The notes under the pieces were generated by a model that was not told the origin of the DNA, did no database searches, and saw only the letters and a program-made list of their open reading frames with translations. The translations under genes and the position numbers were made by a program. Below, piece by piece: positions 1 through 64,000 of a stretch of DNA of 64,000 nt. This stretch comes from Cliona cf. orientalis (taxonomy: Eukaryota; Porifera; Demospongiae; Clionaida; Clionaidae): positions 33,837,235-33,901,234 of the forward strand of contig OZ005689.1 of assembly GCA_963930775.1 (NCBI GenBank), in the 5' to 3' direction. Position 1 is the first letter of the stretch. Every line of letters begins with the position of its first letter.

Positions 1-97
1 TGCACTATACTAACTGGCACTCGATTGTACTATAGGATGCTGTTAGTAGTGTTCAGTCACATTTTCCCATGATTGTGACATCAAACATACTTGTGAA
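1..97. repeat. Dispersed repeat fragment, inverted copy at 21.9 kb
   Basis: The first 97 bases recur in inverse orientation at about 21910-22013 with a few substitutions; both contain TGCTGTTAGTAGTGTTCAGT and the motif GATTGTGACATCAAACATAC. Shorter related pieces (a G/A-rich start, then TACTTGTGAA plus an A-rich run) occur near 2210-2265 and 3228-3270. This looks like the edge of a dispersed element cut by the window boundary. No coding potential is visible. Confidence 0.7.
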
Positions 98-382
98 CAA
101 ATAAATAAATAAAAATAGTCCCAATCATCCCTCCCCTGGGCCGAATTGTATCACTCCCGTCCGGGCTGTAGGTGCTCATGATCAGATATCACGGCTGAAT
201 GGTTGTGTGAGGATGGCCAAGTATCGTTTGTGGCTGTGTTTACTATGCTCTGCAATATCTGTGGTCTCTCCGTGGTAATAATCAACCAAAATTTCTTTTA
301 TCTTGCTCTCATTGCTCTATAGCTTACATCCTGTGACATAATTATTTAGTCTCCTAGGCTACAATGCTGGAGCTCGAGCACT

Positions 383-950
383 GTACCAATGGTCCCTGTG
401 ATACAGAAATCTAACTGGCTATCGTAATGTCCACCAATGGTCCCACCTTTGGGCTGCGATACAGTAACTGGCTGCGGTAATGTTCACCAATGGTCCCCCC
501 TTGGGCTGTGATACAGTGTAACTGGCTATCGTAATGTCCACCAATGGTCTCCCCTTGGGCTGCAATACAGCAACTGGCTATATGTCGTGATGTCCACCAA
601 TGGTCCCCCCTTGGGCTGCAATACAGTAACTGGCTATCGTGATATCACCAATGGTCCCCCCCCTTGGGCTGTGATACAGTAACTGGCTATCGTGATGTGC
701 ACCAATGGTCCCCCCTTGGGCTGTGATATAGTAAGTGGCTGCGGTAGTGTCCACCAATGGTCCCCCCTTGGGCTGCAATACAGTAAGTGGCCATGGTAGT
801 GTCCACCAATGGTCCCCCCTTGGGCTGTGATACAGTAAGTAGCTGCGGTAGTGTTCACCAATGGTCCCCCCTTGGGCTGTGATACAGTAACTGGCCATGG
901 TAGTGTCCACCAATGGTCCCCCCTTGGGCTGCAATACAATAACTGGCTTT
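383..950. repeat. Minisatellite array 1, about 52-bp unit, about 10 copies
   Basis: The core CACCAATGGTCCCCCCTTGG recurs near 432, 486, 538, 596, 646, 700, 752, 804, 856 and 908, giving a unit of about 52 bp. Each unit continues with GGCTGTGATACAGTAACTGG and a variable GCGGTAGT or ATCGTGAT segment. The open frames on the minus strand here (rich in Q-P-K-G-G-P-L-V) are products of the repeat period and not genes. Confidence 0.95.
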
Positions 951-991
951 GTACCATGGTTGTAACATTCTGACCAATCAGATTGATTTAT

Positions 992-1049
992 AGGAGGTGT
1001 CTAAATAAAATAGACACCTCCTAGGAGGTGTCTATCTAGATAGACACCT
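992..1049. repeat. Two adjacent palindromes
   Basis: The arms AGGAGGTGTCTA (992-1003) and TAGACACCTCCT (1011-1022) form a hairpin. It is followed directly by a perfect 24-bp palindrome at 1026-1049 built from AGGTGTCTATCT and its complement. The same 12-bp word is therefore present four times in alternating orientation within 58 bp, between the two minisatellite arrays. Confidence 0.85.
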
Positions 1050-1532
1050 ACCTCTGAGGCTATGAAATTTTACATGATCATGCCTGCTAGGGTAGTTACA
1101 GCATCTTTTGTAGATGAAGTACAGAGCTCTAGTGCTATGCAGAGTACTGTATGCAGATGATTAGTGGGCAGGTCTTACTACGTTAATTGAATGGGTGGAG
1201 CGAATGATTGCCAAGTCAGCAATAGTAAAAACTGAGCTGCACTCTGACTACCTCGAGTTGAAATCAAGACAGCGATGACATGGCCGGCCTTTTGTACGCA
1301 GCGACGATAGTATTGTGGTTCTGAATGTCAAGGAAGAAGCTCGAGTTGGACAGAAAACGGCGTCGGCTCACTATGCATCGATGTCCAGCGTCGACTCGAT
1401 CGACGACGATGGTTTGAACTGTTGCTAGGTACGCGCTCGAGCCTTTTATGGCCGGAGCTGTAGTTGCTAGGCCATAGATACGTTGTCAAGACCACGTAGC
1501 CCATGGTACAAGTCGGTTACATCACTCGGTTC

Positions 1533-1596
1533 GGTCTCTACGCGATTTACACAGCCTCGGGCCTCCGGCCCTCGGTGTGTAAATCCCGTAGAGACC
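1533..1596. repeat. Long hairpin with 21-bp arms
   Basis: GGTCTCTACGCGATTTACAC plus A (1533-1553) pairs with 1576-1596 with a single mismatch. The 22-bp loop contains the GC-rich palindromic stretch CGGGCCTCCGGCCCTCG. It lies just before the second minisatellite array. A related GAGACC-containing sequence occurs around 15210-15510. Confidence 0.8.
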
Positions 1597-1617
1597 TCCA
1601 CCTCGTGATATAACCTA

Positions 1618-2152
1618 TACGTAGTGATGTCCACCAATGGTCCCCCCTTTGGGCTGCAATACAGTAAGTGGCTGCGGTAGTGTCCACCAATGGTCCCGCC
1701 TTGGGCTGTGATACAGTAAGTGGCTGCGGTAGTGTTCACCAATGGTCCCCCCTTGGGCTGTGATACAGTAACTGGCCATGGTAGTGTCCACCAATGGTCC
1801 CCCCTTGGGCTGCAATACAGTAACTGGCTGTAGTGATGTCCACCAATGGTCCCCCTTTGCGCTGCGATACAGTAAGTGGCTGCGGTAGTGTCCACCAATG
1901 GTCCCCCCTTGGGCTGTGATACAGTAAGTGGCTGTGGTAATGCTCACCAATGGTCCCCCCTTGGGCTGTGATACAGTAAGTGGCTGCGGTATTGTCCACC
2001 AATGGTTCCCCCTTGGGCTGCGATACAGTAACTGGCTATCGTGATGTCCACCAATGGTTCCCCCTTGGGTTGTGATACAGTGTAATTGGCTATCGTGATG
2101 TCCACCAATGTTCCCCCCTTGGGCTGTGATACAGTGTAACTGGCTGTGGTGC
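1618..2152. repeat. Minisatellite array 2, same 52-bp unit, about 10 copies
   Basis: The same unit as array 1 recurs near 1632, 1686, 1738, 1790, 1842, 1894, 1946, 1998, 2050 and 2106, in the same orientation. It is separated from array 1 by about 670 bp of non-array sequence that carries the palindromes. Copies differ by point changes such as CCCGCC or TTGGGTTG, so the array is diverged and not freshly homogenised. Confidence 0.95.
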
Positions 2153-2267
2153 AAGAGTAAAATTAATAATAAAGAGGGAAGGATGGCAATACTGTGAATA
2201 ATTCATGATTGTTACATCAAACCTAATAAGCTTACTTGTGAAAAAAAATAAAAACAGTTCCTTACAA

Positions 2268-2850
2268 TACCTACATTACCTACATTACCCTATAGTTATA
2301 ACAAATACTGTGATCCGATTGGTCACTCGAGGCCCGAGGCTGTAGCATCCCAAGCAAAGCAACGTAAAATAGTGGACCCTCCAACTGACCAATCAGATTC
2401 CTGACCTACATTACCCTACAATACCTTACAATACCTTACAATACCTACATTACCCTATGATTATTGTAACAAATACTGTGATCCAATTGGTCACTCAGAG
2501 GCCTGAGGCTGTAAAATAGTGGACCTCCAACTGACCAATCAGATTCCTGACCTACATTATCCTACAATACCTTACAATACCATACAATACCGTAGATCTG
2601 GAAATTTTCGTGTACAGAAACTATCGTATGATAAATTTTCGTGTAAAAATATTTTCGTAGGAACGACCCCTTACCGCATTAGCGTTAATAGTGCATACTA
2701 ATTTTCGTAAGATTAATTTTCGTAGCCGCCACCAACTACGAAAATATTTTTACAACGAAAATTTCCAGATTTACGGTATCTCATAATACCTACAATACCT
2801 ACATTACCCTATAGTTGTAACAAAATTGTAATCCAATTGGTCAGTTCGTG
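2268..2850. repeat. Duplicated blocks with CCAAT-rich sequence
   Basis: A block with ACAAATACTGTGATCC, then ATTGGTCACTC, then a GAGGCTGTA stretch and CTGACCAATCAGATTCCTGA occurs at about 2275-2405 and again at about 2446-2550. A third partial copy lies at about 2795-2850, and a related piece near 15175-15215. Between copies are short CCTACATTAC and CCTTACAATA tracts. The MITE at 2590-2776 is inserted within this tract. Confidence 0.7.
2590..2776. mobile_element. 187-bp MITE with CCGTA ends, TA duplication
   Basis: The ends CCGTAGATCTGGAAATTTTC and its near-perfect inverted complement at 2755-2776 form a TIR of about 22 bp. The element is flanked by TA at 2588-2589 and 2777-2778. Internally it carries several copies of AATTTTCGT in alternating orientation, so almost the whole element can fold back. 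There is no coding capacity. Elements with CCGTA ends and TA flanks also occur at 14124, 25580 and 29590. Confidence 0.85.
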
Positions 2851-2885
2851 CTGCTGCAGCTGGCATGCACGCTGTACTACATACG

Positions 2886-3221
2886 CAGGGGCGGATCCAG
2901 GGGGGGGGTCATGGGGGGCAGATGACCCCCCCTTCCAGGCCTGAATATCTTGTACCAGCTTGCTGTGCTTGGCTCAATAGCCAGCTTTGCCACCCTCCCT
3001 TCAACCAATGAACCTTGATCTGTCACAAAATATAGCTAAAAACCTGTTTGTACGATGAAAAAGTCGGGTTCCATTGACATCTCGGGCTGTTTGTCTCGTT
3101 CACGGCAACAACGTGGGCGTGGTCTTCACAAAAGTGGGCGTGGCCAAAAATTTCGCGCACGCTTTGCGCGCGATCATTTACTTTATGACCCCCCCTACTT
3201 GATGTCCTGGATCCGCCCCTG
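2886..3221. mobile_element. 336-bp non-autonomous hAT-like element, 5-bp TSD ATACG
   Basis: The element begins CAGGGGCGGATCCAGG and ends with CCTGGATCCGCCCCTG, a 16-bp inverted repeat of hAT type (CAGGG start). It is flanked by ATACG at 2881-2885 and 3222-3226. Subterminal G runs (2898-2906) and C runs (3189-3195) resemble those of the autonomous 2.6-kb hAT element at 53312-55922, which also has a 5-bp duplication. It carries no plausible transposase ORF. Confidence 0.85.
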
Positions 3222-3226
3222 ATACG

Positions 3227-4043
3227 TAATTTCGACAAGTGAAAAAAAAAGAAAAATATAGTCCCAATCATCCCTCCCCCCCGGGCCGAGGTGCCGCAGC
3301 TTCGGTGATCTGTTTGGGAGTGACACTGCAGACATTACCGCAGGCATACTTCCAGGGATGGGGGGTATTCAAGGGAGGAACCTGGGCGACCCCTAAGCCA
3401 TATATGCCCAGGACCATGTGCAGTACCTCCCAGAAAATGCTATTTATTGAGCTGGGACAGGGGGTAGCAAAACGCGTATGGTTTTCACGTTGGAATGTAC
3501 AGACCGTGACGTAATTAAATAAAAGCTATGAATATCATTAATTCTATACCGCGGCGCGCGCCAAAGTGTATCTCAGCAATGGAAAGAGCTATGGAGCTGG
3601 AACAACAACCAAAATGTAGCTCTTGAGCAGATGAAAGCAGCTACCATGGTCCTGAACATGTTTGACTATACCATGGTATACATACCAAGCTTCTTCAAAG
3701 ACAACCTTACATGTATGATTGTCACGTTTTAATATAATACTCAGACCAAAAAACGTATTTCAGTAACGGTAATAGTTATGGAGCTGGAACAAAGACCAAA
3801 ATGTAGCTCATAATCTAATGAAAATTATTTTTCAGACAATCAGTGTCCTTAATACCTGGAGGGCATTACTGTGAATAACTCATGCATATTATCCCATCAT
3901 TGTTACACTTTCAGTTATAATAATTATTATAGCTCTATAATTATATAGGCTTCAATAAGGTACTGATAACAGGTTATTGTGTTCAGATTCAAGCAGTGCA
4001 CACAACACAGTTGAGCTCCTTGTATCTACCATAATAATTATAA
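3227..4043. other. Non-coding interval with short repeats
   Basis: I see no supportable gene here. A sequence around 3588-3625 (GGAGCTGGAACAA, then ACCAAAATGTAGCTC) is repeated near 3779-3815. The stretch 3870-3915 resembles 2180-2225. The 91-codon frame at 3239-3514 lacks any recognisable domain. Confidence 0.5.
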
Positions 4044-4045
4044 TA

Positions 4046-4713
4046 TGTGACCGGATTTGGGAAAACCCTCCGTATGGGATCCGCGCGCGATTCGCGCAAT
4101 GCGTGTTCTTAGTAGCTCAGGTCGAAATTTGTCAAAGTCCAGATTTTGTCATATACATGTCAAACAACCCTTCTAACTGTTGCCGTCTTCTACGGAGGCT
4201 AGTGGTGCTATACATAGGCGAAATAAGCCTTCATTTTGACCCACCTAGTCGGCACAGCCACCGTACACGGAGCCCGTTGCTATGGGCGCTAATTAGAATT
4301 CTCTACCTAGATACAGCTAGATTCATCGATCTACTGTACGTTCGCTCACATTTTTAGCTTCTTAGGCATCTAAGAACAATCGGCTGTCGTTGTCAACAAC
4401 GAAATTCAACTCTTGCTCGATCTTTACGTTCATTTCGAACGGCTCCGCCCAGGTCCATTTAATTGATTTCCAGGTCACGCGTAGTATGTGGAAACACCAT
4501 ATACACGTGCATAGAGACACCTTTAGACCGTAATTTCTCGATTACTGGGGGTGTGGCGCGATCGCAACCAAAGCACTGTATCTCCACAACAAAGCGCGCG
4601 ATCGGCCTAAGACTTGAATGCGGGTTAGCTCTATGGTAGAGCTTATTAACCATGCATCAAACTCAATTTTCTGAAAAAATCCCATACAGAGGGTTTTCCC
4701 AAATCCGGTCACA
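4046..4713. mobile_element. Family A MITE, full-length copy 1 (668 bp)
   Basis: The element starts TGTGACCGGATTTGGGAAAA and ends with the inverted complement; TA flanks it at 4044-4045 and 4714-4715. The TIR continues as CCCTCCGTATGGG. The interior holds, on the minus strand, a conserved frame around 4500-4370 (W-A-E-P-F-E-M-N-V-K core), broken here by a stop. A tRNA-like word GGTTAGCTCTATGGTAGAGC lies at about 4623-4642. Other copies lie at 40065, 41550 (split), 50750, 53207 (split), 57532 and 63368. Confidence 0.9.
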
Positions 4714-4789
4714 TATACTTGCAAAATCTAGTGTGTTGATCAATAACTTCATAGCAACGCTTATTAGTCTGTTCTATAGATGTAACTAC

Positions 4790-5250
4790 TCTGGTGCAGT
4801 ACACATCCTGTTTAGTAGCTTTCTTGGTATCATTCGTACACCCCACATTTTCTAGGTGCCAAACGTGATCAGTACTTTCATTGTTGTGTCTATAGTCTTA
4901 ATCTAGAATGGTGTAAACAGTGGACATAGCATTTGGTGACTTCTCTGTGTGTGAGATTGAGCATTTTATGTGTACTTCCATGTTAATCGGTACAGTACAC
5001 ATCTAAATTAATGCTTTTTTTTTGTACACCGATACTTATTAGGTACCAAAACCAGATTAGTACCTTTGTTTATAGCTATATTCTAGAATAGTGTAAACAG
5101 TGGATATGGCATTGGTGACTTCCGTGTGAGGATAGGCATTTTGTGTGAACTTCATGTTAATCGGTACAGTACACATCTTGTAGCTTTTTTGGTCTCATAT
5201 ATACACCCCACACTTTCCTACGCACCAAAACCAGATCAGTACTTTTGTTC
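4790..5250. repeat. Degenerate tandem repeat, unit about 180 bp
   Basis: The phrase AATCGGTACAGTACACATC appears near 4986 and 5159, with a related GTGCAGTACACATCC near 4793. AGTGTAAACAGTGGA occurs near 4910 and 5091. The unit is about 175-190 bp and about two and a half copies are present, ending where the TA-flanked element begins at 5258. Confidence 0.75.
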
Positions 5251-5398
5251 TTGTGTCTGTGACCGTCCACGGGAAAAGGGGGTGTTAGGGAAAAATCAAT
5301 GTTTTGAGAAAACGGGTTTAAAATTCAAACTAAATTTCCTTTTCCTTTTCCTGCTTAAGAGCTTCCCTTGTATCCTTTTAACTAGGGATGCTATTGAA

Positions 5399-6126
5399 AG
5401 GGACAGGGCTGAAAGCCTTGAACTTTCACGAGGTGAACTTGGTCTAGTCATTCTAGCACAGCTTCGAGCATGCTGTACTGTGCAAGATCAGCCTTCTCTT
5501 CGCTCTACACACCATAAAAGAACAACGGATCAATGCATGACGAAGTACTATGGTCATGGCTTACAAATTCGTCGAAAAACTTTTATGTTTCTGCACCACG
5601 TGAGTCGCAAGCGACTATGCTCACGTGTACACAGCAATACGATGCATCTCACCACAAATGCTCTCATTGGAAGATAGTGTTCATATTACAACATTCATTA
5701 CCAATTATGCTAGAGCACACGCTATGCCATTACCTGGTTGTCTTGCAAGTCACAAGGATAAAGTGATGATTCTTCCTTCGGACGTCACTAAGGTCTTTGT
5801 TTATTCAAAGTATAAACAAGGGTGTGAGAGCTCCAATAAGTCTGCCATGGGTAGGAGTAAGTTCTATATCTGGCAGCACCAGTTGCCACACATATCGATT
5901 TGTACGCCATCTACCGACCTCTGTTTTACATGTCAACAAAACAACCTTTCAATACAGTAATCTTTCTGATGAAAAGGCAACCAGACTTGCCATAGCACAA
6001 GCGCATCTTTTACGTGCCAAGACAAAGCGCAATCACTACACGTAGATAGCCAAGTTGATACTGCTCAAAAAGCATGGACCTCATTCAAAGCAACTGGACA
6101 GTCTCCTAGGATTGCCCATTACTCGT
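5399..6126 (+). pseudogene. N-terminal half of a DDE-like transposase (DUF7869-type)
   Basis: Translating plus-strand frames gives consecutive segments that I recognise from sponge and cnidarian repeat proteins: a helical stretch ending in R-R-K-T-F-M-F-L-H, then T-T-N-A-L, then V-H-I-T-T-F-I-T-N-Y-A, then L-P-S-D-V-T-K and a Cys pair in T-D-L-C-F-T-C-Q-Q-N. The frame changes near 5630, 5830 and 5960, so the gene is decayed. It stops at H-Y-S (about 6121), exactly where the 6127-7297 element is inserted. Known relatives continue directly into the C-terminal half seen at 7302. The family name is from memory and the function as a transposase is an inference. Confidence 0.65.
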
Positions 6127-7297
6127 GCAGACTGTCCAACCTATTCAGCATGTCAAGTGGGACACCTTTAATAAACGTCGTGTGAAGTAATATGCATAAT
6201 ATCTTGCACTAATAACTATTATTATAATTATCATCTGATTCAAGCATTACTGTATCAGTGCCTCTGAGTCTAAGCTGCTCAGCTCTCCTGTCTTTCAGCA
6301 TAAATGTGGTAGGATAGTATGAGGAAAGGGACCTTATCGCGCATTTGCCGAACTTGCATATTCAAACGTTTATATCTCTGGAACCACAGCAGCTATTAAC
6401 TTCAAACCTGGCATGAATATTCTTCACTCATCCTGCCACACTTGCTACGAGTTGCGAGCCCCGCCCAGTTCCGGTGTGGGTGGGGTGTATGCGCGCGTCG
6501 ATCGCATTCGAAAATCGCCATTTTATGCCTTGCTTTGGCGGCTCACCGCTCGGGACAGGAGTCTTGCTGTAGCTTCTAACGTTGGATCTGTAAAGCAGAA
6601 GGCCCAAACTACCTACAAACCAAGTGGGAAGCTTGAGGCTCTCGAGACCTTGGAATGGTGAAAGTTTGAAAAGCGGTAAAAATCGTGTTTTGCCTGATAA
6701 GGTCCCTTTTCTCATATCCTATCACAAACATTCCCATTTTTTAGTATTTTTCATATGCATTCTCATAATTTTGTTAGTATTTAAAAAGAGCTCCATATAT
6801 GATGTAAGCTCATGTACTAAAGTTTGCCAGCTTTCAGTATTTTTGAAATTCTATCAGTATAATTTTATGGCCCGTCAGAATTCAGTAAAAATACTGACAA
6901 ATCCGTATACTTGGGCACTGCTAGCGCTGTATGAACCATGCAGAAGAAAAACACATTTGCTTGGATTTCCTTGCAGAAGGCTGCTCTGATGTTGTGGCAG
7001 AACGTTTAGGCGCCTGTCAACTATAGTCACATGGAAGGCTGGCGTCGGCACGGGGTCGCCACCTCCCCGTACAACACTGTTTGCCCCGCCTCATGAGTAT
7101 GAGCGAGTGCGAGCGCTAGCGTTGTCTCGCAAGCCACACCCTTCAATATCTTTCTTGTTTGATCGACAGTACTTATGAATCACAGCTGTGCCTAAAGCGG
7201 GATAAACTGCGTCCCAAACAAGGTTAGTGCGGGACGCGAGACAATTTTGCTGAAAGTGGGACCTTCCCGCTCAAAGTGGGACGGTTGGACAGTCTGC
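6127..7297. mobile_element. 1171-bp element with perfect 15-bp TIRs, TSD TCGT
   Basis: GCAGACTGTCCAACC at 6127-6141 is perfectly inverted at 7283-7297. TCGT flanks it at 6123-6126 and 7298-7301; CTCGT is an alternative 5-bp reading if the last base is assigned to the flank. Removing it rejoins the two halves of the DDE-like gene at H-Y-S / Y-D-L. Its own interior has no convincing ORF and is interrupted by the 422-bp MITE at 6305-6726. Near the right end are repeats of AAGTGGGAC. Confidence 0.8.
6305..6726. mobile_element. 422-bp MITE (family B), nested
   Basis: The left end TGTGGTAGGATAGTATGAG then AAAGGGACC and the inverted right end TGTGATAGGATATGAGAAAA form the TIR. The interior shares TTCTAACGTTGGAT and a CCGGTGTG segment with the copy at 51492-51871. 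The flanks are A-rich and the expected TA duplication is not clean. The long plus and minus frames here (6413-6661, 6428-6715) are not conserved between copies. Confidence 0.75.
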
Positions 7298-7301
7298 TCG
7301 T

Positions 7302-8210
7302 ATGACTTGCACAACAATTCATTATCCCTATGATTCACAACAGACAGGACCAGAGTACTTCAAAACAGCAAGAAAGTGTGCCTTTTTGGGGTCTGTAATG
7401 ACGGAAATAACAAACAAGTACTCTATCTCATTGACGAAGTGGAAAATCCTGGCAAAAGAGCTGATTGTGATTAATTTGGTCCATCACTACCTTGAAAACT
7501 ATACTGAAGGTGAAAAGTGTGTATACTTGCATGCCGACAATTGTGTCGGACAAAACAAAAATAATGCCACAATACAGTATCTACCTTGGAGAGTTCTCAC
7601 TGGACATCAAGACAGTATAGAACTTTCTTTTATCTTGGTAGGACATACCAAATTTTCGCCTGATCGTTACTTTGGTACATTCAAAAAGGCATTCCGTGTA
7701 TCAACATTACCAGAGATTGCAATGGTAGTTGAGAGAACGTCCACTAATACACCCCAGCTGATCAGAAACTCGAGTGGTACTGTATTAGTGCCCTTTTACC
7801 GATGGAGTGCTTACCTTGGAAAATTCTTTCGGACTATTGCCAGCATAATGTCTTACCACTGTTTCCGAACTTCATCCAATAAACCTGGAAAAATATGTGC
7901 ACACACTTTTTCTGATACAGAAGCAATTGAAATTGACTTGCTAAAGCCTGGTGTATCAACATCAGATCTACAGACATCCATGCCAAAAAAAATAACCATT
8001 TCAGCGTTGGATCTTACAAGACAATGGTATTTGTATGAGAACATTAGAATGCATTGTAAATCAACCCTTGCCGCAAACATAATATGTCCACTACCTTCTG
8101 CCCCAAAACCTTCCATTTCAAAATCATCAGCTCCATCTCTACATCCATCAGTTCCTTCTTCAAGCAGACAATCATCAACTCCAATTTCTACTCTACTGCT
8201 TCTGAGTTGA
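7302..8210 (+). pseudogene. C-terminal half of the DDE-like transposase (DUF7869-type)
   Basis: An open frame of 302 codons starts at H-Y-P-Y-D-S-Q-Q-T-G. It carries Y-L-H-A-D-N-C-V-G-Q-N-K-N-N near residue 83 and V-G-H-T-K-F-S-P-D-R-Y-F-G near residue 115. The spacing of acidic residues resembles an RNase H-like nuclease core, with D in H-A-D-N as a candidate catalytic residue. The tail is Ser/Pro-rich. The upstream join is out of frame by one base. It belongs with the N-terminal half at 5399-6126; the gene was disrupted by an insertion, and frameshifts followed or preceded it. Confidence 0.7.
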
Positions 8211-8782
8211 ATAGTGCAACACCTAAGTGGGATCCCTCAAACAATGGCACCGAGTTGCTCACCCGAAAGAGAAAGCATTCATATACCCTATGTAAGAAGC
8301 CTGGACACACAAAAAGGACTTTCCCTATCAAACAGTAGTTGGTTGTTAGGTATTCTTGCTCTCTGTTGAGTATTGTATCGAGATGTACTTTACATTAGAT
8401 ATAGGCTACTTCCTGTTTTACAGGATATGTACAGGAAATTGCATCATTGCTTATAATTAAATCTCTAATGCAGGCTTGGTAATAAAATTCATAATGACAT
8501 ACTTCCTATAGGATAAGGGGTGGCCTAGTGCAAAAAACTCAATTTTGATAAAATATCCCTAACACCCCCTTTTCCACATAATATTTATAATCATAATAGA
8601 GAGGGAGGGAGAGTATCCTACTACACTATACAACCCTTTTCGGGGTCATGACCTTTGTAATGATATTCACAAACGTGAGGTTTCACAGTTTACATTAGCG
8701 CGATTGCTGACTGACACGTGTGCAGCCATAGCAGATGCAGCATAAGCAATAACAAGAGTTTGTAGTCACGTAGCTAGCTATT

Positions 8783-9613
8783 ATGAGTATTCCAAGGAGA
8801 TCTCCACGGCTGCTGAAGCGACTACTAGCCCAGTCTTCCAGCACTCCAGGCACCCCAAGTGTTCAACGAAAGATTACAAAGCGGAAGATATAGCTAAAGT
8901 CGGATCTAGATGGTGAACAATCCAAGAAAATAAAACTGGACTTGATTCACAATACTCATGAAGCTCTGACTCAATCTGACATTAGTGATAAACTTATTGA
9001 CTTATTGAGTGCCACTGTGATGAAACCGGAGAGCAGGTTTTGATGGTTACTACCAAGGCTGTGTACTACCATAAGCCAGCCAAATACTTGTCTCACTTGA
9101 AGCTTGTGGTGACAAGCAGTTCCAGCTATTACATTCAGGTAGATTCATCCTTCCAGTTATCACACAGACCAATGAAATGTATGTACAAAAAATTTAATAC
9201 AGGTTTTATTCAAGATCATGGAAGAGGGAAGGGTGCAGACCGTTGAAGAAATCAAAGGATTATGCGAGAAATTGGTAGACCCTAGTATGACAGTTTGCCC
9301 TGGAATTTCTGTGGAAGAGTATGAAAGCTACAAGGAGATCATCAGATACGACCAAAAAAATATGCATATTACCACTGATCCATTCACCCGCATTGCCTCA
9401 GTAAAGTGTCTTGTGTGGTTTCCCATGCCAAGGAACACGAGCAAACTGAAAAGGATGGCATCAGAAGTTACGTGTACTGAATGTGCCAAGTTGAAACATG
9501 ATTTGAGAAGAGCTGCCAAGCGGCTATCATCTACTACACCTGAAACTAAGGTGCAACACCAGCAGGCAGAATCCACATATCCATTCATATTCGAAAGGTG
9601 TAAATCCAGTTGA
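8783..9613 (+). pseudogene. Unknown decayed gene with a C-x2-C motif
   Basis: A start at 8783 gives M-S-I-P-R-R-S-P-R-L-L, then a stop at about 8891, with the frame staying open beyond it as S-D-L-D-G-E-Q-S-K-K-I. One frame change near 9030 and another near 9215 lead into a 131-codon frame containing V-C-P-G-I-S-V-E-E-Y and C-T-E-C-A-K-L-K-H-D-L-R-R. The pattern recalls repeat-encoded proteins of sponges, but I cannot name it. It ends abruptly at about 9613, where Gypsy-derived sequence begins on the other strand, so the 3' part was probably lost. Confidence 0.45.
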
Positions 9614-9619
9614 TGAATG

Positions 9620-10288
9620 AATGCTTATGTTGTACGCCATGCATACTTTCCGAATATGATCTTTTCAATCCAATGGATATCATCGCGTTTTTGTAGCCAG
9701 CATATCTAGTAGAGTTCTGTTGAAGCGCTCCACTAAACCGTCACACTGTGGGTGGTATGGAGATGTTCTTGTCTTGCATATCTTCAGAAGGTAACCTGGT
9801 TGCAAATCTCCTTCATGAGGTCAGATTCGAACTGCTGTCCCTGATCTGAATGGAGTTCTTTAGGTGGTGAAAATCTGCAAAATATCTCGTCAGTCAGCTT
9901 CCTTGCAACAGTAATTGCTTCCTGGTTGGGGATGGCATACACCTCCACCCACGTGGTAAAGTAGTCTGAGGCTACCATTACGTACAAGTTCTCAGCTTCA
10001 CTTTCAGGTAGTGTCCACATGATGTCAACACCTACCACTTGCATAGGGTAACCTGCTTGAATTGTCTGTAGAGGTGAGTGGTGGTTTTTTGGTGCTGTCT
10101 TCCTTGTGGCACAGGCTTCACATGTCCGGCACCATCTCTCGATATCCTTCTGCATTCCTGGCCAATAGAATTGTTGTTTGACCTTGCCTAGGGTCTTTTC
10201 CTCAACAAGGTGTTCTCCAAGTTCTCCAGCATGAAGTTTCTGAAGTACTTGCTCTCGAATTTCTCATGGTACAATTAGCTGAAGTCGT
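9620..10288 (-). pseudogene. Gypsy integrase (truncated)
   Basis: From about 10288 downwards the minus strand reads Q-V-L-Q-K-L-H-A-G-E-L-G-E-H and Y-W-P-G, then the zinc-binding C-R-T-C-E-A-C. The core follows with G-V-D-I (first catalytic Asp), S-D-Y-F-T-T-W-V-E, L-H-S-D-Q-G-Q-Q-F-E-S (second Asp) and, after a frame change at about 9784, G-L-V-E-R-F-N-R-T (Glu). Translation halts soon after C-M-A-Y-N. Stops lie near 10275, 9690 and 9680. It would join retrotransposon cDNA to the host chromosome. Confidence 0.85.
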
Positions 10289-10289
10289 G

Positions 10290-10685
10290 ATCCAATTTCA
10301 AGGAACCAAAGGACAATTTGCAAGATGGTTGGAGAGATTACAGGAGTATAACTTCACCATGGCTCACCGCCCTGGAAAGAAACATCAGAATGCTGACTCA
10401 CTATCTCGACGACCTTGTACTCAGTGTGGGAGAGAGTCACTTTGACAATGCAGTCATAGCAGCAGAAAACCGCACCACCGTATTAACAGAGAAATCTGCT
10501 GCTGAGTTAAGGAAGATCCAGCTTGAACAGAGTCCAATTGGATTCATGCTCACAGCAGTGGAAAAGGGAGTGACCGAGTTTTGATGATGTCTGGGGCCAA
10601 GGACCTGACACTCAATGATTGAACCAGCTGTGGAGTAAGTTGCTCGCAGAGAATGGTGTTTTTGAAGCGGAAGTATGTGGACACC
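10290..10685 (+). pseudogene. Inverted Gypsy segment: RNase H tail and connection region
   Basis: On the plus strand this reads G-Q-F-A-R-W-L-E-R-L-Q-E-Y, H-R-P-G-K-K-H-Q-N-A-D-S-L-S-R-R-P-C and later Q-L-W-S-K-L-L-A-E-N-G-V-F. In intact Gypsy elements this lies between the RNase H motif D-H-G-S-L-T-W (minus strand, ending at about 10686 here) and the integrase zinc finger (minus strand, starting at about 10288). Both breakpoints are therefore placed to within a few bases, and flipping the segment restores collinearity. Confidence 0.85.
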
Positions 10686-11860
10686 AGGTCAGTGAACCAT
10701 GGTCTGTCCATCGTAAGTGTTTTCCTAGAAGGTATGGTAGGAAATGCTGCACAAAAGAGAGTAGCTCACGTCCAGTCACACAGTGCCGTCGTTCTGGCTT
10801 AGTCAACACTCTGGTTGCTAGGCTATCATTCACTCATTCCTATCCTCCTGCACCTGCGACAGCACAGCACCAATCCCCGTGTCACTGGCATCCGTATCCA
10901 GAATGAATGCTCTCTCATAGTCTGGAAACGCCAGGATGGGTGCTGTTATGAGTCTGTGACGAATTTCCTTGAATACAGTCTGGCACTCACTCATCCACTC
11001 GAATTTCGCTGTCTTCTCAGTCAGGCGATGAAGAGGTTTAGCGATCGTTGCAAAGTCCTTCACGAATCTACGATAGTAGTTTGCCAGTTCCAGGAACTGT
11101 TGAACTTCTTTCCTGGTTTTCGGAATAGGCCACTGTGCGACCTTCTCAGTCTTGCTCGGATCTGTTCGAACACCGTCTGTTGAAACAATGTGACCTAGAA
11201 ACTCGATCTGTAAAGAACAGAAATCGCACTTCGTTGGTTTTAGCTTAAGTCCTGCATCCCTTAACCGTTGGAAAATTTCTCTTAGGTTATGCAAGTGTTC
11301 CTGGAATGTCTTTCCAACAATGATGACATCATCCAAATAGACTAAGCAGCTCTTCCACTGCATACCAGCGAGAACCATGTCCATCAGCCGTTGGAAGGTG
11401 GCAGGGGCATTGGACAACACAATAGGCATCACCTTGAACTCGAATAAGCCACTTGGAGTAGTGAAAGCAGTCTTCTCCCGGTCTTCAGGGCTCACCTCCA
11501 CCTGCCAGTATCCACTGATAAGGTCCAGAGTGCTGAACCACTTAGAACCAGCAAGTGTGTCGAGGTCTCGTCCACTCGGGAAAGTGGTAAGCATCTTTCC
11601 TAGTCACAGCATTGACTCGTCTGTAGTCGATGCAGGATCGAGTAGATCCATCTTTCTTCCTGACGAGCACTACTGGAGAAGCCCAAGGACTCTCTGAGGG
11701 TTGAATGACGTCCTTGTCCAGCATCTCCATGACTAGTTTCCTTGCTTCGTCCTTCTGAAAGGTAGGCATTCTCCGGGTCTGCTGACAGATGGGTTGTGAA
11801 TCACTAGTGTCAACTCTGTGCTGAATCTTCCCTGTTCGTCCAAAATTATCTGGGCTCTAT
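10686..11860 (-). pseudogene. Gypsy reverse transcriptase and RNase H
   Basis: The segment at 11769-11542 has P-S-E-S-P-W-A-S-P-V-V-L-V-R-K-K-D-G and the start of the palm (C-I-D-Y-R-R-V-N). After a frame change the 254-codon frame 11594-10830 continues with F-S-T-L-D-L-I-S-G-Y-W-Q-V and the catalytic box Y-L-D-D-V-I. It then has the thumb F-L-G-H-I-V-S and the RNase H start L-D-T-D-A-S-D-T-G-I-G-A-V-L-S-Q. The frame at 10833-10612 adds L-L-G-K-H and T-D-H-G-S-L-T-W before the inversion breakpoint. Core residues survive, but frameshifts make it non-functional. Confidence 0.9.
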
Positions 11861-12186
11861 GCAAAGATGTCGCTGTAATCTAGTGAGAGTGCTTACAGCT
11901 GTTCCTTGTCATGGTGGGTGAGTCTGTCGTCTACCTTGTCGACCACTTTCCACAGAGTGCTGCGGCGATCGCTTGTGGTTTCTGAAATACTCTACTGTGT
12001 TGATGCAATGGCTGTGACGGCATCATCTGGGATTCATTCCATGCATCTCGGCTATCTTGGTTCCCTTGGGGATGGTGATCATCTAGTCCCTGAGGTTGAG
12101 GAGTCTTATTGGGACCCCCACCCCATCTGGTCTGACAACAGCTCTGGACACCATGCATGCATTTCTCTCCAATCTGATGTTTTCCA

Positions 12187-12760
12187 CTATCCAAGTCTGA
12201 TTGGATGCAGCTTGTGGAACTCTTCCTGTTGTTTCGATTTCACTGTGCGGTGGCACCTGTAGTGTATCCTCCAAGACAACGTTAACACTGCAAGTTTCTG
12301 GCTATCTACAATATCACCCAGGGCAACCACCACCCCACGGTCCTTGAAATACAATACATCTTTATCCTCACTCAGATCCACAGTACACTGGTGTGTTTTC
12401 AAGAAATCTCGTCCCAGAATAACGTCAGTCATCACAGAATCTGCTACAATCATCTTGACAGGGAACACATCACCTTGTACACATAGCTGTTGTTGTGTCG
12501 AACCATGAAGTTGTAGAGGGCTCCCTTGCACTCCCACCAGGCCAACTCCTACTGGCTCCAGCTCAGCTCCGTCAGTGTTCACAAGGTCCCAGACGTCCTT
12601 GGATAGCACAGTAGCTGCTGCACCTGTATCAACCAAAATACTTACAGATACACCATTAATCTGTCCATTGAGAACAAATTCCTTCTTGGAACCGATTGAG
12701 AATGTAGGTACAGTCGTTTCGGTGATTTCGCTTGTTCCATGAGCCTCTTGTATACCCTTA
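12187..12760 (-). pseudogene. Gypsy aspartic protease
   Basis: The minus-strand frame contains I-L-V-D-T-G-A-A-A-T-V-L-S, the retropepsin active-site motif, and D-V-I-L-G-R-D-F-L about 90 residues later. It follows the zinc knuckle and precedes the reverse transcriptase, the normal Pol order. The spacer between protease and RT (12187-11860) is degraded, with frame changes. Confidence 0.85.
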
Positions 12761-13640
12761 CATGCTTGGCTCACTGCACCGAGGGTTTCTCGTTTCCCTG
12801 CTCCTGGCATCTGCCTGCTTCTCGGGTGAGGCGCAAACCTTTGCCGCATGGCCTTCGCCGCCACACTTCCAGCACTTGAACGGTTTGCCTCTAGATTTGG
12901 ATTTCGGCTTGCCACCTGCTCCTGTCTGCTTTTGCGATATCGGAAAATGCACAGCTTGCAACTTGGCTTCAATTTGTTCCATCCGTTCGAGTATCAGCTT
13001 CAGCGGGTCGTGTCACGTATAGTGGGCTGTGCCAGCAACGATCTCGGCATCGTCATGCTCAATATACGCCACTGTCTATCTCATGGACGGTCGTAGATAC
13101 GATTCAGTTTCGAGCGTCAGTCGTACTTCATCGTTGATGGTTTTAGGCTTCCCTTGCTTGAAAAAGAACACAACTTGGGGGTTGTCCAATCTGGCGAAGT
13201 ACTGATTTAACGCAAGTTGCTCTCTCGCATCATCATCCGTCAGATCTGGGTACGCCTTCTCTGCTCGCAATTTGAGGTCCTCCCCAAAAGCAGCCCAATC
13301 TTCCGTCTTCTTCTTTGCTCGCGTGTGTAGCTCCCCCAAATACAGCTCTTTCTTGCTGTCTGGTTCGATCACTCCTTCAACGCTTTCTTAGGCAGTTCAT
13401 AGTCTCCTTGTGTATCGTCAGGCAGCCCCCTGAACACAGTTCCTGCCCTGCCTGTAAGACGCTCACACAGCCAGTTGAGTTTCGCAGCTCCGTCCCACCC
13501 GTTCACCGTCGTGACGCTTTCGAAATGATGAATCCACTCATCCCAGCTCTTTTCGCTGGTGTAGGTGTAGAGTTCAGGGAGTACTGTGCGGGTCTGCTCA
13601 TCTTGAGGTTCTCAGACTGTCTTGTTGATAGAAGCGATCC
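12758..13640 (-). pseudogene. Gypsy gag with zinc knuckle
   Basis: The minus-strand frame from about 13560 reads W-D-E-W-I-H-H-F-E-S and C-E-R-L-T-G-R-A. A frame change near 13375 leads into the 98-codon frame with A-L-N-Q-Y-F-A-R-L-D-N-P-Q-V. A further change leads to the zinc knuckle C-W-K-C-G-G-E-G-H-A-A-K-V-C (about 12865), of the C-x2-C-x4-H-x4-C type. Gag proteins of this kind form the particle and bind RNA. Its N-terminus and any LTR upstream are not visible. Confidence 0.8.
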
Positions 13641-13690
13641 TGCCGACTACGCCAATTATAATCCGGCCGAGGGAGCTTGCTAACAATCGC

Positions 13691-14123
13691 AGAAGAGATT
13701 CTTGAGCTTAGTTATGAAGATATTGAATACGACAACGAATGAACATACAAGCTCAGTATTTTTAGAATATCAAGACAGTAAACAATAATGAGGCCTAACA
13801 AATGTAAAGTACGAAAGCGCTATAACTATAGAACAAAAAGTATAAGGATCACCACTAAAGTGGTTAACACCTCAATAATATAACTAATGTTACAAAACAT
13901 ACCAAGCACAAATGAAATGTTACAATTATTAGATCCTGTTAGCAAGATAAATACACTAAACAAATGCACATTGTCCAACTCTATATGCTATAATGTTATA
14001 CAATACTTGCTACACTTGTACCTTTATAGTAATGTATTAAGGTATCCCATATAATAATTATGACATTGTGTATAAGGATTATGAGGGTACATGTATATTA
14101 TGTAAGAACTACATACATAAATA
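13691..14123. other. AT-rich interval without a gene
   Basis: This stretch is AT-rich with no frame of interest and no clear terminal repeat of the neighbouring Gypsy copy. Confidence 0.5.
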
Positions 14124-14262
14124 CCGTATCCTCCCGAAAATAAGCCCCCTCCCCTCTTTGACCTTCAAGTTCTTGCACGGGTATGTTTGCCTCGATTATA
14201 AGCCCCCCTCCCACCAAGTAGATAGACTGCACATATACACGCGCGTGAGCATGTACGTACGT
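14124..14262. mobile_element. Partial MITE, CCGTA end
   Basis: After TA at 14122-14123 the sequence CCGTATCCTCCCGAAAATAA then GCCCCCTCCCC matches, inverted, the right end at 25290-25313 (GGCTTATTTTCGGGAGGATA). The element continues with a second GATTATAAGCCCCCCTCCC motif at about 14194. I find no matching right end, so this copy is truncated, roughly at the ACGTACGTACGT tract (14252-14267). Confidence 0.6.
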
Positions 14263-14359
14263 ACGTAACCCCGCCCTTCAATTGACTACGAGCACAAAGA
14301 TAGTGCTGGCTTTTAGAAAAGCCTGTTTTGAAGTCATTCTGTTATGATGGCACTTCTCA

Positions 14360-14650
14360 CTACTGAAAGTTTAATGGGGGGTTAAAGACATTACCAGCTT
14401 GTTTTCACATGTAATTCACTGATGATCTCAATGAAAACTTTAAAATTCACATGTCAAGCATGCCGTGAAATATGAAATACCTATGAATTTTCATGGATAT
14501 TTCATGACTGGTACATCCATGAAATTTCACGTGCCATGAAATTTCAATGAAATTTGAATTCTGGATTCTCTAGCTGGATTCTCTAGGTTAAGCATATGAA
14601 ATATTTGTGAAAAGTCCATGAAAAAATCCATGAAATAACCGTGAAAACCC
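14360..14650. repeat. Degenerate ATGAAAT-type repeat cluster
   Basis: Variants of CATGAAATTTCA and CCATGAAAT recur every 15-30 bp (for example 14465, 14500, 14518, 14533, 14620), partly as inverted pairs. A similar cluster of TGAAAT and ATTCACGG words occurs at 24730-24990. There is no coding frame. It looks like remains of a short-period satellite or a foldback element. Confidence 0.5.
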
Positions 14651-15689
14651 TATGAAAGGAAGGGGTGTGGCCACATAATATATATTTTATGCAATGTTCT
14701 TCCACATAACTATGGCCAAGAGGGGAAGTCTTCAAATTCCTTCCTGTAAAATAACACCACAATGCTAAAAGTATGCTCTATATTCTGTATAGGCATGTAG
14801 GTTTAGAGCATGTCTTTTGATCATTCTTCCCCGTTTCGGAAAATTTCTAGAAAAAACCCTGCTTATGTAATAACTCAGCACATATTACAAGACTGCATGT
14901 ACAGTTACAACAAATCTAGTTATTTCTGCATCACATACAACAAGCATAGATTGATTTCCGTATCTGGTACTACTAATTAATGCAGTATTGGATTACTATA
15001 GTAATCATGATTATGTGTTACATGATGTTATCATCTGAACGAATCTTTAACTTCCTTTCTCGCTTTCCTCTCCCGAGTTCAACAGTACCCACCGTTTCCA
15101 TGTCAGACCCTTCGGAAACGTACGTCCAGAACTTTGAATCCTATATATCGTGATATTGTAAAATATATTAGAATATAGTTGTAACAAATACTGTAATCTG
15201 ATTGGACACTCAGAGGTCTCTATTTCTCATACAGACCTACAAGTCTTCATAGAGACCTACAAATTTCATAAACACCTACAAGTATAGCCAAGGGCAAAGA
15301 AAGATGCTCAATGCAACAGTAGCCAAGTCCTCGGGTCAACTACCACAGTTACAGTTGCTATATTCTAAATCAGTTACAGACCTCGTCCAATGGTCTCTAC
15401 ACTTTCAAGAGACCCTCAAGCCCTTAGTAGCACCCTCGCTTTCACTTGGGATGCTACAGCCAAGGGCCTTCGGGTCTCTTAAATGGTGTAGAGACATTGG
15501 ACTCGGTCTCTAACTATTATTTATATAACATGACGTACACTTATAAATGCATGCATGACAAGCACCTTCACCGCAAATAAACTCAATACACATTAATTAG
15601 GAGCTATGGGACATGAATTGCTGATAGTGCAATACCTGTATGTTAGGGAGGAAAGCATTGATATACATGGGGCACCCCCGGGGCAAATT
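14651..15689. other. Interval without a recognisable gene
   Basis: No supportable gene. At 15170-15260 the sequence resembles the CCAAT-rich repeat of 2.3-2.8 kb. Between 15205 and 15510 there are repeated AGAGACC and AGACCTACAA words in both orientations, reminiscent of the hairpin at 1533-1596. Confidence 0.4.
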
Positions 15690-17980
15690 CTAAATGCTAC
15701 ACTCAGCAGATGATACACACATCACATCAACCCTCCTATATGTATACAGATTAGTCACCTTCTTGTCCTTCTTGGGCGACATGGATCCCCCTTTTTTCTT
15801 CTTTTGAGATGTTGCTTTAACATTCGACCTGACCAGTGGTGCAGCTGATTCAAGATCCTGCATAAAAAATTGAATTCAATTTTTATTAACTTACTACCCG
15901 TATAACACATGTGACAGTCAGAGTGTGGTTAGCTAGTAAAGCACTAAACTTTACTACTTAGATATTGTAACCACCTATAGTTGAGGTATATAGTGACCAG
16001 GTAGGACTACAGAAATATTTTGCTGTACGTACCTTGGATGCTGTGGAAGTAGTAGTAGTGAGAGACTTGAGTTTCTGCTTCTTTGTGGGAGTCTTAGTTT
16101 TCCTGGATACTGCTTTCTTGGCAGCCTTCTTCGGAGAAGCCTTCTTAGGAGAAACTGCCTTCTTTGGAGAGTCCTTACTATCATACGAGTTGTCTGTCAC
16201 TACACCACTGTCAGTGGAAGTAGATATAGGTTTACTTTTCTTACGAGGAGGGCCACCACCCTTTGATTTATCACCATGAGAAGGTGCACCCAAATGTTCC
16301 GCTGTTCCTAAAAACTGTAGTTCACCATCCTCATTAGATGTGATGTTTCCCTATTAATAGGCAGTATTACAAATGAGTATTTTGCACATATCTAAAATTT
16401 GGCGTGCTCTTTACTTAATGACAAACATTCAGCAAATCATCATACATACACACTGGTATATAATATATACATGCAGCTATAATAAAATTATTGTTGAATA
16501 TTGCTTCTAATAATTGGGTGAAGCTATAGTATCTAATTATAAAAGTACAAATATCGAAGAAAATACCTTAGTGATCTCATCCCAAGCTAATGAATTACGA
16601 TGTATATTTCTTTTTCTTGTCAACTCCATTTCTGATAATTCCTCATCCTCACTCTCACTTGGACTTGAATAATCTGCTTTTTCCTCACCTTTCTGCAAAT
16701 ATTATACACAAGCAAGTGGACACTTCTATATAGTAGTGTAAGAACTCACACGTACTTCAGCCATACAAGGACGAGCTAACTTAGAAAGCTTCCACTGGAA
16801 AACATCGTTCTTCTAAATGGGAATTGAGACAATTACTACGTACACACTTTGATGGCTATTTATAACATACCGCCAACTGCTGAAAGGTGACCTTTTTTCC
16901 AACTGGCCTTGGAAGGCTTTCTTCCTGACTTCGTTTGGATTGGTTTTGCCACAGTATAACTTGTCCATACATTTCATTCTCTACTTGAACACATCAACAC
17001 TAAAGAGAGTCCTATTAGTTTTGGGAAATACCTTTATTAATGAACATTCCTCTTCCCAGGATATCTCCATTTTTATTCTTTACTTGTACCTCACCACTAT
17101 CAAATACATGAGAGAATAAAGAGAGTGTGTGTGAGAGGGATAGAGTAATAGTAAAAGTGAAGGAAGGAGAAAACTCAAATCCTATACATGTAAGAGAGTG
17201 AATATTATGGATACCAGCCATGCATGCGGATTGTGTTTCCCCCATGCAATTATGTTGTACTTAAGACTAGTAAATAAATCACACAATAATGCTGTGACAA
17301 CAAAATTTTATATATGTAATCGTATTATTTGTGCTGTATACACATTATATTATATTATTATGGAATTCTGGGGGGGGAATCCCAGTGCACCCCCACCTCT
17401 GTAAAAAAGCCTACCACTTCAACATGTGCACATACAGTTTACATACCCAGGTTTAAGGTCACTGTCTTCTCTAGGTCTCTGCGGGCTCTTTTTTGATTGA
17501 GGAGTGAACAAGTGTCTTGCAGTTGCTCTCGCACCTTTCCGTCCACATCTGTACTTTGCCCTTACTTTAGGCCTGCAAAATCAAAATTAATGTACATTAT
17601 TATACCTGTGATTCACATTAAGGTTACGGGATAGTGTTCCGCCCACGCATGGTCAAAGTTCACATGAATAATAAATGAGACAGTTATATTCCAGTTTTTG
17701 TCCACGTTCTTTGCACAGTCAAGGCACAGGTAAGTAGCTCTCCTGATGCCTGCCCCATGGTCCACAAAAACGAAAACCAAACCTGCCACTGTCTGTCTGC
17801 AAGCTTGGGTAAGTATTGCAATTTTCTGCGTCAATTTTTGCCAAGGTAAACAGCCTCTATGTATTGACATACAAGCGAAACCATAGCTTACGAGTCTCTA
17901 CAGGGCCAAGTATAGCGTTTGAACTCTATCGAGTTACATGAACAGAAAGCGAACATAAAAACTTACTGCTCAGCTGCCAT
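15690..17980 (-). CDS. Spliced gene, 330-aa basic Ser/Lys/Pro-rich protein, unknown
   Basis: Eight exons join with canonical splice sites and matching phase: 17980-17967, 17572-17447, 17096-17032, 16983-16871, 16812-16750, 16692-16567, 16350-16033 and 15857-15690. They total 993 bp including the TAG stop, with no internal stop. The protein starts M-A-A-E-Q-P-K-V-R-A-K-Y. Residues 45-127 look globular (G-E-V-Q-V-K-N-K-N-G-D-I-L, M-Y-G-Q-V-I-L-W). Residues 128-170 are acidic (S-P-S-E-S-E-D-E-E-L-S). The tail is lysine-rich with S-P-K-K-A repeats, like a nuclear or chromatin-associated protein. I do not recognise the family. The open frame and consistent splicing argue for a real, maintained gene. 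Exon 1 lies inside the TTAA-flanked element 17622-18281, which is odd. Confidence 0.75.
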
Positions 17981-18281
17981 GTGACTCGCTTAATGGCGGC
18001 CCTCCAGGACAAAATCTTGTCTGACGACTCACCATCTTAGAGTTTTCGAAAAAGCGCTATACTTGGCACTGCTCCAATTGATGGACTAGCGTGAACCACA
18101 GCGAAGTCAGTTCGTTCGAGTCTCTAGTCTTCAAAACTTGATGCAGAAATTCGGACTTTTGTTTACTTCTGGAAATGGTCGACACTCGTTCGCGTTTCTG
18201 ACAAAACCACATTAAAACATACGTGAATTGTGTCCGTGCGCAATCATTTATAAATAGCGCGTTGAAGACTATCCCGTAACC
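17622..18281. mobile_element. 660-bp piggyBac-type MITE, TTAA duplication
   Basis: GGTTACGGGATAGT at 17622 and its inverted complement ending at 18281 form the TIR, followed by weaker similarity (TTC then CGC). TTAA flanks both sides (17618-17621 and 18282-18285). It has no transposase. It lies between the stop codon of the upstream minus-strand gene (18305) and exon 2 of the 330-aa gene, and contains that gene's exon 1 and presumably its promoter. Confidence 0.8.
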
Positions 18282-18304
18282 TTAAAATTATTTGCACTAA
18301 CCCT

Positions 18305-19220
18305 TTAGGTGGTATCCTTCTTAACCTCCTCAAGTATGCACGCATATTCATCAAGCATTCTGCCAATAATCCCTTCAGCTTTGTAGGGTCGGTTTTTAGC
18401 ATTGGACACAGACTATAAGCCTATATGAAAGCATGCCAGTAGTAATATGGTAGTGGAGTACACAAGAGTATAATTCCATAGCACTCGCGTCGTACAATCA
18501 TACAACATACCGTTTCTCTAAACTTTTTCATTGTTTCACCAGAAATCTCTTCTAGTAAAGGAGCAGAATCCCAAAGCCCTGCTGATTTTTCAGATTCACG
18601 CAAGATAGTCTACAATTATAAAGGCACAAGATAAATTATCATCATCTATCTAGTATTGACCTCTGCCATGTACAACTGTAAATAGTTGTACTATAATTGC
18701 ATATTATTAACCCACCATAGGAGATTAATAACAATTATACCAAACAAATAAAAACATGTACAATATTTTCAGATAGTAGCTTACATGCATAAAACTGGGC
18801 ATCTGAGGATTTGGAATTTCGGCGCTTGGACGTAAATAGTTCGTCAGATGAAAACTTGCATGAAGCTTCACTGGTGTCGGTGCTATATCCACTAGCACTC
18901 ACTGTTGCTTGCGGTTTAACTGAAATTGGAGGTGGGGTGAAGAAAGGACTGCTATTATTACTACAGCTGGCACTAGATGAAGCATCTCTTGAAGGGGTAG
19001 ACGATTGGGATTGTAACTGAACTCCAACGCTTCCAGCTGCAATTTGTTGTATCAGGGGAAGCAGCATCACAGCCTGCTGTTGGGTGAGACATACTTCTCG
19101 CTTGATTCGGCAGGTGAACTCATAATTCACGATGACTCTACTATCATCAGTACAACGCACTGGACTACTAGCTGCTGAGGAGCTTGCAGCTGTGCTGCTA
19201 GTGCTGAAGTTCTCACTCAC
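18305..19220 (-). CDS. Second spliced minus-strand gene, unknown
   Basis: Exons B (18609-18511) and C (18412-18305, TAA stop) have good splice sites and join in phase. They encode E-K-S-A-G-L-W-D-S-A-P-L-L-E-E-I-S-G and, at the end, G-R-M-L-D-E-Y-A-C-I-L-E-E. Exon A (donor at 18784/18785) has a Ser-rich open frame up to 19220 that is out of phase with exon B by one base. A different frame, open from about 18906 to 18785 (ending I-P-N-P-Q-M-P-S-F-M-H), joins exon B in phase. So either exon A carries a frameshift or the model is incomplete. The first ATG in the Ser-rich frame is at 19067. Function unknown. Confidence 0.5.
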
Positions 19221-19421
19221 GTGCGTGCGGTAAAGTCATATGATTTCTACAACCAATAGGATCCATACACGCTCGGCCGGCTGGATCATTGCGCCACGCG
19301 CGCCCTTTGGGTCCGGGTGGGGCCAATATTATCAAGTGGGCGTGGCCAGATCTACCCATGCCCACGATCACCATTATTGTCACTGTTGATCGAGTACCGG
19401 TGTCCAAATCTAGATCTAGTT
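19221..19421. promoter_or_regulatory. Putative divergent promoter
   Basis: The 200 bp between the minus-strand gene and the CACTA transposase start is GC-rich compared with its surroundings. It contains two CCAAT boxes (CAACCAATAGG at about 19249 and GGGGCCAATATT at about 19319) and GC-rich words (GGGCGTGGCC). This is an inference from layout and motifs only. Confidence 0.35.
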
Positions 19422-22400
19422 ATGAGCAACGTGTGCTGTCCGTGTCCTGTATGCCAGGGCAAGCTCGTTTCCAACTACCTCCGCCGTCAACATATGAAAA
19501 TGTTTGTCACCACTACTGCTCGTATTGACCAAGCAGCAGATGCAAGGACAGACGATACCCAGCACGCAGTTCCTGGCGTCTCAGAGCAGCCACGCGTTCT
19601 CGAGTCAGAGGTAAGCTAATAATATATAGTTAGTAATGTAATATCTAATAAACAAGGTGACGCAATATTAAAGACGATATTAATCATGCAATGATGGTAA
19701 GCTACCTAGCTACATGTAAATATACTATTTTGGTGGCCCCAACTTGATTCTCAGTTGAACGGTTACAATTTTGCCCTGTGTTTGAGTCCTGATATTTGTT
19801 CAATAAATTTTATAGTCCATAATATAATGTTCAAGCAAGAGTAGATAATAAAGAGAGAGAGAAGAGAGTGTCCAATGCGCTATAATGCTCTGTGTAAGAT
19901 GTCTGCGGAAAGTCACACGCCAGGAATTCAAAAATTGACCAATGAGAGCTCTCAATTCATTGAAATGGTACGTCGTTGGTGTGGCTTTGAGTGCAAGCTA
20001 ATGCAAGCGCAATTTCGACTGAAAACGCTAGTATACATACATGTAGTCTAATAGCTGTTAAGCTGCAAATGTCATGCAACTTCTATGAAAATTGAACTCC
20101 TGAAATATTTCCTACAAGCAGGAGCATATTAGCCCACGAATAAGGATGAAACTTCCCAGTATGCCCGTTAGTACAAATTCTTGCAGAATACTTTTGGAAA
20201 CTGTGCATCTATTAGAAATGCCCTATACTCCCTACATATATACATAGCCACACCCATTATTGTATGGATATGTATTTCAATGGCACACACTCCTTCGCTC
20301 ATATGCTCCTACTCTACAAGTGATTATGTGTTGAAATATGTAATGTTACAGGTGGATAAATCTCAATCTATGGACTCTGATTGTGCACTTTCATCCAATT
20401 TTGGTGATATAACTGGAGCTAATCATGAAGATACCATGTTACATCAATCAGGTGATGACTATGATTCTGAATCTCGTGAAAGCTCACCACAACTGTATGA
20501 TATATCATTGTATGAAAGTGAGCAATTGTCCTCAACTCCACTGTATGATGGCTCCAAGATGACTGTTATGGATGCGCTTGTGAAGTATCTTCATTGGTTC
20601 AGTGAGCACCCCGGCATCAGTAAAGAAGCTCTTTCTGATATCTTAAAGTTGGAGCATGCAGAAGTTCTTCCACCTGGAAATAAATTACCTGCGTCATATG
20701 ATGCTGCAATGAAACTTGTGGAACCATTTCTTACCCAACCTATTGTATTTCACGTGTGCCCTAACGATTGCATAGTGTACAGAGGAGAACATGCAGATCT
20801 CAATGCTTGTCCTACCTGTGGGGCTTCAAGATATATCAATCAAGAAGTTCCAGCTAAGAGATTTACCTACCTCCCTATCGGCCCTAGGCTTGTGAGATTA
20901 TTTGGTACATGCAGCCTATCTAAAATAGTGCAAGCTCATGGTATGCGACTTCGTGAAGGATCGTCCCTGATGTATGATATTCATGATTCTTTATCGTGGA
21001 GTTCAGCTTATTCAAGTGCTGGGGTATTTGCCTCTGATGTACGTGGTGTTTCTTTAGCTCTTAATACTGATGGGGTCAACCCATATAGTCAAAACAGAGT
21101 TTCATATTCTATGTGGCCCATCCATTCTCACCATTTTAAATTTGCCACGTGAGATTCGCTACTCATATGGGAACATTTGGCTTGTGGGTACCATTCCCGG
21201 TAACGGCACTAAGGAACCTAACAGTTTGGATCCATACTTAGATATCTTAGTTGACGAGTTGTTATCCATTTCAAATAAGGAAGTATTTGATGCTTATCAA
21301 GGGGCACCATTCAAATTAAAAGCAGAAATTCTCATGTATGTTCTGGATTATCCTGGGTTGTCCAAAGTGTTTAATGTTCTTGGAGCGAATGCTTATCAGG
21401 CATGTGCGTGGTGTGAGATTGAAGGTACGTGGTGTTTGTTTCATTATGTTGTACAAGAAATAATATTTAAGAAACTTACAGGAACCTACTTCACTGAATT
21501 ACATAAGATGGTGTACCTGGAGAACAGACGATTTTTGCCCATGAACTCAAACTTACGACAGGAATCAGAGAGTTTTCCTTCTAAGTCGAAGGAAATTAGA
21601 TCAGCTCCATCACGTCGAGTCTACACAACCTTGAAGGATGTTCATGCTGCATATGATGCAGCAAAAACAAAGTATGTTAAAATACTGTGTAAAGGGAGAA
21701 AATTCACGAACTAATTCATGCATGCCACCACTAATAAATTTATCCACAAAATTTGGGGATGGCCCACCTCTACCCATACGATTGATTTAGCATTCCGTGA
21801 AAGTTTTCTGCCTTGAACGTGTCCCGTTTTACGGTAGAAGCTGCATCCCTAGTATGATGGAATGGGTAATAATTTTCAGGGACCATACACAAGTCTCAAG
21901 ATTGATTACTATAGCATAACAAGTATGTTTGATGTCACAATCATAGGATAATGTGACTGAACACTACTAACAGCATGCTATGTACAATCCGAGTGCCAGT
22001 TAGTGCAATGCGCATAGCAGCACTGAACTATGCTATCATGGTGTAGCCACACCCCTCACTGCAGGCCGAAAGCTGCTCAAACTCACTGTGTAATGGCGAC
22101 GTTCTCACTCTGCTCGAACGTTGAATCTACCACCAGACCATGACAAAGAACAGACATCGCCTCTTGCTTCGCTCGAGGCTTGTTGGCCTGCCAAGCAGGC
22201 CTGTTGAAATGCATGGCGCTTGCGCCACTTGCTTGAGTTCGAGAATGCGCATCTCTAGCTCTATGGCCCCTAGGCTCTGGCAACCTCGTTTGTGCACACG
22301 GCACAACAATTCCGACTAATCGTGAGTCTTCTGAGCTTGTAGGAGAACGCATCCTTTATGCCCTCCAGGTTAGGACACGGATTATATAAGAAAATTATCG

Positions 22401-24540
22401 CTCTAAAATATTTTTCGTTGTATATAGTATAATTATTATGGATCTATAAGCGTTTATTCTGTGTATGTATCATAGGCGAATGGCTGCAGCTGTTGCAAAA
22501 TCCACTGGCTGTAAAAATTCTTATTCCCTAATGAAGCTTCCAAATCATAACCGTATACTTCAAACATTCCCGGATGCAATGCATACGGTTAAGGATGCCA
22601 TTGAACGAGTATTTTTCTTTTAATTGGAAAGAGCAAGCTGGATAAAATTGCAGTTTTGGAAAGGAAATTAAAATGATTTGGATTCGATGAGGAAACTCGA
22701 AAGAGAAAACGAGGGAGTCAAACCACAACTACAAAAGTTCACCATCCTTATGTATTATCTCCAGATGAATTGAAGCTGGCTGACACTCGTTCTAAAGCAA
22801 TAATCATGACAAATGCTGATTTCAATCCTGGAGAAATATTTTTTCGAACCACTGGCCTCAAGTCGCACGATTGGAAAGAGGTATTGTGTATGTGTGTTAA
22901 ATTTAGTATTGCACACACAGGTTCATTGTACCCAAGGCCATATCCTGTGGGTCTAGGATGCCACATTGTATGCATATACATTTGCATGTGTATCAATGTG
23001 CCAGGATGTACATGCAGTGTACAAAAGTCCACTATGGTATTCTAATATTCTTGCATTAGCAATTTTGGGCTCAACCACCAAAACTTAATTTCCACCAATA
23101 TTTCCGGCTTTACGGTCTAGTATTTGCCTAGTTGTATCAGAGGTTTAAGGCTGTATATGCAATGATTATAATTGTGTGTGTATCTCTTTATGATTAGCTT
23201 GTTTCAAGGAACATTTTGAAGTTCTGCTTGCGTGGAATGCTCTGTGATCGCCAACGAACAACTTTGTTTTCCTTCTTGGAGGCAGTACGAAAGATTCTTG
23301 ACGAGGGTATTGATCAGTCTAAGCTTCAGGAATTAGAGAGTGAAATCAATTTGTCACTTGCTCTAATGGAAAGGGATTTTCCAGCTGACATACAGGTAAT
23401 TAGAAACCTGATCGTGTGCGTGCAGTATTCTAAGAATTTAAATACTTGCATTCCTTTCTAATTCATCAGGTAATCACTATGCATCTGATTCGCCACATTT
23501 TTGATGGTATACAGCATTTCGGACCAGTTTATGCTTCATGGATGTTTGCGTATGAGCGGTTTAATAGCTGGTTACACAGACGTGTTATGAATCAAAGATA
23601 TCCAGAGGCAACATTAATGGAAACATACAGGGTAGGTTATTTCATAATTACCTTATACCATGACTGTAGTTAACATATTATTGTATATTTATTTATGTCC
23701 ATGCACTTATAAGACAATCTGTGTAAACAGGGTGCATGCACCAATGAATATATAATTATCCTTAGCTTTGTCCTAGATTCCTGTAATAATAATTATAGTT
23801 CCTGTGGATTTGGTAATAATTTATTGGGATAATTTATAAAATTATTGTATATACCTTTATTTACAGATTTTTGAGTGGTGTCATATGATCATGTCTGGCA
23901 AGTGTTCATCACCAATCAGTGATAGCATTGATTTATCTGATGATAAAGGTGTTGTGCAAGACCTCCCTCTCAATGTTCATGCACTCCTTGTAGAAATGTA
24001 CAAGAGTAGTATCCCAAGATACAGTGAGCTGTTTGTGAAATATGAAGAGGAGCTCAGAAAGGTAGCAAATCGAAGGCAAAAATCAACATTTCCTCCTTTT
24101 AATAAGTGGATTCCTGTAGGAGGGTTGCAGAGTGGTGATTTGGAATTGCTTAAAGGACCAGACAGACGTGCCTGTGTGTGTAAGAGGCTACTTTTGAAAG
24201 ATAAGAATACCGGCCGTCTGATTACATATGCTGCTGACAAAGATGAGTTGAACCATCCCAGATTTTCTTGTAGCTATGTGCAGGTACTTGGTTATTCTGA
24301 ACTTCCAAGACTGGGACAAATTAAATTGTGCTTTACACACACATTTTAGGACAGACCCATGAATTCGTGTTGCTTAATGTATTCACAAAACCTCAACTTG
24401 ATGCCCAGTGTGGACTATGGTGGATTCACAATTGGCATGATATCCAAACAGCGTATGTACTGAAGCCTTCATTATTATCGTCTCCTTTAGTGGTTGCCAA
24501 GGAGGATGACAAACTATGGTTTCTCACTGTGTCCCATTAA
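19422..24540 (+). pseudogene. CACTA (EnSpm) transposase, tnp2 type, spliced and decayed
   Basis: Exons at 19422-19610, 20352-21424, 21482-21671, 22476-22880, 23197-23395, 23470-23631 and 23867-24540 join in consistent phase. Exon 1 carries a C-P-V-C-Q-G-K plus H-M-K zinc-finger-like motif. Exon 2 holds the tnp2 core: Y-D-I-H-D-S, T-D-G-V-N-P-Y-S-Q-N and, after a one-base frame change near 21124, V-G-T-I-P-G-N-G, L-D-Y-P-G-L-S-K-V-F-N. Exon 6 has the DUF4218 signature F-G-P-V-Y-A-S-W-M-F-A-Y-E-R-F-N. Further lesions: a frameshift near 22615, a stop near 22675 and a one-base loss near 24346. Typical length is about 1100 aa. I could not find CACTA termini. Confidence 0.8.
21910..22013. repeat. 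Inverted copy of the window-start repeat, inside an intron
   Basis: Within the 21672-22475 intron of the CACTA gene, this segment matches bases 1-97 in inverse orientation. The long intron also has a GC-rich stretch at 22080-22350 with a short palindrome (GGCCTGCCAAGCAGGCC, about 22184-22200). No ORF here looks real, so the intron probably grew by insertion. Confidence 0.7.
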
Positions 24541-25224
24541 ACTACTATAATATATTGTTATGGTTATCTCATATATTGGGTATACGTATAATATTATGTA
24601 TAACTCAGGTCAAGTGAGCATGCATTGTGCACATAAATAATTATTATATTTTTGTAATGACTACTTCATCTGCTGTATATACATGTGCAGTATATAATAT
24701 AATAATATTATAGTACTGATCCTTGCCTATGAAATTACCGTGAAATATATATTCACAGTATTTTCATTGCTGCGCATACATTCCATGTATCCATGAAATA
24801 TAAATTCACAGGTGTTTCAAAGGACAAGATATAAATTCACGGATATTTCACTGAGGGGACACTAATTCACGGCATTTTACAGATGGATGTACAACCAATG
24901 AAATTGCCGTGACGCAAAGTTTAACGGTCTTTTCATTGGTTGTAGTACTAATTCATTGGGTTTTCACCCTAATTTCATGCGTTATGTATCCAGTAGTGTC
25001 TAGCTTGGCGAAGACACTTACGAGCCGGTCAAGATGCTTTTACTTTCCTCTAAAGACGTACACACACGGAACAACAAGTCCTTTTCCCACCGCCGATCCT
25101 CATGTTGCCATCTACTTGACAGATCATCTCGCTGCCGCTCTTTTGGAGAAAAGATAAGCAAACTCTGGATATTTCCTGCGGTACGTGACCAACGATGGTG
25201 GCTAAGGGGGGCTTGTATTCGAGG
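24541..25224. other. Interval after the CACTA gene, with ATGAAAT/ATTCACGG repeats
   Basis: No gene seen. Between 24730 and 24990 words such as ATGAAATATAAATTCACAG and CCGTGAAATATATATTCACA recur in both orientations, resembling the cluster at 14360-14650. The true right end of the CACTA element may lie here but I cannot identify it. Confidence 0.45.
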
Positions 25225-25313
25225 GAAAGTGCATATTCGAAAATAAGCCCCCTCCCCAGTCTAGGTCATGTCTACTGCTGAAAAAGGGGGGGCTTATTTT
25301 CGGGAGGATACGG
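25225..25313. mobile_element. MITE end, CCGTA type, small foldback
   Basis: GAAAATAAGCCCCCTCCCC (about 25230) and its complement near 25284 (GGGGGGGCTTATTTTC) fold back. The outer end GGAGGATACGG is followed by TA at 25314-25315. It is the inverted counterpart of the partial element at 14124. The left terminus is not clear. Confidence 0.55.
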
Positions 25314-25372
25314 TACATACATACATACATACATACATATCCAAACATATCCATACATATCCATACTATACT
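25314..25372. repeat. ACAT microsatellite
   Basis: A run of CATA repeats (about 25316-25339), then three ACATATCCA units. Confidence 0.9.
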
Positions 25373-25579
25373 ACTAAAGCAAGTGAGTGCTTGAGCTGAA
25401 TACACACCTAGTACCTTGTGCGTGTGCACATCACGTATACATAGTACATAGTGTGTGGATGTGTGTATGTACTTTCTGAAGGTGAACACAAATCTTCTGT
25501 GCAGGTAGCACTGACTATGTAAATCAGGATCTTTGATCAAATGAATATTGCTGAACAAAAGATTGCATATCAATAGATA

Positions 25580-26084
25580 CCGTACCCTCGCGAAAGGGGG
25601 CCCATGGGCGGTGCACCTTACATTGAGCCAAAATTGGGGGATGGGCCGATAATCGAGGTCGCATTTATACACAAAAGAGCGCCCAGGTGAGTTACTCGTG
25701 CTAACTTCATCATTTGAATAGTAGCAGCGGCTACTATTGATTTCAGCCTTATTCAAGTATGAATACCAATCCAGAGCAAGGGCAGCCGCGATACTTCACC
25801 GTATATCGTTGATTGCAACCGTATTAAGTGGGAGTGGCTATGATCGCATAGTTGTGTACGATTGTTCCTTTGTGCTGAAATATAGCTAGGCTTAGTTTTA
25901 CGGCAGTTTAGCATGTTACTTATCGATCTTACATACACTATTCCAAGTTTTGTCCTCGTAAACCAGCCATTTGAGCTGCACTTTCAAGGGCAGCTACACA
26001 TGGGCGCAAATTTCAGTAAATGGCAGACCTTAGCAGGAAATTGAGCCCAAAGTTGGGGGTGGGCCCTCTTTTGCGAGGATATGG
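25580..26084. mobile_element. 505-bp MITE, CCGTA-type ends, TA duplication
   Basis: The left end CCGTACCCTCGCGAAAGGGG and the right end GGGCCCTCTTTTGCGAGGAT then ATGG are inverted relatives, with TA at 25578-25579 and 26085-26086. The inner part repeats AATTGGGGG / AGTTGGGGG in near-terminal positions. It contains a segment (AGTAGCAGCGGCTACTAT at about 25720) shared with the MITE at 29590-30014. No ORF is supportable. Confidence 0.7.
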
Positions 26085-26189
26085 TAATAATTTAGCAGTC
26101 TGTTCTGAAAGTCCTTGTCCTTGTTCTGTTCTACAGGCTTCAATACTCTGACTGTAATTCTGGTCCCTCTCCTGTATGGGATCTGTCAT

Positions 26190-26325
26190 GCAACTAATGG
26201 TCCCCCAGACCACATAATATGTTGCCATAGGTAGTCCCCCAGGACTAGTTGTGTTGCCACAAGTCGTCCCCCTAGTGTCATGGTAAGTGGTCCCCTCAAA
26301 TATAAGTGGTCCCCCCACATTTAGT
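26190..26325. repeat. Cluster of GGTCCCC-type repeats
   Basis: The words ATGGTCCCCC, TAGTCCCCC, GTCGTCCCCC, GTGGTCCCC and GTGGTCCCCCC occur within about 120 bp. Inverted relatives (GGGGGACCA) occur at 26800-26835 and 27840-27900, suggesting that 26190-27905 is one diverged element with later insertions in it. Confidence 0.55.
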
Positions 26326-26979
26326 AGTGGAACTAGCTGTGCGACACTTCAAATGATAAGTGTCATTCATAATAATGCACTAGAGTTCTATACAGCAAAT
26401 ACTTGTGTGCTGCGTCCTGCTGCAACAGTGCAACTGTTGACGATCTTTACCTGCATATTGTGCTATATAGCCAGGGTGCAATTGATAGGCGTGGCCAATA
26501 AAATGCGGTGTTTACGACGCTCTTGGGCCTATTCAAAGCATAATATAGCAAGTCTTTCAATGAATTCATTGTGCTTAGGAGTTGCTCTGATGCCTAGATC
26601 TGGCGATTTTCTCGGGTCTTCTTGCTGACGACGACAAGACAACAGACGACAGACAAACCGATTGCTTTACCCCTTGCGTTCTATCGTATCTTCATATTTC
26701 ACGGGAAGGCTAAATAATTATCGACTCCTTTGCTAAACATCGATCCCTGTGCTGAACATTAATGTGTACGTAGTTTTGAGACAAACAACACCCCATAGAT
26801 ATGGGAGACCACTTACTGCAGCGGGGGACCATTTATCAGGAATGGCCAAATGCGGCCCCAGGGGCTGTTTGTGGCCCCTGACTAATTTTTTATGGCCCCT
26901 GACAGTAACTGTACTATGCATGAAATAATTTGTGTACTCCAGCTACTCCTACCTGAAATGGATGTGGCCTGCACATATC

Positions 26980-27115
26980 CATAGGCGGCGGAACCAGGGG
27001 GACACCAGGGGCACGTGCCCCCCTTGCATGATAGTCCTTTAATAGATCCCTATTGTGGTAGACATGTGATATACCCACTGTGCCCCCCAGTCACAGCCGT
27101 CTTCCTCCACCACTG
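26980..27115. mobile_element. 136-bp hAT-like MITE, 5-bp TSD ATATC
   Basis: The left end CATAGGCGGCGGAACCAGGG resembles the CATAGGCGTAGGAAGC end of the autonomous hAT element. The right end ends in TTCCTCCACCACTG. ATATC flanks both sides (26975-26979 and 27116-27120). Subterminal GTGCCCCCC tracts are present on both sides. It has no ORF. Confidence 0.7.
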
Positions 27116-27355
27116 ATATCCATGATTCTATTATTATTTTACTGTGTATGAAATGGAGAACAGTGTTCCCTTTGAAAGAGCTGGCCTTCAAGGCTTGCAG
27201 TTTGATTCAAGTGTAAACCTCAAGCTTGAAATATATACATTTGGTGATTAATATCTGTTAACTGCACCTCGACTTTTAATCAATGTAGCTACAGTCGGGT
27301 GGGTCACAGCACACATTGCTAGCTATCATACCGGGGGTACTACAATAACTAGAGC

Positions 27356-27730
27356 TACCCCGCGCGCACATTCTATAGATCTGCTTTTGTTGCTGCAGCC
27401 AAACGTGTGCCATTAGCATTATTGACGACCTTTACCAGTCCATTTTATGCACATGAGCAGAAAGCACAAGGCCTGTATGCATGCATAATGCATTGAGTGG
27501 GCACTGTCGATAGGCGTGGTTACGAAGGCTAACAAAAAGGCACTATTTGTGACGCTCGTGGACCATATCCCTCGATTCGAAACACACTGAAGCCCGTTTT
27601 TTGTCAAGTTCGACTGATTCATTGTGCTTACCAGTTGCTCAGGTGCCTAGACCTCGAGATATGGCGATTTTTCTGCTAACGACGACAACATGACCGATTA
27701 CTTTACCCCTTGCGCATGCGCGCGGGGTAA
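27356..27730. mobile_element. MITE (family C) copy 1
   Basis: It starts TACCCCGCGCGCACATTCTA and ends CCCCTTGCGCATGCGCGCGG then GGTAA, which is itself nearly palindromic. The interior matches 62604-63310 over several hundred bp (GACGACCTTTACCAGTC, then ACTGTCGATAGGCGTGGTTA). A more diverged relative spans about 26430-26700. Confidence 0.7.
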
Positions 27731-27858
27731 ATATTATATGTTCTGAAATGGCCCCGACGTGTTTTAATATTGAGATGTTGGCCCATGCATGCCTTCAGTA
27801 CCTTGGCCACCCCTGATTTATGGCCCACACAGTATGTCCGGGGGGACCATTTATGATG

Positions 27859-27884
27859 ACAAGTGGTCCTGGGGGACCACTTGT
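27859..27884. repeat. Perfect short hairpin
   Basis: ACAAGTGGTCC (27859-27869) and GGACCACTTGT (27874-27884) are perfectly complementary, with a 4-base loop. The arms belong to the GGTCCCC repeat group. Confidence 0.75.
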
Positions 27885-27905
27885 GTAAGGGGACCAGTCA
27901 ACTCG

Positions 27906-29589
27906 TTACAGATACATTGATGGTTGTGCCCATTCATTATTTAAACTGGACCTTTTAGTTGCCTGATTTCCTACAGATGCAGAGCTTCATCTAAACCTTG
28001 CATTTGGGAAAACAGCATAATAATTATTATGACAGCTGAAACACAGCTAGCGAGAAAGTTATGACGATGTCAAATTGACCCATTGCCTGTTCACAGCAGT
28101 TGAACAACCATCAGAAAGGAAATTGATGGGATTTATTAATAAGATGAGTGAGTTATCAAGGTGTTTGGGATTGAGGTGCAATCATATTAAAATATTACAT
28201 CATTAAGGTTAGTATTATAAATCTACTGCAGGATATTGAAAGGAAAGAAAGGAAAAGTGCATCAATGCTCTCAGCACCATTAGACTTGTAGCAAGGTTGT
28301 CGGAACGCTGTTGGAATGGAGCAGAAAAATGTTTCCAGCTCTACAGAGATGGAAATGTCAAAGGACAGAAGGCAAAAGATGAGTTGGGATTGCTTGACTG
28401 CAAAAAAAGTAACTGGCAATTGCTCCATGGAGCCAAAGAAGAGCAGTAATTCAGTCTTCTGCAAGAGCTGTCATCAACAGCAATTGCATTTGCTGAGGCT
28501 AGTGTGAAAGCAGAGGAACTGAAAAGGGAAGAGGTTTTCAATAATGCTCCATAATTACCTTAATAATGACAAAACAGGTTAAATAGGCACTGGAGGGAAC
28601 TTACAAGAGACCTAGGGAGCAGCTACCCAAGACCCCAATAAACGGGAGTAATCTCAATTGCCTAGCAATGGAGATTAAAGCCAGATCGCGAAAAAAAATT
28701 GGGCTCTTTTAGTGCAAACTTTTGAAGAAGTATGTCAGGGTATGGTATGGTATGTACACCAATATTCATCAGTAAGGACGTAATCATACATTATATACCA
28801 CTGGTCTCCTCAATGAGGCAGTTTTCTCAAAGACTGGTGCACGCGGTGGTGGTCATGATAAGCTTGACCGCACAGCAAGCTCAAGCTCAGCCACCAAGGC
28901 CATTGAGAATGTATACAATGTATGCAAAGGAGGGAGTAAGTGCCAGGAAAACGCATTGACTTAGTGAAGAGGTCCAATCCACGTAGAAGAAAAAGAGCTT
29001 CCTCATCTGTTAATTGTGGTATAATGCTGGCAGCCTGTGGTGATAGCCCTTCTGCAGACGATAAATTGGCTCTTGGACAAGTTCTTAAAATACTAGTCTT
29101 GAGTGATTTCCTTCAATTACTTCGTACTCATATCACTCCAGGTGATCCTTGTCGAATACAGAATCAGTCGACTTTCGTCAGAGGAGCCATGCATGAAATA
29201 GTTTAATTTTGACGAAGCAGCAATATGCTGGTCATTACGATCAAATAGAAGAATCAAAATTTAATTTTTATAATGTGACTATACAAAATTTATTTATTAC
29301 AATAGCAATAATATCGTTCGGTTTCCTGGTAATTAAACACCGGAAGTGGGTGTGTTTGCTCAAAATTTCACCACACGCAGAGCACGCATTACATGGGTCC
29401 ATACTTTTAATTAACTACCATCATGCAATATTTTTTTCTGTGGGAAACTCTGACCTGGTATGTAAGGGGTGGGGCTCAATGCAGTACTGAACATTAGGAG
29501 AACAAATGTGTAGTAGTACGTTTGTTACCACCTATAATACAGCAACCATGAAACTGCGCATGCATATGGGACATAATATTATGTAACTA
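27906..29589. other. Interval with short, decayed ORF pieces only
   Basis: A plus-strand segment at 28290-28550 can be read with frame changes as a charged, helix-like peptide. Another at 28940-29203 encodes R-R-R-K-R-A and a Leu-rich stretch. Neither carries a motif I recognise, both are short, and splice sites are unclear. I do not call genes here. Confidence 0.35.
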
Positions 29590-30014
29590 CCGTATTTATT
29601 CGAATAGTAGCCGCGGCTACTATTAATTTCAGCCTTGCTGGAGTGCGGCTACTAATCGAGGGCGGCTCTTATTCGAGGACGGCTTTTATTTATTTCGGAG
29701 GGATACCTTTGCGCCGATCTGGTGGTATCTTGTTGTGATGGACTAGTTTTTCATGACTACTTTTCGAATAGACGAGTTATTATGATCGAAAAACAGCAGC
29801 AGAATCAAGCCAGGGACGTCTTCTGTCGTGCTTTTGCCTCGAACTGACGATCATTTATGGCGTGCGAACGTGGCCACACCCACTTTATTGTGTTCACGCA
29901 TGCGTGCGGCTACTATTCGAGGGCGGCTACTATTTCTTTGGTGGACCTCCAGGTGCGGCTATTATTCGAGGGCGGCTACTATTCGGGGTGCGGCTTCTAT
30001 TCGAATAAATACGG
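29590..30014. mobile_element. 425-bp MITE, CCGTATTTATTCGAATA ends
   Basis: CCGTATTTATTCGAATAGTA at 29590 and its complement ending at 30014 form the TIR, with TA at 29588-29589 and 30015-30016. GCGGCTACTATTCGAGGGCG words recur at both subterminal regions. It encodes nothing. Confidence 0.85.
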
Positions 30015-30242
30015 TATACTACGATTAAAAAACTATAGCTGCTAATGTGACTATTCTGTAGATCACTGAGAGACAGGGAGAGGGAGAGCAAGAGATAGAC
30101 ACATGTACAGCAAGACGGAATAGCACTGTTTATTCCAAGTATATACCAACTACGAATTAGCCCCACACAGCACCCGCATGCAGTGGCGATTTTATTGGCG
30201 ATAATCGATTTACATGGCGATCATTAGATGTAATATAAGTTT

Positions 30243-31600
30243 TTACTGTGATGACACAGAGCGAAGCCTTTTCTTTTTTGTCAAAGAACACTTTGTTCGT
30301 GGGTCTACAAGAGTTAGAATATCATCCATTGGTATGTTGTTAATATTGCGGGGCTGTAGATACTTAAACAAGTTTGAGGGACCTTGAGGATACAGAAATG
30401 TCCGCTTCACTTTCTTGGTGTCATTGCAGACTTCAAGCACACAAGCTAACCACCAATTCCCTTCATATAGACAAGTGACAGACCCAGCAATTGATTCCGG
30501 TGGAACGCCATTCTTTGCTAGAGTGACTCCCTTTCCCTGGATACATTTGAGGGTGAGAAGTGTCCGACTTCCACTGTGCTACTGGAGATTGGTACAAGAG
30601 TGCAGTTTTCTCGTGCCAGGAATCATGCGCGAGAGTTGAAAGCGTCGCTCCAAATTACTCCGTTCCTTTGCATAATCTTCGTTGTTACAATACCCAAAAT
30701 AAAGAGCTGGTGTGTTTGTACATGCCCAATCGAACAATTGGCGTGGTGTCATTAGCTGGTCATTATATGGCTGTTATAAGCTAGCATGAACTGGTAGTCG
30801 CTTGACTCTTCCACCCAGACCGTCACATGCCCCCTTTCCACGTGAAGTGGCTGAAAAATGCCATTCCGCTTTGACACTGAAATTATCTTTGTGGTGACAT
30901 AAATTTAGGAAAATTTTCATGTTCTTTTACTGCGATGCAGCACCATCAGAAAAATAAATTATATACTGGATTGGGGTGCAATCTAGCTGGCAGTAAATCT
31001 TGTAGAAAGGTAATGAAAGATTTTCGAAAAAGTGGACAGCCGCAGTATCGTGGTACATACATTCAGAAATCACCACATAGCTTAGATAGTATACCTCTCC
31101 TAAATCCAGGTAGTAGGCGAAAAGGGGTGCAGGGTTTCTTGGGATATTCCAATGGAATCCTTGGGCAGCATCTTGTAAAACGAAGGAGTAATTTTCTGAA
31201 AAATACACTATGACCATAACCTATCCCGTCTTTAACGATGCCTTGCAAGCTGCATAGAATGAAGCCTGCTCTGTTGCGATGAAGGAATGGGGACGTAGGA
31301 GTTCTACTTTCTCGCAGAAAGTATCAACAAATTCCTGAACTGTTGAATATGTCTCAAAGCATGGATCTATCAGTGGAGATCCACTGCTTGTAAATATTTT
31401 GTTCAATGTCTAAGTGAGCGAGTAGCTCTTCTTTTAACACCTCAGTCCCAGGATAGACACCCAAATAGCATCTAGCATGTGGAGGGTTGCACATTACCTT
31501 CAATAAACAGTGGTAGTATGTTGATAGCTCAGGTATCCACGTTTCGAATGACAGGTGCCTTAGTTCTGCAACACACAGTAATTACCATCAAAAAGAGCCT
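30243..31600 (-). pseudogene. Decayed DDE-like repeat protein
   Basis: Minus-strand frames give in order F-V-D-T-F-C-E-K, L-R-P-H-S-F-I-A-T-E-Q-A-S-F, then F-S-E-N-Y-S-F-V-L-Q-D-A-A-Q-G-F-H-W. Next come I-I-Y-F-S-D-G-A-A-S-Q, K-A-E-W-H-F-S-A-T and K-G-A-C-D-G. The C-terminal piece 30440-30243 has F-L-Y-P-Q-G-P-S. I recognise this from sponge and cnidarian repeat-encoded proteins but have no firm family name. The pattern (Asp, then S-Q-x-K-N-type residues, then C-D-G) parallels the H-A-D-N-C-V-G-Q-N-K-N protein at 7302, so an RNase H-like nuclease is plausible. There are several frameshifts; no termini were found. Confidence 0.6.
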
Positions 31601-32085
31601 ACTGTCCGAACAGGAAACATCTGAAAGAGTGACCTAACAGACTAAACATGCATGTGACAACTGACAGGAAATCCTTGAAAGCATAACATTATTTGTTAAA
31701 AGATTATTTCTAGAAGAAAAACGGAAATTGTCTTGCAGACAAGCTGTAAGTGAACTAGTTTCAAACAATACTACCCAGAGTATATAGCTATCACACTACG
31801 ATTTATTTGAAAGATGCAATAAAGTAACAGCTATTAGTAAGTTACATTTCCATGGAAATTTTATCACCCTTGTCAACTGATATATGCAACTGTGTATCTA
31901 CAAACTTAAATTAGTACAATGGGCTTGAAGGTGTGTAATACTTTTCCATTATAGTACCCTACACACTGCTACATAAGAGCACCTATCTTGGAATCCCCAT
32001 ATACTTTTCTTCTCATTCAAAATCACTGATTAACGATTATTAAATTTCTGTAATTGAAATAGGTACTTCTATTTGCACTGGCAGT
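31601..32085. other. AT-rich interval, no gene seen
   Basis: No open frame or repeat structure worth calling was found here. Confidence 0.5.
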
Positions 32086-33090
32086 GTGATACTAACATTC
32101 ACACCCTGTCTGAAGACACTGTCTGAATTTCTTCCTCTTAGTGTCCTCAAGGACTGCTATATTACCTTGGAGCAGGAGCTCAAAAGTGCTGCGCTAGAGG
32201 CCGAACTCGACAGGCACAAAGCTCTAGATGCACTCCGAGCAGAGCACGAGAGAGCGATTGACAGGGAGCAGAACCTTGTTGAGGAAGAGAAAAGCTGAAT
32301 CACCAGCCTCAAATGCGGGTTTGAGCACTCTCAAGGAGAAATCTGCGTTCTTCAGGAAAAGCTGAAGACCCCCCAGTCGCAGTCTGCAGACCCCAAAGGC
32401 ATGTGCCGCCGCCTGGCGGTTTGGGTGAAAGGTTGATGGAATCCTACAGCACTAGCGAGACTCCACCTTCCAATCCTACTCCGCTCACAGACCCTGCCGC
32501 GCCTACAAGGAGCTACGAATCCAATAGTGGTGCTACAGTGACAGATACTACTAGCAGTGATACACTTATGAAATCAGTGACTTAACTTCTCAAGGCGCAG
32601 GTGCAAGGCAGCTTCTGTTCAGAGCCTTCCACCATTGGAAAGGTATACTGGTAAAGAAAGTCAAGCCAAAATGATAGCATTGACAGATGGTTGGAATGGT
32701 TCGACGAGAGAGCCCATTTAGCCGAGTGGTCAGATAAAATCAAGCTGTATCAATGGAAGGTGCATCTCTACAAGACTGCCTCACATGAGAAGTCTGGCTG
32801 CAAGAATGCTGCAGATGCTCTCCGCAAAAGATTGCGTCCTGTAGACAATCAGGAACTGCGAGGGCTGGAGTTTCATCGCAAGGTCCAAGAGAACGTGTCT
32901 GTGGAACTTCAACTTGAACTACAGTGTCTAGGTAGGACAGCCTTCCCCTCCACTGATGGCAAGGACTATGATCGCTTGTTCAAGGCCCTACTGACTAAGT
33001 GGCAGAGGAAGCAAGGCATCCAAAAATTTTTCATGAACTGTACAATCAGGTGAGAACACTAGAGCAACCTATAATGCTTCTTTCACTAAA
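32086..33090 (+). pseudogene. Retrotransposon gag fragment
   Basis: A helical, heptad-like segment (L-E-Q-E-L-K-S-A-A-L-E-A-E-L-D-R-H) is followed, after a stop, by a Pro/Ser/Thr-rich linker. Then comes a 120-codon frame (32691-33053) with W-F-D-E-R-A-H-L, K-L-Y-Q-W-K-V-H-L, A-L-R-K-R-L-R-P-V-D and L-R-G-L-E-F-H-R-K-V-Q. A one-base change near 33028 continues it as F-H-E-L-Y-N-Q-V-R-T-L-E-Q. This is the capsid-like region of an LTR-retrotransposon gag different from the 13-kb one. No pol sequence follows, so it is a fragment. Confidence 0.7.
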
Positions 33091-33930
33091 TAGTACCTGT
33101 TAGTGATAGCGCTTGTGCTCTGGCAAAGCTTCCAGAACTGTCCTAATTGCAGCTCTTAGGTGCCTCCCTCATCTAGGTGCCCTTATGATCTGTTCGTGAA
33201 TTTTTCGGTTGTAATTGGAGGCGCCTGCGCAATCTGGAATTACTTTTTTGGGGGGCCTATATTAAAAGTATACGGTATGAAAAATGTACACTATAAGAAA
33301 GGTGCACTTGACAAGGTTGTACTATTACAGTAATGAATTTAGCTGTTATCATTCATTCCAGTTGGGATTAATCCATGATCAAGTTGAATGGCCTTAACAT
33401 TTAAAGTATTTGTTCCCATAATTCAAATATCGATGAGCTCAAGACTGATCAACAAGGAGTAACCTTTGAATAGTCTACACAAGATTGATAAGAAACCAGC
33501 CCAACAGCCGTAAAACTGAGTCTAGCTAGCTTTATGCCGCGTTCCAGCGCAAACGAATGATAGTGCATAGCTAGCTGTTGTAACCATGGTCACTTATATG
33601 GCTGCTGTCAACAACGTGGTGGAGTATCGGCCCAATAGCTGGCCACCTTCACACTTGATTGGTCACCATACTCCAATAGGGCTAAAGTCAGTAGTAGCCA
33701 CTGGTTCTATTACGAAGATAGCAGGGTGTTTGGATTTGTTGGACTGGAGCGATGGAATGGAACAGTGGAATGGACTGGACTGGAATGGTGGAATGGAATT
33801 CGAATGCGGCGAGTTATAGACGCATGCGCACCCGTTCTGCTCTATCACTTTTCTTTTTATTGTGCCTCATGAGGGAAGGTGGAAGTGGTCTTTTTATCTA
33901 TCGGCATCGTGCACGTCTGCAAAGGTTTTC
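33091..33930. other. Interval without gene; short TGGAATGG tract
   Basis: Between about 33735 and 33800 the sequence is a degenerate run of TGGAATGG and TGGACTGG words. The rest shows no feature that I can support. Confidence 0.5.
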
Positions 33931-33939
33931 AGTGAAAAG

Positions 33940-34828
33940 ATGTCTGGAATGATTGACAGCCCGATACTTTTGTGCGATTCATCACCACTTCAGAGCCCTG
34001 TGAAGGTCCTTCCAGGAGACCAGTTCAGGTATGGATATGCTACTTAATCTTTTGATCGGACTTTGCTATTTCACTAGCCATTAAATGTCAAGGGGGATAA
34101 AATTTTTATAATTCATCTTGGGCTCCCAGTAGCTACTGAAGTTGGTTGGGAAGGGCCAGCAAGGATACACTGTCGCTACATTGGTGGATTCTGATAAGTG
34201 TAGCCCTGGGCCCTCCCTCTCAGAAAATAAGGTAAACAGAACAATAAATGGCTACTCTTAGAAGAAAATAAGTTGAGCTTGTATCCTTTTTTAATTCTCT
34301 GTCTTCTGATAATGGGGCCTAAAGGTAGATTTTAATTTCATACTATGGAGCACTGCTTTGGGTGCTGTTGGTCCTTAGACAGTAAGGGTGATTCAGGGAT
34401 ATTTGATTTAATAATTGGTATTCAATAAGATACTTTTGTTGTTGGGAAGCAATTATTGATCATCCAGGGAATTATTGCTGATAATTCTTTCCATGGGTTT
34501 GAGTTATTTTTATAGCCTCAACCACAAACTGGAAGTTACACTTCTGGTTCGTAGGAAGTAGGACAAAGGTCATGCTAGCTATACTTGGGTAGGTGTTAGA
34601 GTTAGGCTATGTTTGGATGACATGTTGGTGTGTTTAATGATACACACGATGTGGTTATTGAAATGCTTAGGCATCTTGCTGACTCCATCAAGGCAATTGA
34701 GTGAATCGGATGGGTCTGAATCGGAACCAGAAATGGAATTAAGTAAGTTGCCCAATATCTGTTAGGTGCATGCACTACAATCATCATCTACCTATTATTT
34801 TTGCAGGTCCCCAACAGTAGTGATGAGC
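33940..34828 (+). CDS. Candidate small spliced gene cut by piggyBac insertion (tentative)
   Basis: Possible exons: 33940-34028 (M-S-G-M-I-D-S-P-I-L-L-C-D, donor GTATGG), about 34140-34231 (L-V-G-K-G-Q-Q-G-Y-T-V-A-T-L-V-D, donor GTAAAC), about 34669-34741 (acidic, E-S-D-G-S-E-S-E-P-E-M-E-L, donor GTAAGT) and a last exon from 34807 (V-P-N-S-S-D-E-L). The first two do not join in phase with the obvious acceptors, so the model is unproven. The last exon runs into the TTAA at which the 5-kb piggyBac element sits. Confidence 0.25.
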
Positions 34829-35032
34829 TTAACGATTATACGCCGTGATGTAATTTCCGTGCGTGACTATCATTTTGACTATCAAATTTAATATTGAAAT
34901 TAATTTTATAATCTGATATCCCAGTCAAATTTGTCTAATTTGTATATTTTGTATAATTAGACATATTTGACTCCACTTTATACAGCAATTAGACTATAAT
35001 ACTTTATACTATCTAATTTGGATTGTCAATTT

Positions 35033-36187
35033 CTGTTTGGCAGGGGGTGGTTGAGGCATTTAAACATTAACTATACATTTGGCAGGGGAGTCGAGATATT
35101 AAATTTATTACGATAGGCAGGGGGATCGAGGCATTTAAACATTAACTACGTTTGGCAGGGGGGTTGAAGTGTTTAAACATGATCTAGCTATGTCGGCAGG
35201 AGAGTCGAGACATTTATTATGTTTGGCAGGGAGGTGGAGGCATTTAAACCAAGTACATTTGGCAGGGGGGTCGAGGTATTTAAACATTTATTGCGATTGG
35301 CAGGGGGGGTCGAGACATTTAAACATTAATTACGTTTGGAAGGGGGGCGGAGGCATTTAAATATTAACTACGTTTGGCAGGGGATTGAGATATTTAAACA
35401 TTTATTACGATTGGTAGGGGGGTCGAGACATTTAAACATTAATTACATTTGGAAGGGGGGTTGAGGCATTTAAACATCAACTACGTTTGGCAGGGGGTCG
35501 AGGTATTTAAACATTTATTACGATTGGCAGGGGGGTCGAGACATTTAAACATTAATTACGTTTGGAAGGGGGGCGGAGGCATTTAAATATTAACTACGTT
35601 TGGCAGGGGGTTGAGATATTTAAACATTTATTACGATTGGCAGGGGGGTCGAGACATTTCAACATTAATTACGTTTGGAAGGGGGGTCGAGGCATTTAAA
35701 CATCAACTACGTTTGGCAGGGGGGTCGAGATATTTAAACATTTATTACGATTGGTAGGGGGGTCGAGACATTTAAACATTAATTAATTACATTTGGAAGG
35801 GGGGTTGAGGCATTTAAACAACTACGTTTGGCAGGGGGTCGAGATATTTAAACATTTATTACGATTGGCAGGGGGGTCGAGACATTTAAACATTAATTAC
35901 GTTTGGCAGGGGGGCTGAGGCATTTAAATATTAACTACGTTTGGCAGGGGGTCGAGATATTTAATCGTTTATTGTGATTCGCAGGGGGTCGGCATTTAAA
36001 CTACGTTTGGCAGGGGGCTCGTGATATTTAAACATTTATTACATTTGGCAGGGGGGTCAAGGCATTTAAATATTAATTACATTTGGAAGGGGGTCGAGGC
36101 ATTTAAACATTAACTACGTTTGGCAGGGGGGTCAAGGCATTTAAATATTAATTATGTTTGGCAGGGGGATTGAGGTGTTTAAACTTA
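35033..36187. repeat. Minisatellite, 37-39-bp unit, about 30 copies
   Basis: The unit is TTTGGCAGGGGGGTCGAG then a CATTTAAACATTAACTACG-type segment. Two unit types tend to alternate: one with GGCATTTAAACATTAACTACG, and one with GATATTTAAACATTTATTACG. The alternation gives a higher-order period of about 75-115 bp. TTTAAA occurs in nearly every unit and the G-rich runs all lie on the plus strand. Confidence 0.95.
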
Positions 36188-36418
36188 TGCTACAATCAAT
36201 ATTTGATGAGACATGTTTGACAGTCTAAAGTTATCTAACTTCTGTATAAAGTCGTATCAAATAAATCAAATTAGACAAATTTGACTTCATACGGGCCAAT
36301 AGACAGTTATTGTAATATATGTTGCTATTTTGTATAAAATGTATATTATACAATTTGACAGTGAAATATTGTCAAATTAAGTATAATCCCGTATAATAGC
36401 CAATACTGCACCCTACTG

Positions 36419-36441
36419 CGCCTAGCGTTAGTCGCTAGGCG
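36419..36441. repeat. 9-bp-arm hairpin
   Basis: CGCCTAGCG and CGCTAGGCG are separated by TTAGT. The hairpin lies 230 bp after the end of the minisatellite. Confidence 0.75.
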
Positions 36442-37184
36442 AGGGGAGGCGGGATTCATAAATAAAACTAACTTGGGGTTGAAAACAATAGTTCAATAGG
36501 TACTTACTTTGTTTCCAGCTAGTCGGCGGTGGGTGATGGCGTAGGAAACTATTTTAGTGGCAGGAAAATGAAACAATTATTAGTCACGTTACATGTATGT
36601 ACATGTAGGTAGCCTACAAGAGCAGCAAGACCTGAGCCTGGTAAATGATTAGAGGAGGCCAGAAAATTTACTAAGGTAAGAATACATATTGTATCTGCAT
36701 GTAGAAACATTCATTCTCTCTATTGGCATATTGCATGTGCATGGCAGGCAAGTAAGAGAGGCATCATAGATCATGAAAGTTGTGTGCATGTGACTATGTG
36801 AGTGTAGGTAAACTGACATGAGCCCCCTTCTTCAAGCATGGAGAAATAGTACGCATGTGCATGTACATGAATATGTATGTTATTGCTTGGGCCTATCAAG
36901 AAATATGATAGTGTATCCATGTACGTACATGCACATGCACACGTACAAGTACATCCCCTCACTCGTGCACCACCTGCACCATTATGGTGTGTGTGTGCTT
37001 GTACTTGCACACATCAGTTTTTTTGTTGTGCTGTGTGGGCACATTCCTCAGCCAGAGATGAGAGGAAGAGGGAGTGTGAGAGAGAGTGTGTGTGAGAGTA
37101 AGTTGCCAGGGACAAGGGTGGGGGGGGGGGGGGGGGGGGGGGGATGATTATAGCAAAATAATGAGTAGGTGCTCCTATAGTTAC

Positions 37185-39481
37185 TCTTCTTGTCTTCTAT
37201 TTTTGTGCCACAGGAAGAAGCAGTCTGTTTCAGGCACCCCGGAATGGCACAGCCACACGTTGCATTCTCAGCAAAACCATGACGAGTCGGTGGGCTTGTG
37301 TCATGTCTGAAGACAACGTGCACAATGTCCTCTCTTGCTAGCTCCAGTGGTGTTGTCCTGAACTTTGAGAGGAAAGTGCATCAAGGGGAGAGGTCGAATA
37401 GCACCACCACCACGACCAGCTCGCCGACAACTGCAATAGTCCCCGATGAGCTGTTCTGCGAGCCGAAGACGGAACTCCTTGAGGGTCATCCCAGTTGCAG
37501 AGCTGAAATTCTTCCATAGGATGAAAGCATTAGTGATGCTGACATCCAGAAGGAAGTAGAAGATGTACTTATAAAATTTGCGGCTCTTTGTGCGGCAGTT
37601 GTAATACCCGCGCAACTGATCACCTCGATCAACACCACCCATATTGGAGTTGTAGTAGATGACTGCTTCAGGACAAGGAACAGAAGTTCACGATCCATCC
37701 CTCTGTCTACGCAGTACAGATCCTGTGGCTGTTGGCTGTGTGTTCGTGGACATCACGGTGACAAGTTTGTTGTCCATCCATATGCTAGCAGAAACCTTGC
37801 CCCTCTGGAGCGTCTTCGATTCACCACTGTGGAGTATAGTTTCCATGTGAGTTTCATGATGATTTTTGGTAATATTTGCGGGGGGGGGGGGGGGGGGGGG
37901 GGTGGGGGCGTGGGATACGGATTGAGGGAGAGGCCATCTACTATGCTGTTGTGTACAGTATGTATGCATGTTTATTTTATTTACATCCATTCATACACCT
38001 ACCGCCGTTTCAGGCCAGGGTTATTGAAAGCCGGTGGGAACTCCTTTCTGTCCTTCCTGGCTGTACCGCATCCGTAAATCCCATCTCTTTCAAGGTCTTC
38101 CAGGAGCTGATAGCTGGTGAAGAAGTTGTTGAAGAACACGTGGTGATTCTTGTTCTTCAGATCTTTTGTCAACTTCTTCACCATGTGTGCCCCAAGTCCT
38201 TCTCTTCGCTCGTCTCCCTTGCCGGTGTATACATCAAATTGGCTGAAGTAGCCGTTGGTACTATCTCCCAGTACCCACACTTTGATTCCACGCTTAGTTG
38301 GCTTCTTGGGCATGTATTGCTTGAGGCTGAAACGACCTTGAAACTTGATCATGGCCTCTAGAGGGTTTGAATTTGTCGCTGAGATGAGTGATCAAGGGTC
38401 GAACCTTGCCAAGCCGATCGTGTGCTGGACCACCACGTGGAGCAAGGTGGTTGTTGTCCACAAAGTGTAGGTACCGGGAGATTTCCCTGAAATGCCAGCG
38501 AGGAATCCTGTCTGCGATTGGACCATATCACAGTCGCTGGTCTCGGCTCCAGTAATCGTCGAGCGATGGTAGATGGTTTACTCCCATCAAGATCGAGAAG
38601 CCAAAGAAAGCTTTTAGCTCATCCATAGTGATGGGTGTCCACGACTGGTATTGCTGGTCGCCTATTACTTGTTTGGCGTAACGGTTACTCTCCCTTATTC
38701 TCAGAAGACGTGCAAGAAGATATATATATCTTCTTGCAGGTCTTCTGAGAAGAAGAGTTCGAAAACATCAATTGGTGCCTCAGGAATATCTGTAGTTGGA
38801 CCAACTCTGGATGTAAAATCACGGATGGTGATCGATTGCAATTGATCTGTCCATGCAGTTGGCAACAACCCTATACATTGAAATAGTGTGTTAGTGTGTG
38901 TGTGTGTGTATTTGTGTGCGTGTGTGTGCGTGTGTGTGTGCGTGTTTGTGTGCGTGTTTGTGTGCGTGTGTGTGCGTGTGTGTGTGTGTGTTGCATGTGT
39001 ATGTATGTGTGTGCATGCATGTGAGTCTGTGCATGTGTATGTACTTTTGGGTGTGAGTAGGCTTCTGTGTGAGTGGGGGGAGGGGGTGGGGATGCCAGTG
39101 TGTTGGCTTTTTCATTCGTGTACTGAATAATTTCATGCATGCACATGTTGACATTCACTATCATTCCACCAGAACTAATTTTGTGGATGGAGAAGTTGGG
39201 GGTGATGGGGGTGATGATGGTGGGGTGCTATCCGAATCACCATTAGTAGTGTTTGGATCTAAGGCTGGGCCAGGGTCAGGGTTATCGGAGGGAGGGCTGA
39301 AAAAGTATTGACCACCCAGGTTGTCCACATCCATATCATCATCACAGTCACTGTCAAACTCCAGGTCTGAAAATTCATCATCACTACCCTCCATTAGTGG
39401 CTCTTCTGGATCGTCCAGGTCGTCATTGTCATGCAGGTTCTGTACTACCTCCTCAGCAGTCCACCAAGGTCTCTTAGTCAT
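37185..39481 (-). pseudogene. PiggyBac transposase (PGBD4-like), decayed
   Basis: Exon 1 (from the ATG at 39481) is acidic: D-D-E-F-S-D-L-E-F-D-S-D. A TG-rich microsatellite lies in the next intron. From 38870 the minus strand reads F-T-S-R-V-G-P, E-A-P-I-D-V-F-E-L-F-F, then after lesions M-I-K-F-Q-G-R-F-S-L-K-Q-Y-M-P-K-K-P-T-K. The first catalytic Asp is in V-L-G-D-S-T-N-G-Y-F. At the second, the family has F-F-D-N-F-F-T-S but this copy has F-F-N-N-F-F-T-S. The third is in M-G-G-V-D-R-G-D-Q. An intron (about 37997-37841) carries a poly-G tract. The Cys-rich C-terminus (G-H-C-A-R-C, then C-x2-C-type pairs) is broken by stops near 37310 and 37285. Confidence 0.85.
38887..39030. repeat. TG/CA microsatellite
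   Basis: Long interrupted TG runs with TGCG and TTTG variants. They lie in the intron of the piggyBac gene and produce spurious Cys/Val or His/Thr frames. Confidence 0.9.
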
Positions 39482-40064
39482 CTTGTTTCTTCTATCGACT
39501 GTTTAGATTAGCTAGTTAGTGTCTAGGTTAGTAAGAGTGCCTTAGCCTATGCTAGTTTTGTAGTAGTATGTTCTTGTCATGCATATTTTATTATTGAAAT
39601 TTCATGTTCATTTTATAAAATATGTACAATGATAAGTAATATAAGCAGTACAGTCTAAAGTTACCTTAGCAATAGTCCGAGAATCCCTGCAAGTGTCGAA
39701 AAGAACGGCTCCACCTCCAGTGAGTTATCGCGATTATAGCAAGCAATATTGCAGCTGACGCGAAAACGCGTCTATGGCGCTTCGCGCGTGTGACGCAATA
39801 TTGCGTCTATGGCGTATAATCGGTTAACTTAACTTAAGGAGGCAGTTGAGGAAGAAGAGAAAATTAATAATAAAATATGTGATAATGCACATAATTATTT
39901 CCAGGATTTCAGTAGAGAGAGGGGAGAAATTCAATTTCATGGGGCAGTGCGTGTGGGCATGCACAAATACGCGGTACATAATATGTTTTGGCATCAGTGG
40001 TAGGGAATATGGAAGCATCCCCCAGGACATTTTTAATCTTGGAAGAATTGATGGCACTGAAATA

Positions 40065-40736
40065 TGTGACCGGATTTGGGAAAACCCTCCGTATGGGATT
40101 CGCACAATGCGCGTTTTTAGTAGCTCAGGTCGAAATCCGTCATGTCCAGATTTTGTCATATACATGTCGAACAACCCTTCTACTAACTTGCCATCTTCTA
40201 CAGAGACTAATTGTGCTATATGAAGGCGAAATATGCCTTCATTTTGACCCACCTTGTCGGCACAGATGCCGCACACGGAGCGAGCCCGTTGCTATGGGCG
40301 TTAATTAGAATTCTCTACCTGGATACAGCTAGATTCATCCAACTACTGTACGTTCACTCACCTTTTTAGCTTCTTGGGCATCTAAGAACTATCGTCAGTC
40401 GTTGTCAACAACGAAATTCAACTCTTGCTCGATCTTTACGTTCAGCTGCGCCCAGGTCCATTTGATTGATTTCCGGGTCATGCGTAGGCGTAGGCGTAGG
40501 CATAGGATGCAGAAATGCCATATGCTTGAATAGCAATGCCTTCAGACAGCCGTCATTTCTCGATTATTGGGGGTGTGGCGCAATCGCAAACAAAGCGCTG
40601 TTTCTCAACTATGAAGCGCGCGATCGGCCTAAGACTTGAAGGCGGATTAGCTCTATGCTAGAGTTTATCAACCATGCATCAAACTCAATTTTCTGAAAAA
40701 AATCCCATATGGAGGGTTTTCCCAAATCCGGTCACA
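40065..40736. mobile_element. Family A MITE, full-length copy 2 (672 bp)
   Basis: It has the same TIR as copy 1, with TA at 40063-40064 and 40737-40738. The interior is collinear with 4046-4713, with small indels and a short GTAGGC triplication near 40487. The tRNA-like word is present at about 40646 as GGATTAGCTCTATGCTAGAG. Confidence 0.9.
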
Positions 40737-40905
40737 TATGGTCCGTCAGTTGCTACAAAGTATATCACGCATATAGTCAAGAACTTTGGAACCTTTGTAT
40801 GCTCACCATATAGCATTGTAGAGAACCCATAGCACGACTGTCTGATATAAATACCAATAATACTAAGTCAACATTTACAAGTGTATGAACTAGGTCCTAA
40901 GGTCA

Positions 40906-41272
40906 TAGTTGCCAAGTTTTTGAAAATGGAAATCGTGACATTTGACCACACCCACCATTTAAACCACACCCATCATTTAAACCGCACCCACTACCACTGT
41001 ATAATCAATAATGATGAGACAGAACTGAACAGTGAAGAATGCAGTAATGTACAATAAAAAAGGTACCGAGTGTGGATAAGTATGTATTGTCATGAAGTTA
41101 GTAGTCCAACAGTTACTTTGAAGCTCTTAGGGACACTTGCACACTAGTTGCCTTCTTACTCTTGGACAGTAGCTCCTTTGGCAGTTTGATCTCATCTCAT
41201 GTGCCACACCCCCAGTCTGGACTGCTCTACCGGGACAGGAGGTCAAAACGGGACGGTTGGCAACTATGTAAT
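40906..41272. mobile_element. Possible short element with CATAGTTGCCAA ends
   Basis: CATAGTTGCCAAG near 40905 and TTGGCAACTATG near 41261-41272 are inverted, about 365 bp apart. Inside are repeated ACCACACCCACCATTTAA words (40950-40990) and ACGGGACGGTTGG, the latter similar to the right end of the 6127-7297 element. The target duplication is not clear. Confidence 0.45.
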
Positions 41273-41852
41273 GTAGCATGGAGATCATTCTATAGTTATT
41301 GGAATAATAAGTCAATATATTGGGGAACTTCCTTTTAGGCCCCCACTCTATGAATTTTATCTCCGTGTTCTTCACTTTCAGAAATTGCACTGGAGTTCCA
41401 ATTTTTGAAAAGCCTCCTGATAAGTACTCAGCCTACTGAATTATGCAAACTCTTCTAAGTCCTAACATTGATCCGAAAAGAATTGCTAAGAGGCCACTAC
41501 AAGCTCCTTTCAGTTCTACATTTCTGGTAGATCTTAGCCAGTTATCATATGTGACCGGATTTGGGTCCGTATGGGATTTTTTCAGAAAATTGAGTTTGAT
41601 GCATGGTTGATAAGCTCTACCATAGAGCTAACCCGCGTTCAAGTCTTAGGCCAATTGCGCGCTTCGTTGTGGAGATACCACACCCCCAATAATCAAGAAA
41701 TTACGGTCTAAAGGCGTTGCTACTGTGGATTTAGAGGCCGTTTGAACGCGCATACGGAACCCGTGGTCCGTAACGCGTAATCTGCGTAACCCAGTCCATA
41801 TATACGCGTATTAAATTTTGAATAGCACCGTATGCGCGTGAAGTTCAAAACG

Positions 41853-42831
41853 ATGTTCTCCGCTGAGCCGAGCAGACGTGCTCCTTATTCGGCTGATTTA
41901 CGCTGGCGAATCGTTTGGCGCCGAATAGGGATGGAATAGAGCTTTCGAGACATCGCCCGCAGCTTAAATATTTCTGTAGAGACAGCATTCAATATTTTTA
42001 AGATATTCGAGGAGACTGGGGAAGTTGATCCTAAGAAAAGGGAGTTTACTGGGAATATTGTCACCGACAGGATAGCTACAATGATTCTAGCCATAATTTT
42101 TGAGAACCCCAACCTATATTTAAAGGAGATGACTCAAAAGATTTTTGATTACACAAGTACTAGGATCTCACCAGCAACAGTGTGTAACGTGATGCACAAA
42201 CACGGTCTGACAAGGAAGAAAATCCAGCATTTTGCAGTGCAAAGAAGTGCAAGGTACCGTGGTGCGTATATTGCAGAGATGTCAATGTACAAATCAAACA
42301 TGCTAGTTTTTGCTGATGAAACTGGAAAAGATGGATGTGACTGCTTAAGAAGATTTGAATATGCATTGAAAGGGCAAACACCTGTGTTCGCAAGTATTCA
42401 GACGAGGTACAAGGCTTTCTGCGATAGCAGCAATATCAACCTCTGGATTGGTTGGCTATGAGCTCCACACTGGAAGTGTACGTGGTGAAGAATTTCATGA
42501 CTTTGTTCGAGGAACTCTCATTCCTAATATGAATCCATATGATGGAGAAGCAGACAACTCAATCCTGGTAATGGATAATTGTTCCATTCATTCACCATGT
42601 GGAGGAAATAGTGCAACTATTGCAAAGAGCTGGGATTCTTTTACCACCGTACAGTCCAGACTTTAATCCAATTGAATTAACATTAATTTTAGTTACCTTA
42701 AGAAGTACTTACAAGAGCATGAGCAAGTAATTCAGGCAGCAAACAATGTCAAGGATATAATCGTATCAGCATTTGAAAACATTACACAAGAGTATTGTAC
42801 AAAGTGGATCTCACATCGTGGATATCAGTAG
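41853..42831 (+). pseudogene. Tc1/IS630-type DDE transposase
   Basis: From the ATG at 41853: Y-S-A-D-L-R-W-R-I-V-W, an in-frame TAG at about 41937, then a helix-turn-helix region S-F-R-D-I-A-R-S-L-N-I-S-V-E-T-A. The catalytic part follows: L-V-F-A-D-E-T-G (first Asp), G-L-V-G-Y-E-L-H after a frame change near 42420, and I-L-V-M-D-N-C-S-I-H (second Asp). After another change near 42592 comes P-P-Y-S-P-D-F-N-P-I-E (final acidic). A third change near 42690 precedes the C-terminal Y-L-K-K-Y-L-Q-E-H-E-Q. About 320 codons in total. One stop and three frameshifts show it is dead. Confidence 0.85.
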
Positions 42832-42965
42832 CTAGTCAATAATTGTTACAATAATGCATAACGATAATAATTATTAATGCATGTTTGTTGTGTATACGTT
42901 TGTAAACAATTAAAGAGTTCACACACTCTCGATCAAAAGAAGTCATATTAGCAAACTGAGAAATT

Positions 42966-44395
42966 CTAATATTTCTTCACATCACTTAAGATAGAACCTT
43001 GCAACTCATCGTATTGCTCCTTAGTGATGCCCCCACTCTTCATGAGGTTGTGCCACCTCTCCAACTGCTCTATACACTGGGTTCGGAGCATAACTCTCTT
43101 TGTAGGAGACAGCATCGTAGGCTCAGCTGATGACTGAGAAGCGGCTGTAGTTTCCCCAGTGACAGTAGATGTTGCAGATGATTCTGAATCAGAAGATTTA
43201 CTCTGGTTTGGTGACTTGAAGAAACGGCCTACTGGTGGGCTCTCCAGGGACGAATGCTTGTCTAGTTGTATCATGTTAGCCCAAGCTTGAAGTTGTTTAG
43301 GCTTAAATTTATTACCATGCTTTTCACAAAGATTTTCATAAATCTCCTCAACTTTGGTCATTTTCTTTTCGTACGCACTCTCAAACCTGGAACGACTCTT
43401 CGTTTTTGGAGCAGGTGGCCCAGCATCACCAGTATCATCCCTCCTCGACCACGTTTCTTACTGACCGGTTGGATGGAAGGATCGTAGCACCACAATAAAA
43501 TCTTTCTTTTTCTTATATACCTTTTTCAAATCTTCCAAATCATCAGCATCTGTCAACCATCTTTTTTTTTGCCTTGGTGCCACGCCCTGGTTCATAGTAT
43601 CCCAGTTCAAATTGACGATGATCATTGTCAGGTATTTTAAACATGAGCAAACATGCTCCTTTAGCTCAGATAGAGTGGTGAGTGACACATTGCGTAATTT
43701 TTTTATGCTTCCCTCGCTCTTTCTTTGTGGATTAATCAAATTGATTGATAACTGCTATAAACAAGATACAAGATGAAGTGTGTGGGTATGTGTATGTGTG
43801 TGTATTATGACATTGTGTACGTACGTGAGTGCATGACAGTATTCTTATACATTATCACAAAATTCTCCCAAGGCTATATACCCCCCTCTTCTCTTCTCTA
43901 CACCACCATGTTTTTCTTGTGATGTGATAATCCGATGGTCACAAACTCCTCCCAGACGACACCCACCTATTATATGCCTATGCCTTCCCCTGCATGTAAC
44001 TATGTGCTCAGCATATCGTGATGTGGTGGGGATATCATAATAATATGCATGATACAATAATATAGTGATATGGTTTTTACTACCCATTCTAAAAGGGTAT
44101 AATCATGTTAGGCATAATTTGTAAATAATTTGCAAAATACCGGAGTTGTGCTTGTGGCTAGTTCTGCCCCGGATGGCTGAGATTCACCCTCTAAATCGCT
44201 TGCCGCCTCTTCACTGTCATCAAATTGAATAGATTCTGGTTCGTCAACTCCACCCTGCTCTTGATCAGGTAGCGGCTCGCCGAAAGGGCCTCTCCCCTGA
44301 GTAGCATAATCTTGGTATCCATACATGTAGCCTGGATAGTGGTGGGGACCACCGTAGAAGCTGCACTGCTCGTAGTAATCGTTGTAGTCTGACAT
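42966..44395 (-). pseudogene. Accessory gene inside the Tc1/IS630-like element, unknown
   Basis: Three open segments on the minus strand. From the ATG at 44395: M-S-D-Y-N-D-Y-Y, an aromatic/Gly stretch and an acidic end D-D-S-E-E-A-A-S-D-L-E-G-E. Then 43739-43458: L-T-T-L-S-E-L-K-E-H-V, W-L-T-D-A-D-D-L-E-D-L-K-K-V-Y-K-K. Then 43430-42966: E-E-I-Y-E-N-L-C-E-K-H, F-K-P-K-Q-L-Q-A-W-A-N-M-I, a Ser-rich linker and E-Q-L-E-R-W-H-N-L-M-K-S-G-G-I-T. The last two share a frame apart from a TAA at about 43458, so they may be one exon with a mutation. I know no family for it. It is enclosed by the element's TIRs, so it was mobilised with the transposase. Confidence 0.5.
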
Positions 44396-44814
44396 ACTAA
44401 CAGCTAGTCCAGGGACTGAATACCAAACCGTACAGTGCACTTTAATAAGATACCAACACAGACATGAGCCCGCGTGGCAGTACGCGTGTGCGCGTGCGCA
44501 CGGAATTCCAAATTCCGTACCTGGTACCCGTACGGTACGGCGTGTTCAAACGGACTCTAAATCCACAGTATGCACGAGTATGGCGTTTCCGCATACTACG
44601 CTTGACCTGGGCGGAGCCGTTCGAAATGAACGTAAAGATCGAGCAAGGGTTGAATTTCGTTGTTCACAACGACAGCCGATTGTTCTTAGATGCCCAAGAA
44701 GCTAAAAAGGTGAGCGAACGTACAGTAGATCAATGAATCTAGCTGGATCTAGGTAGAGAATTCTAACTAGTGCCCATAGCAATGGGCTCCGTGGGTCAGA
44801 TAGACAGTTGCATA

Positions 44815-44945
44815 AAATAAGGAAAAACTCCATGGGTTACTCTAGGGATTGAATTATGCAAGCATTCCCTTGGGTTACTGTAGGAGATGCAAACGGCACC
44901 TTGAGTTACTCTAGGGATGGAATTATGCAAGGTATATTTTGTATA
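44815..44945. repeat. Short tandem-like repeat, three units
   Basis: GGGTTACTCTAGGGATTGAA then TTATGCAAG recurs three times with variation (about 44835, 44873, 44900). No gene is seen from here to 45330, which is AT-rich. Confidence 0.7.
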
Positions 44946-45333
44946 AATCATGGATAATACTATAATATGGGAAGGAATCATGCAAAACTCATCTACCGAG
45001 TAAAACTTCTAATTTATGCTTGAATTATCTATGAATATCATTATCTGTTCTAAAACAGCATGGGCAGTTGGATTGAGTTTTAGATTAGCTACTTGAAATT
45101 ATTTTCTCTAAAGAAAGTTTAATGTTAAATTTTTGTTATAGCTAGCTCTTGTGTTACAGGTATTATGCTTTTACTGAAAGTGTGCTATAATCATAATTAT
45201 ATATAACCTTTATGGCAGCATTTTTTTATACAACAATAATCATTAATCAACTGCAGCATAAAAAATGATGATGAATCAATTGATTAAATATAAGATCATT
45301 AATAAGATTTAGTAATAATCAGGTGATAAAGTT

Positions 45334-48300
45334 TTAGGTTGACTTTATGCCTAGTTGTTTGTGGAATACGATGTCATCGCCTTCTTGTGATGGGTTAATA
45401 TAAACTGTCTGACCATCCGAAGGGAAAAATGTACCATATTTACCAGTTTTAGGATCAAAATGAAGAATCTGTCCATTAAACCATTCATACTTTCCTGTTT
45501 CTTTAATCTTAAACCTCATATGTAGCTTACGTCCTAGGTATTTGGGATTAGGCTGATGAAAACTGGTGTCTGCAAAATCATCCATATCGGAGTCTTCACC
45601 TGTCTCAGGAATAACTGTCACAATTTTTGGTCGCTTTGTATTTTCACTCGTACTTATTGAACTCTTCCTCTTTTTTCCACCAGTTTCAAAGTGACATTGA
45701 CGATCAGGGGGTCCATTTTGTGAGGTCAGATCACTTGCTGTATTTTTTTTGTCTTCTCATATTTCTTTTCGCTGCTTCCGATTTCCTTGCTTCCTGACTT
45801 TGATCACAGTATGTCACTGATACTCCTTGTCTAGCAGCAATGTTTTTAGCACACGCTGCTTTATCATACTTGTACAAATTCGCTACAGCTATCTGCAGCT
45901 GTTGGGATAGAGACTCTTTGCTGTCTAAATTTTTCCTCTCCACAGCATTAGTGTTTGAAGGACAGCGTTGCCAGATTGCTTCATCCATTTCAGAATAATC
46001 CTTATGCAGCAGTTTAAGGTGCTGTGGCCGCATCCACCACTCAACCCACTTGGTTGCAGGTGACCAATTTGTACTGGAATCTATAAACATGGCATCATCT
46101 TTCGTAAGTCCTTCAATGACATCTAGTAGAGTATTTGCCGATTTCTTCTTACACAGGACTTCAAAAGCTATCATAATGTTGTTTCCAGCAGAAATTTTTG
46201 GAATTCGAGAAGCTATAGATGCAAATAATTCCTTCTCACGTACCTTATCCTTTGTGGTAGCAACACGGTCCCTAACTCGTTGCCATGACCTTGTCCAGTA
46301 GACCTTGCATCCTTCCAATCAACAGCAATGCCCAACAAGCTTGTTCCTAGTTCAAAGTCATTGTTGGAATGTTTACACTTATTGAATGTTTTAGAGTATG
46401 CTAAGCTGTAAGCAGAAGTATCTTGTTTAGTCATTCTGACACGGCTTACTACCACCCAGTCCATGGTTATGTAGCTGAATGCCACCATATTAAACAAACA
46501 AGGGTATTCTCGAGTCTCATTAGAAGTAATATCTGCCTCAACAAACTCTGATTCTGCTAGGAGTGAAGACATGAACGGACTCATGCAGAAAACGAAGTTA
46601 ATGCCATCCTCTATCCCAGCAGATACTAAATATGGCGTTGTAAGGCCTTTTAGTTGAACTGAATCAACCGTATCACCAGTTAACTCTTCATCTTTAGAAT
46701 CTGTCATTTGCTACATCTTCAAATTTTGCTATATCCCAGTTTGAACCAGCTGCAGTGTGATTCTTGGATTTTCTGACTTCTCGTGCAATCCTCCCCATGT
46801 GATTACTTGCCTTGTCAATAGCTCCAGGTATTGCATTTACTCCTTTACCTCTGGCAACGTCCCTGGGTTTTATACTGGGATTGGGTTCAGTGGCATCAGC
46901 AATCATTTGATTGACTTTGGAGCAAATTTTTGATGAGCTATGTATAGGATGATTGTGAAGTGAATCACAGGCACCTTTTTGATGTCTTACAAAGGCAAAT
47001 ATCCACCGTCTTATCTGAAGCATCTTTAGGATACAGATATGCAAACTGAACAGGGCAAGGTGCTTTGTCATTACTTTTGACCAGCTTGAAATTGTTGTGG
47101 ATGCTACAGGGTCTTTGAGCTGATATTGGTGCAGCATAATCACATGATTCATCAGGACACACTTTAACACCATTACATGAAGCAATCCTATACATCAACG
47201 TTTCTGTTTTATCTGATAGCAGAACATCTACTTCTCTGTCCTTGTTCCAGCCACTCTTAGTTATCTGAATATCATCCCATAGGTAGTGTGGGTTAGCAGT
47301 GCTTTGTGGAAGTTGAGTGCAGTCTGGAGTATAAAATGTACAGCTGATGAAAAGACTCCAGGAAATTGATAATCACTTTTCTTTGTAATAGTTTCCCAGT
47401 TTTCTTCGTCTTCGATGAGTCTCTTTATGGTGGCTATTCCATGACTTCCCTTACCTGTGCGCAGAGTTTTCTTTCCTGATTTCATTTGTATTGGGAGTTG
47501 TGCTCTATTGGAGCTGCTACTAGATACAGATTCTGTACTTACTATGTCATCTGTTGTGTTCATGGGTACCATAAATTTTTCGCCACTCTCTAGTAAAGTC
47601 TCTCCTTCGCTTATCTTACAAATAATACCCTGAATCCCATAGTGCTGGCTTTGTTTGATAATTGATTTAAGTTCCTTCTTTACAACTCCAAGGACATGGC
47701 ACTTTCGTATGAATAGCCGCCACCACTTTTCACTGTGACCCTGAGAATTTCCATATGATATGCATGATTTATTGTATGCATTAGTCCAAGCCAATCCATT
47801 ATTCACTGAGTAATCTTTAGCTCTCCTTTTTGATCCTAGTGTTTGTACTGCATCATACAGAATTCGTAACTCTTCAGTAAGGTCATGATCAGCCTCTGTC
47901 GATTCTGCTGTAAGTTCACACACGTCACAACAATTAGGATGTTTTACCATATCCTTGATGTCTTCACCAGAGAGCTTTCGAAGACATAATCTTCGACACT
48001 GATTGACTATATTTGACATAACATACTTCCATGACTCTGAAAATTCATTTAGGACCATTGAACAATGCTCCTGATTACCAAGGTGCCCCTTTATCTATGC
48101 ATTGCCATGATCTATATTTGTGGTACTATAAAAAATGGTTGCTTGTGCTGGATTTCCATCCCTTCCTGCACGCCCGAGTTCCTGAGCCCAACTGCATATG
48201 TTCTCGGGAACGCCATAACGGATTATGTGGCGAATATTGGGCTTGTTGATACCCATTCCAAATGCACTAGTAGCCACCATAACACTAACATCTCCATTCC

Positions 48301-48801
48301 TCCATCTGTCAAAACTCTCATTTCTGGATCTGATATCCATTTCTCCATAGTATGCAACTGAATCAATGCCATAATTACTTTCAGGTGTCACCAGCATCAC
48401 TGTCTCCAGAAAGAACATGTTCTTCCAACTGAAGGTCTAGTTGAGCAGAACCAAGATATGCAGCCTTGATCCCATATGTTTCACAATTCTTAACATGATC
48501 GTGCGTAAGACTTATTGTGGGTGTGATGACTACTGAGATTTTGTTTTGATGTACTGCAGGAAATTGAAAACAATCATTTACCGCTCCCGGTAGGTTAAAC
48601 TACTAAGCAATCCTGACCAGCTAAGAGAGCTGTGATAACTTCCTTCTGATATTTTCTGAACCTTGTCAAATTAAACTTTTCTGCAAGAGTCATAATCATG
48701 GAGGCTTCCATAAACGCTTGACTGGTATTAGGCGAGTCAGTGATATCATCATCATCCCAAGGATCATCACTCGGTCTATCAGTGTGGCCAGTACTTGTCA
48801 T
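45334..48801 (-). pseudogene. RecQ helicase fused to a MULE-type transposase with Tudor-like tail (decayed)
   Basis: From the ATG at 48801 the minus strand reads an acidic start, F-R-K-Y-Q-K-E-V-I (helicase motif 0), then Walker A P-T-G-S-G-K just after a TAA. A frameshift leads to T-S-A-F-G-M-G-I-N-K-P-N-I-R and Q-E-L-G-R-A-G-R-D-G (motifs V and VI). Next is a RecQ zinc region (C-R-R-L-C-L-R-K, C-C-D-V-C) and a winged-helix-like stretch. One frame change near 47330 leads into a transposase: C-P-V-Q-F-A-Y-L-Y, H-N-H-P-I-H, G-A-I-D-K-A-S-N-H. Candidate catalytic residues lie in E-A-D-I-T-S-N-E-T, A-V-D-W-K-D-A and T-N-A-V-E-R-K-N. The tail (45621-45334) has F-F-P-S-D-G-Q-T-V-Y, Tudor-like. No introns are needed; about five lesions. 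The fusion is inferred from the continuous coding sequence. Confidence 0.75.
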
Positions 48802-48924
48802 TGGTTCAGGAAGGGAAGCGGACTGACATATTTGAATTCGTGGGTATTAGCTAGGGGTTGAGCATATAGATATCAATATTCTAGTGTAGAAGACATGATC
48901 CGGCAGGCAATATGTATAGGTTAT

Positions 48925-49054
48925 TGCCCTAAGCCGAGGCTCTACGGCGTTTTAGAAACCCGAGGGATGTTGCATAATCGCCGAGGGCGGAGCCCGTGGC
49001 GATCATGCAACATCCTGAGTGGTTTCTAATAGCCGTAGAGCCGAGGCGTGGGCG
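48925..49054. repeat. Foldback structure with about 55-bp arms
   Basis: GCCGAGGCTCTACGGC (48933) through GGATGTTGCATAATCGCC pairs with GGCGATCATGCAACATCC through GCCGTAGAGCCGAGGC. The small loop (GAGGGCGGAGCCCG) is itself palindromic. It lies 120 bp upstream of the RecQ-MULE start codon. Confidence 0.85.
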
Positions 49055-49912
49055 ATATCCGGCTTAGACTATGGGGCACGCGGCACTGTGCATTTGTGGT
49101 CTGCTATAGTGCATCCTGTTGCTAGGTTACCAATCAGCTGTGTGAGCGTGGTTTTGTGGGTAGTTGCTTAGTAACCGTGCTGCATTGAAAAGTGACCAAT
49201 CAGATTCATGTTGCAGAGCAGGAAGTATGCACCAGTGATGTCACACTTCCTTCACGTATATAAGCTAACAAGGCAGGCAGCCACGTGCGTTATTCAGTAC
49301 GCAATGCCTGTGTAACATAGTGCTAGTGCTGGTGGCTCTGTAGATCTATTGACCACCACGTATGGTCTCCTAATTGCTACTAAAGCTGTTTGAGACACCC
49401 AAAGCTTGGCTATAAAGTCAGAGGAAAATATTTCTAGGACCTTTTGACCGTGAGATCTGGACTGCACTGGGAATGAAGGTGATTCTATGCTTCAAGCAAC
49501 TGAGGAGCAACTGTCAGCCGGGTCTCATGCGACAACCCCTTCTACACGTGCGAGACTCGTCTCACAACAGTTTTTAGTGGTAGGAGAGACTACATGGCGC
49601 TCAAAAGAGCCACCAATACTAGCACTCGTGCTGCGTGTCAGTGGGCTCAGCTCAGTCCCCAGTTGAAATTTGCCAGAAAGCAAGGTTTTTGCTGATTTAA
49701 ACCTTGATGGAGCTACAAATTATACCATCAATCCGAAAATTAATCATGCAGACAATAATTTAAATTCAATTTCTGCCTATTTCTTTTTTGATGCATTTTG
49801 TTCAATACAATTCAAATTCACGACAGGTGTTCTAATGAAATTTAACTACTCCATTCTGAGTATCCTACACTATTTTCAATACCTCATTAAATTCAAAAGA
49901 TCAAAGCATATT
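49055..49912. other. Interval with a TATA-like motif, no gene called
   Basis: A TATATAAG motif at about 49257-49264 follows GTGATGTCACAC and several CCAAT-type words (CCAATCAG at 49131 and 49197), so this could be a promoter of a lost element or of a gene that I cannot see. No ORF of quality follows; the 101-codon frame at 49670-49975 is AT-rich and has no motif. Confidence 0.3.
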
Positions 49913-49940
49913 ATACATACCATACTCATACTCCTTTATA

Positions 49941-50360
49941 ATGGTAGAAACAAGTATAAAAAACAATGTAGTTGAAGGATGAAGTAGGGATGGCAGGGTC
50001 AAAAAGTACACCAACAAGATTTGTAGGGATAATCACATCCACTATACATCCCTACGCTTGCTTTTCTCGATTATGCATCTGTTGATGGTCCATTGGTGCT
50101 AGCTATCCTTAATTCGAATCTTCTGTAATATGTGTGGGAGAAATTCATCATTCTTATCTACATGTACTGTATACTCGGGGGATAACTAGGTTTGGTTGTC
50201 GCATTCCTGCCTGATTAGTTAATTCCTGCACCAACTCAAAAAGCAAGCGTAGGGATGTATAGTGGATGTGATTATCCCTACAAATCTTGTTTGTGTACTT
50301 TTTGACCCTGCCATCCCTACTTCATCCTTCAATTACATTGTTTTTTATACTTGTTTCCAT
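49941..50360. repeat. Large inverted repeat, arms about 120 bp
   Basis: 49941-50065 (ATGGTAGAAACAAGTATAAA through AGGGATGGCAGGGTCAAAAA to CCCTACGCTTGCTTTT) is matched in inverse orientation by 50238-50360 with few differences. A spacer of about 170 bp separates the arms. A further inverted copy of the outer part (49916-49981) is at 50675-50738. Confidence 0.9.
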
Positions 50361-50749
50361 TCTTTTTTTTTCCTCTTTGGGGTAATTCATCAGTGCACGC
50401 CATCTGATATACTTTTCCATTAACTCATATTATAGTATTGCGTATACGTACAGACTGAGTAGGGTACGGTATAGCTAATGGACGTCTTGCACAATTGCGT
50501 TTATATAGTCGCTCAAATAGTATTGTGTAATCCTTCACCACTTGCCATGAGGCAGGGGCAATGTAAGACATGGCTATCTGCATCTAATTTTTGGTGGGTC
50601 CAGGGTTCATCCACACAGAAACTGCATAGCACCACTATAAACAGTTGCAAAGTTTGTTTCATTGGAGTCTAAAAATCCTTCAATTACATTGTTTTTTTAT
50701 ACTTGTTTCTACCATTATAAAGGAGTATGAGTATGGTAAACTATTACAA

Positions 50750-51055
50750 AAGGTGAGCGGACTTACAGTAGTTTGATGAATCAAGCTTATCTCGCTAGCC
50801 CGCTGGCGGGAATTCCAATTAGCGCCCATAGCAATGGACTCCGGTTATGGCAGCTGTGCCGACTAGCTTTGTCAAAATGAAGGTTTATTTCACCTTTGTA
50901 TAGCACAACTAGCCTCCATAGACGACGGGAACAGTTAGAAGGTTGTTGGAGACGTATATGACAAAATCTGGGCTTTGACAAATTTCCACTAAAAATGTGC
51001 ATTGCGTGAATCGCACACCTATTCCATATGGAGGGTTTTCCCAAATCCGGTCACA
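50750..51055. mobile_element. Family A MITE copy 4 (5'-truncated, reverse)
   Basis: The sequence from GTGAGCGGACTTACAGTAG to CCCAAATCCGGTCACA corresponds to one half of copy 1 in reverse. It ends with TA at 51056-51057, which is shared with the next element. Confidence 0.85.
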
Positions 51056-51057
51056 TA

Positions 51058-51489
51058 TGTGACCGTCTACGGGAAAACCCGGCATGTGGGATCTGCATGC
51101 TATTCGCGCAATGCACGCTTTTAGTACCTCAAGTAAAAAAAATGTCAAAGTTGAGTTTTTGTCATATTTATGCGAAAGAGCCTTTCCTACCTACCTACCT
51201 ACTAACCTTTGCCGTCGTCTACGGAAGCTAACCGTAAAGTTACAAAGGCGAAATAAGCCTTCATTTTGACCTACCTAGTCTGTACAGTAGGTGGGTCAAA
51301 ATGAAGGTTTATTTCGCCTTCGTATAGCACGACTAGCCTCCGTAGAAGATGGCAACAGATAGAAGAGTAGTTCGACATATATATGATAAAGTCTGGACTT
51401 TGACAAATTTCGACCTGAGCTACTAAAAACGTGCATTGCGCGAATCGCGCATGGATCCCATACGGAGGGTTTCCCTAAATCCGGTCACA
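51058..51489. mobile_element. 432-bp foldback element built from two family A half-copies
   Basis: TGTGACCGTCTACGGGAAAA at 51058 and the inverted TGTGACCGGATTTAGGGAAA ending at 51489 are the termini. Both arms (about 215 bp each) contain the AATAAGCCTTCATTTTGACC / GGTCAAAATGAAGGTTTATT region and meet at about 51283. The arms differ in many positions, so it is an old head-to-head arrangement, not a recent inversion. Confidence 0.85.
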
Positions 51490-51491
51490 TG

Positions 51492-51871
51492 TGTGGTAGG
51501 ATCTGAGAAAAGGGGTAAGTTCGCACGCAGGCTGAATTTTCGTTTTAGATCGCACATATCTTCAAGGCTGTAGTAGCCAAACCTGGTACAATGATTCATT
51601 GCTCTACACTCACTGAAAGTTTTGCGCCCCACCCACTTCCGGTGTGAGCGTGGCGATCGCCAGGATCACATGCAGTCGAAAATCGGCCATTTTATGCCTC
51701 ACTTTGGAGCTCCACCATTTCAGGTAAGAACATAGCTAGGGTTTCTAACGTTGGATTTCTTTAGTAGAAGGGCTGGGGTGCTCATAAACCAAGAATGAGT
51801 GGTGGCAACTTGAAAAATGTCAAAATTTAGCGTTTTGCACGAAATTACCCCTTTTCTCAGATCCTATCACA
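51492..51871. mobile_element. 380-bp MITE (family B) copy 2
   Basis: The left end TGTGGTAGGATCTGAGAAAA then GGGG and the inverted right end TGTGATAGGATCTGAGAAAA then GGGG form a clean TIR. TA follows at 51872-51873; on the left the expected TA is TG. The interior shares TTCTAACGTTGGAT and CACTTCCGGTGTGAG with 6305-6726. Confidence 0.85.
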
Positions 51872-52115
51872 TATTTGTGCCCTATCAGACTCCCAGCTCT
51901 AGCTACGCCACTGGTGACTGGTGGCCATTAATGCGTAGGTCACTAAGATTGTCCTAGCTTTAACTTGGAGTATAATTATGATGTACGTGGAACATTGTAG
52001 TGCACCGCTGTTGCCTCGTGTTGCATTCTATTGCTGTGTCGCCTGCACTTGCTTATTGACTAGTGTTGCTTAGTATTGCTTTCTTTTGACCAGTGTCTTA
52101 TGCTGTTGCTTATTA

Positions 52116-52656
52116 ACCCTCGGCGCATGCGCGAGGATTGCGGTAGTAGTCATTCTGTGTGTGAGCAAGTGTGTGTCTGTTGCTGTGCTATCTGCTACAT
52201 ACCTGTTTTATACGTTGAAAAGAAGCTGCCATTAAGCTTTTTGTGGTAGATACAATAGATGCATTGCGTGGATTTTGTTAAAAATGCTTTATTCAAAATC
52301 TGGCGACATTTTCTGACCACCATGGCCTTATTCACTTCTTGTCGATCTCTCGCTCAATGAAACAGTATCTGCTTCATTCAAGGCGAGTAGTGTGTACCTC
52401 AAGCGATACTTCTTACAGCTCTACTGACTCATCACTAGTCACAGTAGGCTATCAACCATGCTTGTTGTGTACTAGATCTGCTGATCTGGCATGCATGTGG
52501 TACTATTATGCAATACTGTGCAATCAGTAATGCATTCTTGTGGTTCTAGTTACTATTAATTTACAACACTGCTAACAGCAACAGTGTTGCAGGCTTAGCT
52601 TCCAAATTTGCAACATGTACTACTACAATACATGTAAATTTCACAGCGCCGAGGGT
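52116..52656. mobile_element. 541-bp Harbinger-like MITE, TTA duplication
   Basis: ACCCTCGGCGC at 52116 and GCGCCGAGGGT ending at 52656 are perfect inverted repeats. The 3-bp TTA occurs on both sides (52113-52115 and 52657-52659). A TWA target and short TIR fit PIF/Harbinger elements. The flanking DNA on both sides is rich in TGTTGCTT words and continues across the insertion. No ORF is convincing. Confidence 0.7.
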
Positions 52657-53206
52657 TTAGCACCAGTGGTGTTCATCGTTGACTGGTATTGCCTGCTGTT
52701 GCTTTGTTATACCTGTTGTATGCTGTTGCTTATGGTAATGGCTCATTTCAAGACTAATTATTCAAATTTGACTGACTTGGAGTGAGTGCTTCATTGGAGT
52801 GCATGATGAATAATGAAGAGAAGGAGCGTGAAGCACCTCAAAATTTCAAAATTTTCCCACGGTAGTCACATTACTAAGTTTAGAATAACGGCGCAATGCG
52901 CATGGCGCTATCCAATTAGATGCTAGACGAGTCAGTAATTTTTGCGATAAATGAACGAGAAGCTAATCGCTGTTGGCAAAACTGGCTTCACAATGGCGAG
53001 CTATTAGTACTGTACACGTACCAAACGAGTTGATCCATGCCAGGAGAGAAAGAAGTACATAATAATAATAGACAGAGAGACTAGTACATACATACTTGTC
53101 AAGTCTGACTGCGTGTTTGGGGAGGGGTCTTTAGTAAATTAGAACGATTGGGCCATATTACTACCTAATCATATTCTTGTGGAACTACGACATTACCAAT
53201 TTGGTA
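52657..53206. other. Interval without gene
   Basis: TGTTGCTT-rich sequence continues to about 52740. After that nothing recognisable appears before the family A copy at 53207. Confidence 0.5.
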
Positions 53207-53311
53207 TGTGACCGGATCTGAGAAAACCCGCCATATTCATCAATCCATGAAATTTTAGTTAGCTGTATATTTGGATAGCTGTATCATAGGGCTAACCTGC
53301 CTCCAAATCAG

Positions 53312-55922
53312 CATAGGCGTAGGAAGCGGGGGGGCTGGGGGGGGGGGGCTATAGCCCCCCCAAAATTTCACCCCCATACACTACACTACAACTGTACAAA
53401 TGATCAAACTTTGAACTGCACCACGTGTATTTTCTATTTAAAGCACAACTAGTTATATGAGTTGCAAGTGAGACCTAGCTAGGGGGATTATGTCTAAAAG
53501 AAGTAGCAGTCAGAGTTCTCTGCTAAGTCTAGGAGTAAAAAGGATACATTGTGGCAAAAATTCGAGTGAGGAGCAACCTGAACCAGCTGATCATACCACT
53601 GATGATCCCCATGATGATGACGATGAGGGGCAACATAATCCAGATGAAGATGCTCTTGACGAGTTCACCGAATGTTCAAGTGACTGTTGTAAGGCAGATC
53701 GTGGAGGCCCAAATCAGCCTAAGTCTAGCCAAATCCTGGCAACTACAAAACGTATACAATCCCATCAAGCACGATATGTACAAGCAGGATGGTTTAGCCA
53801 ACATCCCTGGCTCTCTCTTTGTGAGACAAGAAAGAAGCTTTTTTGTTATTACTGCTCTATTGCTGAGAGGAAGAAACTAATGACTTTCAGTAATAAGGCT
53901 GAGGATACCTTTTCCAAGCTTGGCTTCTGCAACTGGAAGAAAGCATCACAGCGATTTGTTAAGCATGAGGGTAGCCATGCTCATTCAGAAGCTTACCTAA
54001 AAGTGAAGAGTACAGTAAATGTGGGGTCAATGCTGAGTGAGGCGCACAAAAAAGATCAGGAGATGAGACGTAAAATGTTACTGAAACAGCTATCATCACT
54101 CAAGTACCTTCTAAGACAGGGATTGGCAATCAGAGGACATGACGACAAAGAGGGAAACTTGATACAACTGTTAAAACTGCGTGCAGAGGATGACTCCCAA
54201 CTTCGGACATGGTTATCAGATGGGAAGTATCTATCACCTGTTATTGTTAATGAGCAAATTAAACTAATGGCTGACAGTGTGCTACGTGGTCTTTTATCTG
54301 AAATCAGGAGTGCCCCATGGTTCTCGCTGATAGCAGATGAAGCGTCAGACGTACACTACAAGGAACAACTGTGTGTAGTGATCAGATGGGTCGATGAGGA
54401 ATATGAAATCTATGAAGATCCGATAGGCTTAGTGCAAGTACCAAAAACGGATGCAAATACGCCAACATGTGCATTGAAAGATGTCCTTGTTCGTTGTATA
54501 CTACCACTCAGTCAGTGTAGGGGTCAAGCATATGATGGTGCGTCAAACATGTCGGGCCATCTACGTGGGGTTGCTGCACGGATCAAGAGTGAACAACCAG
54601 CTGCTCTTCACGTACACTGTCTTGCCCACTGCTTGAATCTGTGCCTGCAAGATGCCGCTCGAATCTGTTCTCATGTTCGAGATGCTCTTGAACTGATCAT
54701 TGAGCTAGTAAAGCTGATCAAGTACTCTCCAAAAAGGTCCTCTTTGTTTCAATCTTTGAAATCACAAGTGTCACCAGACACTAGTGATCTACGACCACTT
54801 TGTCCTACGAGATGGACAGTCAGAACTGCTGCCATTGGAGCTGTTCTTTCGAATTACAGTACACTATGTACTGTACTGGAGGAAGTGAACACTACAGGCC
54901 GTGATGAGTATGCAATGAAAGCAGGAGGAATGTTGAGAATGTTAGAGAAATTTTCGACATTTTTTGGTCTCAAACTATGCTTCATGGTGTTTAGCAGTAC
55001 AGAGCAACTCTCTTGTACTTTGCAGGGTAAGGATACAACAATCCAAGAAGCCAAAGGGGCTGCAATGCTTGCCGAGTCTCACCTTAGAAGGCAAAGAGAT
55101 GATGATGCTTTTGATAAATTTTACGAATGTGTAGTAAGTGAAGCACAGGATTTAACTGAAGAACCAGTTCTACCAAGAAGGAGGAGAATCCCCAGGCGAA
55201 CAGTAGAAGAATCGGATTGCTATAATCACGAAACTCCAAAGGAATATTTTCGGCAGAGATACTTTGAAGTTTTGGATGTCATATCCAATGAAATATCCAG
55301 GAGATTTGACCAGGATGATTTTTCTTTAGTTGCAGAAATTGAACAAATAATACTCTCAGCTGGAAATGGACAGGAGGTTGTCATACCTGAAGCTATTCGC
55401 ACTGCATACAAAGATCTGAACATGACCAGACTTGCTACTCACCTAAGTATGCTCCCAGATATCATCAAGAGTTATGGGGAAACAACTGGAACACCAATCA
55501 AGAAGGTTACTAATGTTCGTACTGTGTGTCAAGCATTGAATGAAACTCCTGGTGCTAAAAGATTGTGTTCAGAACTACACAGATTGCTGACATTGTTTCT
55601 AACAATTCCTGTGACAACAGCAAGCTCTGAAAGAACGTTTTCAGCTATGAGAAGACTAAAGAATTACCTTCGGTCTTCTATGACACAGGAAAGACTTAAT
55701 CATATCCTGCTGCTGCACTGTCATAAGTCACGAACTGACAGCATAAATGTACATCATGTGATGACTTCATTTATCAGTGTAAATGAGCGAAGAGAACAGT
55801 ACTTTGGAAAGTTGTCATAATATTTTTGTACTTGATAAATGCCATTAGAAATCTGTGTTTGCTACAATAATATCAGCCCCCCCCCCCCCCCCCCCAATAT
55901 TAAATTGCTTCCTACGCCTATG
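53312..55922 (+). mobile_element. 2611-bp hAT element, apparently intact, 5-bp TSD ATCAG
   Basis: CATAGGCGTAGGAAGC at the left and GCTTCCTACGCCTATG at the right are perfect 16-bp inverted repeats. ATCAG lies directly outside both ends (53307-53311 and 55923-55927). Subterminal G runs (53328-53350) and a C run (55877-55895) mark both sides. It contains one uninterrupted 776-codon transposase gene. The host MITE gives the empty site, so boundaries are certain to the base. Confidence 0.9.
53490..55820 (+). CDS. hAT-superfamily transposase (ZMYM1/DUF4371-like), 776 aa
   Basis: The start ATG at 53490 follows the 5' terminal region by 180 bp. Residues 1-80 are Ser/acidic. A TTF/BED-like zinc finger spans about 95-170 (C119, C122, C147, H159, H163, H165). 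The catalytic core contains L-I-A-D-E-A-S-D (D283), Q-A-Y-D-G-A-S-N-M-S-G (D349), the hAT motif C-L-A-H-C-L-N-L-C (377-385) and C-P-T-R-W. The C-terminal dimerisation domain has T-T-A-S-S-E-R-T-F-S-A-M, with E714 as the third catalytic residue. All three acidic residues are present and there is no stop or frameshift, so the enzyme may be active. It would cut at the CATAGGCG ends and insert with 5-bp duplications. It resembles vertebrate domesticated ZMYM1-type proteins. Confidence 0.93.
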   Translation: MSKRSSSQSSLLSLGVKRIHCGKNSSEEQPEPADHTTDDPHDDDDEGQHNPDEDALDEFTECSSDCCKADRGGPNQPKSSQILATTKRIQSHQARYVQAGWFSQHPWLSLCETRKKLFCYYCSIAERKKLMTFSNKAEDTFSKLGFCNWKKASQRFVKHEGSHAHSEAYLKVKSTVNVGSMLSEAHKKDQEMRRKMLLKQLSSLKYLLRQGLAIRGHDDKEGNLIQLLKLRAEDDSQLRTWLSDGKYLSPVIVNEQIKLMADSVLRGLLSEIRSAPWFSLIADEASDVHYKEQLCVVIRWVDEEYEIYEDPIGLVQVPKTDANTPTCALKDVLVRCILPLSQCRGQAYDGASNMSGHLRGVAARIKSEQPAALHVHCLAHCLNLCLQDAARICSHVRDALELIIELVKLIKYSPKRSSLFQSLKSQVSPDTSDLRPLCPTRWTVRTAAIGAVLSNYSTLCTVLEEVNTTGRDEYAMKAGGMLRMLEKFSTFFGLKLCFMVFSSTEQLSCTLQGKDTTIQEAKGAAMLAESHLRRQRDDDAFDKFYECVVSEAQDLTEEPVLPRRRRIPRRTVEESDCYNHETPKEYFRQRYFEVLDVISNEISRRFDQDDFSLVAEIEQIILSAGNGQEVVIPEAIRTAYKDLNMTRLATHLSMLPDIIKSYGETTGTPIKKVTNVRTVCQALNETPGAKRLCSELHRLLTLFLTIPVTTASSERTFSAMRRLKNYLRSSMTQERLNHILLLHCHKSRTDSINVHHVMTSFISVNERREQYFGKLS

Positions 55923-56859
55923 ATCAGAGACTCATTGCGCGCTTGGCTATGGAGCTAGAGCGCTTTGTTTGCGATCGCGCCACACCCTCAATAATCGACA
56001 AATTACGGTCTAAAGGTATTGCAATGCTATGCATGCGTATAGTGTATTCATACTGCACATCACCTGGAAATTTATTAGAAGGAAATCACCTGGGTGGAGC
56101 CGTTCGAAATGAAGATAGAGCAAGGGTTGGATTTCTATGTTGACAACGGTCGCCGATTGTTCTTCGATGCCCAAGAAACTAAAAAGGTGAGCGAACGTAC
56201 AGTAGTTCGATTAATCTAGCTGTATCTAGGTAGAGAATTCTAATTAGCGCCCATAGCAACGGGCTCTGTGTACGGCAGCCGTACTGAGTAGGTAGGTCAA
56301 AGTAAAGGCTTATTTCGCCTTGTTAACTTATGTTTACCCTCAGTAGGCGGTGGCAACTGTTAGTAGAAAGGTTCTTTGACACAAATATGACCAAAACTGG
56401 ACTTTCATATTTTTGGACTGGAGATACTAAAAAACGCGCATTGCGCCATATGCGTGTTTGACAAATATGCCGTGTTTTCTCAGATCCGGTCACATATAGT
56501 ACGTCACAAATTATTTGTACTGCCAAAACAGGGATTTTGCTCAATAGCGCTGAATTATTACTTGGTATTGTTTTCATTATCAGGGAGATTCAAAGAAACA
56601 GCCATACCACCTATATTTGATTGTGTACTATGTTTCCGAGAATTTTGAACCCGAACTACAACCACATGGTAATAGCAAATCCAACAAGTCTTTTTATTCC
56701 ACATGGTTAGGAACAAACAAATCATAAACAATGTATTGGAGGAGTACTGGCGGCTTCTGATCCCTGCTGTTTGCCTCAAAAAGGGGAACAAGTTGCTGAC
56801 GTTAAGCGTTAGCTGAAGAGGTAAACTACAGTACTGGTGGTTCAGATGAATTTGCGGTT

Positions 56860-59366
56860 GTTATGCAAAAGGCATATATCTTGAAGATGACAATAGAGAA
56901 ATGAAGATATTGAGAGAGCCAGCTATTGTTGTAGCAACTGAGACAGATTAAGCCCTGTTTGATGCATTTCAACTAGTGTTTCCTAGTGCTGTTCACTTAC
57001 TGTGTTCATTGCACATAAAAAGGAATGTGAAGGCCAAACTAAAAGAGCTTGGTGTCGGAGAGCACATCCAGCAGGTAGTGATAGAAGATATTTTTTGAAA
57101 GCAATTCGATTCGCAGCATATTGAGGGGCTTATTGATTGCTGTGATGATGAGCAGTTTGAAGAAGGGCTAGAAGCTCTTTCAGAAAAGTGGAAAACCTGA
57201 CATGCCTGATAATGTCCAAAAGCCTCTTCATGTATTTGGAATGTGGTTTAAACAGTACAAAAGCTCTTTGCAGAAGAAAAAGATGCTAAAACCTGTTCAC
57301 ACAAAAGCTGGTCTAGAGAGTCTGCCACTGCAGTTTACCACGAATGCTAGAGAAAGTATGAACACAGTCCTTACAAGGAAAGTTGATTATAAGAGTGAAT
57401 TACCTGCATTTCTGGGTGAGCTAAGAAAAGTCATAACATGAATTAGAGAGCTGTCATCAACAAGGGCAAGTGTCAGTTATATGTTCAATACAGAAACTCG
57501 GAGATCCTTGAAGATCACTCGCTCATGAATGTGTGACCGTCTCTGAGAAAACCTGGCATATTTGTGAAAGTTGAGTTTTGTTTTATGTATGGTTGATAAG
57601 CTCTACCATAGAGCTAACCCGCGTTCATGTTTCAGACCCACTGTGCGCTTGGTTGTGTAGATAGAGCGCTTTGTTTGCGATCGCGCCATACCCGGGTACA
57701 AAGGCGTTGCTATGCACACGTATGGCGTTTCTGCATACTATCTGTGACCCGGAAATCAATTAAATGGACCTGGGCGGAGCCGTTCGAAATCACCGTAAAG
57801 ATCAAGAAAGAGTTGAATTTTGTTGTTGACAACGACAGCCGATTGTTCTTCGATGCCCAAGAAACTGTTTGATGAATCTAGCTGTATCTAGGGAAGAGAA
57901 TTCTAATTAGCGCCCATAGCAGTAACTGTATAGACTAGGTAGGTCAAAGTAAGGCCTATTTCGCCTAGCCTCTGTAGACGGCGGCAAAGGTTAGTAGAAA
58001 GGTTCTTTGGCACGAAACTCAACTTTGACATTTTTGGACTTGAGGTACTAAAAAGTGCATTGCGCGACTAGCATGCGGATCCCATATGCCGGGTTTTGTC
58101 AGATACGGTCATATATGTCTCTAGCTCAGGGAATCACACAATAAAAAGGCTTTATCGGTACAAGTTGGATCTAAAATAGCTGCTCCCGGACTCAGTGTTG
58201 CATTAAGACATATATTGATCACTCTAGCAAGCCTTCCTGTAGTCGACAGTTGTTTCCATAGTCTCTGCCAAGTGAAAGACTGCTGTCAATTGATGTTGGC
58301 CAATTTTGTGATTCAGTCCTTATCCCATGCTCGGTACTAAATGCTATTTAAAGAAAGGCAATGAACTGCTAGGGGATAGCAACTCCATTTGCACAGTTCC
58401 AGGCGGTAGCTCAAAGGATCGTATGGTCAAAAGCAGCTCAGGTCCCAGACCACATGTTGTTACTGCAAAGAAAACCGGACAGTATGTGTGCGATGGACAG
58501 TGCCCAAACTGGAAGTCGTTGAAGGTGTGCTCTCATACAGTTGCAGCTGCTGAGGATAATCATGATCTTGATGTATTCATTCAGTGGTTAAAGAAAGCCC
58601 AAAAGTCCCAAATATGACAGAACTAGTCACCACAAATATGCCAAAAGGCCGGGGGCGAAAAGCATGTGCACCACCCAAAAAGAGATCCAAGAGAGTCCAT
58701 ATTGATACACACAAAACATTCAGTGAAGTTTTGCAAGAACAAACATCCAATCAGATTGCATTCGATGAAGACAGCGACAGTGGTACTGAGCTTTCAGTTT
58801 CGGCTGGCAGTACTGCTGTTATTCAAAATATTTCATATGCTAGTGGTGGGGATGTTCAGTCTTCAACTACAAGAGTGGGCACAGGTATGGGACAGCATCA
58901 CCATAGCCAACAGGGAGCGTGGAACTAACACACACTGCTGCCGGTGCTAGTACAAGAATCACCGTAACTGGTGCGACTCGGTCAAGAGTCAAGCCGTCTC
59001 CGTCCACTTCCTCCACCACTTGTTCACTGCCCATTATTGTCTCCTCAATCAGATAGCCCTTTTGAACTAGTTAGTGGAAACATTAGTGTTTGCAGGGGCT
59101 GTATACAGAGATATCCAAAGCCATCTTATCCCCCTATGGACCTTTGTGTTCGTCATAAGGGTTGGCAGAAGTTTGATGACCCATGTGATCAGCAATCATG
59201 TTACGGAAACGTTTATTATCACTGTAATAGTCCTTGTATCCGGTCACGCTGCCCCAATTTTCAACCCCAAATATTGGATATTTACTCAATAGCAATGCAG
59301 CTTTCACCTGTGCATACCGAGTATTTGATAAAGCAAATACCAGAGGTTCGATCATTAATTTGCTAA
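56860..59366 (+). pseudogene. MULE transposase with SWIM finger, decayed and split
   Basis: The plus strand reads A-L-F-D-A-F-Q-L-V-F-P-S, H-L-L-C-S-L-H-I-K-R-N-V-K-A-K-L, then (57202-57441) H-V-F-G-M-W-F-K-Q-Y and F-T-T-N-A-R-E-S-M-N. A family A MITE (57532-58113) interrupts it. After that come V-C-D-G-Q-C-P-N-W-K-S-L and V-C-S-H-T-V-A-A-A (58477-58550), a SWIM-type C-x-C-x(n)-C-x-H finger, and a basic region G-R-G-R-K-A-C-A-P-P-K-K-R. The last frame (58971-59366) has C-R-G-C-I-Q-R-Y, D-L-C-V-R-H-K-G-W and G-N-V-Y-Y-H-C-N. Stops lie near 56951, 57098 and 57199, with several frame changes. The first catalytic region is degraded; no TIRs were found. Confidence 0.8.
57532..58113. mobile_element. 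Family A MITE copy 6 (582 bp), inside the MULE gene
   Basis: TGTGACCGTCTCTGAGAAAA at 57532 and the diverged inverted end GTCAGATACGGTCATA at 58113 are the termini. It keeps the uninterrupted site GGCGTTGCTATGCACACG used to prove the insertion in copy 3, and the conserved W-A-E-P-F-E-I-T-V-K-I frame (57770-57870, plus strand). Confidence 0.8.
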
Positions 59367-60890
59367 TGCTTTATCCTTGAATATAAGGAATCATAAACCA
59401 AGTTTGACCAACACAAACATACATTGCTACTAACTAATGTGAACATTTTAGTTGAATTTTGTTACTACTTATAATTACCATTGTGTTGGTTGATGTCAGA
59501 TCTGGTGATTTCTACTTATATCTAAGCACGTTATCCTTCCTGTCATTTGCATATTATATTTATTTTGGCAGGAGCATCCTCTTTTTTTGGCCATTAATTT
59601 TTTTTAAGTTCCTATGGTACTGTGGTTGATACTAGCCATTTAATGCAAAATATTGTACAAGTCAGTATCATGCAGGGCCTGTTTGGGGCAAGCCTGAGCT
59701 GAGCCTCGGAAAGTCTCTGTCAGTAGCTGCAACTCGAAAATAAAGCCATAGCACAATAGATTCGTGAAGACCACTGACAGATTCAAGCAGACAATGAAAG
59801 ACAGTCTCATAGTGCCGTGATACAGTCCCCTCCACGTAGTTTCTATCCTACAGTGCCAGAGTCAGTGAGCAGCACGTCTATCTTGATCGCGTTCTTAGCT
59901 AGTCCTTGCGCTGTTGAGCTGACGACGAGCTCTGTCTCGCTCTCTCTCTCTCTCCTTTTGAGCTAGCTTGTTTGATCAATACAAGCACAGGTCAGTCTAC
60001 GCTAAGGTGACCGGAAGTCCATACATACATTTTAACGGAAAATTGGAATTTGTACTATGTATATGGGGGTTAATGATATGCAAGCCGCAAACATGGCGGT
60101 AAAAATTATACCTACATTATCTGGCTTGTACCTTTTGTTGTGAACAAGCTATGACCTTGTCTAAGGTACCATTAATTTTAAGAGAGCACAAAAAGCACTT
60201 TCTAGCAGTACCAACAACATCAAGAAAGGGGCTGTTTACTGTAGACAATGGCGGCCACGGTGGACAACCCGAGCCTGGCTGGGACAGACTTTGAATTTTG
60301 TGCAAATCAGTAATTAGTTGCTGTCATATTCCCCTTTTTGTTTCCCCCAAAACACCTGGCTTTTTTGTAAAATGATATACACAACTCATCACAACACTAG
60401 CATACTCAATGCCCCAAACCAGTACAGTTATTTTCTAGACATGTTCATTTTCTTCCCTTGGTGAAGTATCGAAATTTTTGTTACTGTGTGCTTGTGTAGT
60501 GAATCTCTGTGTCTTGAGGACTCCTGTTAGATATCCTGTGATGTGCACTCTTGGTTTTATTGTGATAAATCTTGTACTTGTGTTGGTAACTGTAACCATA
60601 GCGATCTGTGTGTTCGGGTCTCCTGTCCTGTCTTGTTACATGTATACATGCACTTTCATCACATTTTTGAGGTACATGTTTGACCTTAGGGCTACCAGAC
60701 TTTCTGTTAACTTGATGTCCATCATATGTAGCATTTTTATGCACTATGCATATTACACTCCATGGAATATTTGGAAAACCTTCAATGGTGCAGATAGAAA
60801 GAAGGTATTAACCTTTAATTTGTGTTTGGTTTGGAGTAGTTGGGGCCTTTGGTGGAGGGCTTCCACTTGCTTTCACTTTTGTGATTTTCA
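59367..60890. other. Interval without a convincing gene
   Basis: No supportable gene. A CT microsatellite lies at 59937-59955. Two ATGGCGG words (AACATGGCGGTAA near 60090 and CAATGGCGGCC near 60246) resemble YY1-type promoter motifs. The hydrophobic 141-codon frame at 60478-60903 has no motif and probably arises by chance. Confidence 0.4.
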
Positions 60891-62587
60891 AACGGGTTTT
60901 TAGATTTAATAGCTATGGGGGTGGCCGGACAGAAGGGTCTGGTACGTTACTTTCTGGGAGTACAAATATAGCTAAGCCACGACCCAATAAAGCTCAGAAA
61001 CGTCCCAGAGATGATATAGGCCAGGAAAATGTTTGTGCAGGTAGTGGAGGAGTCAACCACCATCCAAATGTGGACGTAAGAGTAAATTAGATAGTGAACA
61101 CAGATGTGGCGAATGCACAGTATGGCTTCAAACTGGTGGAAATAAAGACTTGCAAAAGGTCCATAAACATAAACAGGAGAGCAATATGCGTCACCCCTTT
61201 GAAAAATTAATCGAATTCAATATTTTCTTAGCTGCAACAGTCTATACAATAATATTTCATTAAGAACAGGTAGCTGTTTATGTAATGCATGTTATAGGGA
61301 TTGTGCAAGAGGAACGGGAAAACCTCGATGGTTAGGTTTGTCGAAACATTTAGTGTGTAGGCATGTATCCTTTGCTGTAATGGTCCGTCCATTTATACTT
61401 GTGATAGTATACTTGAATGGGGTCCAGAGCAGTGGTATGGTAACGTAGATGAACTTAAAACGTGGTTAGAGTACTATAAGTGTGATACGGTTGTTGATGA
61501 ACAAGAACAGTATTATCTGTGCAAATCGCACTGTTTCAATGTGTCAAGTAGTTAGTAATCGATTATGTCAGATATGTTCCTCTTCCAGTTCTTGCCAATG
61601 GCATACTGGACAAAATTACTTGGATAAATTAGGATCTCAAACATGTGAACACAATATTGATCTATCAGCCTGGGTATGTGATGACTGTTTTACGAGTATC
61701 AATCAATCCGTGATGAAGTGTTAGAATATTCATTAAAAATGTTAAAGGATAAGGGTGTGTGTTTGGTTAGGGATGCAATGAACCTATTCAAAGATAAAAT
61801 TTTACAGCAACATACATGTGCTGTTACTGACAGTGAATGGGATAGTTATCGAGAAACTCTAGGAACTCAACTAGAATCTAGGGGATATAAATCGTACTCT
61901 ATGGCAAGAAAATTAGGTAGTATGTACTATGACCTATCAGGGAAGGGAGTTGATTATACAAGATACTGAATGAAAATAAGCCAGTTTCACCCACGCATGC
62001 AGAATCTATACGTACCCTAATTAAGCAGCAGGTGGCCTTATTTCCCAAGAGTGTAAATTTTGAGTTTTTGGTGATGAAAGTGGTAGCACATTTAAATTAA
62101 ATAAGTACATGAATGATGAACTAATGGGGTTTGTGGATGATATTACAAAATCAGATAGGGGACTTTCAAGTACATCAAAAAAGTAAGTGAATTGTATGCC
62201 CACTCGAGGAGGATGAAATGCATCATGGTGTGTGCAATACTAGCAAATATGATGGATCCTAGTGTTACTTTTATGCAAACTTTAATTGGATTAGCTTGTT
62301 ATGCTCAAGAACTCCGTGATAAAGGAATGAAATTGCTAAATACTCTTGGAGTGACAGCTAGTGTTTTCCATATTCACCAGCATGGTAGTTGGTGGGCTAA
62401 AATTAGAAAAGCCATCAATGAAGTGTCTCCAAAGACTTTCTGGCGGGTAACTTTTGACAACTTGGATTTCAAAATGAAATTTGCCGAAAAAAGTTCAAGT
62501 GGTAGTGGCCAGTTGAAAAGGATGTTCCATTTACTTACTTCACAAATCAGCTCCAGGAAAACTTCAACTAATCCCTTTAAAAACTAG
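60890..62587 (+). pseudogene. Unknown decayed gene with Cys-pair zinc motifs
   Basis: Open segments in shifting frames: 60900-61090 (basic, N-K-A-Q-K-R-P-R-D-D), 61482-61724 with C-Q-I-C and, about 30 residues on, C-E-H-N and W-V-C-D-D-C-F. Then 61718-61969 has L-K-D-K-G-V-C-L-V-R-D-A-M-N-L-F, and 62192-62587 has L-A-C-Y-A-Q-E-L-R-D-K-G-M-K and T-F-W-R-V-T-F-D-N-L-D-F-K-M-K-F. The paired C-x2-C motifs suggest a zinc-binding N-terminus. The last part recalls repeat proteins of sponges and cnidarians that I cannot name. Multiple stops show decay. It abuts the family C MITE at 62604. Confidence 0.5.
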
Positions 62588-62603
62588 AGCTCTGTAGAGC
62601 ACA

Positions 62604-63310
62604 TACCCCGCGCGCACATTGCGCACTCTATAGACAAGAGTATATAAGAGTTGCTTTTGTGTGCATGGCTATAATTTTGTGAACTTCAGAAAATTAGTGG
62701 AAATGCTGCTTAATTGTACGTAGCTACCGGAGGTTCCGGTGACAAAAAGCACTCTCTCTGCACCAGATCTAGACACTCTATAGACAAGAGTATCCCGAGG
62801 TTCCGGTGACAAAAAGCACTCTCTCTGCACCAGATCTAGACTACTAGGAGATATGAACTGATACTTCCAATATTTTATTGTGATAGTATAGCCGTCTTAC
62901 ATTATGATTTGGTTCCATAGGGCTGCAGACTTCGCTCCGTCAACGGATCCGATGGACTATAGATTTCACGAGCATTATTAATTTCGACGATCTTTACCAG
63001 TCATAATTATGTTAGTTATGCGCATGAGCAGAAAACACAATGGGCATGCATTATGCATTGAGTACACAGGCACTGTCGATAGGCGTGGTTACGTTAGCCA
63101 ACAAAAAGGCACTATTTATGACGCCCGTGGACCGTGTCCATCGATTTCACGCACAATGAAGCCAGTTTTTCGCCGAATTCGATTGATTTGTTATGCTTAT
63201 GAGTCGCTTAGATGCCTACATCTCGAGATTGGCGATTTTTGTGCTCACGATGACAACAACGACAACGACACAACCGATTACTTTACCCCTTGCGCATGCG
63301 CGCAGGGTAA
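62604..63310. mobile_element. Family C MITE copy 2, with internal duplication
   Basis: It starts TACCCCGCGCGCACATTGCG and ends CCCCTTGCGCATGCGCGCAG then GGTAA. Compared with 27356-27730 it has extra sequence near its left end, including a direct duplication: GAGGTTCCGGTGACAAAAAG then CACTCTCTCTGCACCAGATC occurs at about 62730 and 62794, and CTCTATAGACAAGAGTAT at about 62626 and 62775. Confidence 0.75.
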
Positions 63311-63367
63311 TAATAGTCATAAAGTAGGTAAAGCTGATCTGACAGAGAAACATTTTAAATTAGAATA

Positions 63368-64000
63368 TGTGACCGGATTTGGGAAAACCCTCCATATGGG
63401 ATCCGCGCGCGATTTGCGCAATGCGCGTTTTTAGTAGCTCAGGTCTAAATTTGTCAAAGTCCAGATTTTGTCATATACATATCCAACAACCCTTCTTCTA
63501 ACTGTTGCTGTCTTCTACGGAGGCTAGTCGTGCTATACGAAGGCGAAATAAGCCTTCATTTTGACCCACCTAGTCGGCACAGCCACCGTACACGGAGCCC
63601 GTTGCTATGGGCGGTAATTAGAATTCTCTACCTAGATACAGCTAGATTCATCGATCTACTGTACGTTTGCTTACCTTTTTAGCTTCTTGGGCATCTGAGA
63701 ACAATCGCCTGTCCTTGTCAACAATGAAATTCAACTCCTGCTCGATCTTTACGTTCATTTCGAACGGCTCCGCCCAGGTCCATTTAATTGATTTCCGGGT
63801 CACACGTAGTATGCGGAAATGCCATACACATGCATAGCAACGCCTTCAGACCGTAATTTCTCGATCATTGGGGGTGTGGCGCGATCACAAACAAAGCGCT
63901 ATATCTCCACAACGAAGCTCGCAATCAGCCTAAGACTTGAACGTGGGTTAGCTCTGTGGTAGAGCTTATCAACCATGCATCAAACTCAATTTTCTGAAAA
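63368..64000. mobile_element. Family A MITE copy 7, cut by the window end
   Basis: TGTGACCGGATTTGGGAAAA starts at 63368 (TA at 63366-63367). The sequence runs collinear with copy 1 to base 64000, where the terminal GGGTTTTCCC part has not yet been reached. The minus-strand frame (F-R-I-L-R-V-T-R-K-S-I-K-W-T-W-A-E-P-F-E) is open here, down to the GTAAGC donor-like site near 63675. Confidence 0.9.

Follow-up and report, generated by a model that had tools for sequence, protein, structure and literature searches.

Predicted fusion of a RecQ helicase, a transposase core and a Tudor-like tail, behind a ubiquitin-like leader, in DNA transposons of the sponge Cliona cf. orientalis

As read from the DNA, a fusion of RecQ helicase, transposase core and Tudor-like tail is general in the genome of Cliona cf. 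orientalis and conserved in five families of DNA transposons, one of which has left a remnant in the window analysed here (the whole stretch of 64,000 nt). Complete relatives of this remnant very probably encode a single protein in which a ubiquitin-like domain ending in Gly-Gly is followed by a B-box, the RecQ helicase, a DNA-binding-like Cys/His region, an RNase H-like DDE core with a C..H motif, and a Tudor/Agenet-like tail. In kind the fusion has precedents, the helicase-bearing transposons AcademH and KolobokH being already known; the initial annotation, which knew of no described RecQ–MULE fusion, thus holds for a MULE named as such but not for helicase-bearing transposons as a kind. What appears new, within the literature searched, is the ubiquitin-like Gly-Gly/B-box leader together with the Tudor-like tail. 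No ubiquitin-like/RecQ/transposase element was present among the matches listed in our literature searches, which is not proof of absence given that Repbase and most subscription papers lay outside their scope, and the accessible portions of PMC3985635 and PMC12730594 contain nothing on such a fusion.

The remnant occupies 44794–48835 of the window on the minus strand and belongs to a 5′-truncated, helicase-bearing element of family A, as determined by blastn against four other loci of that family (L033, L043, L044 and L045), whose main pieces align at 90–97 % identity and end at 44793/44794 and 48835. The extent originally given, 45334–48801, was therefore too short and omitted the 3′ terminal inverted repeat (TIR). 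The coding part of this copy is made up of nine adjoining or overlapping minus-strand frames, running from 48846 to 45334, in which RecQ motifs, a Cys/His region, transposase-core motifs and a Tudor-like tail follow one another in that order. These pieces are collinear with the unbroken ORF of L033 at 70–94 % identity, and the frame breaks are accordingly lesions rather than gene borders, as had been proposed at the outset. Approximately 445 bp, including the DEAH box (L033 3487–3931), is absent at 48395/48380; the 3′ TIR is kept, whilst the 5′ TIR and the upstream coding exons, which specify the ubiquitin-like/B-box leader, are lost. Judged by its sequence, the window copy is a dead, 5′-deleted and frameshifted TIR DNA transposon. 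Its 3′ TIR (44794–45055, minus strand) terminates in GACC on the minus strand (GGTC on the plus), is matched in inverted orientation by the 5′ TIRs of the same four loci over 44808–45055 at about 82 %, and was recovered over 232 bp at 80 % in a genome TIR search. The 9-mer flanking this terminus, GGCTCCGTG, occurs only once within the window, and its duplication partner has therefore been lost. Just past the 5′ truncation point, at 48928–49052, lies a 61-bp, hairpin-like palindrome of 72 % identity.

Within the remnant (all features on the minus strand), an N-terminal RecQ piece reaching motif I (48595–48846; 92 % to L033) is continued in another frame by a piece carrying the Walker A sequence PTGSGK at 48577–48594 (48381–48599; weak Pfam DEAD match, E 0.0072), whose DEAH part falls in the deletion. 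The helicase C-lobe (48095–48436; Helicase_C, 2.2e-17) contains GMGINKPNIR at 48230–48259 and QELGRAGRDG at 48155–48184, and is followed by the RecQ zinc-binding and RQC-like region with a linker (47261–48094; 88 % to L033), where the zinc Cys run NCCDVCE is found at 47915–47935. Between helicase and transposase core, two overlapping frames (46694–47372) encode a Cys/His-rich region (C..C..C..H, HNHP) whose Cys and His residues are invariant in seven aligned sequences from five families. A search for solved relatives of this region returned none, with one chance match, and its matches to Pfam EIN3_DNA-bd (0.008 in the window, best 0.031 in two of seven sequences) were likewise set aside as chance. 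The first half of the transposase core (46213–46710) contains the first and second predicted catalytic Asp (EADIT, 46525–46539; AVDW, 46315–46326), and the second half (45731–46318) the C..H motif and the predicted catalytic Glu (GCKV, 46301–46312; TNAVERKN, 45929–45952); in this copy the C..H motif has Tyr in place of its conserved His (GCKVYW). The Tudor/Agenet-like tail (45334–45756; EWFNGQ at 45469–45486) is 92 % identical to that of L033, and weak Pfam Royal-family matches are found to it across relatives.

Using two translations from the window, one of the RecQ C-terminal region and one of the transposase core, we searched the whole 216.8-Mb genome, and the resulting counts are lower bounds. 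With the former we obtained at least 32 matches at at least 25 loci, and with the latter at least 47 matches at at least 33 loci. At all 25 RecQ loci found, a transposase core lay downstream on the same strand, at a spacing of 632–769 bp in 23 cases and of 943 and 1480 bp in the other two; eight of the 33 core loci were without a RecQ C-region match, these being short partial matches, some without stops. Eighteen loci were fetched at length (L033–L050), and in five of them RecQ, core and tail are contained in a single ORF, of 1358 aa in L033, 1329 aa in each of L034, L035 and L036, and 1310 aa in L037. A further locus, L046, was left out of this count, as it is open in six frames over 4 kb because 3832 of its bases read N. 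A nested insertion that joined helicase and transposase merely by accident might be suspected from the window copy alone, broken as it is into nine frames; since all 25 RecQ loci show this join and five copies hold it in a single ORF, this explanation was rejected and retains virtually no probability. The halves do not occur independently at the RecQ loci, nor is the junction peculiar to this locus, and the original reading of RecQ, transposase core and Tudor-like tail as one unit is confirmed by the order of motifs on the minus strand and by the relatives that keep one ORF.

Grouping L033–L050 by DNA identity gave the five families: A (L033, L043–L046 and the window copy), B (L034–L036), C (L037–L040 and L047), D (L041 and L049) and E (L042, L048 and L050). 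Protein pieces of families B–E share 33–46 % with the family-A protein of L033. Another divergent group seems to be formed by the loci at C7:6.24 Mb and C9:3.83 Mb. Candidate relatives in other material were confirmed for none of 56 pattern matches in viral contigs and none of 93 in prokaryote contigs.

The elements end in GGTC...GACC in families A, B, C and E, with the exception of L045, which starts with GATC. Among the 12 copies with both ends, ten (L034–L040, L043, L044 and L050) are flanked by exact 9-bp target duplications of varied sequence, and two (L033 and L045) have none; the TIRs and 9-bp duplications anticipated by the initial annotation are thus present around relatives. One or both ends are absent from the sequence examined for L041, L042 and L046–L049, and for family D neither TIRs nor termini were found in its copies L041 and L049. 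TIRs measure 395 bp at 96 % identity in family B, about 260–290 bp in A and about 280 bp at 80 % in E. Two family-B elements are 9523 and 9488 bp long, and the ORFs of the three copies of approximately 9.5 kb differ by only 1, 3 and 4 nt over 3987 nt, from which it follows that family B has moved recently. The genome TIR searches also returned paired terminal repeats about 0.9–3.4 kb apart, likely to be non-autonomous derivatives; those with a spacing of approximately 2.9 kb, at C13:3051006–3053881, C19:4380554–4383421 and C5:11380770–11383700, are likely non-autonomous relatives mobilized in trans.

With respect to the helicase, the closest solved relatives of the L034 RecQ part are WRN (9.8e-70), followed by bacterial RecQ and RECQ1 (about 1e-63 to 1e-60). 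L033 exceeds the Pfam cut-off for both DEAD (2e-26) and Helicase_C (2.5e-18), RecQ_Zn_bind (8.6e-5, L034) and RQC (0.0014, L033) fall below it, and Walker A, DEAH and the GMGI motif are kept in the reference proteins of families B and C. Extra 'RecQ' or 'WRN-like' genes in the genome annotations of animals with such elements may in fact be transposons. Clusters of repeated DEAD-helicase ORFs, of up to 832 aa on C11, occur at C11:6.94–7.01 Mb and C3:9.92–10.30 Mb; as far as compared these are not of this RecQ family, the RecQ part matching L005 at 25 % and L006–L008 not at all.

The transposase core is conserved in its two Asp residues, the C..H motif and the Glu of an N..ER sequence, with the single exception of L049, where Glu is replaced by Gln; the first Asp sits in DxTY, and GCxVH is invariant between the second Asp and the Glu in all seven sequences. 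As the solved-structure search returned no relative of the core, its assignment to a fold rests on these motifs. The core had initially been called MULE-like, a term with weak support, since Transposase_mut matches one of seven sequences at 0.0033, below cut-off, and MULE two of seven at 0.086. The elements might have no relation to AcademH and form their own RecQ-bearing lineage within the MuDR/Mutator superclass, which we regard as possible yet short of an even chance. They share with MuDR/Mutator the C..H motif, the DxTY and N..ER signatures, long TIRs and 9-bp duplications, and an hhalign comparison of the core with three MULE proteins encoded in this genome paired both Asp residues and the C..H motif at E 0.011, although with a probability of 3.9 %. 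Furthermore, none of 112 genome matches to the MULE model falls on the cores of these elements, and a plain MULE is thus not supported by profile; in contrast to MuDR/Mutator, the Cliona element also carries RecQ, ubiquitin-like and B-box parts, and a word search of the MULE surveys PMC6446971 and PMC13359780 found neither helicase nor RecQ nor ubiquitin. One MULE-model match (C7:1330794–1331099, an 858-aa frame) does lie between the TIRs of an element, on the other strand; the element is a family-C copy with TIRs 16 kb apart (C7:1324196–1340645), and the match is probably a nested MULE.

For the tail, the earlier description as Tudor-like receives moderate support from matches to the MORC2 chromo-like domain (3.7e-6), Agenet (5.8e-4) and the PTM/DIR17 Tudor (9.7e-4), each in one or two of nine sequences, alongside matches to unrelated models at 0.01–0.2. 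Compared with solved structures, the tail profile gave eight rows, the top five of which are chance matches to WD40 repeats.

Several known transposons bear comparison with these elements. AcademH, the Academ DNA transposons with a helicase, was reportedly described by Kojima in 2020; the nuclease of AcademX is of the XPG type; and Helitrons have neither TIRs nor target duplications. Helitron was rejected in view of the TIRs and 9-bp duplications of the Cliona elements, and AcademX in view of PF00867 (XPG_I), which gave four genome matches in frames of 34–104 aa, none at an element locus. KolobokH is similar in that it is a RecQ-carrying DDD/E transposon whose superfamily has a C/DxxH motif (PMC9587614, in the part available). 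However, as that part has it, KolobokH duplicates TTAA (4 bp) and places RecQ downstream of the transposase, whereas the Cliona element makes varied 9-bp duplications and has RecQ upstream of the core, and identity with KolobokH was rejected for these two reasons.

AcademH likewise is a DNA transposon that encodes a helicase, and it produces 9–10-bp duplications, as against 3–4 bp in AcademX, a difference related to helicase versus nuclease in the available text of PMC10045372; the 9 bp found here are within that range. DEAD and Helicase_C, both present in the Cliona element, are named in the accessible part of PMC10799480 as transposon domains, fungal helicase domains being traced there to AcademH, KolobokH or Helitron. 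We therefore lean slightly towards an ordinary AcademH transposon, in which the ubiquitin-like, B-box and Tudor-like parts would be local decoration or an unreported trait of AcademH. The likeness is one of description, and the differences are judged in the same way from citing descriptions (the AcademH paper is cited in the visible parts of PMC8290104 and PMC12210899): the Cliona element has a ubiquitin-like Gly-Gly leader, a B-box and a Tudor-like tail, and its core has a C..H motif, which these partial descriptions do not list for Academ. Helicase–DDE fusions could show why some duplications are of 9–10 bp and others of 3–4 bp, along the lines of the link proposed for AcademH and AcademX (PMC10045372, part seen).

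Upstream of RecQ, we found in all five families a ubiquitin-like domain ending in Gly-Gly together with a B-box zinc finger. A five-family profile of the former aligned with single ubiquitin chains over residues 2–76, to the Gly-Gly, at about 2e-13 to 1e-12, and PF00240 (ubiquitin) was matched by five of five family members in the profile comparison; taken singly, family C exceeds the cut-off, while A (4.5e-4), D (0.013) and E (0.022) stay below it. The Gly-Gly is invariant, family A ending in LRGG and B–E reading KGxGG. The B-box exceeds the Pfam cut-off in A and E, is just short of it in D, and rests on alignment in B and C. Families B–E are predicted to have a GT-AG intron of 59–93 bp in phase 1 between leader and B-box, and a second, of 60–1481 bp in phase 0, after the B-box. 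In B, C and E the RecQ frame follows this second intron directly; family D has an extra small exon between B-box and RecQ, and its joining is incomplete. Family A is intronless in this part, and a single 272-aa ORF of L045 spans the ubiquitin-like domain and what follows, up to and including helicase motif I. With start codons chosen and splicing predicted, the full protein would be 1478 aa in family B and 1459 aa in family C, or about 1460–1480 aa. L033, whose ORF is the longest among the family-A copies, has an insertion of approximately 785 bp (L033:2211–2996) that separates the leader from RecQ.

Two genome searches with the leader gave matches at 20 of the 25 loci and just one elsewhere (29 residues, 1.6e-4), so that the leader belongs to the element; no host parent gene was found in these searches. 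One of the 20, a divergent element at C9:3.827–3.831 Mb (C9:3.83 Mb), has its ubiquitin-like/B-box part on the strand opposite to RecQ and transposase, perhaps owing to a local inversion. Beyond the leader, the upstream open frames contain no convincing cross-family protein, and the upstream matches between B and C look like shared non-coding repeat DNA. It might be argued that the ubiquitin-like/B-box unit is a separate protein of the element, unjoined to the helicase, as it has its own exons in families B–E, the joining is predicted from DNA and the second intron of family B spans 1481 bp. Splice sites and phase are nevertheless conserved in four families, and family A reads through in a single intronless ORF; we consider separation improbable and retain the reading of leader, helicase and transposase as one protein.

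The mechanism that we infer from this domain order is as follows. The DDE core would cleave at the GGTC termini and insert them into target DNA at positions staggered by 9 bp; RecQ, held within the complex, would act as a motor that unwinds the transposon ends or the gapped product of strand transfer; and the Tudor-like tail may steer target choice or chromatin contact. The part in repair and chromatin targeting proposed in the initial annotation is likewise hypothetical. The ubiquitin-like leader may act through its Gly-Gly tail, being cut off by host deubiquitinases as in the ubiquitin-ribosomal protein fusions eL40 and eS31, which are among its solved matches and in which an N-terminal ubiquitin fold ending in Gly-Gly likewise precedes another protein; alternatively, it may stay uncut as a docking domain. 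In contrast to eL40/eS31, the cargo here is a helicase–transposase, only family A has LRGG as against KGxGG in B–E, and cleavage is hypothetical. The residues that follow the Gly-Gly vary among families, one of which has Pro after GGG, and this speaks against a uniform deubiquitinase cut. It is a tentative suggestion, which we are inclined to doubt, that the RecQ-transposase is translated behind a leader that host ubiquitin machinery cleaves or uses, tying the release of the transposase, its dose or its delivery to repair sites to ubiquitin signalling. The combination of domains may couple transposition both to the unwinding of DNA and to ubiquitin pathways of the cell, and the conserved ubiquitin-like Gly-Gly leader with its B-box would be a new transposon route to host ubiquitin pathways.

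Two further features were seen in the window outside the remnant. At 49947–50357 there is a MITE-like element with 119-bp inverted arms at 98 % identity and 173 bp between them, and at 56901–57026 (C1:33894135–33894260) a weak match to the MULE model, at 0.0437, is found on the plus strand.
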